Assembly: GCA_004210455.1 (NCBI GenBank)
Contig: SEFA01000061.1
Location: 1 to 40,561, forward strand
Origin: Rubrivivax sp.
GTDB lineage: Bacteria; Pseudomonadota; Gammaproteobacteria; Burkholderiales; Burkholderiaceae_C
Reading direction: 5' to 3'
Length of the DNA stretch: 40,561 nt
The notes beneath the pieces are model-generated. The model saw only the letters and a list, made by a program, of their open reading frames with translations. It was not told the DNA's origin and did no database searches. Made by a program: the position numbers and the translations under genes. Each line of letters opens with the position of its first letter. Position 1 is the stretch's first letter. Below are positions 1 to 40,561 of this stretch, in pieces.

Positions 1-70
1 CCCTTGCAAGCCCTTACAAACCGGCGTTGTGTGCTGTCCACAGCCGCGCACCGCGCCCCGCGTCCTCACC

Positions 71-583
71 ATGGCGAAACTTTCCATTCTTCGATACCCC
101 GATCCGCGTCTGCACACGGTGGCCAAGCCCATCGCCGCGGTCGACGACCGCCTGCGCCGGCTGGCCGACGACATGCTGGAGACGATGTACGACGCCGACG
201 GCGTGGGCCTGGCCGCCACCCAGGTGGATGTGCACGAACGCCTGCTGGTGATGGACGTCTCCGAGGAGCGCAACCAGCCGCTGGTGCTGATCAATCCGGA
301 GCTCGTCGCGCGCAGCGAGGAGATGATGGAAGGCGAGGAGGGTTGCCTCTCCGTGCCGACCATCTACGACAAGGTCATGCGCCACAAGAAGGTCACCGTG
401 CAGGCGTTGGACCGGGACGGCCACACCTTCCAGTTCGACGCCGAGGGCCTGCTGGCCGTCTGCGTTCAGCATGAGATGGACCACCTCGCTGGCAAGGTGT
501 TCGTGGAATACCTGAGCCCGCTCAAGCGCGAGCGCATCAAGACCAAGCTGGTGAAGAAGTCCCGCGAGGACGCGAAGCACTGA
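71..583 (+). CDS. def: Peptide deformylase
   Basis: This cytosolic metalloenzyme removes the formyl group from the initiator methionine of new proteins. The 170-residue product has all three family motifs: GVGLAATQ at residues 44-51, EGCLS at 90-94 (Cys92 is a metal ligand) and HEMDH at 134-138 (His134 and His138 bind metal, Glu135 is catalytic). Its length is normal for the family. I chose the ATG at 71 because it gives the standard N-terminus [14 protein letters not shown]; upstream in-frame codons would add an unconserved extension. The stop codon overlaps the fmt start by one base (TGATG), so the two are translationally coupled. Pairing with fmt, the enzyme that adds the formyl group, is the usual arrangement. 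Nothing is odd about this gene. Confidence 0.97.
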
Positions 584-1563
584 TGGCCGCCGATCCGAAC
601 GCGGGTCTGCGCGCCGCCTTCGCGGGCACGCCGGAGTTCGCCGCCGTGGCGCTGCAGGCGCTGCTGGACGCCGGCTTCGAGGTTCCGCTGGTGCTCAGCC
701 AGCCGGACCGGCCCGCCGGCCGCGGCATGAAGCTGCAGGCGTCGCCGGTGAAGCAGCTCGCCGTGGCGCGCGGCATCGACGTGGCGCAACCGCGCAGCCT
801 GCGGCTGGACGGCAAGTTCCCCGACGAAGCAGAGGCCGGCCGGCAGGCGCTGCTGGCCGCGCGTCCGGACGTGCTCATCGTCGCCGCCTACGGCCTGATC
901 CTGCCGAAGTGGGTGCTGGACCTGCCGCGGCTGGGATGCCTGAACATCCACGGCTCCATCCTGCCGCGCTGGCGCGGCGCGGCGCCTATCCACCGCGCCA
1001 TCGAGGCCGGCGACGCCGAGACCGGCATCACCATCATGCAGATGGACGAGGGCCTGGACACCGGCGACATGCTGCTGCTGGAGCGTCTGCCGATCGCTGC
1101 GGCGGACACGACCGCGAGCCTGCACGACAAGCTGGCGACTCTCGGCGGCCGGCTGATCGTCGAGGCGCTGGCACTGGCCGCGTGCGGCGGTTTCCATCCG
1201 GTGAAGCAGCCCGAGGCGGGCGTCACCTACGCCCACAAGATCGAGAAGGCCGAAAGCCAGATCCTTTGGAACGACGCCGCCGCGCAGATCACGCGCCGGC
1301 TGCGGGCGTTCGATCCCTTCCCCGGCGGCGTCGCGCAGCTGGACGGCGAGGCCGTGAAGGTCTGGCGCGCCGAGCTCGTCGAGGTCGACGGCACGCTTGG
1401 CGAGCCCGGCCAGGTGCTGGCGGTCTCGCCCGAAGGTCCGGTCGTCGCCTGCGGCGCCGGCAGCGTCCGGCTGACCGAGCTCCAGCGCGCCGGCGGCAAG
1501 CGACTGCCCGCGGCGGCCTTCCTGCAGGCCCGGCCGCTCCAGGCCGGTGCCCGGTTCGCTTAA
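583..1563 (+). CDS. fmt: Methionyl-tRNA formyltransferase
   Basis: This enzyme formylates Met-tRNA(fMet) with 10-formyltetrahydrofolate in the cytosol, which is needed for normal translation initiation. The 326-residue protein starts with the family signature FAGTPEFA near residues 14-21. It has the folate/formyl-transfer core [17 protein letters not shown] with catalytic Asn121 and His123, and Asp159 in [10 protein letters not shown]. The C-terminal tRNA-binding OB-fold domain is present, with about residues 215-326 following the [11 protein letters not shown] linker. The start overlaps the def stop. About ten residues precede the usual start of the fold, so a slightly later start cannot be excluded, but the coupled ATG is the simplest choice. 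Confidence 0.97.
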
Positions 1564-1601
1564 CCCTGGCTGAACCGTCGGACAAACCGGCCCGGTGCCG
1601 G

Positions 1602-1629
1602 CTTGAAGCTTGCCCCCTTGCCGTCACAT
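1602..1629 (+). promoter_or_regulatory. Sigma32-like promoter candidate for htpX
   Basis: CTTGAA at 1602-1607, within a GGCTTGAAG context, resembles the heat-shock sigma32 -35 element. CACAT at 1625-1629 is a weaker match to its CCCCAT -10 element, with 17 bases between them. HtpX is a heat- or envelope-stress protein in enterobacteria, so such control would make sense. The -10 match is imperfect and the call is tentative. Confidence 0.33.
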
Positions 1630-1636
1630 GGGACAT

Positions 1637-1656
1637 CGGGACGGTGTACCGTCCCG
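1637..1656. repeat. Inverted repeat upstream of htpX
   Basis: The arms CGGGACGGT and ACCGTCCCG are perfectly complementary over 9 bp and separated by two bases. The site lies about 50 bases before the htpX start and just after the sigma32-like element. It could be an operator dyad or a hairpin in the 5' leader. The two-base centre makes a protein-binding dyad more likely than a stable RNA hairpin. Confidence 0.6.
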
Positions 1657-1705
1657 GTGGATTTCCGTTCGCGGCTCCGGCCGCTGTTTTCGAGGAGTGA
1701 TTGCA

Positions 1706-2551
1706 ATGTTCAACCTGATGAAGACCGCCATCCTGATGGCCGCCATCACCGCGCTGTTCATGGCGATCGGCTCCCTGCTGGGTGGCCAGACGGGCATGCT
1801 GATCGCGCTGGTCGTCGCGGTGGGGATGAATTTCTTCAGCTACTGGTTCTCCGACAAGCTGGTGCTGAAGATGTACAACGCCCAGGAAGTCGACGAGCGC
1901 AGCGCGCCGCAGTTCTACAACATGGTCAAGGAGCTGGCCGAACGCGCCCAGCTGCCCATGCCCAAGGTCTACCTGATCGAGGAGAACGCGCCCAATGCGT
2001 TCGCCACCGGCCGCAATCCGGAGCATGCCGCCGTCGCGGCCACGACCGGCATCATGCGGGTGCTGTCCGAGCGCGAGCTGCGCGGCGTGATGGCGCATGA
2101 ACTGGCCCACGTGAAGCACCGCGACATCCTGATCTCGACGGTCAGCGCGACGATGGCCGGCGCGATCTCGATGCTGGCCAACTTCGCGATGTTCTTCAGC
2201 CCGCGCGACAGCGAGGGTCGTCCGGCCAATCCGATCGTCGGCCTGCTGGTGGCGATCCTGGCGCCGATCGCGGCCTCGCTGATCCAGATGGCGATCAGCC
2301 GTGCCCGGGAGTTCGAAGCGGACCGCGGCGGCGCCGAGATCTCCGGCGACCCGCAGGCGCTGGCGTCCGCGCTGGACAAGATCCATCGTTATGCCCAGGG
2401 CATCCCGCTGGAGACCACCGAGCGCCATCCCGAGACGGCGCAGATGATGATCATGAATCCGCTGTCGGGCGGCGGCCTCCGCGGGCTGTTCAGCACCCAC
2501 CCGCCGACCGAGGAGCGCGTCGAGCGCCTGATGGCGATGGTCCGCCGCTGA
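1706..2551 (+). CDS. htpX: Membrane-bound zinc protease HtpX
   Basis: This inner-membrane M48 zinc metalloprotease degrades misfolded membrane proteins. The 281-residue protein has two N-terminal membrane segments (about 5-25 and 29-48), the zinc-binding HELAH at 131-135, and further hydrophobic segments at about 142-163 and 176-197. The third zinc ligand is in REFEAD at 201-206, most likely Glu202. The C-terminus has the typical [12 protein letters not shown] motif. I chose the ATG at 1706, preceded by GAGGAG at 1692-1697, over upstream in-frame codons because it gives the canonical [12 protein letters not shown] start. An intrinsic terminator follows. This is one of three M48-type peptidases in the window and the only one with standard HtpX size and layout. 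Confidence 0.97.
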
Positions 2552-2577
2552 ACGGCGCGGAACGTTCTGGACTGCCG

Positions 2578-2603
2578 AAACACCGCCTCCGGGCGGTGTT
2601 TTT
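2578..2603 (+). terminator. Intrinsic terminator after htpX
   Basis: ACACCGCC at 2580-2587 pairs perfectly with GGCGGTGT at 2592-2599 around a TCCG loop. A T-run at 2599-2603 follows, and two upstream A's extend the pairing. This is the clearest rho-independent terminator in the window and ends the def-fmt-htpX group. Confidence 0.85.
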
Positions 2604-2699
2604 CATTGGATCGGGGCTGACCGGGTCGACGGCACAATGGCCCGGTACCGCCGGTGCGCCCCGTTCAGGCGCCAGTCCCCGGCGGCCGAAAAGGACAGC

Positions 2700-3152
2700 A
2701 TGACCGCCTCTTTCCGTTCCCTGACCGTCCCGGCGGCGCTGCTCGGCGCCGCCGCGCTGCTGACCGGCTGCGATCAGCTCGGCATCGAGGATCCCGCCAA
2801 GGTCGCCGCGGCCAAGCAGGCCGAGGGCAAGGCCATCGGCGGCGCCTGCCGCAACGCGCTGCGCGCCATCGAGGACTGCTACGCCCTGAACCCCAAGGCC
2901 CAGAAGGCCGCGGTGTACGACGGCTGGCGCGAGATGGACGAGTACATGCGGGAGAACAAGCTCGAAGGCACCCGTCCGCAGGTCGCGAACCCGCAGGCCA
3001 GCCGTCCCGCCGCGGCCGCTTCGGACGACGAAGAGGAATCGCCGCGTTCGGCCACGGGCAAGGTCGGCGAGAAGGCCGATGACAAGCCGGCCGAGAAGAC
3101 GTCGGACAAGACCTCGGACAAGACCTCGGACAAGGGCAAGGGCGGGCATTGA
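2700..3152 (+). CDS. Small lipoprotein with Lys-Thr-Ser-Asp C-terminal repeats
   Basis: The 150-residue product has a short signal peptide ending in the lipobox LLTGC with the lipidated cysteine at residue 24, so it is predicted to be a membrane-anchored lipoprotein facing the periplasm. Two more cysteines lie in the mature region (GGACRNAL and EDCYAL). They are followed by an Ala/Pro-rich acidic linker and a low-complexity tail of KTSD repeats encoded by a 12-bp tandem repeat. I chose the ATG at 2700 because AAAAGGA precedes it and it puts the signal peptide at the N-terminus. No enzymatic motif is visible and the function is unknown. It is in the same direction as the next gene. Confidence 0.8.
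   Translation: MTASFRSLTVPAALLGAAALLTGCDQLGIEDPAKVAAAKQAEGKAIGGACRNALRAIEDCYALNPKAQKAAVYDGWREMDEYMRENKLEGTRPQVANPQASRPAAAASDDEEESPRSATGKVGEKADDKPAEKTSDKTSDKTSDKGKGGH
3096..3131 (+). repeat. 12-bp coding tandem repeat (three copies)
   Basis: Three consecutive 12-mers of the form AAGACSTCGGAC encode Lys-Thr-Ser-Asp near the C-terminus of the small lipoprotein. The second and third copies are identical and the first differs by one base. The in-frame period means copy number could vary by slippage without disrupting the gene. Confidence 0.85.
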
Positions 3153-3286
3153 GCGACCGCCGGGCGTCCGGCGTGTCGGTCTGCCCTGCAACTGATCCCG
3201 TGGATGGTGCAGTTCGTCATCGCCCGCTCGCGGGGCGGGCGCGTCGCGACGAAGATACGATCATCCGAAAGATCAGGAGATCGCTC

Positions 3287-4066
3287 ATGACCACAACGTC
3301 CTTCCGCGCCACGCGCCGCCTGTTTGCCATCACCGCGCTGAGCCTGGCGTCCGTGGGCGCCGTCGGCACCGCGCACGCCTGGTCGCTGAGCTTCGGCAGC
3401 TCGCAGCGCATCGAAGGCAACGGCGAGGTCGCCGCCGACGCGCGCGATGTCGGGGCGTTCGACGCGGTCTCGCTGTCGGGGGACTTCAAGGTCTACGTGC
3501 GCCAGGGATCGTCCGACAAGGTCGAGGTCAAGACCGACCGCAACCTGTTCAGCTACATCGAGACCAAGGTCGTCGACGGCAGCAAGGGCCGGACGCTGGA
3601 GATCACGCCCAAGCGCGGTTACAGCCTGAACGCCCGGGGCACGCCGACCATCACGCTGGACATGCGCCAGCTGAGAGGGCTGTCGATCTCGGGCTCGGGT
3701 GACATCCGCGTCGAGCCGATGAAGACCGGCAACCTGGACGCCAGCATCGCCGGCAGCGGCGACCTGCGCGTGCAGGGCCTGGAGGCCGACCACGTGACGC
3801 TGCGTGTCGCCGGCAGCGGCGACATGGTGTTCAACGGCAAGGCCAACGCCCTGTCGGTGACGGTGGCCGGCAGCGGCGACGTCAAGACCCGCGAACTGGT
3901 GGTCGACGACGCCAAGGTGAGCATCTCCGGCAGCGGCGATGTCACCGTCGCCCCGACCCGCAAGCTGGACGTGCGCATCGCCGGTTCCGGCGATGTCGGT
4001 TACGTCGGCAGCCCCGAGATCAGCATGTCCAACGCCGGTTCGGGTTCGGTCCGCAAGCTGAAATGA
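3287..4066 (+). CDS. Exported DUF2807-type (head-GIN domain) protein
   Basis: The 259-residue protein has a signal peptide with a likely cleavage after AHA at residue 31, so it is exported. The mature part resembles the putative auto-transporter adhesin family DUF2807. GSGD turns recur at residues 136, 156, 176, 195, 215 and 233, with a final GSGS at 251. The 18-20 residue spacing fits one turn of a right-handed beta-helix per repeat. I chose the ATG at 3287 because AGGAGA precedes it and it begins the signal peptide. There are no catalytic motifs. The repeats are also visible as recurring DNA. The role is unknown; surface or periplasmic binding is an inference from the fold. Confidence 0.87.
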   Translation: MTTTSFRATRRLFAITALSLASVGAVGTAHAWSLSFGSSQRIEGNGEVAADARDVGAFDAVSLSGDFKVYVRQGSSDKVEVKTDRNLFSYIETKVVDGSKGRTLEITPKRGYSLNARGTPTITLDMRQLRGLSISGSGDIRVEPMKTGNLDASIAGSGDLRVQGLEADHVTLRVAGSGDMVFNGKANALSVTVAGSGDVKTRELVVDDAKVSISGSGDVTVAPTRKLDVRIAGSGDVGYVGSPEISMSNAGSGSVRKLK

Positions 4067-4099
4067 GGGCCTGAGGCAACGCCTCCGGATGCTCCGGGC

Positions 4100-4123
4100 A
4101 CGCCGGTACGCCGGTACGCCGGG
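4100..4123 (+). repeat. 8-bp tandem repeat upstream of azlC
   Basis: ACGCCGGT occurs twice perfectly and a third time with one change, head to tail, about 80 bases before the azlC start. It follows a small GAGGC/GCCTC hairpin (4073-4085) after the DUF2807 gene. No function is evident. Confidence 0.6.
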
Positions 4124-4201
4124 CGCTGTGTGGACGCCCCTCACCGCGACGGCGGGCGAGGGGCGATTCGCTGGTGCAGCGCGCAGACGACAATCGCGCT
4201 C

Positions 4202-4969
4202 ATGGCGGAAGGACTCTCGGCGCTGGTGCGCCACCCTGAATTCAAGCGCGGCTCGAAGGAGATGCTGGGCATCACGCTGGGCATCTCGGCCTGGGGGCTG
4301 GTGACCGGCGTCGCCATGGTCAAGAGCGGCCTGGGCGTGGGCCTGTCGCTGCTGATGAGCCTGGTGGTCTTCGCCGGCAGTTCGCAGCTGGCCGCGCTGC
4401 CGCTGCTGGCCAGCGGCGCCCCGCTGTGGGTGCTGTGGGCCACGGCCTTCTGCGTCAACCTGCGCTTCGTGATCTTCAGCGCCCAGTGGCGCCTGTACTT
4501 CGAGCCGCTGCCTCGCGTGCAGCGGCTGGTCATCGGCTACTTCGCGGCCGACCTCAACTACGTCGCCTTTCTCAAGCGCTTCCCCGAGCTGAAGCCGGAT
4601 CCAGACAACCAGCTCCCCTACTTCTGGGGCGGCGTGGCGACCAACTGGTTTGCGTGGCAGATCCCGGCCATCGCCGGCATCCTGCTCGCCGACCGCATCC
4701 CGACGAACTGGGGCCTGGGTTTCGCCGGCGTACTGGCGCTGCTGGGACTGAGCTACTCGCTGCTCAAGGACCGCAACACCTGGATCTCCGGCGTCGTGGC
4801 CGGCTGCGCGGCGGTGGCGGCCTATGCGCTGCCGCTGCGGCTCAACATCCTGGTGGCGATCGCCGCGGCGGTCGCCGTGGGGCTCCTGATGGAGAAGTGG
4901 CTGCCGCCGGCGTCACCGACTTCGGGGTCGTCCGGTTCGTCCGGCCCGTCCTCCGGGAGGTCCGCATGA
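4202..4969 (+). CDS. azlC: AzlC-family branched-chain amino acid exporter, large subunit
   Basis: This inner-membrane protein works with AzlD to export branched-chain amino acids. The 255-residue product has the family's hydrophobic segments, including FKRGSKEMLGITLGISAWGL near the N-terminus and the conserved VVFAGSSQLAALPLL and CVNLRFVIFSA motifs. The tail is Ser/Gly/Pro-rich (about 235-255) and is probably unstructured. I chose the ATG at 4202, but no strong ribosome binding site precedes it, so the start is less sure than the identity. The stop overlaps the azlD start (ATGA), so the pair is co-translated. Confidence 0.92.
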   Translation: MAEGLSALVRHPEFKRGSKEMLGITLGISAWGLVTGVAMVKSGLGVGLSLLMSLVVFAGSSQLAALPLLASGAPLWVLWATAFCVNLRFVIFSAQWRLYFEPLPRVQRLVIGYFAADLNYVAFLKRFPELKPDPDNQLPYFWGGVATNWFAWQIPAIAGILLADRIPTNWGLGFAGVLALLGLSYSLLKDRNTWISGVVAGCAAVAAYALPLRLNILVAIAAAVAVGLLMEKWLPPASPTSGSSGSSGPSSGRSA

Positions 4970-5295
4970 GCGTGTGGGAGGCAGTGCTCGGCATCCTCGG
5001 CATGGCGGTGATCACGATGGTCACGCGCAGCTTCTTCATGATCCCGGACCGCGAGATACCGCTGCCGCAATGGGTCCGCGACGGCCTGCGCTACGCGCCC
5101 CTGGCGGCGCTCGCGGCGGTGATCGTGCCGGAGATCGTCATGACGAACGGCGAACTGATCCACACCTGGAAGGACGCGCGGCTCTACGCGGCGGCCGTCG
5201 GCACGGCCTACTTCTTCTGGAAGCGCGGCATCCTCGGGACCATCGTCAGCGGCACCGCGGTGATGCTCGCCTTGAGGATAGGCCTGGGCTGGTGA
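4966..5295 (+). CDS. azlD: AzlD-family branched-chain amino acid exporter, small subunit
   Basis: This is the small partner of AzlC, 109 residues with about four hydrophobic segments. It has the characteristic MAVITMVTRSFFMIP start of the AzlD family and ends with a hydrophobic IVSGTAVMLALRIGLGW segment. The ATG overlaps the azlC stop by four bases and is preceded by GGGAGG at 4955-4960. The two proteins are expected to form one membrane exporter. No regulator such as an Lrp or AzlB homologue is in the window. Confidence 0.92.
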   Translation: MSVWEAVLGILGMAVITMVTRSFFMIPDREIPLPQWVRDGLRYAPLAALAAVIVPEIVMTNGELIHTWKDARLYAAAVGTAYFFWKRGILGTIVSGTAVMLALRIGLGW

Positions 5296-5496
5296 GCCCG
5301 CCCGCGAACGGCCGGTGAGCGCACGCGCGCGGCCGGCGGTCGCCGGTTTCAGCGGCGTTCCGTAACCCGCTCGGACGCGGGTCGTCGTCACGCGGCTGTT
5401 AAGCTGCGGCCCGATTTGCCGGCCTTCGCATGCTGCGTCTCCGCCATGCGCGCGAGCCTCCGGCGCACCGCTTTCCAACTACTCGAAGCTCATCCC

Positions 5497-6690
5497 ATGA
5501 ACGTCTTGCGTTTCGCCGATCTGATCGCCGCCGGCAAGGTGGCCGACCAGCGCGTCTTCATCCGCGCCGACCTGAACGTGCCGCTGAACGACGCCGGCCA
5601 GATCACCGAGGACACCCGCGTCCGCGCGTCGATCCCCGCGATCGAGATGGCGCTGAAGGCCGGTGCCGCGGTGATGGTCACTTCCCATCTGGGCCGCCCG
5701 ACCGAGGGTGAATTCAAGCCGGAGGACTCGCTGGCGCCGGTCGCCAGGCGCCTGGGCGAGCTGCTCGGCCGCGACGTGCCGCTGGTCGCGAACTGGGTCG
5801 ACGGCGTCGACGTGAAGCCGGGCCAGGTCGTGCTGCTCGAGAACTGCCGCGTCAACAAGGGCGAGAAGAAGAACAGCGAAGAGTTGTCGAAGAAGATGGC
5901 CGCGCTGTGCGACATCTTCGTCCACGACGCCTTCGGCACCGCGCACCGCGCGGAGGCCTCGACCTACGGCATCGCGCAGTTCGCGAAGATCGCCTGCGCC
6001 GGCCCGCTGCTGGCCGCCGAGATCGACGCCATCACCAAGGCGCTGGCCAATCCGAAGCGTCCGCTGGTGGCGATCGTGGCGGGCTCCAAGGTCTCGACCA
6101 AGCTGACCATCCTGAAGTCGCTGTCGGCCAACGTCGACGGTCTGATCGTCGGCGGCGGCATTGCCAACACCTTCCTGCTGGCGGCTGGTCTGAAGATCGG
6201 CAAGTCGCTGGCCGAGCCCGACCTGGTCGGCGAAGCCAAGGCCGTCATCGAGGCCATGAAGGCACGTGGCGCCGCGGTGCCGATCCCGGTGGACGTGGTG
6301 ACGGCCAAGACCTTCGCCGCCGATGCGCCGGCCACGGTCAAGGCCGCGACCGAAGTGGCGGATGACGACCTGATCCTGGACATCGGTCCGAAGACCGCGG
6401 CCCTGCTGGCCGAGCAGCTGAAGGCGGCCGGCACGATCGTGTGGAACGGTCCGGTCGGCGTGTTCGAGTTCGACGCCTTCGCCCACGGCACCGAGACCAT
6501 CGCGCGTGCCATCGCCGAGTCGGAAGCGTTCTCGATCGCCGGCGGCGGCGACACGCTGGCGGCGATCGCCAAATACGGCATCGAAGACCAGGTGGGCTAC
6601 ATCTCCACCGGCGGCGGCGCCTTCCTCGAAGTGCTGGAAGGCAAGACGCTGCCCGCGTTCGAGATCCTGTCCAAGCGCGCGCAGGGCTGA
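5497..6690 (+). CDS. pgk: Phosphoglycerate kinase
   Basis: This cytosolic glycolytic enzyme transfers phosphate from 1,3-bisphosphoglycerate to ADP. The 397-residue length is typical. The substrate-binding RADLNVP is at 23-29, SHLGRP at 63-68, and the nucleotide-binding GGGDT loop at 349-353. The start MNVLRFADL matches the family; the frame is open further upstream but that extension is not conserved. It sits first in a stretch with maeB, pyk, fba and purC, but about 200 bases separate it from azlD, so it probably has its own promoter. A TTAAGCT sequence at 5399-5405 and a dyad ACCCGC/GCGGGT at 5365-5382 lie in that gap. Confidence 0.97.
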
Positions 6691-6693
6691 CGA

Positions 6694-6758
6694 CCCTCAC
6701 CCCCCGCCACTGTGCTTCTTGCTCCCTCTCCCGCTTGCGGCAGAGGGCAGGGGTGAGG
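6694..6758. repeat. Intergenic REP-like nested inverted repeat after pgk
   Basis: CCTCACCCC (6695-6703) is complementary to GGGGTGAGG (6750-6758). Inside it, CCCTCT (6724-6729) is complementary to AGAGGG (6742-6747) around a CCCGCTTGCGG-like core. The wording closely resembles a palindromic intergenic repeat family I recall as common in Burkholderiales and Xanthomonadales genomes. It may act as a transcript end for pgk. This copy looks degraded, with extra bases between the outer and inner arms. Confidence 0.65.
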
Positions 6759-6874
6759 CCCAGGGGCGGCGGCAGTACGGCAGTCGCGCGACGGCTGGAC
6801 ATCGAGGGCGCCGTCGAGCGCCCTTTTCTTCGACCCGGTCCCACGCAGGACGCGGGCGCAGAGGGAGGAAGACC

Positions 6875-8428
6875 ATGAGCGACATCGACGGTGCGCCGCC
6901 AGCGGCGAGCGGCATGGAGGCGTCCATCGCGCCCGTTTGGCTGGCGCTGGCCGCGCTGGCGGCTTCGTTTTTCCTCCAATTGATGCTGCTGGTGCCGGCG
7001 GCCCTGGTCACTCTGGCGCCGGCCGCCGTGTTCGACAACTGGCTCTTCTGGGGCGCGGGCCTGATGGCCTTCGTGCTGATGGCCTGGCTGGCCCAGCCGA
7101 GCTGGCACGGATCGCCGCAACGCCTGAACCGCGATCAGGCGCCGCGGCTCTACGCCCGCGTCGACGAGATGACCGATGCCATCGGGGCGCCGCGGCTCCA
7201 TGCGATCGCGATCGACGCCAGCATCAATGCGGGCGCGCTCGAGGAACACCGCGGTGTCTCATTGCGACCGACCCGACGAGTGCTGATCCTCGGCCTGCCG
7301 CTGCTGCGCCTGCTGGACACCGCCGCCGCGGAGGCGGTGATTGCCCACGAGCTGGGGCACTTCTCGCGCCGACATGGGCGGCTGGGCCACTGGCTCTATC
7401 GCACGCGCGCGGCCTGGACCGCCTGGGCCGCAGGCGTTCGGCAGGACGAGGAAGACAGCAGCCCGTGGGATCGCGCCGGTGCGAACTTCGCGGAGCTTTT
7501 CCTCCCGTGGTTCAGTCGCGCCTCCGAAGCGCATTCGCGGCGCAGCGAATTCGAGGCCGACGCGTTGGCCGCGCAGTGGGCGTCGCCGGAGGCGCTGGCG
7601 CGGGCACTGCTGTTGATCGAGGTCGCCGTCATGCGTCAGGGGGAAGCGTCTGCCTCGCTGGACCTGGATGCGCTGCGCGCGAGCAGCGCGCCTCCCGCGC
7701 GGTGGGCCGATCAGCCGGTCCAGGCACTGGTCGACAACCCGCCGACCCCGGAGGAAATCGCCGAAGCGCTGCGGCATCGCCAGCCGCATGGAAGCCATCC
7801 GCCGCATCGCCAACGGATGGATGCACTCGGCGTGGTCGGAGAGGCGATCGATCTGCGACCGCCGTCTTGGGAAGAGAGCGCCGCCGCCCAATGGCTGGAC
7901 GGTTCCTGGTCGGCGCTTTGTCAGGCCCAGGGACCTTGGGCAGGCGTCGGCGAGCGATTGAGCTGGGCGATGGCGCATGAGGCGCTGGTCGCGCATGAAC
8001 ACGATACCCCGCCCTTGCTGCCCGAGCGGCCTGCGCCGTCTGACGAGACGGCCGGGCGTCGTCTCCATCGCCGGCAGGCCGAGGCGCAGGAAGCGATCGA
8101 GCACGGACGGGTTCAGCCCAGCGATCTTGCGCCGTCGCAAATCGAGGCGCTCCGCCGGGCGGTGTCGGTCAACCCGGCCATCGTGCAGGCGTGGCTCTTC
8201 GATGTGCCGGTCGAGCCGCCGACGGTGGCCGTCGTGCTGCGCGTCGATCCGGAGCGGATGATCGCGATGAAGCTGACCATCGAGCAGGTCGCGACGACGC
8301 TGGCGCTGACGATGGGACTCGTGTTGCCAGCGGGGCGCGACTGGATGCCGCGTTTCAGCTACATGACCGAAGGATTGCCGCCTGACTTGCAGGCGCGCGT
8401 CGATGCGACGCCGCGCCTGAAGGGGTGA
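6875..8428 (+). CDS. M48-type membrane metallopeptidase (paralogue A)
   Basis: The 517-residue protein has two N-terminal hydrophobic segments (about 20-50 and 54-74). An M48-type peptidase domain follows, with zinc-binding HELGH at 158-162 and the third-ligand motif EFEAD at 225-229. A long C-terminal half carries no recognised catalytic motif. It is clearly related to the protein encoded at 21944-23866: both share the GLPLL-x-AHExGH core, the R-x-YR segment after it, and a C-terminal module around SQIEALRRAVSVNPAIVQAW. The start at 6875 is supported by GGAGGAAG at 6863-6870. It probably acts in or at the inner membrane, but its substrate is unknown. It is convergent with pstS, with only 20 bases between. 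Confidence 0.88.
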   Translation: MSDIDGAPPAASGMEASIAPVWLALAALAASFFLQLMLLVPAALVTLAPAAVFDNWLFWGAGLMAFVLMAWLAQPSWHGSPQRLNRDQAPRLYARVDEMTDAIGAPRLHAIAIDASINAGALEEHRGVSLRPTRRVLILGLPLLRLLDTAAAEAVIAHELGHFSRRHGRLGHWLYRTRAAWTAWAAGVRQDEEDSSPWDRAGANFAELFLPWFSRASEAHSRRSEFEADALAAQWASPEALARALLLIEVAVMRQGEASASLDLDALRASSAPPARWADQPVQALVDNPPTPEEIAEALRHRQPHGSHPPHRQRMDALGVVGEAIDLRPPSWEESAAAQWLDGSWSALCQAQGPWAGVGERLSWAMAHEALVAHEHDTPPLLPERPAPSDETAGRRLHRRQAEAQEAIEHGRVQPSDLAPSQIEALRRAVSVNPAIVQAWLFDVPVEPPTVAVVLRVDPERMIAMKLTIEQVATTLALTMGLVLPAGRDWMPRFSYMTEGLPPDLQARVDATPRLKG

Positions 8429-8448
8429 AGAACCGGAGGTCTGAGGTC

Positions 8449-9588
8449 TCAGATCCCCAGATACCCCGGCAGCTTTCCGTCCGCCGGCTTGACGGCCGCG
8501 AAGCGCGCGGCGAGCTTGGACTGCAGCGCGACGGGCAGCGGCGCGAAGCCGGTGCCGCGCGTCAGGTCGTCGCCGTGCATGAAGCACCAGTACAGGAAGC
8601 TCATCACCGGCGCCGCACCGACGCTGCTCGCGGGCGTCGCGTCGATCAGGATGAAGCTGGTCATCGTGATGGGCCAGCTCTCCGCGCCGTCGCGGTCCAT
8701 CAGCGAGGCCAGATCGTCGCCCTTGCGCGAGAGGTCGCTGTTGGCGATCGCGGACTTGAAGCCCGTCTCGCCCGCCGCCACCCACTGGCCCGCCGCATTG
8801 CGCAGGCGCACGCCGTTGAGCTTGTCGCGCTGCACGCGGTCGTAGCTCACGTACGCGATCGTGCCCGGCGCCGCCTTCAGCGCCTTGGCCATGCCGTCGT
8901 TGCCTTCGGCCGCCTCGACGTCGCCAGGCCACTTCGGCTGCGCGTTCGCGCCGACGTCCTTCGCGAAGGACGGCGACACCGCGCTCAGGTACTTCGTGTA
9001 GCCCTCTGTCGTGCCGGACTTGTCGGCCCGCACGATGCGCTTCACCGGCAGCGCCGGCAGCGCGACGCCGGGATTCAGCGCGGCGATGCGGCCGTCGTTC
9101 CATTTCGCGACGCGGCCCATCATCAGCTCGGCCAGCAGGTCGCCGGTGAGTTGCAGGCGGCCTTCCGGCACGCCCGGCAGATTGACCACCGGCACGATGC
9201 CGCCGACCAGCATCGGGATCTGGACGAGCTTGCGCTTGGCCAGCTCGTCGGTGCTCAACGGCGAGTCGCTGCCGCCGAAGGCCACGCCGCGCGCGGTGAT
9301 CTGCTTGACGCCGTCGCCCGAGCCGGTCGGCTTGTAGCTCACGACCTGACCCTTGGTCTTCTCGTAGGCCGTGGCCCACCGGACGTACACCAGCGACGGG
9401 AACGAGGCGCCGGCCCCGGCCAGTGCGGCGGTCTGCGCGAACAGGGCGCGCGGAGCGCCGAAGGCGAGGGCGACCGGCAGGGCGGCGGTCAGGCGAAGCA
9501 GCGCACGGCGCTGCGAAGCAGAAGAGGAGGCAGCAAGGAAAGCAGGCACGGCGGAGGCTCGAAAGAGGTAGTCGACAGCGGGGCGCAT
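8449..9588 (-). CDS. pstS: Phosphate-binding PstS-type periplasmic protein
   Basis: This is the substrate-binding protein of a PstSCAB-type phosphate ABC transporter. The 379-residue product has an N-terminal region with an SQRRALLRL-hydrophobic stretch ending ALFAQ (about residue 51), which suggests export. The PstS phosphate-binding loops follow: AGASFPSLVY, TGSGDGVKQI, FGGSDSPLS and VRADKSGTTEGYTKYL. I chose the ATG at 9588, but no good ribosome binding site precedes it and the signal sequence starts unusually far in, so a later GTG start is possible. The frame remains open for more than 2 kb upstream, antisense to maeB; I treat that as a GC artefact. No pstC, pstA, pstB or phoU is nearby, so this is a lone pstS. 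Confidence 0.85.
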   Translation of the reverse strand: MRPAVDYLFRASAVPAFLAASSSASQRRALLRLTAALPVALAFGAPRALFAQTAALAGAGASFPSLVYVRWATAYEKTKGQVVSYKPTGSGDGVKQITARGVAFGGSDSPLSTDELAKRKLVQIPMLVGGIVPVVNLPGVPEGRLQLTGDLLAELMMGRVAKWNDGRIAALNPGVALPALPVKRIVRADKSGTTEGYTKYLSAVSPSFAKDVGANAQPKWPGDVEAAEGNDGMAKALKAAPGTIAYVSYDRVQRDKLNGVRLRNAAGQWVAAGETGFKSAIANSDLSRKGDDLASLMDRDGAESWPITMTSFILIDATPASSVGAAPVMSFLYWCFMHGDDLTRGTGFAPLPVALQSKLAARFAAVKPADGKLPGYLGI

Positions 9589-9801
9589 TCTAAGGAGCAC
9601 GGTCTTCGCACGCCGTGATGGACGCCCGGTGGCGGCACTTGCGGTCGGATCTAGGGAGGTTGCTCCAACTTGCGGGCAAATCCCGATGCGGCTTCCACCG
9701 CGCGCATCGTCGATTGCCATCTTTGCATGGGAGTTAAAGCTGAATTCATCGCATCGCCGGAGCCGGAGGATTAAGCTTTGCGCCCCTCGACGGAGATTTG
9801 C

Positions 9802-12120
<2,319 letters not shown>

Positions 12121-12124
12121 GCAA

Positions 12125-12232
12125 GATCGACCCGACCGGGGTCCCCTTCGCGCCATCTCCCTCCTTCGCTTGCCTGCCGGCAAGCGAATTCCCTCCTTGA
12201 GTTGCGCGAAGGGGACCCCGGTCGGGTCGATC
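12125..12232. repeat. 108-bp nested inverted repeat between maeB and pyk
   Basis: A perfect 29-bp inverted repeat (12125-12153 against 12204-12232, outer ends GATCGACCCG and CGGGTCGATC) encloses a second perfect 10-bp inverted repeat. The inner arms are TTCGCTTGCC at 12165-12174 and GGCAAGCGAA at 12179-12188, around a TGCC loop. A nine-base direct repeat TCCCTCCTT (12158-12166 and 12190-12198) overlaps the inner hairpin and the spacer after it. The element starts four bases after the maeB stop. There is no T-run, so it is not a classical intrinsic terminator. It could be a REP/MITE-like element or a strong RNA-stabilising structure. Confidence 0.9.
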
Positions 12233-12255
12233 AGAGAGAGCGAGGTTGGCGACGT

Positions 12256-12284
12256 TGGAAACTGGGTCGTAACTCGTGGAAACT
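12256..12284 (+). repeat. Direct repeat TGGAAACT in the pyk upstream region
   Basis: TGGAAACT occurs at 12256-12263 and again at 12277-12284. The repeats are 21 bases apart (two helical turns), which would place them on the same DNA face. They lie 24 or more bases upstream of the -10-like element of pyk, so they could be an activator or repressor site. No regulator is recognised. Confidence 0.45.
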
Positions 12285-12307
12285 CGTCCGATGTCGTTTT
12301 GGCGGCT

Positions 12308-12335
12308 CATAATCGGTCGCTGTAACTAAATTTCA
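12308..12335 (+). promoter_or_regulatory. pyk -10 element and HexR-like operator
   Basis: CATAAT at 12308-12313 resembles a -10 element, though no good -35 is visible. Just downstream, TGTAACTAAATTTCA at 12321-12335 is close to the palindromic site I recall for the sugar-phosphate regulator HexR (TGTAATTNNNATTACA-like). It falls about where transcription would start and 14 bases before the pyk start codon. Binding there would block transcription. HexR control of pyk is known in gammaproteobacteria; here it is inferred from the motif alone. Confidence 0.42.
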
Positions 12336-12349
12336 GACAGAGACAAGAC

Positions 12350-13780
12350 ATGTCCCGTGCCACCAAGATCGTCGCCACCCTCGGTCCCGCCTCGTCGTCC
12401 CCCGAGGTGCTGGAAAAAATGATCCAGGCCGGCGTCGACGTGGTGCGGCTGAACTTCTCGCACGGCAAGGCGCAGGACCACATCGATCGCGCCCGCATGG
12501 TGCGCGAGGTGGCCGCCCGCGCCGGCCGTCAGGTCGCCATCATGGCCGACCTGCAGGGCCCGAAGATCCGCGTCGGCAAGTTCGAGAACGGCAAGATCGA
12601 ACTGGTGAACGGCACGCCCTTCGTGCTGGACGCGGACCGCACCGAGCCGGGCAACGAGATGGTCGTGGGCCTGGACTACAAGGAACTGCCGCGCGACGTG
12701 AAGCCCGGCGATACGCTGCTGCTCAATGACGGCCTGCTGGTGCTGACCGTCGAGGCGGTTCGCGGCTCGCAGGTGCACACCATCGTGAAGCAGGGCGGCG
12801 AGCTGTCCAACAACAAGGGCATCAACAAGCAGGGCGGCGGTCTGACCGCGCCCGCGCTGACCGGCAAGGACATGGAGGACATCAAGACCGCGATGTCCTT
12901 CCAGTGCGAATACCTGGCGGTGAGCTTCCCGAAGAACGCCACCGACATGGAGATGGCCCGCCAACTGGCCAACGTGGCCGGCGAGCCCTATCGCCACAAG
13001 CCGGGAATGATCGCCAAGATCGAGCGATATGAGGCGATCCCGCACCTGGAGGCGATCCTGAAGGCCTCCGACGGCATCATGGTCGCCCGCGGCGACCTGG
13101 CCGTGGAAGTCGGCAACGCCGCCGTGCCCGCGCTGCAGAAGCGCATGATCAAGATGGCGCTGGAGCTCGACAAGGTCTGCATCACCGCCACGCAGATGAT
13201 GGAGTCGATGATCGTGAACCCGGTGCCGACCCGCGCCGAGGTCTCCGACGTCGCCAACGCCGTGCTCGACGGCACCGACGCCGTGATGCTGAGCGCCGAG
13301 ACCGCCGCCGGCCGTTTCCCGATCGAGACCATCCAGCAGATGGCCGCGATCGCGCTGGAAGCGGAAAACGCCGAGTTCGTGACGCTGGACACCGATTTCG
13401 CCAATCGCCAGTTCGGCCGCATCGACCAGTCGATCGCGATGGGCGCGCTGTTCACCGCCCACCACCTGGGCTGCAAGGCGATCGTGGCGCTGACGGAGTC
13501 CGGCTCCACCGCGCTGTGGATGAGCCGCCACCGCATCCACGTGCCGATCTTTGCGCTGACCTCGCAGGTGCTGACGCAGCGCAAGCTGGCGCTGTACCGC
13601 AACGTCACGCCGCTGCTGATGCCCAACTTCAACGACCGCGACGAGGCGCTGAAGGCGGCCGAGGATCTGCTGATCGAGCGCGGCGTGCTGATGCCGGGCG
13701 ACACCTACGCGATCACCTGCGGCGAGCCGATGGGCTACCCGGGCGGCACCAACATGCTGAAGGTCTGCCGCGTCGGCTGA
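12350..13780 (+). CDS. pyk: Pyruvate kinase
   Basis: This cytosolic enzyme catalyses the final glycolytic step, phosphoenolpyruvate plus ADP to pyruvate plus ATP. The 476-residue product has VVRLNFSHG at 31-39 (Arg33, Asn35, Ser37 and His38 at the active site), ADLQGPKIR at about 66-74, catalytic MIAKIE with Lys223 and Glu225, and GIMVARGDLAVE at 242-253 for metal and substrate binding. The C-terminal domain ends with GEPMGYPGGTNMLKV, the usual terminal segment. The length is normal and no start upstream of the ATG at 12350 is better. It is separated from maeB by the nested inverted repeat and preceded by a HexR-like site. It is convergent with the ATPase gene at 13812. Confidence 0.97.
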   Translation: MSRATKIVATLGPASSSPEVLEKMIQAGVDVVRLNFSHGKAQDHIDRARMVREVAARAGRQVAIMADLQGPKIRVGKFENGKIELVNGTPFVLDADRTEPGNEMVVGLDYKELPRDVKPGDTLLLNDGLLVLTVEAVRGSQVHTIVKQGGELSNNKGINKQGGGLTAPALTGKDMEDIKTAMSFQCEYLAVSFPKNATDMEMARQLANVAGEPYRHKPGMIAKIERYEAIPHLEAILKASDGIMVARGDLAVEVGNAAVPALQKRMIKMALELDKVCITATQMMESMIVNPVPTRAEVSDVANAVLDGTDAVMLSAETAAGRFPIETIQQMAAIALEAENAEFVTLDTDFANRQFGRIDQSIAMGALFTAHHLGCKAIVALTESGSTALWMSRHRIHVPIFALTSQVLTQRKLALYRNVTPLLMPNFNDRDEALKAAEDLLIERGVLMPGDTYAITCGEPMGYPGGTNMLKVCRVG

Positions 13781-13811
13781 CGGGGCGGCGGACGGGTCGA
13801 CCCCGCCGACC

Positions 13812-14831
13812 TCAGCCGTTGCGCGCCGCCTGCACCAAGGCGGCGATGCGCGGCGTCATGTTCAGGGGCACCAGCTCCACTTCCTGGTGCGCCCTCGCAA
13901 ACACGCGGAACAGCTCATCCGCGAACGCGTGCCCGACGTCGGTGACACCGTCGAAGTCGACCTCCGCCCGCTTGAACTGCGGCAGCCGGGCCGCGACGCG
14001 ACGCGCCTGCGCGCGCGAGTCCAGCATCTGCCCCGCGACCACCACCAGATTGAGCATCACCCGCGTCTGGTCGAAGGCGATGCCGGTGCCGTCGACGCTC
14101 CACTGTTCGAGCACCTGCTCCAGCGTGCGCTTGCTCTCCAGCGACATCGCCATGTAGATCGAGCTGCCCTGGCGCGGCAGGCCCTTGCCGTCCTTCCAGG
14201 CGTTGCCCTCCCAGGCGCGGCGCTGGAACGCCTTGCCGTTGGCGTGGATGTCGAAGACGTCCGCCAGCTGCGAGCTGAAGAACAGCCCGCGCCCGGTGTG
14301 TGCCTGCGGCTGCGTCGTCAGCCGGCCCTTGCTGAGCTCCAGCATCGCGTGGCGCGCGTCGGTCAGCTCGTAGGTGTCGCGGATCTTGTCGAACACGCCG
14401 CAGCCGTCGTCCGACACCAGCAGCTGCGCGTGGGTCGGCGTCTGGCGCAGCGACACGGTGACGCTGGTGCCGCCGCTGTGGTCGATGGCGTTGTTCACCA
14501 GCTCGGTGAAGCCGTGCTGGATCATCCGCGCGACGTGGCGCGGCAGCGAGAAGTGGGGCGCGTAGTCGCGCTGCCAGACGACGTCCTCCATCAGCCCGTG
14601 CAGCGTGTAGCTGCGCGCCACCTGGCGCAGCGCGCCCGGGCCGAAGACCGGCCGCCGGGCGGTGCCGGAGCGCGTCAGCCATTGCGCGTCGACGAGCCGG
14701 CGCAGGGCGTTCAGCGTGGCGCGGTGGCTGGCGCCGGTGCGTTCCTCGACGAAGGCGGGCAGGTCGAGCGAATGCTCGTTGGCGGCGGCGGTGATCCAGA
14801 GCGAGAGCTGATCGATCGCGAGACGGGTCAT
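13812..14831 (-). CDS. HTH, GHKL ATPase and STAS-like (DUF4325) protein
   Basis: The 339-residue protein joins three parts. Residues about 1-60 look like a winged helix-turn-helix (GASHRATLNALRRLVDAQWL). Residues about 95-230 are a histidine-kinase-type ATPase fold with N-box ELVNNAIDH at 110-118, G1 box DDGCG at 141-145 and G2 box HTGRGLFF at 178-185. Residues about 260-339 resemble the STAS-like DUF4325 domain (VDFDGVTDVGHAFADELFRVF). No phospho-accepting histidine region, sensor or membrane segment is seen, so it is not a classical sensor kinase. By analogy with the RsbW/RsbV-type anti-sigma pair it may be a self-contained regulatory switch; this is an inference. The start is supported by AGGAAT upstream. 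It is divergent from fba and convergent with pyk. Confidence 0.82.
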   Translation of the reverse strand: MTRLAIDQLSLWITAAANEHSLDLPAFVEERTGASHRATLNALRRLVDAQWLTRSGTARRPVFGPGALRQVARSYTLHGLMEDVVWQRDYAPHFSLPRHVARMIQHGFTELVNNAIDHSGGTSVTVSLRQTPTHAQLLVSDDGCGVFDKIRDTYELTDARHAMLELSKGRLTTQPQAHTGRGLFFSSQLADVFDIHANGKAFQRRAWEGNAWKDGKGLPRQGSSIYMAMSLESKRTLEQVLEQWSVDGTGIAFDQTRVMLNLVVVAGQMLDSRAQARRVAARLPQFKRAEVDFDGVTDVGHAFADELFRVFARAHQEVELVPLNMTPRIAALVQAARNG

Positions 14832-14987
14832 GAAATTCCTGGAAGCGGCGGTCGCGCGGGCGGTCCTCGCCGCCGGCGGCGGGACAAGGCACGGCACTTG
14901 CTCCGACGGGCCGGGACGCCCCGGCGACAGCCTACCGTCCGTATCTGCCGCCGCACAAGCGCACAGACCCCTGTTCGCCCGCGGCGC

Positions 14988-15004
14988 ACTGGTATGGCAC
15001 CAGT
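14988..15004. promoter_or_regulatory. Inverted repeat ACTGGT-N5-ACCAGT
   Basis: A perfect 6-bp inverted repeat (ACTGGTATGGCACCAGT) lies in the divergent region between the ATPase gene and fba. GGT...ACC half-sites are common for GntR-family repressors, but the spacing does not clearly match one I know. It is a candidate operator for either gene. Confidence 0.45.
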
Positions 15005-15051
15005 TCGGGGGGAGGCCTCTGTTCGTTACAGGGGCCGTCACGGGGGCTGGC

Positions 15052-15085
15052 TAGAATCCCGATCAGTTACGGCGCGGTTACGGCG
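15052..15085 (+). promoter_or_regulatory. fba promoter region with direct repeat
   Basis: TAGAAT at 15052-15057 is a good -10 element, but I see no convincing -35. Immediately downstream, GTTACGGCG occurs twice (15066-15074 and 15077-15085) with an 11-bp period, about one helical turn, near the expected transcription start. The same CTAGAATCCC wording recurs before purC. Confidence 0.4.
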
Positions 15086-15151
15086 AGGTCGACGACGAAG
15101 TTCGGCGCCCGCCGGCGGCCACAGGATTTTTCACTATCTCGGAGAACTCTC

Positions 15152-16216
15152 ATGGCACTCGTCTCGATGCGCCAACTGCTGGATCACGCAGCCGAACAGG
15201 GCTACGGCATTCCTGCGTTCAACGTCAACAACCTGGAGCAGGTGCAGGCCGTGATGGCCGCCGCCGACGAGGTCGGCGCGCCCGTGATCCTGCAGGCCAG
15301 CGCCGGCGCCCGGAAGTACGCGGGCGAGGCCTTCATCAAGCACCTGATCCAGGCCGCGGTCGAGGCCTATCCGCACGTCCCGCTGGTGATGCACCAGGAC
15401 CACGGCACCAGTCCCAAGGTCTGCGAGGGCGCGATCAACCTGGGCTTCGGCTCGGTGATGATGGACGGCTCGCTGATGGACGACGGCAAGACGCCGTCCA
15501 GCTTCGACTACAACGTGGACGTGACCCGTCGCGTGGTGCAGATGGCGCACAAGGTCGGCGTCACCGTCGAGGGTGAACTGGGCTGCCTGGGCAACCTGGA
15601 AACCGGCGACGCGGGCGAGGAAGACGGCATCGGCGCCGACGTCAAGCTGGACCACAGCCAGATGCTGACCGATCCGGAAGAGGCGGCGACCTTCGTCAAG
15701 GCCACGCAGCTGGATGCGCTGGCCATCGCCATCGGCACCAGCCACGGCGCCTACAAGTTCTCGCGCAAGCCCACGGGCGACATCCTGGCGATCTCGCGGG
15801 TCAAGGAGATCCACAAGCGCATCCCCAACACCCATCTGGTGATGCACGGCTCGTCGAGCGTGCCTCAGGAACTGCTGGCCATCATCAACCAGTACGGCGG
15901 CCAGATGAAGGAAACCTTCGGCGTGCCCGTCGAGGAGATCCAGGAAGCGATCAAGTACGGCGTGCGCAAGATCAACATCGACACCGACATCCGCCTCGCG
16001 ATGACCGGCGCGGTGCGCAAGTTCCTGTTTGAGAACCCGGACAAGTTCGACGCCCGCGAATGGCTGAAGCCGGCCCGCGAAGCCGCCAAGCTGGTCTGCA
16101 AGGCGCGTTACCTGGAGTTCGGCTGCGAAGGCCAGGCCCCGAAGATCAAGCCGCGCAGCCTGGTCGACGTGGCCGCCGCCTACGAGCGCGGCGAGCTGGC
16201 GCAAGTCGTCCAGTAA
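15152..16216 (+). CDS. fba: Fructose-bisphosphate aldolase, class II
   Basis: This zinc-dependent enzyme cleaves fructose 1,6-bisphosphate to two triose phosphates, and works in reverse in gluconeogenesis. The 354-residue length fits the long class II form often labelled the Calvin-cycle subtype. HQDHG at 81-85 provides the catalytic Asp83 and zinc ligand His84. Glu142 lies in VEGELG, and His198 (GTSHGAYKF) and His232 (VMHGSSS) complete the metal and phosphate site. The insertion around [13 protein letters not shown] is typical of this subtype. GGAG precedes the ATG. No rubisco or other cbb gene is present here, so the subtype label does not prove autotrophy; the pgk/pyk/purC context points to glycolysis. 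Confidence 0.96.
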
Positions 16217-16250
16217 GCCGCCCCAGTCATCCGTCCAGCCAGCCGGCTTC

Positions 16251-16676
16251 GTGGCGCACGCCTTCACCTATGGCACGCTGATGTGGCCCGACATCATGGC
16301 CCGCGTCTGCGGTCCTGAGGCCGGGCCCTTCGCGCCGCCGGTGGCGGCGACGCTGGCGGACCACGCGCGCCACCCGGTGCGCGATCACGACTATCCCGGG
16401 ATGATCCCGGCGGCCGGCCACCAGGTGGTCGGCCGGCTCTATCTCGACGTGCCTGAGGCCGCCTGGCCGCGGCTCGACCGCTTCGAGGGCGAGGACTACG
16501 AACGCCACGAGGTGCTGGTCACCTTGGCCGACGGCACGTGGCAACGGGCCTGGACCTATCTGTTCAAGCCGGGCGCGGTGCCCAGGCTCGGCGAGGGCGA
16601 TTGGGACGAAGCGCGCTTCGCGCGTGAAGGCAAGGCGAGCTTCGTCTCGCGTTACGTCGGATTCGATGCGATCTGA
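16251..16676 (+). CDS. Gamma-glutamylcyclotransferase-like (AIG2-type) protein
   Basis: The 141-residue protein belongs to the gamma-glutamylcyclotransferase/AIG2 fold. The substrate-loop motif FTYGTLM is at 5-11 and the likely catalytic glutamate is Glu79 in LDRFEGEDYERHEV. Family members cyclise gamma-glutamyl amines or peptides to 5-oxoproline, but many bacterial ones are uncharacterised, so the substrate is unknown. The GTG at 16251 is chosen because the conserved YGTL strand must be included and no ATG lies upstream in frame. There is no clear ribosome binding site and only 34 bases separate it from fba, so it may be expressed from the fba transcript. Confidence 0.85.
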   Translation: MAHAFTYGTLMWPDIMARVCGPEAGPFAPPVAATLADHARHPVRDHDYPGMIPAAGHQVVGRLYLDVPEAAWPRLDRFEGEDYERHEVLVTLADGTWQRAWTYLFKPGAVPRLGEGDWDEARFAREGKASFVSRYVGFDAI

Positions 16677-16737
16677 GCGTCCGGTCTGAAGCGGATCGAC
16701 GGGTCGCCAGGCGTCGGCGCGCCTCGTGAGCCGCCTC

Positions 16738-16743
16738 TAGAAT
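16738..16743 (+). promoter_or_regulatory. purC -10-like element
   Basis: TAGAAT, within CTAGAATCCC, lies 33 bases before the purC start. The same ten bases occur upstream of fba, and TAGAAT recurs before icmF. No convincing -35 element is visible, so this is a candidate only. Confidence 0.38.
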
Positions 16744-16776
16744 CCCCGCTTTGCTGTTCCGTCCGACCGCACACCC

Positions 16777-17673
16777 ATGACCGCCGCCCTGCACACCTCG
16801 TCGATCACTTCCCTTCCCCTCATCGCACGCGGCAAGGTGCGCGAGAACTACGCGGTCGGCGAGGATCGCATCCTCATGATCGCGTCGGACCGCATCTCGG
16901 CCTTCGACGTCATCATGGGCGAACCCATCCCGGGCAAGGGCGCGCTCCTGACGAAGATGGCGCTGTTCTGGTTCGACAAGCTGGACGGCATCGTCCCCAA
17001 CCATCTGACCGGCGACGATCCGCTGTCGGTGGTGACCGAGGCCGAGAAGGCCCAGGTCCGCGACCGTGCCATGCTGGTCAAGCGCCTGAAGCCGCTGCCG
17101 ATCGAGGCGGTGGTGCGCGGTTACCTGGCCGGCAGCGGCTGGTCCGAGTACAAGGCCAGCGGCAAGGTCTGCGGCGTCGAGCTGCCCGCGGGCCTGCAGA
17201 ACGCCAGCAAGCTGCCCCAGCCGATCTTCACGCCCGCGACCAAGGCGGAGATGGGCGACCACGACGAGAACATCGACTTCGAGCGCTGCGCCGAGATCAT
17301 CGGCCGCGACATGGCCGAGCGCGTGCGCGACATCGCGATCCAGCTCTACCAGCGCGCCGCGGACATCGCGCTGACCAAGGGCATCATCATCGCGGACACC
17401 AAGTTCGAGTTCGGTCTCGACGCCGACGGCACGCTGACGCTGATGGACGAGGTGCTGACGCCCGACTCCTCGCGCTACTGGCCGGCGGAGAGCTATGCGG
17501 TCGGCAGCAACCCGCCGAGCTACGACAAGCAGTTCCTGCGCGACTGGCTGGAGCAGGCGACGGTGGACGGCCGGCCCTGGGGCAAGGTCGCGCCGCCGCC
17601 GGCGCTGCCTGAGGACGTGATCGCCAACACGTCCGCGAAGTACCAGGAAGCGCTCGACCGGCTGACCCGCTGA
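16777..17673 (+). CDS. purC: SAICAR synthase (phosphoribosylaminoimidazole-succinocarboxamide synthase)
   Basis: This enzyme of de novo purine synthesis joins CAIR and aspartate using ATP. The 298-residue product has the nucleotide-binding [10 protein letters not shown] near residues 19-28, [12 protein letters not shown], the [15 protein letters not shown] segment, and [14 protein letters not shown] near the C-terminal active site. It belongs to the longer (about 300-residue) form. The start [10 protein letters not shown] is followed directly by the conserved fold. In related genomes purE and purK often follow purC (recalled synteny), but here a TPR-like gene begins seven bases after the stop, so the purine cluster is cut short. 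Confidence 0.97.
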
Positions 17674-17680
17674 GGCCGGC

Positions 17681-18844
17681 ATGCAAGACGCCTCAGCCCC
17701 GCCTTCCGCCGCTGCCGCAGGTGCCGCCGCCGCGGGGCCCCTGGTCATCAAGTCCCGGCTGCTGAAGCAGCTGGACAAGGACATCGCCGCCGCGACCTCG
17801 CCGATGGCCTCCGCCGCGGCGAGGGCCAAGCGCGCGATGCTGCTGGCGCGTCACGGCGCGGTGGGCGAGGCGCGCGAGGCGCTGACCGCGCTGCATCAGC
17901 TCTCCTTCCAGCATCCGCATCCGGAGATCGGGGCCTGGCTGCACATGGCCGAAGGCCTGATGAGCTACTACAACGGCTTCGTCGCGCAGCAGGCCTGGGA
18001 CCGCATCCAGCGCGCGCATGCGATCGCGGGCACCTCGCCCGCGTTGATCGAGGTGCGGGTGCTCGCATCGGCCTGGCTGTCGCAGCTGGCCTTCATCCGC
18101 CACGACCCGGTGGCGCTGGTCGACTACGCCCGGCGCTGCCTCGGCGAAGCGCTGCCCGAGCACAACGTCGCGCAGGCCCGCCTGGCGATCACGATGGGCC
18201 TGGCCTGGCATTACGCCGGCGACCTGGCGTCCGCGCAGCGCTGGTACATCCGCGCGCGCCGCCATGCGTCGGTGGAGGGCGACGATGCGTCGCTGTCGGC
18301 GCTGATGTTCAACATGGCCGGCATGCGCGCCTCGCAGCTGCGGCGCGAGAGCCTGTCGAGCCAGACCTGGCGCGGGTCCGAACTGATGCTCTCCGTGGAC
18401 TCGGTGCATCACTTCGACGAGGCCGTCGGCGCGCAGATGATGACGGAACTGACGCCGGTGCTGCGCGCGCAGGTGCTGACGATGCAGGGCGGCTTCGACG
18501 AAGCCAGACGCCTGTACGAGGAACATCTGCCGCAGGCCATGTCGCTGGGCCTGGAACGGCTGGGCAGCAGCCTCCTGTCCGATCTTGCGTGGTGCCGGGC
18601 CAACCTCGGCCAGCACGAGCACGCGCTGCACCAGGCGCGCGAGGCCGAGATCGAGCTCGATCCCGACTGCGAGCTCGACGACCGCGCCATCACGCACAGC
18701 CGGTTGGCGCAGACTTTCCGGATGCTCGGCGAGACGGCCGACGCCGACCGCCATCAGGCGCTGGCCGACGAGGCCTGGCGACAGTTCGCCGAACAGCAGC
18801 AGCAATGGCGCGACCTGCTCGCGGGCAGCGCGCTCGAAGCCTGA
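17681..18844 (+). CDS. TPR-like helical-repeat protein of unknown function
   Basis: The 387-residue protein begins with an Ala-rich low-complexity segment and then appears to be all alpha-helical, with degenerate tetratricopeptide-like repeats. Examples are ARHGAVGEAREALTALHQL (about 55-73), HYAGDLASAQRWYIRARRHA, MQGGFDEARRLYEEHLPQA and ANLGQHEHALHQAREAEIEL. There is no signal peptide, membrane segment or catalytic motif. TPR arrays usually mediate protein contacts. Such regions often precede a GGDEF or LuxR-type output domain in this bacterial group, but no such domain is present here. It begins seven bases after purC, so co-transcription is likely. It ends four bases from the convergent esterase gene. 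Confidence 0.75.
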   Translation: MQDASAPPSAAAAGAAAAGPLVIKSRLLKQLDKDIAAATSPMASAAARAKRAMLLARHGAVGEAREALTALHQLSFQHPHPEIGAWLHMAEGLMSYYNGFVAQQAWDRIQRAHAIAGTSPALIEVRVLASAWLSQLAFIRHDPVALVDYARRCLGEALPEHNVAQARLAITMGLAWHYAGDLASAQRWYIRARRHASVEGDDASLSALMFNMAGMRASQLRRESLSSQTWRGSELMLSVDSVHHFDEAVGAQMMTELTPVLRAQVLTMQGGFDEARRLYEEHLPQAMSLGLERLGSSLLSDLAWCRANLGQHEHALHQAREAEIELDPDCELDDRAITHSRLAQTFRMLGETADADRHQALADEAWRQFAEQQQQWRDLLAGSALEA

Positions 18845-18848
18845 GCGC

Positions 18849-19862
18849 TCACTCCTTCGACGCGAAGCGCTGCGCGATGAAGCGCCAGATCATTGCTGTC
18901 GCATCCGGGCCGCTGGGATCGCTGTACGGTTCCTTCGCCGGTCCTCCGCTCCAGGCGTGCGCCAGACCGTCGATCTCGACGAGCGTTGCTGCGACGCTGC
19001 TCCCTCGCTTGAACTCGACGACCGTCATCGGCAGCCGCTTCCCGCGCTGCAACCGGCGGTCACGCACCGTGGCGGCGCCAGCGGCCAGCGCCCACTGGCG
19101 CACCGCCTCGAACGCATTGGACGCCGCGACGACGCGATCCTGATTGCCCTGGATCACAAGCAGCGGCGGCCATGCCGTGCCGCCTTCGATGGCGGCGGCC
19201 CCTGCCTTGCCGCGCATGGCGCGCAGCGCCGTCGTCGCCGACGCTGCGAGACCCGGCGGCACGCCCGAGTGCATCGCCACGGCCCGGAAGCGCTCCGGAT
19301 GCAGAGTCGCCAGCAGCGCGGCCATGCTCGCGCCGGCGGACAGGCCCACGATCGCCACGCGCTCGCGATCGGCGCCGTGGAGCAGGCAGACCTGATCGAT
19401 CGCGGCGAGGATCAGCGCCGCCTCGCCTTGCGCGCGACCGGACTCGGTGTCGAACCAGTTCCAGCAACGCTGTGGATTCGCCAGCCGGCTCTGCTCCGGA
19501 TAAAGCACCAGGAAGCGCTGGCGCGCGGCGAGCCGGTTCATCCGCGTGCTCCGCGCGAAGCCGGCCGGATCCTGTCCGCAGCCGTGCAGCATCACGATCA
19601 GCGGCGGGTGTTCGCCCGCGCTCAGCCCGGCAGGCCGGAAGAGCCGGAAGCGGCGCATGCCCGCGCGGCCGGTCGCCAGCCCGGAGAGCCAGTCGCCCAG
19701 GCCGGGCGACGGATGAGGCGGCGTCTTCTTCAGGCCGGGGACGGCGTCCTGGGTGGCGTCGCGGGCGACCTTCGTCGCCGCGCGCATGACCTGACCCGTC
19801 ACGGCGCGCAGGCCCTGGTTCCAGGCCTTGCGCAGGGCGGCGGTGGAGGAGCGTCTGACCAT
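18849..19862 (-). CDS. PHB-depolymerase-family esterase
   Basis: The 337-residue alpha/beta hydrolase resembles the Esterase_PHB family, whose members cleave polyhydroxybutyrate oligomers, feruloyl esters or similar substrates. The oxyanion segment MLHGCGQDP starts at residue 91. The nucleophile motif is GLSAG at 173-177 (Ser175), with likely acid Asp242 in QGNQDRVV and His302 in DGLAHAWSGG. The N-terminus is basic and amphipathic (about 1-45), without a clear signal peptide. The enzyme may therefore be cytoplasmic, which would suit intracellular PHB or ester turnover; this is an inference. No phaC or phasin gene is nearby. It is divergent from the ferritin-like gene. Confidence 0.87.
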   Translation of the reverse strand: MVRRSSTAALRKAWNQGLRAVTGQVMRAATKVARDATQDAVPGLKKTPPHPSPGLGDWLSGLATGRAGMRRFRLFRPAGLSAGEHPPLIVMLHGCGQDPAGFARSTRMNRLAARQRFLVLYPEQSRLANPQRCWNWFDTESGRAQGEAALILAAIDQVCLLHGADRERVAIVGLSAGASMAALLATLHPERFRAVAMHSGVPPGLAASATTALRAMRGKAGAAAIEGGTAWPPLLVIQGNQDRVVAASNAFEAVRQWALAAGAATVRDRRLQRGKRLPMTVVEFKRGSSVAATLVEIDGLAHAWSGGPAKEPYSDPSGPDATAMIWRFIAQRFASKE

Positions 19863-19926
19863 GGCGGCGATCGTCGGATCGTCCCATTCTGAGGCCTGAC
19901 CGTGTCGATGCGCTGATTCCTACCCT

Positions 19927-19954
19927 TTGACACAACGATGCGGGGCTTTAACGC
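19927..19954 (+). promoter_or_regulatory. Promoter candidate for the ferritin-like gene
   Basis: A perfect -35 hexamer TTGACA lies at 19927-19932. The -10 region is weak: TAACGC after 16 bases (19949-19954), or TTTAAC after 14. It is the only consensus TTGACA I noticed in an intergenic region of the window. Confidence 0.42.
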
Positions 19955-20011
19955 CGCGTGCATCCCAGGGCTGTTGGAATGACACGCACACGGATTGCCG
20001 GACCTCGCGCC

Positions 20012-20854
20012 ATGACTGTTGTTCCCTCGACACCCCTGCGCTGGACGCTCCAGGACCTGGACCTGTCCCGCATCGAGTCCGATCGCGTGCGCGAGCACGA
20101 CGCGCTTTTCCTGCTGGTCTGCAGCGCCTCCTTCATCGAGAGCGGCAGCGACATGTACACGCGCAATCTGATCGAGCATTTCGACGACGATGCCGAGGTC
20201 GGTGCGTGGCTGCGCGATCACTGGGAGCCGGAAGAGCTCCAGCATGGCGCCGCGCTCAAGGCCTATGTACGCCATGTGTGGCCGGGCTTCGACTGGGAGA
20301 CGGCCTATGCCGGCTTCTTCGAGGAATACGCTCGGTTGTGCACGATGGACGAGCTCGAGCCCACGCGCGGGCAGGAGATGGTGGCGCGCTGCATTGTCGA
20401 GATGGGCACGACGACCTACTACCAGGCGCTGCACGAGGCCTGCGACGAGCCGGTGCTGAAGGATCTGTTCTGGCGCATCCGCTGCGACGAGGTGCAGCAC
20501 TACAAGAACTTCTTCGCCTTCTTCCGCAAGTACCGTGAGATCGAGGGTCTGCATCGCGGCCAGGTGCTTGCGGCGCTCGTGCGTCGCGCGTTGGAGCTGC
20601 GCAAGGAGGACGCGTCGATCGCCTTGAGACATGCCGTGGGTGGGCGTCTGCGCACTGGGGCCGCGGACGGTGGCCCGGCGCCCATCGCCGACGCCGAGCA
20701 ACTGACGAAGGACGCCATCCAGCTTGTCAGTTCGAATCTGCCGATGGGGCTGGCCGTGCGCATGACCTTGAAGCCGCTGCTGCTGCGTCCTGGCGTGCAG
20801 CGGGTGGTCGAGCGCCCGCTTGCCGCCATTGGTCGCCGCGTCCTGCTGACCTGA
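20012..20854 (+). CDS. Ferritin-like diiron protein
   Basis: The 280-residue protein has a complete set of carboxylate-bridged diiron ligands in the order Glu43 (SFIESGSDMY), Glu75-x2-His78 (PEELQH), Glu130 (IVEMGTTTYY) and Glu160-x2-His163 (CDEVQH). The 32/55/30-residue spacing resembles the acyl-ACP desaturase branch of the ferritin-like superfamily, suggesting an oxidase, desaturase or hydroxylase rather than iron storage. The substrate is unknown. I chose the ATG at 20012; an in-frame ATG at 19979 would add eleven residues. The remaining C-terminal 100 residues are basic and include a region that could associate with membranes. The next gene, a TehA-like transporter, follows after 125 bases in the same direction. 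Confidence 0.78.
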   Translation: MTVVPSTPLRWTLQDLDLSRIESDRVREHDALFLLVCSASFIESGSDMYTRNLIEHFDDDAEVGAWLRDHWEPEELQHGAALKAYVRHVWPGFDWETAYAGFFEEYARLCTMDELEPTRGQEMVARCIVEMGTTTYYQALHEACDEPVLKDLFWRIRCDEVQHYKNFFAFFRKYREIEGLHRGQVLAALVRRALELRKEDASIALRHAVGGRLRTGAADGGPAPIADAEQLTKDAIQLVSSNLPMGLAVRMTLKPLLLRPGVQRVVERPLAAIGRRVLLT

Positions 20855-20979
20855 GCGCGTGCCCCCGGCCCGCGCCCCACGACGCTCACTGGGGCCGGAA
20901 TGGGGCGGCATCGATGCCGATTCTCGCTCTACAGTCCGCTCGTCCGACCGCTCCCGGTGGTCGTGAGCAGGAGCACCCG

Positions 20980-21930
20980 ATGAATGTTTCCCGATGGGCG
21001 GTCCCCGCCTCCTACTTCAGCATGGTCCTGGGCCTGACCGGCCTGGGCAACGGCTGGCGCGTGGCGGCGCGCCTGTGGGGTTTCCCCACCTGGATCGGCG
21101 AAGCCGTCATGGCGGTGGCCGTGGCGGTCTGGGCGGTGCTGCTGCTCCGCTTCGCGATCAAGTGGATCGCCGACCGGGAGTCGGCCAGGGCCGAGGCCGC
21201 GCATCCCATCGCGTGCTGCTTCATCGCGCTGGTCCCCGTGGCGACGATGCTCGCCGGCATCGGCGTGCTGCCGCATGCGCACGGCGTGGGGACGGCGATC
21301 ATCCTCGTCGGCGCGGTGGCGTCGCTGCTGTTCGGGCTGTGGCGCCACGGCGGCCAATGGCGCGGCGGCCGCGACGAGAAGACCACGACCACCGTGCTCT
21401 ATCTGCCGACCGTCGGCGCCAACCTGGTGTCGGCGATCGCGATGTCGGCGCTCGGGTGGCCGACCTGGGGGCAGCTGTTCTTCGGCGCCGGCGTGCTGGC
21501 CTGGATCGTCCAGGAATCCATCATCCTGGGCCGTCTGCTGACCGTCGAGCCGCTGCCCCTGGCACTGCGCCCGACGGTCGGTATCCAGATGGCGCCGCCG
21601 GCGGTGTCGCTGCTGGCCTACGCGGCGGTCACCGTCGGTCCGCCGGACCTGCTCGCCCGCATGCTGCTGGGCTACGCGATCGTGCAGGCGCTGATGGTGC
21701 TGCGGCTGATGCCGTGGATCCGCCAGCCGTTCACGCTGTCTTACTGGGCCTTCACCTTCGGTGCGACCGCGATCTCCACCGGCACCATGCGCTTCGCCGA
21801 ACGCGGCGACGATCCGGTCTTCACGACGCTCGCGCCGGTGCTCTTCGCGATGAGCAACCTCGTCATCGCCGGCTTGTCGATCGCGTCGGTGGTGTGGGTG
21901 CTGCGGACGAGGCCCACGCCGGCGCGCTGA
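20980..21930 (+). CDS. TehA/SLAC1-family membrane transporter
   Basis: The 316-residue protein consists almost entirely of about ten hydrophobic segments and starts with VPASYFSMVLGLTGLGNGWR, the signature of the tellurite-resistance/dicarboxylate (TDT) and SLAC1 anion-channel family. Such proteins form trimeric channels for anions or C4-dicarboxylates, and some affect tellurite resistance when overproduced. I chose the ATG at 20980 because CAGGAG precedes it and it directly begins the first membrane segment. No tehB methyltransferase is adjacent, so a tellurite role is not supported. It converges on the M48 gene at 21944 with 13 bases between. Confidence 0.87.
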   Translation: MNVSRWAVPASYFSMVLGLTGLGNGWRVAARLWGFPTWIGEAVMAVAVAVWAVLLLRFAIKWIADRESARAEAAHPIACCFIALVPVATMLAGIGVLPHAHGVGTAIILVGAVASLLFGLWRHGGQWRGGRDEKTTTTVLYLPTVGANLVSAIAMSALGWPTWGQLFFGAGVLAWIVQESIILGRLLTVEPLPLALRPTVGIQMAPPAVSLLAYAAVTVGPPDLLARMLLGYAIVQALMVLRLMPWIRQPFTLSYWAFTFGATAISTGTMRFAERGDDPVFTTLAPVLFAMSNLVIAGLSIASVVWVLRTRPTPAR

Positions 21931-21943
21931 GCGTCGGCCGGGT

Positions 21944-23866
21944 TCAGATCACGCGCTCACCTGCCGCGCGGACGCGCTTGCAAAGCCCCGTGTAGGGCGC
22001 CTCGTCCGTGATCAGGTGGACGGTCGCCGGCCATTCCTGCGCGGCCAGCGTTTCGAGCGCCTCCTGCCGGCGGCTGCCGCGGCTCCATCGCGTGAAGCGG
22101 ATCACCACGACCAGGGCCACGGCATCCGGATCGGCCTGGATCCGGCGGCGCGCGATCCATGCCTCGACGATGGTCGGCGTGACCGCCGTGAGCTGGTGGC
22201 GCAGCGTCGTCAGCGCCTCGGCGGAGAAGCCGCTGGGCATCGCCTCGGCCTTCGCATCGAGCCGGCCGACCTGCTGGTCGCGCGAGGCTTCCCATTCGGC
22301 GCGCTGGCGCCAGCGCTCCGCGTACTGCTCGGCGCGCGGATCCTTGCGCGGAACGAGGAATTCGTAGGCGCGCTCGCAACCCGGGCGGATCGCGTCGCCG
22401 TCCAGGTTCATCGCGCGGTCGAGCAGCGCCAGGCCCGACTCGTCGTCCTTGTCGAGCCGCATCACGCCTTCCAGGTACAGCGCCGTCGCGCGGTCGGGAT
22501 GCGCGGCGTTGAACGCGACGATCTGCGGCAGGTGGTCCTCGTCGGGGCGCAACTGGGCGTCCAGGCGCAGCAGCTCGAAGGCCTCGTCCACGGTGCGCTC
22601 GGGCAGCGCCTGCAGCGTGGTCGCGCGCTCGCGCAGCTCGGACCAGTGGCGGTGCTGATCGCGCCAGCCCGGCAGCACGTCGTTGCGCCACTGCTGCTGG
22701 ATCTCGCGCCGCAGCGTCGCCACCGAGGCACCGAGCCAGACCGTCGCCGCCGAGTCCGATCCCGGGTCGGTCGCCGGATGGCTCGCTCCGCCGGCCGCCA
22801 GGTCGGGCGGCGGAAGCGTCAACTGCGTGTCGGCCAGGCCGAGCGCGCGCAGGCGCTGTCGCAGCGACGGATGGGTGTCGGCCACGCCGGGGTCGCGCGC
22901 GAGCGCCGCGTCCAGGTCCTTGCTCGACAGCGCGGGCGTCTGCGGCGCGGACGCGGTGCGGGCCCATCGCTCGGCGAGGTCCTCGGGCGGCGAGTTCTCC
23001 GAACGCGTCGTCTTGAACAGCTCGGTGAGGAAGCGGTCGTAGCTGCCGCCGCTGATGTTCACGCGCTTGAGGGCCGAGGCGGCGGCGGCCGGGCCGACCA
23101 GCTCCGCGGCGGCGGCGTCCGCCTGGTACTCGTTGGCGCGCGCCAGCACGAAGGTGTAGGCGTTGAAGTAGGGCGCGTACCAGTCGACCGGCTTGCGCAG
23201 CAGGCGGCCGCTCCAGCCGCTCCAGTGCTCGGCGATGGCCTGGATCGTTCCCCACGACAGGCGCAGCCGGTAGATGAAGGCGCCGAAACGGCCGTGCGCG
23301 CCGGCGAGGTGGCCGTATTCATGCGCGACGACGGCCATCGCCTCGTCGGGCGTGGCCGACTCCAGCAGCGGCAGGCCCAGTAACAGGTAGTTGCGCGGGA
23401 AGCCGATGAGCCCGAACAGTGGCCGTTGGACGACAGCGGCGTTCATTTCGTTGATCAACAGCACGTGGTGGAAGCGTGGGCCGCGCATGCGACGCCGCAT
23501 GTCGTCGAGCGCCGCGAACAGCGCCGGTGCCTGCTCGCGCGTGAGCGGCAGCCCGGTCGGTGCCGGCAGTCGCACGAACAGCGCGGAGAACGAGGCCTTC
23601 AGCAGGAACCACATCGGGAAGGCCAGCAGGATCAGCAGCTTGCCGAGCTTGAGCAGCAGGATCAGCGCGCCGCCGCCGCTGGAGATCATCCACCAGGCCA
23701 GGCCGGCCAGCACCAGCAGGCCCGCGCCGGCGAAGGACAGCAGCACCGCCAGCAGCACGAAGCCCGCCAGCGCCAGCAGCGCTACCTTCATCTTGTAGGC
23801 CTCGGGGGCCCGTTCGCTCTCTCGCTCCAGGCGAGCCACCATCTGCTCGAAGTCCGCAGTCTTCAT
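21944..23866 (-). CDS. M48-type membrane metallopeptidase (paralogue B)
   Basis: The 640-residue protein begins with a charged helix, two strong hydrophobic segments (about 27-61 and 66-95) and an M48-type peptidase domain. HEYGH is at 182-186 and the third-ligand motif NEYQAD at 245-250 (Glu246). A long C-terminal region follows, containing helical and possibly TPR-like segments (YLEGVMRLDKDDESGLALLDRAMNLDGD). It ends with a module shared with the peptidase at 6875-8428 (AEALTTLRHQLTAVTPTIVEAW), then a short extra domain. The start at 23866 has an excellent GGAGG site. The active site probably faces the cytoplasm, as in HtpX (inference). The substrate is unknown. Confidence 0.88.
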   Translation of the reverse strand: MKTADFEQMVARLERESERAPEAYKMKVALLALAGFVLLAVLLSFAGAGLLVLAGLAWWMISSGGGALILLLKLGKLLILLAFPMWFLLKASFSALFVRLPAPTGLPLTREQAPALFAALDDMRRRMRGPRFHHVLLINEMNAAVVQRPLFGLIGFPRNYLLLGLPLLESATPDEAMAVVAHEYGHLAGAHGRFGAFIYRLRLSWGTIQAIAEHWSGWSGRLLRKPVDWYAPYFNAYTFVLARANEYQADAAAAELVGPAAAASALKRVNISGGSYDRFLTELFKTTRSENSPPEDLAERWARTASAPQTPALSSKDLDAALARDPGVADTHPSLRQRLRALGLADTQLTLPPPDLAAGGASHPATDPGSDSAATVWLGASVATLRREIQQQWRNDVLPGWRDQHRHWSELRERATTLQALPERTVDEAFELLRLDAQLRPDEDHLPQIVAFNAAHPDRATALYLEGVMRLDKDDESGLALLDRAMNLDGDAIRPGCERAYEFLVPRKDPRAEQYAERWRQRAEWEASRDQQVGRLDAKAEAMPSGFSAEALTTLRHQLTAVTPTIVEAWIARRRIQADPDAVALVVVIRFTRWSRGSRRQEALETLAAQEWPATVHLITDEAPYTGLCKRVRAAGERVI

Positions 23867-23971
23867 GGTCGTTCCTCCTTCCCTCGCGCCCTCCGGCGCC
23901 TCTCGATTCCCGGCGTCCTGCATCCTGGCGTCTGTCGCGCCGCGCGCGCATTGTGATGGCGGAACGACGGG

Positions 23972-24949
23972 TCAGCGATCCCGCGCGTTGAGGAGATTCC
24001 CGGAGGTCGGGCGATCGTCGAACGGCGCGAACACCTCCGCGACCCAGTCGACGAACAGACGCAGCTTCGCGCTCAGGTGGCGCGACGCCGGGTAGACGAC
24101 ATGCAGCGGATGACGCGGACGGGTCCAGTCGTCGAGCACCGTGCGCAGCGCGCCGCTCTGCAGGTGCGGTGACACCGCGAAGCGGAAGGTCTGTCCCAGG
24201 CCGGCGCCGGACAGCAGCGTGCTCAGGTGCGCGGTGCTTTCGTTCACGGCCATCACGGCCTCGCCGGCGATCTGCAGGTGTTCGTCGCCGCGGTGGAACT
24301 CGAGCGGAAACGCGCGTCCCGTCAGCGACGAGAAGTAGCCCGCGATGGCATGGCCCGGCACGCGCGTCCGGTCCCCGGGTCCATGGGCGCGCGCGATCAG
24401 TTCCGACGGATGCCTGGGAACGCCACGCGCTTTCAGATAGACGGGGCTCGCGCAGGTGACCCAGTCGAGGTCGGCGATGCGGCGCGCGACCAGCGAGTTG
24501 TCCGCCAGCTCGCCGCCGCGGATCACGCAGTCGACGCCTTCGCTGATGAGATCGACATGGCGGTCGCTGACGCCGAGGTCCACGTGCAGTTCGGGATGCC
24601 GCGCGCGGAAGTCGGGCAGGGCGGGGATGAGGATCATGTTCGCGAGGATCGAACCGACGTCCACGCGCAGCCGCCCCCGCGCCTGCGCACGGGTCTGCGC
24701 GGCCAGTTCATCCATCTCCGCGAGGTCCTCGATCAGACGCCGCGCGCGCTCGTAGTACGCCGCGCCTTCGGGCGTCACGCTGACACGCCGCGTCGTGCGC
24801 TGCAGCAGCCGCGCGCCCAGGTGGCGCTCCAGGTCCTGCACCAGCTTCGTCACGGTGGGGCGCGGGATGTTCATCGCGTCCGCCGCCTTCGAGAACGCGC
24901 CCGATTCGGCGATGCGCACGAAGACGCGCAGGGCGAGCAACTGGTCCAT
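23972..24949 (-). CDS. LysR-family transcriptional regulator
   Basis: The 325-residue protein has an N-terminal winged helix-turn-helix (about 5-62, recognition region around SKAADAMNIPRPTVTKLVQDLE). A helical linker and a periplasmic-binding-protein-like effector domain follow (about 90-295, including GRLRVDVGSILANMILIPALPDF). It falls in the CrgA/AaeR-like part of LysR regulators, whose ligands are diverse. The start at 24949 is preceded by GGGAGA. It is divergent from the SDR gene, the classical arrangement for a LysR regulator and its target, with a dyad in between. It presumably controls the SDR gene and itself. Confidence 0.93.
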   Translation of the reverse strand: MDQLLALRVFVRIAESGAFSKAADAMNIPRPTVTKLVQDLERHLGARLLQRTTRRVSVTPEGAAYYERARRLIEDLAEMDELAAQTRAQARGRLRVDVGSILANMILIPALPDFRARHPELHVDLGVSDRHVDLISEGVDCVIRGGELADNSLVARRIADLDWVTCASPVYLKARGVPRHPSELIARAHGPGDRTRVPGHAIAGYFSSLTGRAFPLEFHRGDEHLQIAGEAVMAVNESTAHLSTLLSGAGLGQTFRFAVSPHLQSGALRTVLDDWTRPRHPLHVVYPASRHLSAKLRLFVDWVAEVFAPFDDRPTSGNLLNARDR

Positions 24950-24964
24950 CGATCGATCTCCCAC

Positions 24965-24994
24965 TTCCAAATCCCTGATTATTCAGGATTGGAA
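24965..24994. promoter_or_regulatory. Candidate LysR operator between the divergent LysR and SDR genes
   Basis: TTCC-A-AATCC (24965-24974) is complementary to GGATT-GGAA (24986-24994), with one unpaired A and an 11-base centre. The centre region contains a second dyad, CCTGA/TCAGG. The size and T-N11-A character fit a LysR-type binding site, and the AT-rich stretch following it suits a promoter. Confidence 0.55.
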
Positions 24995-25084
24995 AAAAAG
25001 AAGTCGAGATCGACGGCTTTATTCGGACAGAGGCAATTCTTAAGCTTCGCTCACCTCTTCACCACTTCCTCAACGGAGCGAATC

Positions 25085-25849
25085 ATGAGCAAGCAACTTG
25101 AAGGCAAGGTCGCCGTCGTCACCGGCGGCACCACGGGCATCGGCCTGGCGGCAGCGAAGGCCTTCGCGTCGGAAGGCGCGGTCGTCTACATCACGGGCCG
25201 CCGCAAGCCCGAACTTGATGCCGCCGTCGCCGCCATCGGCGCGAACGCGATCGGCGTGCAGGCGGATTCGACGAAGCTGGCCGATCTGGATCGGCTGTAC
25301 GCCGAGGTCGGCGATCGCCACGGCCGTCTGGACGTGCTCTACGCCAACGCCGGCGGTGGCACGATGGCCCCGCTGGGCGAACTGACCGAGCAGCACGTCG
25401 ACGAGACCTTCGAGCGCAACGTCAAGGGCGTGATCTTCACCGTGCAGAAGGCGCTGCCGCTGCTGGACAAGGCCGCCAGCGGCGCATCGGTGATCCTCGC
25501 CGGATCGACGACGAGCTCGATGGGCACAGCCAACTTCAGCATCTACAGCGCCACGAAGGCGGCGGTGCGCAACCTGGCGCGCAGCTGGATCCTCGATCTG
25601 AAGGGCCGTGCGATCCGCATCAACACGCTGTCCCCCGGCCCGATCCACACGCCGGGCCTGGTGGAACTGGCCGGTTCCGACCCGGCCAACCAGCAGGGGC
25701 TGCTGGACTACCTGACCTCGCAATTGCCGATCGGCCGCATCGGGCAGCCGGAGGACATCGCGAAGGCGGCGGTCTACCTGGCGTCGGACGCCTCGTCCTT
25801 CGTCACCGGCATCGAGCTGTTCGTCGACGGCGGCATGGTGCAGGCCTGA
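25085..25849 (+). CDS. Short-chain dehydrogenase/reductase
   Basis: The 254-residue protein is a classical SDR oxidoreductase. The cofactor motif TGGTTGIG is at 13-20, YANAG at 86-90, the catalytic serine around 141 (AGSTTSS), and the YSATK pair with Tyr154 and Lys158. The basic pair after the second strand (GRRKPELD, about 38-45) suggests NADP(H) preference. The C-terminus VTGIELFVDGGMVQA is standard. GGAG precedes the ATG. The substrate cannot be predicted; many LysR-linked SDRs of this type reduce quinones or carbonyl compounds. It is divergent from the LysR gene. Confidence 0.93.
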   Translation: MSKQLEGKVAVVTGGTTGIGLAAAKAFASEGAVVYITGRRKPELDAAVAAIGANAIGVQADSTKLADLDRLYAEVGDRHGRLDVLYANAGGGTMAPLGELTEQHVDETFERNVKGVIFTVQKALPLLDKAASGASVILAGSTTSSMGTANFSIYSATKAAVRNLARSWILDLKGRAIRINTLSPGPIHTPGLVELAGSDPANQQGLLDYLTSQLPIGRIGQPEDIAKAAVYLASDASSFVTGIELFVDGGMVQA

Positions 25850-25904
25850 ACGACCGCGCGTCCGCGCCATGGCGGTCGCGCGGATCGTGGGCCCCGGCGG
25901 ACGC

Positions 25905-27698
25905 TCAGATCTCCGAGTCCCACGGCCGCGACAGCCGCATCGCGCAGTTGATGATCCCCACCATCGAGTAGGTCTGCGGGAAGTTGCCCCAGAGCTCGCC
26001 GGTGACCGGGTGGGTGTCCTCGGAGAGCAGGCCGAGGTGGTTGCGCGAGGCGAGCAGCGCCTCGAACAGCGCCCGCGCCTGCTCGACGCGGCCGATGCGC
26101 GCGAGCGCGTCGATGCGCCAGAACGCGCAGATGTTGAACGAGGTCTCGGGCTTTCCGAAGTCGTCGGGCGCCTCGTAGCGGCGCATGTAGGGGCCGTCGC
26201 AGAGCGAGGCCTCCAGCGCATCGACGGTCTTCACGAAGCGCGGGTCCTTCGGATCGATGAAGCCGACCTCGGTCATCAGCAGCACGCTGGCGTCGAGATC
26301 CTTGCCGCCGAAGCTCTCGACGAAAGCCTGGCGTTGCTCGCTCCACGCGTTGTCGAGGATCTTCTGCTTGATCAACGCGGCCCGTTCGCCCCACAGCGCG
26401 GCGCGCTGCGGCAGCTTGAGTTCGCGCGCGATCTTGCACAGGCGGTCGCAGGCGGCCCAGTTCATCAGCACCGACGAGGTGTGCACGCGCGCCCGCGTGC
26501 GCAGCTCCCACATGCCGGCGTCGGGCTTGTCGTGGATGGCGAAGGCCTGCTCGCCGGCGCGCTCCAGCAGCGCGAACTCGTCGATGCCCGCGCGCTGGTG
26601 CAGGCGATGGTCGAAGAAGGACTGCGCCGAGCCCAGCACGATGTTGCCGTAGACGTCGTGCTGGAAATGCTCATAGGCCTGGTTGCCCGCGCGCACCGGG
26701 CCCATGCCCCGGTAGCCGCGCAGGTGCGGGACCATGTACTCGGTCAGCTTGGACTCGAGCCCGATGCCGTAGAGCGGCTGCACGTGGCCGTCCTTGGACT
26801 GGCCGATGATGTTGCGCATCCAGCGGAGGTAGTCCTCCATCGTGCCGGTCTCGGACAGGCTGTTGAGCGCGCGCACGACGAAGAAGGCGTCGCGCAGCCA
26901 GCAGTAGCGGTAGTCCCAGTTGCGCTGCGTGTGCGGCGCCTCGGGCACGCTGGTGGTCATCGCGGCGACGATGGCGCCGGTCTCCTCGAACAGGCACATC
27001 TTCAGGGTGATCGCGGCGCGGATCACGGCCTCCTGCCACTCGATCGGGATGGCGAGCCGGCGCGTCCAGTCGCGCCAGTAGCTGATCGTCTTCTCCTCCA
27101 GCAGCCGGGCGGTGTCCTCGACGGATCGGTCCAGCGTCTCGTCGGGGCCGAAGATGAAGCTCATCGGCATGTCGAGCGCGAACGACGTCTCTTCTTGGAC
27201 GTAGGTCAGCGGCGCGTTGGTGGTGAGACGGATGGTGCCTTCCGGGCCGACGAAGCGCAGATGGTTGCTGCCGCGGGTGCGGGCCGGCTGGGCGGAACCC
27301 CACTGGATGACCGGCCGCAGGATGACGCGGATGCGGGGCAGGCCCTGGATGGGGCGCATGCGGCGCACCAGCATCATCGGGCGGTAGGGCCGGTCGTTGA
27401 GGAAGAAGCGCGGCATGAAGTCGGTGACTTCGATCGCGTTGCCGTGCGTGTCGTAGAGGCGGGTGCGCAGCACGGCGGTGCCGTGGTCGTAGGACTGCTC
27501 GCTGCGGGAAAAATCTTCCAGCTCGACCTGGAACGTGCCGTCAGGACCGATGCCGTCCGGGGAGTCGATCAGCGCGTGGAAGACCGGGTCGCCGTCGAAG
27601 CGCGGGGCGCAGCACCAGACGACGCGGGCGTGGTCGTCGATCAATGCGCTGACGGCGCAGTTGCCGACGAGGCCGAGTTTCAGAGAGGCTGCATCCAT
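25905..27698 (-). CDS. Glycoside hydrolase family 15 (glucoamylase/trehalase-like)
   Basis: The 597-residue protein has an N-terminal beta-rich domain of the trehalase-like type (about 1-190, starting LGLVGNCAVSALIDDHARVVWCC). The (alpha/alpha)6 catalytic domain of GH15 follows, with the signature NWDYRYCWLRDA at 260-271 and a late SEDTHPVTGELWGNFPQTYSMVGI block that should contain the catalytic base. GH15 members hydrolyse terminal alpha-1,4-glucosidic bonds or trehalose. With no signal peptide, cytosolic breakdown of a glucan or trehalose is likely. An ideal AAGGAGG precedes the ATG. No trehalose or glycogen genes are adjacent. Confidence 0.92.
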   Translation of the reverse strand: MDAASLKLGLVGNCAVSALIDDHARVVWCCAPRFDGDPVFHALIDSPDGIGPDGTFQVELEDFSRSEQSYDHGTAVLRTRLYDTHGNAIEVTDFMPRFFLNDRPYRPMMLVRRMRPIQGLPRIRVILRPVIQWGSAQPARTRGSNHLRFVGPEGTIRLTTNAPLTYVQEETSFALDMPMSFIFGPDETLDRSVEDTARLLEEKTISYWRDWTRRLAIPIEWQEAVIRAAITLKMCLFEETGAIVAAMTTSVPEAPHTQRNWDYRYCWLRDAFFVVRALNSLSETGTMEDYLRWMRNIIGQSKDGHVQPLYGIGLESKLTEYMVPHLRGYRGMGPVRAGNQAYEHFQHDVYGNIVLGSAQSFFDHRLHQRAGIDEFALLERAGEQAFAIHDKPDAGMWELRTRARVHTSSVLMNWAACDRLCKIARELKLPQRAALWGERAALIKQKILDNAWSEQRQAFVESFGGKDLDASVLLMTEVGFIDPKDPRFVKTVDALEASLCDGPYMRRYEAPDDFGKPETSFNICAFWRIDALARIGRVEQARALFEALLASRNHLGLLSEDTHPVTGELWGNFPQTYSMVGIINCAMRLSRPWDSEI

Positions 27699-27736
27699 CG
27701 TTCCTCCTTCTTCGTCGTTCTTGCGATGTTGCACGG

Positions 27737-27771
27737 ACGGGAACCGGGCAGCGGGCAAGGAACGTTCCCGT
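27737..27771. promoter_or_regulatory. Inverted repeat in the divergent GH15/J-like promoter region
   Basis: ACGGGAAC (27737-27744) is perfectly complementary to GTTCCCGT (27764-27771) across 19 bases. The right arm overlaps the palindrome GGAACGTTCC. Its position between two divergent starts suggests shared regulation. The regulator is unknown. Confidence 0.45.
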
Positions 27772-27846
27772 GGAGAGGTGGCCGCCCTGGCGTGGGCGGT
27801 GTGCGATGGCAACAGAATGTGGGATATGACAAGCGAGGGGGAGTGA

Positions 27847-29598
27847 ATGCTGGATTGGGAGCGGATCGGCCTGGAGGCGCCCAGCGAGGACCTGGCCGAG
27901 ATCAAGCGCGCCTATGCGCGGCGGGTGAAGGTCGTACGTCCCGACGAGGACGCGGTGGCCTACCAGGCCCTGCGCGAAGCGTACGACCGGCTGGTGCAGC
28001 GCGCGCGCGAGGCGGCCCGCCGCCGCGAGACCGGAAGCACCTTGCCGACGGAAAGCGCGTCCGCAGGAGACGGACTCGACGCACCGGATCCGCTGCTGCC
28101 GGTTCGGATCGATACCGAGCAGGTGGCGCGCGATGTCGGGGTCGAGGTTGAAGTCGAAGTGGATGAGCGGATGGGCTCCGCTCATCGCGAGCGCCCTCGT
28201 CCACGCGATGCGTGGCCACTGGACGAGCGCGACGCTGCGCCGCCATCGCGAGGCCGCACGCCGCAGGAACTCGCGCTCTGGGTGGATGCGGTCTGCAGGT
28301 CCGGGGGCGATGCGTTGACCGAGGCGGAGGCTCGACTGCCGCTGGAACTGGCCCAATTGCCCTTCGACGCGCGGGCGGAAGCTTCGATCCGCCTGGCTGA
28401 CGTGGTGCTCTCCTATCAGGCGCTGATGCCCGTCACGCTGCTGACGGCCCTGCAACGCCACTTCGGCTGGATGGAGGAGTACCGCTCGGTGCGAGAGCTC
28501 GGCCTCGAGCGCGCAGAGGCGCTGCGGCCATTGATCATCCACTTGGCCGAGCCCGTGACGGATCCGGAAGTGCTTCGCGACTACGCTGAAGTCCAGCAGG
28601 TGAAGCGGCTCTTCGACGCCGGACGGGACGGCCTGAGCTTCTTCACCTTCGTCCTGATGGGGGAGTTCTGGCGCCGCCGCGCCGAGACGCTGGATGCCGG
28701 TATCCTGCGCCGGCTCGGCATCTCGGAAGGGCAGGGCATGCGCATGGAAGGTTGGGCGGACCTGGCGGGTCTGGCGCGCGTGCTCCTAACCTTGGGCGTG
28801 ATGCTGGTCGCCTGCGCCGCGGTCAAAGGCGACTGGCCGGAGGGCGCCAAGGCAGGCCTGCTCGCTGGCGTGTACGCGACGCTGCTGTGGGGGCTTTCGC
28901 TGGCGATCCTCCTGGCCTTGCAGCAGTGGCGGCAGGCGGACCTGAAGATGGACGCGTTCCGCCGTACCGGCGCCATCGGCGGCTGGATCGCGCGGTCGCC
29001 GCTGGGTCGCCTGGGTCCGGATGTGGTCTGGCCGATGCTGGGCGTCTTCCTGCTGTTCCTCGCTGCGGAGCTGTTCCTGTGGCACGACGGCGCACCCGGC
29101 CGCGCGTGGGCGGCGCTGATCCTCTCCTTCATAGGGTTCTGCATGGCGGCACCGCGGCGCCTGAATCCCGGCGTCACGGCGTTGGGACTCTGGCTGGTCG
29201 GCCATTTCGGCGCGCGCCTGCCGGAAGCGGCCTCGGCGCTGCTGATGGCGTGGGTGCTCGGCGGGATGCAGCTGTACCTCAAGCGCGGCTACCGGCCGCA
29301 CGATGGCAACGCGCCTGGAACGCCCGTCGGACTGCCCATCGGTTGGCCGCGCGGAACGCTGCTGGAGCGGACGCTGCTGTTCACGATCGGGCTGCCGACG
29401 CTGGTCGCGTGGATCGCCGAGCGTGCGGGCGATCGTCTGGTGCTGCTGGCTCTGGTCCTCGCCGGCACTCCGATGCTCGCGGGATTGGACCTGCCGCGCG
29501 GCGTGCCGGTCGCGCTGCTGGTCGTGTCACTGGCGACACTGCTGGCGCTGCAGCGGTGGGGATTGCGATCGGGGCGACGGATGCTCGGCCTCGGGTGA
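27847..29598 (+). CDS. Membrane protein with a degenerate N-terminal J-like domain
   Basis: The 583-residue protein starts with a J-domain-like helical hairpin: DLAEIKRAYARRVKVV, then RPDED, then AVAYQALREAYDRLV (about 15-50). The HPD triplet essential for stimulating DnaK is RPD here (Arg31), so normal co-chaperone activity is doubtful. A charged, probably disordered linker (about 55-135) follows, then a soluble helical part. From about residue 305 onward there are eight or nine hydrophobic membrane segments. GAGGGGGAG precedes the ATG. Similar J-like membrane proteins occur in Burkholderiales as I recall, without assigned function. It is divergent from the GH15 gene with 148 bases between. 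Confidence 0.8.
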   Translation: MLDWERIGLEAPSEDLAEIKRAYARRVKVVRPDEDAVAYQALREAYDRLVQRAREAARRRETGSTLPTESASAGDGLDAPDPLLPVRIDTEQVARDVGVEVEVEVDERMGSAHRERPRPRDAWPLDERDAAPPSRGRTPQELALWVDAVCRSGGDALTEAEARLPLELAQLPFDARAEASIRLADVVLSYQALMPVTLLTALQRHFGWMEEYRSVRELGLERAEALRPLIIHLAEPVTDPEVLRDYAEVQQVKRLFDAGRDGLSFFTFVLMGEFWRRRAETLDAGILRRLGISEGQGMRMEGWADLAGLARVLLTLGVMLVACAAVKGDWPEGAKAGLLAGVYATLLWGLSLAILLALQQWRQADLKMDAFRRTGAIGGWIARSPLGRLGPDVVWPMLGVFLLFLAAELFLWHDGAPGRAWAALILSFIGFCMAAPRRLNPGVTALGLWLVGHFGARLPEAASALLMAWVLGGMQLYLKRGYRPHDGNAPGTPVGLPIGWPRGTLLERTLLFTIGLPTLVAWIAERAGDRLVLLALVLAGTPMLAGLDLPRGVPVALLVVSLATLLALQRWGLRSGRRMLGLG

Positions 29599-29637
29599 GT
29601 CGGTGACAGGCTCACCGGGCCGGGCTCCGCGCAACGC

Positions 29638-29885
29638 CTACTTGAACTTCATCTCCTGCAGAAGCATCGAGCTGCCGATCTCGCGGAACTCGAAGCGGTT
29701 GCCGGACTCCTTCTGCAGCTGCGCATCGGTCTTCTTGCGCCACGCGAGTACTCGTCGTTGCGTTTCTCGCCTTCGGGGCCGGTGGCGATGCGGTCGGTCA
29801 TCAGGATCAGGTAGAGGTCGGGCTCGCCCTTGCGCGGGTAGGCGTTGCTCAACAGCAGGTAGCCCTTGATCCAGCCCTTGGACAT
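29638..29885 (-). pseudogene. Small conserved-looking protein disrupted by a one-base deletion
   Basis: From ATG 29885 (good AGGAG upstream) the frame reads MSKGWIKGYLLLSNAYPRKG and continues sensibly to GEKRNDEY (residue 46), then turns into Arg/Ser-rich nonsense. In the neighbouring frame the sequence resumes as AWRKKTDAQLQKESGNRF and runs to QEMKFK and a TAG at 29638-29640. Adding a single base near 29746-29752 would restore an 82-residue protein. This is either a recent inactivating deletion or a sequencing error. No function is recognised. There is no signal peptide or membrane segment. Confidence 0.75.
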
Positions 29886-29974
29886 GGCGAACTCCTGGTC
29901 GGCCTTCCCTGGACGCCCCGGAGCGGGGCCAGGAAACTTAGGCGATGGCGCCTAACTTCGCAGCGCGGACGACC

Positions 29975-31525
29975 TTACGCCGCCAGCCGGAAGGTGCTCA
30001 CCAGCGCCGTGAGCTGCTCGGCCTGCGAGCGCAGGCTGCCCGCCGCCGCGGCCGATTCCTCGACCAGCGCGGCGTTCTGCTGCGTCATCTCGTCCAGGCG
30101 CTGCACCGCGACGTTGACCTGGCCGATGCCGTCCTTCTGCTCGGCCGCCGCCGTCGCGATCTCGCCGACGATGTCGGCCACGCGCCTCACGCCCTGGACG
30201 ATCTCGCCCATGGCCAGCCCGGCGTTCTGCGCCAGCCGCGTGCCGGTGTCCACCCGCAGCACGCTTTCGCCGATCAGCGCCTTGATCTCCTTGGCCGCGC
30301 CCGCCGAGCGCTGCGCCAATGCACGCACCTCGCCCGCCACCACCGCGAAACCGCGACCCTGCTCACCGGCGCGTGCGGCCTCCACCGCCGCGTTCAACGC
30401 GAGGATGTTGGTCTGGAACGCGATGCCGTCGATGACGCCGATGATGTCGTTGATGCGGCGCGAACTCGATTCGATCTGCTGCATCACCGCGACCACCTCG
30501 CCGACGACGTCCCCGCCCTTGGAGGCCGAGACCCGCGTCGCGCTCACCAGATCGTTGGCCTGCTGCGCCGAGCTCGCCGTGTTGGCGACCGTGCCGGTCA
30601 GTTCCTCCATCGACGAGGCCGTCTCCTGCAGGTTGGAGGCGGTGGCCTCCGTCCGCGCCGACAGGTCCTCGTTGCCGGTCGCGATCTCGCGCGTCGCGAC
30701 GTTGATGGTCTCGGTGCCGTCCCGCACCTGGCGCACCATGCGCCGCAGCGAATCCTGCATCGCGCTCAACTCGCGCAACAGCACGCCGATCTCGTCGCTG
30801 CGGTCGACGACGATGTCCTGGCTGAGGTCGCCGCTGGCGATCGTCTGCGCCACCGCGCCGGCCCGCACCATCGGCGCCCGCACCGAGTGCGTGATGCGCC
30901 ACGCGATGAAGATGCCCAGCACCACCGCCAGCGCCGTCAGCGACAGCATCAGCGTCGCCGCCTGCGCGGCCTGCGCGCGCTGCTGTTCGGCGAAGGCATC
31001 GGTGTCCTGCGAGATCAACGTCACCAGCTTCTCGACCGACGCGAGGTAGCTGGTCGCCGCCGGGATCAGTGTCTGGTCGACCTGTCGCGCGCCGCCTTCC
31101 GGATCGGCCTTGATGGCGGCCATCACGCCCTTGCGGATGTCGACGTAGCGTTGCCGCTCCGCGGCGATCACTGGCAGCTGCGCCTTCTGCTCAGGATCGC
31201 CGATCGCCTGGTCGAGGCTGGCCTGCAGTCCGTTGATGCGCTCGGTGGTCTTTGTCATCTCGCCGGACAGGAAGCCGCTCAGGCCCTCGTGTCCGCCGGA
31301 CTTGGCCATCGCCAGCACGCGGTTGAGGTTGAGCTCCGTCGCGGCGCGCCAGTTCGTGGCCATCAGCCGGCGCTGCTCCAGCGTGTGCAGCTGGTCGCTG
31401 AGCCTCACCATCTCGCGCAGCTTGTACACGCCCACGCCGGTCATGAGGGCCGCCATCGCGAGCACCGCCGCGAATCCGACCTGCAACAACGTCGTGATCT
31501 TCATCCGGCTCAGTGCGTGCAGCAT
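29975..31525 (-). CDS. Methyl-accepting chemotaxis protein (chemoreceptor 1)
   Basis: This inner-membrane chemoreceptor passes ligand signals to CheA/CheW. The 516-residue protein has a membrane segment at about 12-32, a helical periplasmic domain of about 155 residues, a second membrane segment at about 190-209, a HAMP domain (about 210-262) and the cytoplasmic signalling hairpin. The highly conserved tip is at 361-408 ([25 protein letters not shown] and onward). Methylation-type helices carry ETASSMEEL at 301-309. There is no C-terminal CheR-tethering pentapeptide. GGAG precedes the ATG at 31525, and a good sigma70-type promoter lies upstream. It is a tandem paralogue of the next gene. Confidence 0.95.
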
Positions 31526-31554
31526 GGCGTACTCCGATGGCGATGGTGCGATCG

Positions 31555-31583
31555 ATTATGGGAGTGCCCTCAGGCCCCGGCAA
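31555..31583 (-). promoter_or_regulatory. Sigma70-type promoter for chemoreceptor 1
   Basis: On the minus strand, TTGCCG (31578-31583) and CATAAT (31555-31560) are separated by exactly 17 bases, and the -10 ends 29 bases before the start codon. Matches to the consensus hexamers are 4/6 and 5/6. Confidence 0.6.
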
Positions 31584-31726
31584 CACGAGGGTGAACCCGG
31601 GTCCCTCGTCCGGGGGGCCGATGGAATATGGGGATGGGGCCGTTCCGAGACCTATCTCACGACAGGTGCCGGGTCATGCGTGGCGCGGACGCCGACACGG
31701 GACGGCGGTAGGCGCCTCGCGATCGC

Positions 31727-33271
31727 TCACGCCAGCCGGAACACCCGCACCAGCTCCGCGAGCTCCTTGGCCTGCTGCTGCAGGCTGTCGGCGGCCGCGC
31801 TGCTTTCCTCGACGAGCGCGGCGTTCTGTTGCGTGACCTGGTCCAGCTGCGTGACCGCGTGGCCGATCTGCTGGATGCCGCGAGACTGTTCGCCGCTGGC
31901 GGAGGCGATCTCGCCGATGAGCACGCTGACCTGGCGCACCTGATCGACGATGCCCTGCATCGCCGCGCCGGCGTCGTCGGCGAGTCCGGAGCCCGACTGC
32001 ACCTGCTCGACGCTGCGTCCGATGAGCGCCTTGATCTCGCGCGCGGCCTGTGCCGAGCGCTGCGCCAGTGCGCGCACCTCCGATGCGACCACCGCGAAGC
32101 CCTTGCCCTGCTCGCCGGCGCGCGCGGCCTCGACCGCCGCGTTCAGCGCCAGGATGTTGGTCTGGAACGCGATGCTGTCGATGACGCCGATGATGTCGGC
32201 GATCTGCCGGGACGAGGTGCTGATGTCCTGCATGGTCCGCACCACCTGCTGGACCACGCCGCCCCCATGTCCCGCGGCCTCGGCCGCGCGCGTCGCCAAC
32301 GCGTCGGCCTGGCCGGCGGTCGACGCATTGTTCTGCACCGTGCTCGACAGCTCCTCCATCGAGGCCGCGGTCTGCTGCAGGTTGCTGGCCTGCTCCTCGG
32401 TGCGCTGGCTGAGGTCCAGGCTGCCGGTGGCGATCTCGCTGGAGCCGGTCGCGATGCTCTCGCTGCTGTTGCGCACGCGGCTCACGATGTCGCGCAGCGA
32501 GCCGGCCATGGCGTCCAGCGCGGCGATGAGCCGCGCGGCCTCGTCCTGGCCGGGCGTGGCGTCGCGGCTGCGCAGGTCGCCCTGCGCGACCGCCTCGGCG
32601 AAGTGGACCGCCTCCTGCATGGGCGCGGTGATCGAACGCGTCGTGAAGACGCCCGCGCCCAGCGCGACCAGCACCGCCGCCAGCGCGGCGGCCAGGCTCC
32701 AGCCGCGCACCGACGCGGCGGTCGATTCGGCGGCGTGGAAGGATTCGGCGCCCACGCGCACCTGCAGCGCCAGCAGCGCGTCGATCGCCCCCTTCGCCTG
32801 CGCGCCCAGCGTCACGATGCGGTCACCGTAGATCGTCTGCGCCGTCGCGACGTCGCCGGCCTTCACCGCGTCGCGCGCCGCCAGCAGCCCTTGCCGCACG
32901 TAGTTGCCGCGGATGTCCGCGAAGGCGGCGGCCAGGCGCTTCTCCTCGTCGGTGAGGTAGGTGGACATGTAGTCCTTCCACAGGCCGGTGATCGTCGCGA
33001 TGTTGGCCTGCAGCTGCGTGTCCAGCGTCGCCAGCTGGGCCGGGTCGCGGATCATCTCGGTGACCAGGATGCGGTTGCGCAGCATCAGGCTGTCGATGTC
33101 GCCGATCTGCTTGAGCGGAATGGTCCGGTCCTCGTAGATCGTCTTGAGGTCCGAGAACACGCGGCCGCTGCCCAGGATACCGAGTGCCGACACGCCCAGG
33201 ATCAGCAGCAGCATCAGCCCGAAGGCCAGCGACAGACGCTTGCCGGTGGTGAATCGACGCAGGAAGGTCAT
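31727..33271 (-). CDS. Methyl-accepting chemotaxis protein (chemoreceptor 2)
   Basis: The 514-residue receptor has membrane segments at about 14-34 and 190-210. Between them is a four-helix-bundle-like periplasmic domain resembling the 4HB_MCP type ([20 protein letters not shown]). HAMP (about 211-263) and the conserved signalling hairpin with the [21 protein letters not shown] tip follow. The signalling half is very similar to that of the neighbouring receptor, but the periplasmic half is quite different, so the two probably sense different ligands. GGAG precedes the ATG at 33271. A sigma54-like element lies about 45 bases upstream. No other che gene is nearby. Confidence 0.95.
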
Positions 33272-33315
33272 GGCGGTCTCCGACGGATCTTGTGGACGAG
33301 GATGCCGGAGCCGAT

Positions 33316-33331
33316 TGCACGATATGTGCCA
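33316..33331 (-). promoter_or_regulatory. Sigma54-like -24/-12 element for chemoreceptor 2
   Basis: On the minus strand, TGGCACATATCGTGCA matches the sigma54 consensus TGGCAC-N5-TTGCA except for one base, with GG and GC separated by exactly ten bases. Transcription would start about 33 bases before the ATG at 33271. The site is also partly palindromic (GCAC/GTGC), so an operator is an alternative. Confidence 0.42.
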
Positions 33332-33387
33332 GCGATGGGGAAGCCCCGTACTCCGGTGACGACCTGCCGCGTCCGCCGTGAAGCGCG

Positions 33388-34737
33388 TCACGACGTGGGA
33401 TCCGGGTCGCCCGCGCCTTGAGGACCGTCGTTGCGCGCGACCGGATCGACGAAGGAAACGCGCCGCGCCCGCGCCCGCGCCGCCAGGGCCTCCACCTCCA
33501 GCATGCCCAGCCGGTGGAGCAGATCGGCGTCCGGCAGCGGTACGCCCGACTCGGCGAAGACCTTGAGCGCGCGGGCGAAGCCGCGGCGTGATTCCCAGTC
33601 CAGGCGCAGGTGTCGGGCTGCCCGCTGGCGCGCCTTGAGCGTGTCGTCGATGTGTACGGGCTTCGCGTGGGCCAAATCCGACCAGGCCCAGCGCTGCAGC
33701 CGTGCGACGGTGACGAGGTCGCGCGGCAGCCGCGACGGGCGGAGGCTGCTGCGGACGGGACAGGCGATGTCCCACTGGTCGCCGAGGAGCCGGGCGACGT
33801 GGGTCAGGTTCTCCGCGTCCAGCCCGGTCGCGTCACCCTCGACCGGCAGGCGGCGCAGCAGGCCCTGCGCGACGATCGAGGCAGGCGCCGTCAGCAGCTC
33901 CCTGGGGACCATGCGCAGCGCGACGAGGAGGGTGTGCTTCTCGGCGGAGGTCGGCGTGACGGTGGGCGTCGCGCCGGTCGACGGGCCCCGGAGCGCGGCT
34001 TTCGCCGCGCCCTTCGTGATGACCCGCCTGGCGATGCTGTCGATGGCACCCGCGAGAGACCGTCCACTCGCGCCCGGCGCGTCGGCGGGCAGCCGCGCCC
34101 GCAGGGCGGCGATGGTGTCCGCGAGCCGCAAGCTCATGTCGTGGAAGGCGGCGGTCGGCGGCAGCTCCAGGAAGCAATCGTCGTCGCACAGGGCGTCGCG
34201 CAGGCTCGCCACCACGGCCAGCCGTCCGTCGGGCGCGACTGCGTCCGGCGCGCCGCCGGGCGCCAGGTCCGGCACGATGGTGCATGCTTGCGCGGTCTTG
34301 CGAAACAGCACGGGGATGGGGGCGTCCGCGGCGTTGCGCAGGAACGGACGCGGCAGCGTGGTCTCGAACAGTCGAAGGGCCGTGTCCGTCGGAAGATCGA
34401 CCGGCCCGCCCTGGGCGACGATGCCGGCGGCGCTGAGGCATTCGGTGCCGGGCAACTCCCGCAGGAATCGATTGACCGTCGCCGCCGCGCAGCCTTCCGG
34501 CAAGGCGACCATGAGCGGATCGCGCGTCGCCGGGGGACGGGACAACCGCATCAGGCCGCGCAGGAAGCCGTCCGGCAACTCGTCGAGCATCGCCGCGCCC
34601 AAGTCGCGCAGGTCGGCCACGACCGTGCCGACGCCAGTCAGGCGATGACGCAACGGGTCGAGGACCGTTCGGTCGCCGCCGCGCGTCACGGTGGCCAGGG
34701 TCTTCGCGAAGGTGAAGAGGGGGAGGGGGGGCGGCAT
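33388..34737 (-). CDS. Protein of unknown function (449 residues)
   Basis: I do not recognise this protein. The frame is open for 449 codons with a balanced residue composition, unlike the Arg/Ser-rich shadow frames on the other strand, so it looks real. It appears soluble and mainly helical, with no signal peptide or membrane segment. Visible features are a proline-rich N-terminus, Leu-rich segments ([21 protein letters not shown], about 45-65), a CDDDC pair near the middle (about 184-188), and a basic C-terminal part ([17 protein letters not shown]). It could be a secreted effector or a host-range protein, but nothing proves this. GAGGT lies eight bases before the ATG. It follows icmF in the same direction after 81 bases. 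Confidence 0.6.
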
Positions 34738-34818
34738 GCGGGCGGACCTCGACGACGGTCCGCCTGAGTGCCGCGACGGCGCGCGCGAGGCGCGTCCGGG
34801 GGGCTCGCCTCCCGGCGC

Positions 34819-37800
34819 TTACATGCTGCGCCGGTACTGCCCGCCCACCTCGAAGAGTGCCGCGGTGATCTGTCCGAGCGAGCACACCCGCACCGCGTCC
34901 ATCAGCACGTCGAAGACGTTGCCGTTGGCTATCACGGCCTGCTGCAGGCGCTTGAGCATGGCGGGCGCCTCGGCCGCGTGGCGCGCATGGAAATCGCCCA
35001 GTCGCGTCAGCTGGCCCTGCTTCTCGTCCTCGGTGGAGCGCGCCAGCTCGATGTGCTCCGGCACCGGATCGCCTTGCGGGTTGCGGAAGGTGTTCACGCC
35101 GATGATGGGGTACTCGCCGGTGTGCTTCAGCATCTCGTAGTGCATCGACTCTTCCTGGATCTTGCTGCGCTGGTAACCCGTCTCCATCGCGCCCAGGACG
35201 CCGCCGCGCTCGGCGATGCGCTCGAACTCGGTCAACACCGCCTCTTCGACCAGTTCGGTGAGCTCGTCGATGATGAACGCGCCCTGGCTCGGGTTCTCGT
35301 TCTTCGCCAGACCCCACTCGCGGTTGATGACCAGCTGGATCGCCATCGCGCGACGCACCGATTCCTCGGTCGGCGTGGTGATCGCCTCGTCGTAGGCGTT
35401 GGTGTGCAGCGAGTTGCAGTTGTCGTAGATCGCGATCAGCGCCTGCAGCGTGGTGCGGATGTCGTTGAAGGCGATCTCCTGCGCGTGCAGCGAGCGGCCC
35501 GAGGTCTGGATGTGGTACTTCAGCTTCTGGCTGCGCTCGTTGGCGCCGTACTTGTCGCGCATCGCCACGGCCCAGATGCGGCGTGCGACGCGGCCCAGCA
35601 CGGTGTACTCCGGGTCCATGCCGTTGCTGAAGAAGAAGCTCAGGTTGGGCGCGAAGTCGTCGATGTGCATCCCGCGCGCGAGATACGCCTCCACGAAGGT
35701 GAAGCCGTTGGACAGCGTGAAGGCCAGCTGCGAGATCGGGTTCGCGCCCGCCTCGGCGATGTGATAGCCGCTGATCGACACCGAGTAGAAGTTGCGCACG
35801 TCGTGGTTGACGAAGTACTGCGCGATGTCGCCCATCACCTTGAGCGAGAACTCGGTCGAGAAGATGCAGGTGTTCTGGCCCTGGTCCTCCTTGAGGATGT
35901 CGGCCTGCACCGTGCCGCGCACGTTGGCCAGCACCCAGGCGCGGATCTTGGCGGCCTCGTCGGCCGTCGGCTCGCGGCCGTTGTCGGCCTTGAACTTCGT
36001 CAGCTGCTGGTCGATGGCGGTGTTCATGAACATGGCCAGGATCGACGGCGCCGGGCCGTTGATGGTCATGGACACCGAGGTCGTCGGGTGGCACAGGTCG
36101 AAGCCGTCGTACAGGACCTTCATGTCGTCCAGCGTCGCGATGCTGACGCCGGAGTTGCCGACCTTGCCGTAGATGTCGGGGCGCGGCGCCGGATCGGCGC
36201 CGTAGAGCGTGACCGAGTCGAAGGCCGTCGACAGCCGCTTGGCCGGCAGGCCCTCGGACACCAGCTTGAAGCGCCGGTTGGTGCGGAAGGCGTCGCCCTC
36301 GCCGGCGAACATGCGGGTGGGGTCCTCGCCCTCGCGCTTGAAGGCGAACACGCCGGCCGTGTACGGGAAGCTGCCCGGCACGTTCTCCAGCATCAGCCAC
36401 TTGAGCAGCTCGCCCTGGTCCTCGTACGGCGGCAGCACGACCTTGCGGATGCGCGTGCCCGACAGCGAGGTCGACACCAGCGCGGTGCGGATCTCCTTGT
36501 CGCGGATCTTCACGACGTACTCGTCGCCCGCGTAGGCCTGCTGCATGTCGGGCCATTGTGCGAGCAGCTGGCGCGCGTCGGCGTCGAGCTTCGCCAGACG
36601 TGACGCCGCGAGCGCCTCCAGCGAGGCCAGCGACGCAGCGTGCGTCTGCGCATTTCCCCCTGCTTCCGTGCCGCCCAGCATCGCCGCGCTCGCGGTCAGC
36701 TGCTGGATCTCGCGGGCCAGGCGCGCCTGCGCGCGGGCCCGCTTCTTGTACGAGCGCACCGTGTCGCCGATCTCGGCGAGGTAGCGCGAACGCGCCGGCG
36801 GCACGATGGGCGTCTGGTGGGTGCTGAAGCGCGTGGCGGCGACCGGCAGGCGGCCGTCGCGGAGCATCAGGCCGAGTTCGGCCAGGCGGGGCTTCAGCGC
36901 CTGGTAGAGCGCGGTCACGCCGTCGTCGTTGAAGCGGCTGGCCATGGTGCCGAAGACCGGCAGTTCCTCGGCCTTCTTCCCCCACGCTTCCTTGTTGCGC
37001 TGCACCTGCTTGGCGACGTCGCGCCACGCGTCGGCCGCACCCTTGCGGTCGAACTTGTTGATCGCGACGAACTCGGCGAAGTCCAGCATGTCGATCTTCT
37101 CGAGCTGGCTGGCCGCGCCGAACTCCGGCGTCATCACATACATCGGCACGTCGACGTGCGGCACGATGGCCGCGTCGCCCTGGCCGATGCCGGAGGTCTC
37201 GACGATGACGAGGTCGAAGCCCGCGACCTTGGCCGCGGCGATCACGTCGGGCAGCGCCTGCGAGATCTCGGAGCCGAAGTCGCGCGTCGCCAGCGAGCGC
37301 ATGTAGACGCGTTGTCCCGCGGCCCACGGCGCGATCGCGTTCATGCGGATGCGGTCGCCCAGTAGCGCGCCGCCGCTCTTGCGGCGTGACGGATCGATCG
37401 AGATCACGGCGATGCGCAGCGCATCGTCCTGGTCCAGGCGCAGGCGGCGGATCAGTTCATCGGTGAGAGAGGACTTGCCCGCGCCGCCGGTGCCGGTGAT
37501 GCCGAGGACAGGGATGCGCAAGCCCTTGGCGCCGTCGCGCAGCGACTGCGTGAAGGCCGCATCGGCGCGGCCGTTCTCCAGCGCCGTGATCGCCTGCGCG
37601 AGCGCGCGCCAGGCGCCTTCCGAATGGCCTTGCAGCGCGGCGACGGCCTTCGGCGCGGCGGCGCTGAGGTCCTGGTCGCAGCGCATGACCATCTCGCCGA
37701 TCATGCCCATCAGGCCCATGCGCTGACCGTCCTCGGGGCTGAAGATGCGCACGCCCTGGTCGGCCAGGTCGCGGATCTCGGCCGGCACGATGACGCCGCC

Positions 37801-38124
37801 GCCGCCGCCGAAGACCTGGATCTTCTCGCCGCCGCGCTGGCGCAGCAGCTCCACCATGTACTTGAAGTATTCGACGTGGCCGCCCTGGTAGGAGCTGACC
37901 GCGATCCCCTGCGCGTCTTCCTGCAGGGCGGCGGTGACCACCTCGTCCACCGAGCGGTTGTGGCCCAGGTGGATGACCTCCGCGCCCATGCTCTGCAGGA
38001 TGCGCCGCATGATGTTGATCGCCGCGTCGTGCCCGTCGAACAGGCTGGCGGCGGTCACGAAGCGGACCTTCTGGGTGGGGCGGTACTCGGCCAGGGCCTT
38101 GTACTCGGCGGACATCTCGGTCAT
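34819..38124 (-). CDS. icmF: Fused isobutyryl-CoA mutase with G-protein chaperone (IcmF)
   Basis: This adenosylcobalamin enzyme interconverts isobutyryl-CoA and n-butyryl-CoA. The 1101-residue protein has the IcmF order: an N-terminal B12-binding domain (about 18-150, axial-ligand motif DGHDAA with His32, then SSYQGG and GGGGG), a MeaB-like GTPase chaperone (P-loop GTGGAGKSS at 211-219, SGIGQGD, NKFDRKG), a linker, and the mutase barrel from about residue 550 ([32 protein letters not shown]). The fusion and length distinguish it from methylmalonyl-CoA mutase, though substrate choice cannot be proven by eye. GGAGA precedes the ATG at 38124. The promoter carries a LiuR-like palindrome, which fits a role near branched-chain amino acid degradation. 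Confidence 0.95.
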
Positions 38125-38232
38125 GACGTTTGTCTCCGGCGTGGGGGCGCGGTCGCCTGCGGCCGGCGAGGGTGGTCCCGCCGCGGCGCCTGTCGTGGGT
38201 CGACCCCTTCTGGGGATCGATCATGTGCGCAG

Positions 38233-38265
38233 ATTCTAGGTGCCGGTTGACGTTTACGTAAACGT
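38233..38265 (-). promoter_or_regulatory. icmF promoter overlapped by a perfect 16-bp palindrome
   Basis: On the minus strand, TTTACG (38257-38262) and TAGAAT (38233-38238) form a -35/-10 pair with an 18-base spacer. The -35 lies inside the perfect palindrome ACGTTTACGTAAACGT (38250-38265). A protein bound there would occlude RNA polymerase. The sequence resembles sites I recall for the MerR-family regulator LiuR of branched-chain amino acid and acyl-CoA catabolism. No liuR gene is in the window. Confidence 0.6.
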
Positions 38266-38343
38266 GAGCGACGCGGGGGGCGATTCGGGCGCCCCGCGTC
38301 GTTGCAAATCCTCGCCATGGCGCTGCCATGGCTCCGGTTTCGC

Positions 38344-40380
38344 CTAGCGCCGCATCCCGACTCGCCCCTGCGTCAAGCGCGCTCCCAGGAGCAGCAGGCC
38401 GGCCAGCATCAGGGCCCAGGTGCCGGGCTCGGGGACCGCGGCCACGCGCAGGAAGGATTGCCGGTAGTCCACCCCGTCGGTGCCGAAGGCCGTGTACGCG
38501 TTGACCACCCCACCGTCGGCGTCCGTCACGCCGGTGATGCCGTCCCAGTACAAGCCTGTGGAGGTGACGTCGATCGTCGATCTCGACCGTGCGGTGAACG
38601 GGGCGCTGCTTTCATCGCTCAGCACGGCGGTGATCGTGCTGGCGTACAGACGCAGGTCCAGATGGATGGGGCGCCCGAACGCGAACTGGATCGACAGCTC
38701 CTGCAACCCCGAGGTGGCGTGAGGAGGCTCGTAGACGCTCCACGACCCGTTCGTCTCGGTTTCCAGCCGGAAGTACTGGATGCCGACGGTGTCCGGCGTG
38801 TACTGCCAAGGCGGATCGGGCGGCGGGCGGGGCACGCCTTCGGACTGCAGGGACACGTTGGCGCCCCAGCTCGTGTCGGCGGTGTAGCGACCCAGCTCGC
38901 CCGGCGGCTGGCCGAGCTGTCCCGAGCGGCTGGTGATGCCTTCATAGTTGATGCGGAAGTTCATCCATCCCAGGGTGCCGGCGGCACAGGTTGCGCACTG
39001 GATGACGATGTCGTCGCTGAGCGAGCTGGATACCGTTGAGCGAACCTCCGCCGCCTGCAGGGGCGCATGCACCGAGATCTCGGCATCGGCCGTCATGCCG
39101 GCCCACAGCCGGCCATGATCCGCGCCGCTCCAGCCGACGCTGAATGCATTGGCGAACTGGTCGCCGTCGCGATACGAGTTGCCCTGGCCGTAGCTCAGCA
39201 TCAATCCCGGGAGGATGGCGACATCCTGCACGGCGCCCCGGTCCGGCTGTCCCGGGACACGCGTCACGTAGTCTTGGGCGGCGCGGTATTGGGCCGCGTT
39301 CGCCAGGGGCGCGAACAGCGCGCCGACGATCGCCGTCACGGCAGCCGGCACGCGCCAGGTGGAGAGCTTAGGCATGGCAGGCTCCTTGATATCGACGCTC
39401 ACGGCGCCGTGTGACTTGCGGGCATGGCGGGCGAAGGCGGCGAGCAGTGCCAGCCCCAGTGCCATCAACGCCCAGGTGCCGGGCTCGGGGACGGCCGCCG
39501 CGAGCGCGTAGTCGACGCCCTGGGCGTTGAGGGCGGTGAAGTCGGTGACCGGCTGCCCGTTCGCATCCCAAAGGCCGCTGATGCCCTTCCAGGACAACGA
39601 GAGGCTGAAGTCGACGTTGGCGGTGGACCACCCCTCGCCGCCGTCCGCCGTGGACGTCAGGGAGGACGTCTGGCCGGTGTCCAGGTACAGCGACAGCCAC
39701 AGGGGCTCACCGAAGATGAAGTTCACCTCGAAGGATCCCAGCGCTTCTCCTGCCATCTCGCCGTCTTCCGTCCGTCCCGCATTGCTGTTGCTTTGGTACC
39801 CCCAGATGTAGCCCCACGCAGATTCTTCCTGTCCCACCGGGAAACCGGTCGCACTCAAGGTGAAGCCGGCCAGGAAACCCAGGGACTCGAAGTGGTCTCC
39901 CCGCGTCGCGACGCCGTCGAGGGCACGCAAGGGGGTGGCGAACACCGAGGCCGCCAAAGTGCCGACGGTGCCCGCGATACAGGTGGGGCACGTGATGGTG
40001 AAGGCGTCGTCCATGGTGGCGGCGGAGCCGCTCTGCGACTGGACCGTGCGGGACGCCGAACCGGTCGTCATCGTCGCCGAGCCCTGCGTGAAGGTCTTGA
40101 CCCAGCCATAGCCGGAAGACGCCTGGCTGAAGCCGGTGGACGTCGCGCTGAAGTCCAGGGCCGGCACCGTGACGGCATCGTCCAGCGAGAGGGTGCGGAC
40201 CTCGCCGGCCGCGTTCTGCCGGGCCTCGTAGGTCTGCTGGGTGGGCGTGCCGGACGAGGCCAGGTTGACGAATTGGGTGGTCGAGAACCCCTGTGCCCAG
40301 GCGGGCGCCAGGGGGATCAATGCCAGAGCAGCCGCCGCGGCGGCGCGTGCGATGGCCGGTCGATGCGAAATGAAGCGCAT
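38344..40380 (-). CDS. Tandem PEP-CTERM protein (two complete modules in one frame)
   Basis: One uninterrupted 678-codon frame encodes two related exported proteins end to end. Module 1 (1-335) has a signal peptide ending in APAWAQ and a PEP-CTERM sorting signal starting VPEPG at 297, followed by a hydrophobic helix and a basic tail. Module 2 (336-678) has its own start, a signal-peptide-like segment (VPAAVTAIVGALFAPLANAAQ), and a terminal VPEPG at 649. PEP-CTERM signals are recognised by exosortase for processing at the membrane. The modules are paralogous, with shared blocks such as FGxPhxLxLYL, a CPTC/CATC pair and GITG/GISG...GVDY. GGGAGA precedes ATG 40380. The function of the mature domains is unknown. 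Confidence 0.85.
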   Translation of the reverse strand: MRFISHRPAIARAAAAAALALIPLAPAWAQGFSTTQFVNLASSGTPTQQTYEARQNAAGEVRTLSLDDAVTVPALDFSATSTGFSQASSGYGWVKTFTQGSATMTTGSASRTVQSQSGSAATMDDAFTITCPTCIAGTVGTLAASVFATPLRALDGVATRGDHFESLGFLAGFTLSATGFPVGQEESAWGYIWGYQSNSNAGRTEDGEMAGEALGSFEVNFIFGEPLWLSLYLDTGQTSSLTSTADGGEGWSTANVDFSLSLSWKGISGLWDANGQPVTDFTALNAQGVDYALAAAVPEPGTWALMALGLALLAAFARHARKSHGAVSVDIKEPAMPKLSTWRVPAAVTAIVGALFAPLANAAQYRAAQDYVTRVPGQPDRGAVQDVAILPGLMLSYGQGNSYRDGDQFANAFSVGWSGADHGRLWAGMTADAEISVHAPLQAAEVRSTVSSSLSDDIVIQCATCAAGTLGWMNFRINYEGITSRSGQLGQPPGELGRYTADTSWGANVSLQSEGVPRPPPDPPWQYTPDTVGIQYFRLETETNGSWSVYEPPHATSGLQELSIQFAFGRPIHLDLRLYASTITAVLSDESSAPFTARSRSTIDVTSTGLYWDGITGVTDADGGVVNAYTAFGTDGVDYRQSFLRVAAVPEPGTWALMLAGLLLLGARLTQGRVGMRR
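39375..39387 (-). promoter_or_regulatory. Internal ribosome binding site and start for PEP-CTERM module 2
   Basis: On the minus strand, AAGGAG (39382-39387) lies six bases before an in-frame ATG (39373-39375). This ATG begins a signal-peptide-like sequence and would give a separate 343-residue protein. The site is encoded inside the linker that joins the two modules. Confidence 0.7.
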
Positions 40381-40409
40381 GGCGCTCTCCCTGGCGGCGT
40401 GCTGCCGGT

Positions 40410-40439
40410 TGTCGCGACAGTACGACGATCCACGACAGT
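40410..40439. promoter_or_regulatory. Palindrome and direct repeat upstream of the PEP-CTERM gene
   Basis: TGTCGCGACA (40410-40419) is a perfect 10-bp palindrome. CGACAGT occurs at 40415-40421 and again at 40433-40439, 18 bases apart. They lie 30-60 bases upstream of the start codon and could be regulatory. I see no clear sigma54 site of the kind reported for some PEP-CTERM genes. Confidence 0.35.
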
Positions 40440-40561
40440 GCGCGGCCCCTCCCAAACAGGACCGTGGGCACGGTCGTTGCGCGGTTTCGGGAACGGCGAT
40501 TGCTCCCCGCCGGCCCGTTCCGTTCAACATGAGCGAATCAGCGCTCGGCATGGAACTTGCG

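Follow-up and report, generated by a model that had tools for sequence, protein, structure and literature searches.

Neighbouring genes for exosortase substrates carrying the PEP-CTERM sorting signal are repeatedly fused in frame in one bacterial order, and this class of fusions is real as a gene architecture. At least five fusion events, or six with that in the window (the whole 40,561-nucleotide stretch of DNA analyzed here), are found in three families of the order; one yields a chain of four proteins, two are kept across species, and one of these two has been kept after loss of the internal start. The fused frames are maintained under purifying selection in two families. Like a polyprotein, each such frame encodes more than one complete protein, the joins carrying possible cleavage signals, and the fusions are probably precursors of exosortase substrates linked by a hairpin hinge, a reading in which the topology, both cleavages, and the stoichiometry are deduced from sequence. 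The broader proposal, that Gram-negative bacteria make secreted polyproteins from which an exosortase and signal peptidase I release two to four proteins by way of a bifunctional hinge, appears to us evenly balanced between right and wrong.

Two PEP-CTERM modules in one frame

Translation of the window reveals 678 codons open on the minus strand from an ATG at 40380 to a stop codon at 38344, and Pfam PF07589 and NCBIfam NF035944 each match two stretches of the encoded protein, P0001. The features of the locus are as follows.

38344 to 40380, minus strand: fused coding frame of two PEP-CTERM preproteins, 678 amino acids and a stop codon (translation and two PF07589 matches)
40387 to 40392, minus strand: ribosome-binding site of module 1, AGGGAG, 6 nt upstream of the ATG (sequence)
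40294 to 40380, minus strand: N-terminal segment of module 1, resembling a signal peptide, MRFISH...APAWA (by eye)
39376 to 40380, minus strand: module 1 including its read-through tail (translation and alignment)
39415 to 39492, minus strand: PEP-CTERM of module 1, VPEPGTWALMALGLALLAAFARHARK (PF07589 match at 39415 to 39495, 35.3 bits)
39399 to 39401, minus strand: TGA corresponding by homology to the stop codon that ends the upstream R. noduli gene; in the window it is out of frame (DNA alignment)
39382 to 39387, minus strand: ribosome-binding site of module 2, AAGGAG, with a 6-nt spacer to the ATG (G+A-rich counterpart in R. noduli)
39373 to 39375, minus strand: internal ATG of module 2 (sequence)
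39295 to 39375, minus strand: internal signal-peptide-like segment, MPKLSTWRVPAAVTAIVGALFAPLANA, which together with the preceding PEP helix forms the hinge (translation)
38347 to 39375, minus strand: module 2, which corresponds to R. noduli gene C at 51–53% identity (alignment)
38380 to 38439, minus strand: PEP-CTERM of module 2 (PF07589, 23.7 bits)
34822 to 38124, minus strand: icmF-like gene with B12-binding, MeaB GTPase, and methylmalonyl-CoA mutase domains, used as syntenic marker

Both PF07589 scores exceed the curated cut-off of 20.7 bits. The description given in an earlier note on this DNA, of one stop-free frame with two complete PEP-CTERM proteins, is thus borne out together with its coordinates, as are a first module that keeps its PEP-helix-basic tail and a second with an AAGGAG site, an ATG, and a signal-peptide-like segment of its own, all of which can be read in the sequence. 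Inspection by eye, charge, and hydropathy indicate that both N-termini resemble signal peptides, that of module 2 reading MPKLSTWR-VPAAVTAIVGALFAPLANA. The body of module 1 contains CxxC and FxFGxP motifs and module 2 is laid out alike. Motifs of these kinds occur family-wide, in a domain that matches nothing in Pfam except at the PEP-CTERM. The two modules are 26–27% identical over their alignments and are, on this comparison, distant paralogues; no relative of solved structure was found for them by sequence at E ≤ 1. Sigma-54 type sites are not in excess: the window has 15, and shuffled sequences have 16.5 on average. That the frame is open by chance is rejected as improbable, given the two complete modules in it and the fusions kept in relatives.

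The PEP-CTERM of module 2 sits at the extreme C-terminus of the chain, and the 343 residues of module 2 stand downstream of that of module 1. The fused module 1 is therefore not a standard PEP-CTERM substrate, because its sorting signal lacks the extreme C-terminal position.

Turnover of modules beside icmF

The gene at 34822–38124, which we take to be icmF, has a product 93–98% identical to those of R. noduli, Mitsuaria sp. GD03876, R. aquatilis, R. chitinivorans, and Mitsuaria sp. PDC51, and the window's genome belongs with Roseateles (including 'Mitsuaria'). The R. terrae locus examined lacks icmF. Beside icmF lie three separate PEP-CTERM genes in R. noduli, two separate genes in each of R. 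chitinivorans and Mitsuaria sp. PDC51, one gene in R. aquatilis, and one four-module frame in Mitsuaria sp. GD03876. The earlier note had set relatives with plainly separate genes against a genuine fusion; such relatives exist in R. noduli, R. chitinivorans, and Mitsuaria sp. PDC51, but the genes of GD03876 are fused. The number of modules beside icmF differs between species, marking a hot spot of turnover.

In the window's genome, a further PEP-CTERM gene upstream of the fused pair is found on another contig.

C16:691-1692 (= L225:691-1692): gene A of the window's genome

Gene A has 76% protein identity to R. noduli. Among the modules compared, module 2 is closest to R. noduli gene C and module 1 is closest to module 4 of GD03876 (42% over 214 amino acids); module 1 is 34% identical to R. 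noduli gene B, its positional counterpart, and has no clear orthologue in R. noduli. The flanks of the locus have 85–93% DNA identity to R. noduli. Protein identities of 34%, 51%, and 76% set against those of the flanking DNA indicate that some modules turn over fast in a stable neighbourhood. Fast turnover of PEP-CTERM proteins in general is described in passages of Haft 2006 (PMC1569441).

A displaced frame at the join

At the locus of the window R. noduli has separate genes, and its upstream gene ends in a TGA 23 nt before the second ATG. The DNA of the two genomes aligns well around the join, and from the helix to the TGA the lengths differ by a net one base, seen as a single one-base gap. 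The search suggested earlier, for a stop codon of related loci near 39376–39430, thus succeeds, the stop codon of R. noduli being the homologue of window positions 39399–39401. Because this TGA is still present, though out of frame, loss of the stop codon by substitution is ruled out, and because the modules are of different types, so is a recent duplication of one module in the window; the proposal that a stop codon was lost after tandem duplication fails on both points. The alignment indicates rather that the window fusion is a displacement of the frame past a retained stop codon, in which the translation signals of the second gene, ribosome-binding site and ATG, are intact. Since this ribosome-binding site and Met are retained, as are two acidic residues, module 2 could be made alone as well as within the fusion. 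The openness of the 23 nt is in itself weak evidence, because in R. noduli the homologous stretch is the leader of a gene that stands separately.

The window fusion is seen in one genome and hangs on one base, and it looks like the youngest case. It is possible, though we consider it doubtful, that the genes are really separate as in R. noduli and that sequencing or assembly got one base wrong in the tail of module 1, which opened the frame. The stop codon of R. noduli at the homologous place, the single one-base gap between helix and stop codon, the retained ribosome-binding site and ATG, and the occurrence in a single genome are all consistent with such an error, as is the position near a break in the assembly: the window contig ends 181 nt past module 1, and in R. 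noduli 72 nt separate the alignment of this end from that of the C16 start, which places an assembly break shortly upstream of the fused gene. On the other hand, the completeness of the genome is rated at 100% and its contamination at 0.69%, the stretch that differs by one base is no long homopolymer, and a fusion at this place is not odd, since GD03876 has a four-module fusion at the same locus.

Fusions in related genomes

The four-module fusion is syntenic with the window locus.

L135:9686-13624, plus strand: single frame with four PEP-CTERM modules, Mitsuaria sp. GD03876

From stop codon to stop codon this frame comprises 1,495 codons, or about 1,313 amino acids from the likely Met, and it is known from the one genome. 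None of its three joins has an apparent leader or a start codon that would leave a basic n-region, and within the hydrophobic segment of the third there is an ATG.

A fusion of a different type is present in the window's own genome.

C186:26336-27430 (= L043:4337-5431), minus strand: P0002, two-module FxDxF-type (NCBIfam) fusion, 364 amino acids

P0002 is a single frame in four species, namely the window's genome, R. noduli, R. aquatilis, and G008 (G000, G005, G002, and G008, respectively), with pairwise identities of 64–89%. For module 1, module 2, and the part from the loop to the AxA, pN is lower than pS in all six pairs, and for the PEP helix in five of the six. No start codon at a usable place is common to all four. 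Lacking a usable internal start and occurring in four species, P0002 provides better evidence of a polyprotein than does the window pair. In the survey of 16 genomes the P0002 modules are separate in seven congeners (G009, G004, G011, G001, G003, G012, and G007), where the first gene stops shortly past the basic cluster and is followed by a new ATG and a signal-peptide-like start of its own; no match was found in G006, G010, G014, and G015, and the copy in G013 lies at a contig end. In the tree of these modules a long, fully supported branch splits the module-1 from the module-2 copies, and the duplication predates the fusion. A single clade (96/95) unites the fused module-1 copies, and the fused module-2 copies group at 93/99 with the very long row of the separate G007 gene inside, whose place is unsure. 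The tree is read most simply as a single fusion of an old gene pair, kept ever since. A further two-module fusion in G008, P0003, has a GTG at the hinge that could serve as a start, and was not found fused outside G008 in the 60 genomes searched.

The fusion P0004 belongs to another family of the order and combines a first module with an unrelated second one, a DUF4465 domain (PF14717), for which solved structures were found by sequence. In one genus the two are fused in six of 12 genomes (G207, G246, G428, G372, G118, and G281; L227–L232), separate in three, and without a match in three. The join contains an ATG in two of the six (G207 and G246) and no Met in three; in G428 a CTG replaces the ATG of G207 and G246 and the frame is retained. 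Among G207, G246, and G428 the hinge has pN of 0.06–0.15 versus pS of 0.52–0.56; in comparisons with G281, pN of 0.37–0.42 nears pS of 0.45–0.67. A third family of the order is represented by genome G144, which was not among the rows of the hinge profile that found it.

L268:2762-5089, minus strand: frame of 776 codons with two PEP-CTERM motifs, G144

The suggestion in the earlier note of a natural polyprotein thus gains from fusions kept in relatives and is less secure for the window itself, a young case in a single genome for which cleavage is a matter of prediction.

Anatomy of the hinge

In total, 16 in-frame hinges from a PEP-CTERM to a signal peptide are found in 12 genomes of the one order. 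All follow the same plan: a PEP motif, a helix of 15–18 residues, a loop with four to nine Arg or Lys residues, and a hydrophobic segment of 16–24 residues that ends in small-x-Ala (A, V, S, G, T, or L being accepted at −3, and AxA alone being weak in Ala-rich segments). Acidic residues are absent from all the second segments and from all the loops except that of the window, which at 26 residues with two acidic residues and one Met is as expected of a raw fusion. Because the strings were cut by eye, with the loop ending at the last K/R and the segment at the last small-x-Ala, the uniformity of the hinges is partly a matter of definition, and the freedom of the segments from K/R is no finding at all.

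In 12 of the 16 hinges no ATG, GTG, or TTG leaves a basic residue before the hydrophobic core, and some contain in-frame GTG, TTG, or ATG codons inside the segment. A start that keeps a basic n-region is present in the other four, as ATG in the window, G207, and G246 and as GTG in P0003; among these four, the window alone has a ribosome-binding site that is well spaced by eye. Translation from an internal start is rejected as a general explanation, being possible in the window, G207, G246, and perhaps P0003, with the remaining 12 hinges lacking the basic n-region.

Alternatively, the fusions may be real and yet uncut, with the PEP helix and the following hydrophobic segment each spanning the membrane in a polytopic surface protein. 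We regard this as unlikely. The cleavage of the fusions is itself deduced, and passages of Haft 2006 (PMC1569441) place the PEP-CTERM domain at the extreme C-terminus and suspect the very few with much longer tails of being non-functional, both of which are consistent with uncut chains; however, the second segment is short and has an AxA end where separate orthologues have a signal peptide, and the PEP and basic cluster are kept in 16 of 16 hinges. It is quite improbable that module 1 of the window is decaying, its altered tail abolishing sorting and the internal start yielding module 2 as the sole product: the tail has a weaker basic cluster than in R. noduli (RHARK versus RRGRGR) and itself runs on, and the module is far from its positional counterpart, but it retains its ribosome-binding site, signal-peptide-like start, CxxC, FxFGxP, PEP, and uninterrupted frame, and its PF07589 score is above that of module 2.

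Frequency of the fusions

PEP-CTERM-like ends were collected by script from the DNA analyzed, a sample biased towards fusions. It yielded 254 distinct ends, 251 of them with a stop codon in view, for which the distance from VPEP to the stop codon is at most 45 residues in 235, 46–60 in two, 61–150 in one, and more than 150 in 13. All 13 of the last group lead into a second PEP-CTERM module. The window hinge is absent from the 254 because it does not fit the pattern of the script; two hinges of GD03876 do fit the pattern but are absent from the 13, and were probably recorded from a locus cut before the stop codon.

Scans with the hinge profile covered 399 genomes of the order, 299 of the family, and 398 of the phylum, three overlapping samples in which at most 16–22 candidates per genome were scored. 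Among the matches listed, the new cases are those in G207 and G144. Five of the six DUF4465 hinges are absent among the matches listed for one of these scans although their genomes were in it, indicating that the scans undercount. Three matches (G381:C103, G428:C6, and G179:C5) have no second PEP-CTERM in frame and were rejected, as was the partial hinge match G847:C1, which has no long-tailed PEP end. In the scan of the 16 genomes of the genus, nine full stop-free hinges score 62–71 bits and the next match, with a stop codon, 50 bits, a gap that provides no independent test because all nine are rows of the profile.

Proposed processing of the hinge

The window's genome encodes XrtA and XrtB, its two PF09721 genes passing the respective cut-offs, and two exosortase genes are present in 16 of 16 genomes of the genus. 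To our knowledge the chemistry of exosortases has been little tested. In one experimental study PepA was found to be processed, the C-terminal cut being left open in the portion cited here (PMC9850573). For ordinary PEP-CTERM proteins, a published figure legend sets out the sequence of steps proposed below for the hinge, with removal of the Sec signal and anchoring by the PEP-CTERM domain until processing (PMC12188702).

The repeated in-frame joining of neighbouring substrate genes would, on our model, create precursor polyproteins. After the PEP motif, a helix of ∼17 residues would cross the membrane from outside to inside and place the four to nine Arg and Lys residues on the cytoplasmic side, and the hydrophobic stretch of 16–24 residues that follows them would cross back from inside to outside and end at AxA. 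A single basic cluster could thereby end the PEP-CTERM signal and at once provide the n-region of the following signal sequence. The positive-inside rule predicts a hairpin with its arginines in the cytoplasm, and SecYEG would thread the chain in this form. Signal peptidase I would then cut after AxA, freeing the N-terminus of the next module, and an exosortase, XrtA or XrtB, would cut at or near PEP, releasing the previous module, so that one message would give two to four surface proteins in a fixed ratio. With the arginines shared in this way, both cleavage signals could persist in a fusion that has lost the stop codon, leader, ribosome-binding site, and Met.

Comparison with known systems

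The closest known concept is that of the NCBIfam family midcut-by-XrtH (NF033207), whose name suggests cleavage by an exosortase in the middle of the protein. Weak matches to the profile of this family are seen at the PEP helix of P0001 (17.9 bits) and at the hinges of P0002 (16.3 bits), its R. aquatilis relative, and GD03876 (23.1 bits), and the best score of the profile in the 16 genomes of the genus, 24.8 bits, lies off the hinges. Membership is rejected, since the matches of 16–24 bits fall below the cut-off of 45; moreover, in contrast to midcut-by-XrtH, the exosortases found here are XrtA and XrtB, with no XrtH among the matches listed, and it is whole preproteins that are chained. The literature searched, to which most subscription papers are external, yielded no paper on midcut-by-XrtH and no description of a PEP-CTERM polyprotein.

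The fusions resemble PEP-CTERM/exosortase substrates (PF07589, TIGR02595; Haft 2006) in that each module starts like a signal peptide and ends in PEP, helix, and basic residues and that exosortases are present, and differ from them in that every PEP-CTERM except the last of a chain lies internally and is followed by another whole module. The nearest worked-out parallel seen is mammalian IGSF1, in which the duplicated parts of a secreted protein are joined by an internal signal sequence and signal peptidase cuts there (PMC9162367). IGSF1 is eukaryotic, represents a single fusion, and involves no exosortase; it works alike and is unrelated. Viral glycoprotein polyproteins such as those of bunyaviruses are similar in being membrane-threaded precursors cut into several products; unlike the present fusions they are viral and devoid of a C-terminal sorting signal, and they serve as an analogy only. 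Signal peptidase has a role in the processing of bunyavirus glycoprotein polyproteins.

Significance

An internal PEP site with a large downstream module attached would make the exosortase cut directly readable on a blot, and annotation that treats internal PEP-CTERM matches as noise would miss fusions of this kind. If the proposed processing is correct, a C-terminal sorting signal need not be C-terminal, and bacteria would make membrane-cut polyproteins somewhat as do viruses and as in mammalian IGSF1. In Roseateles, arrays of surface proteins would then grow through the in-frame joining of modules.
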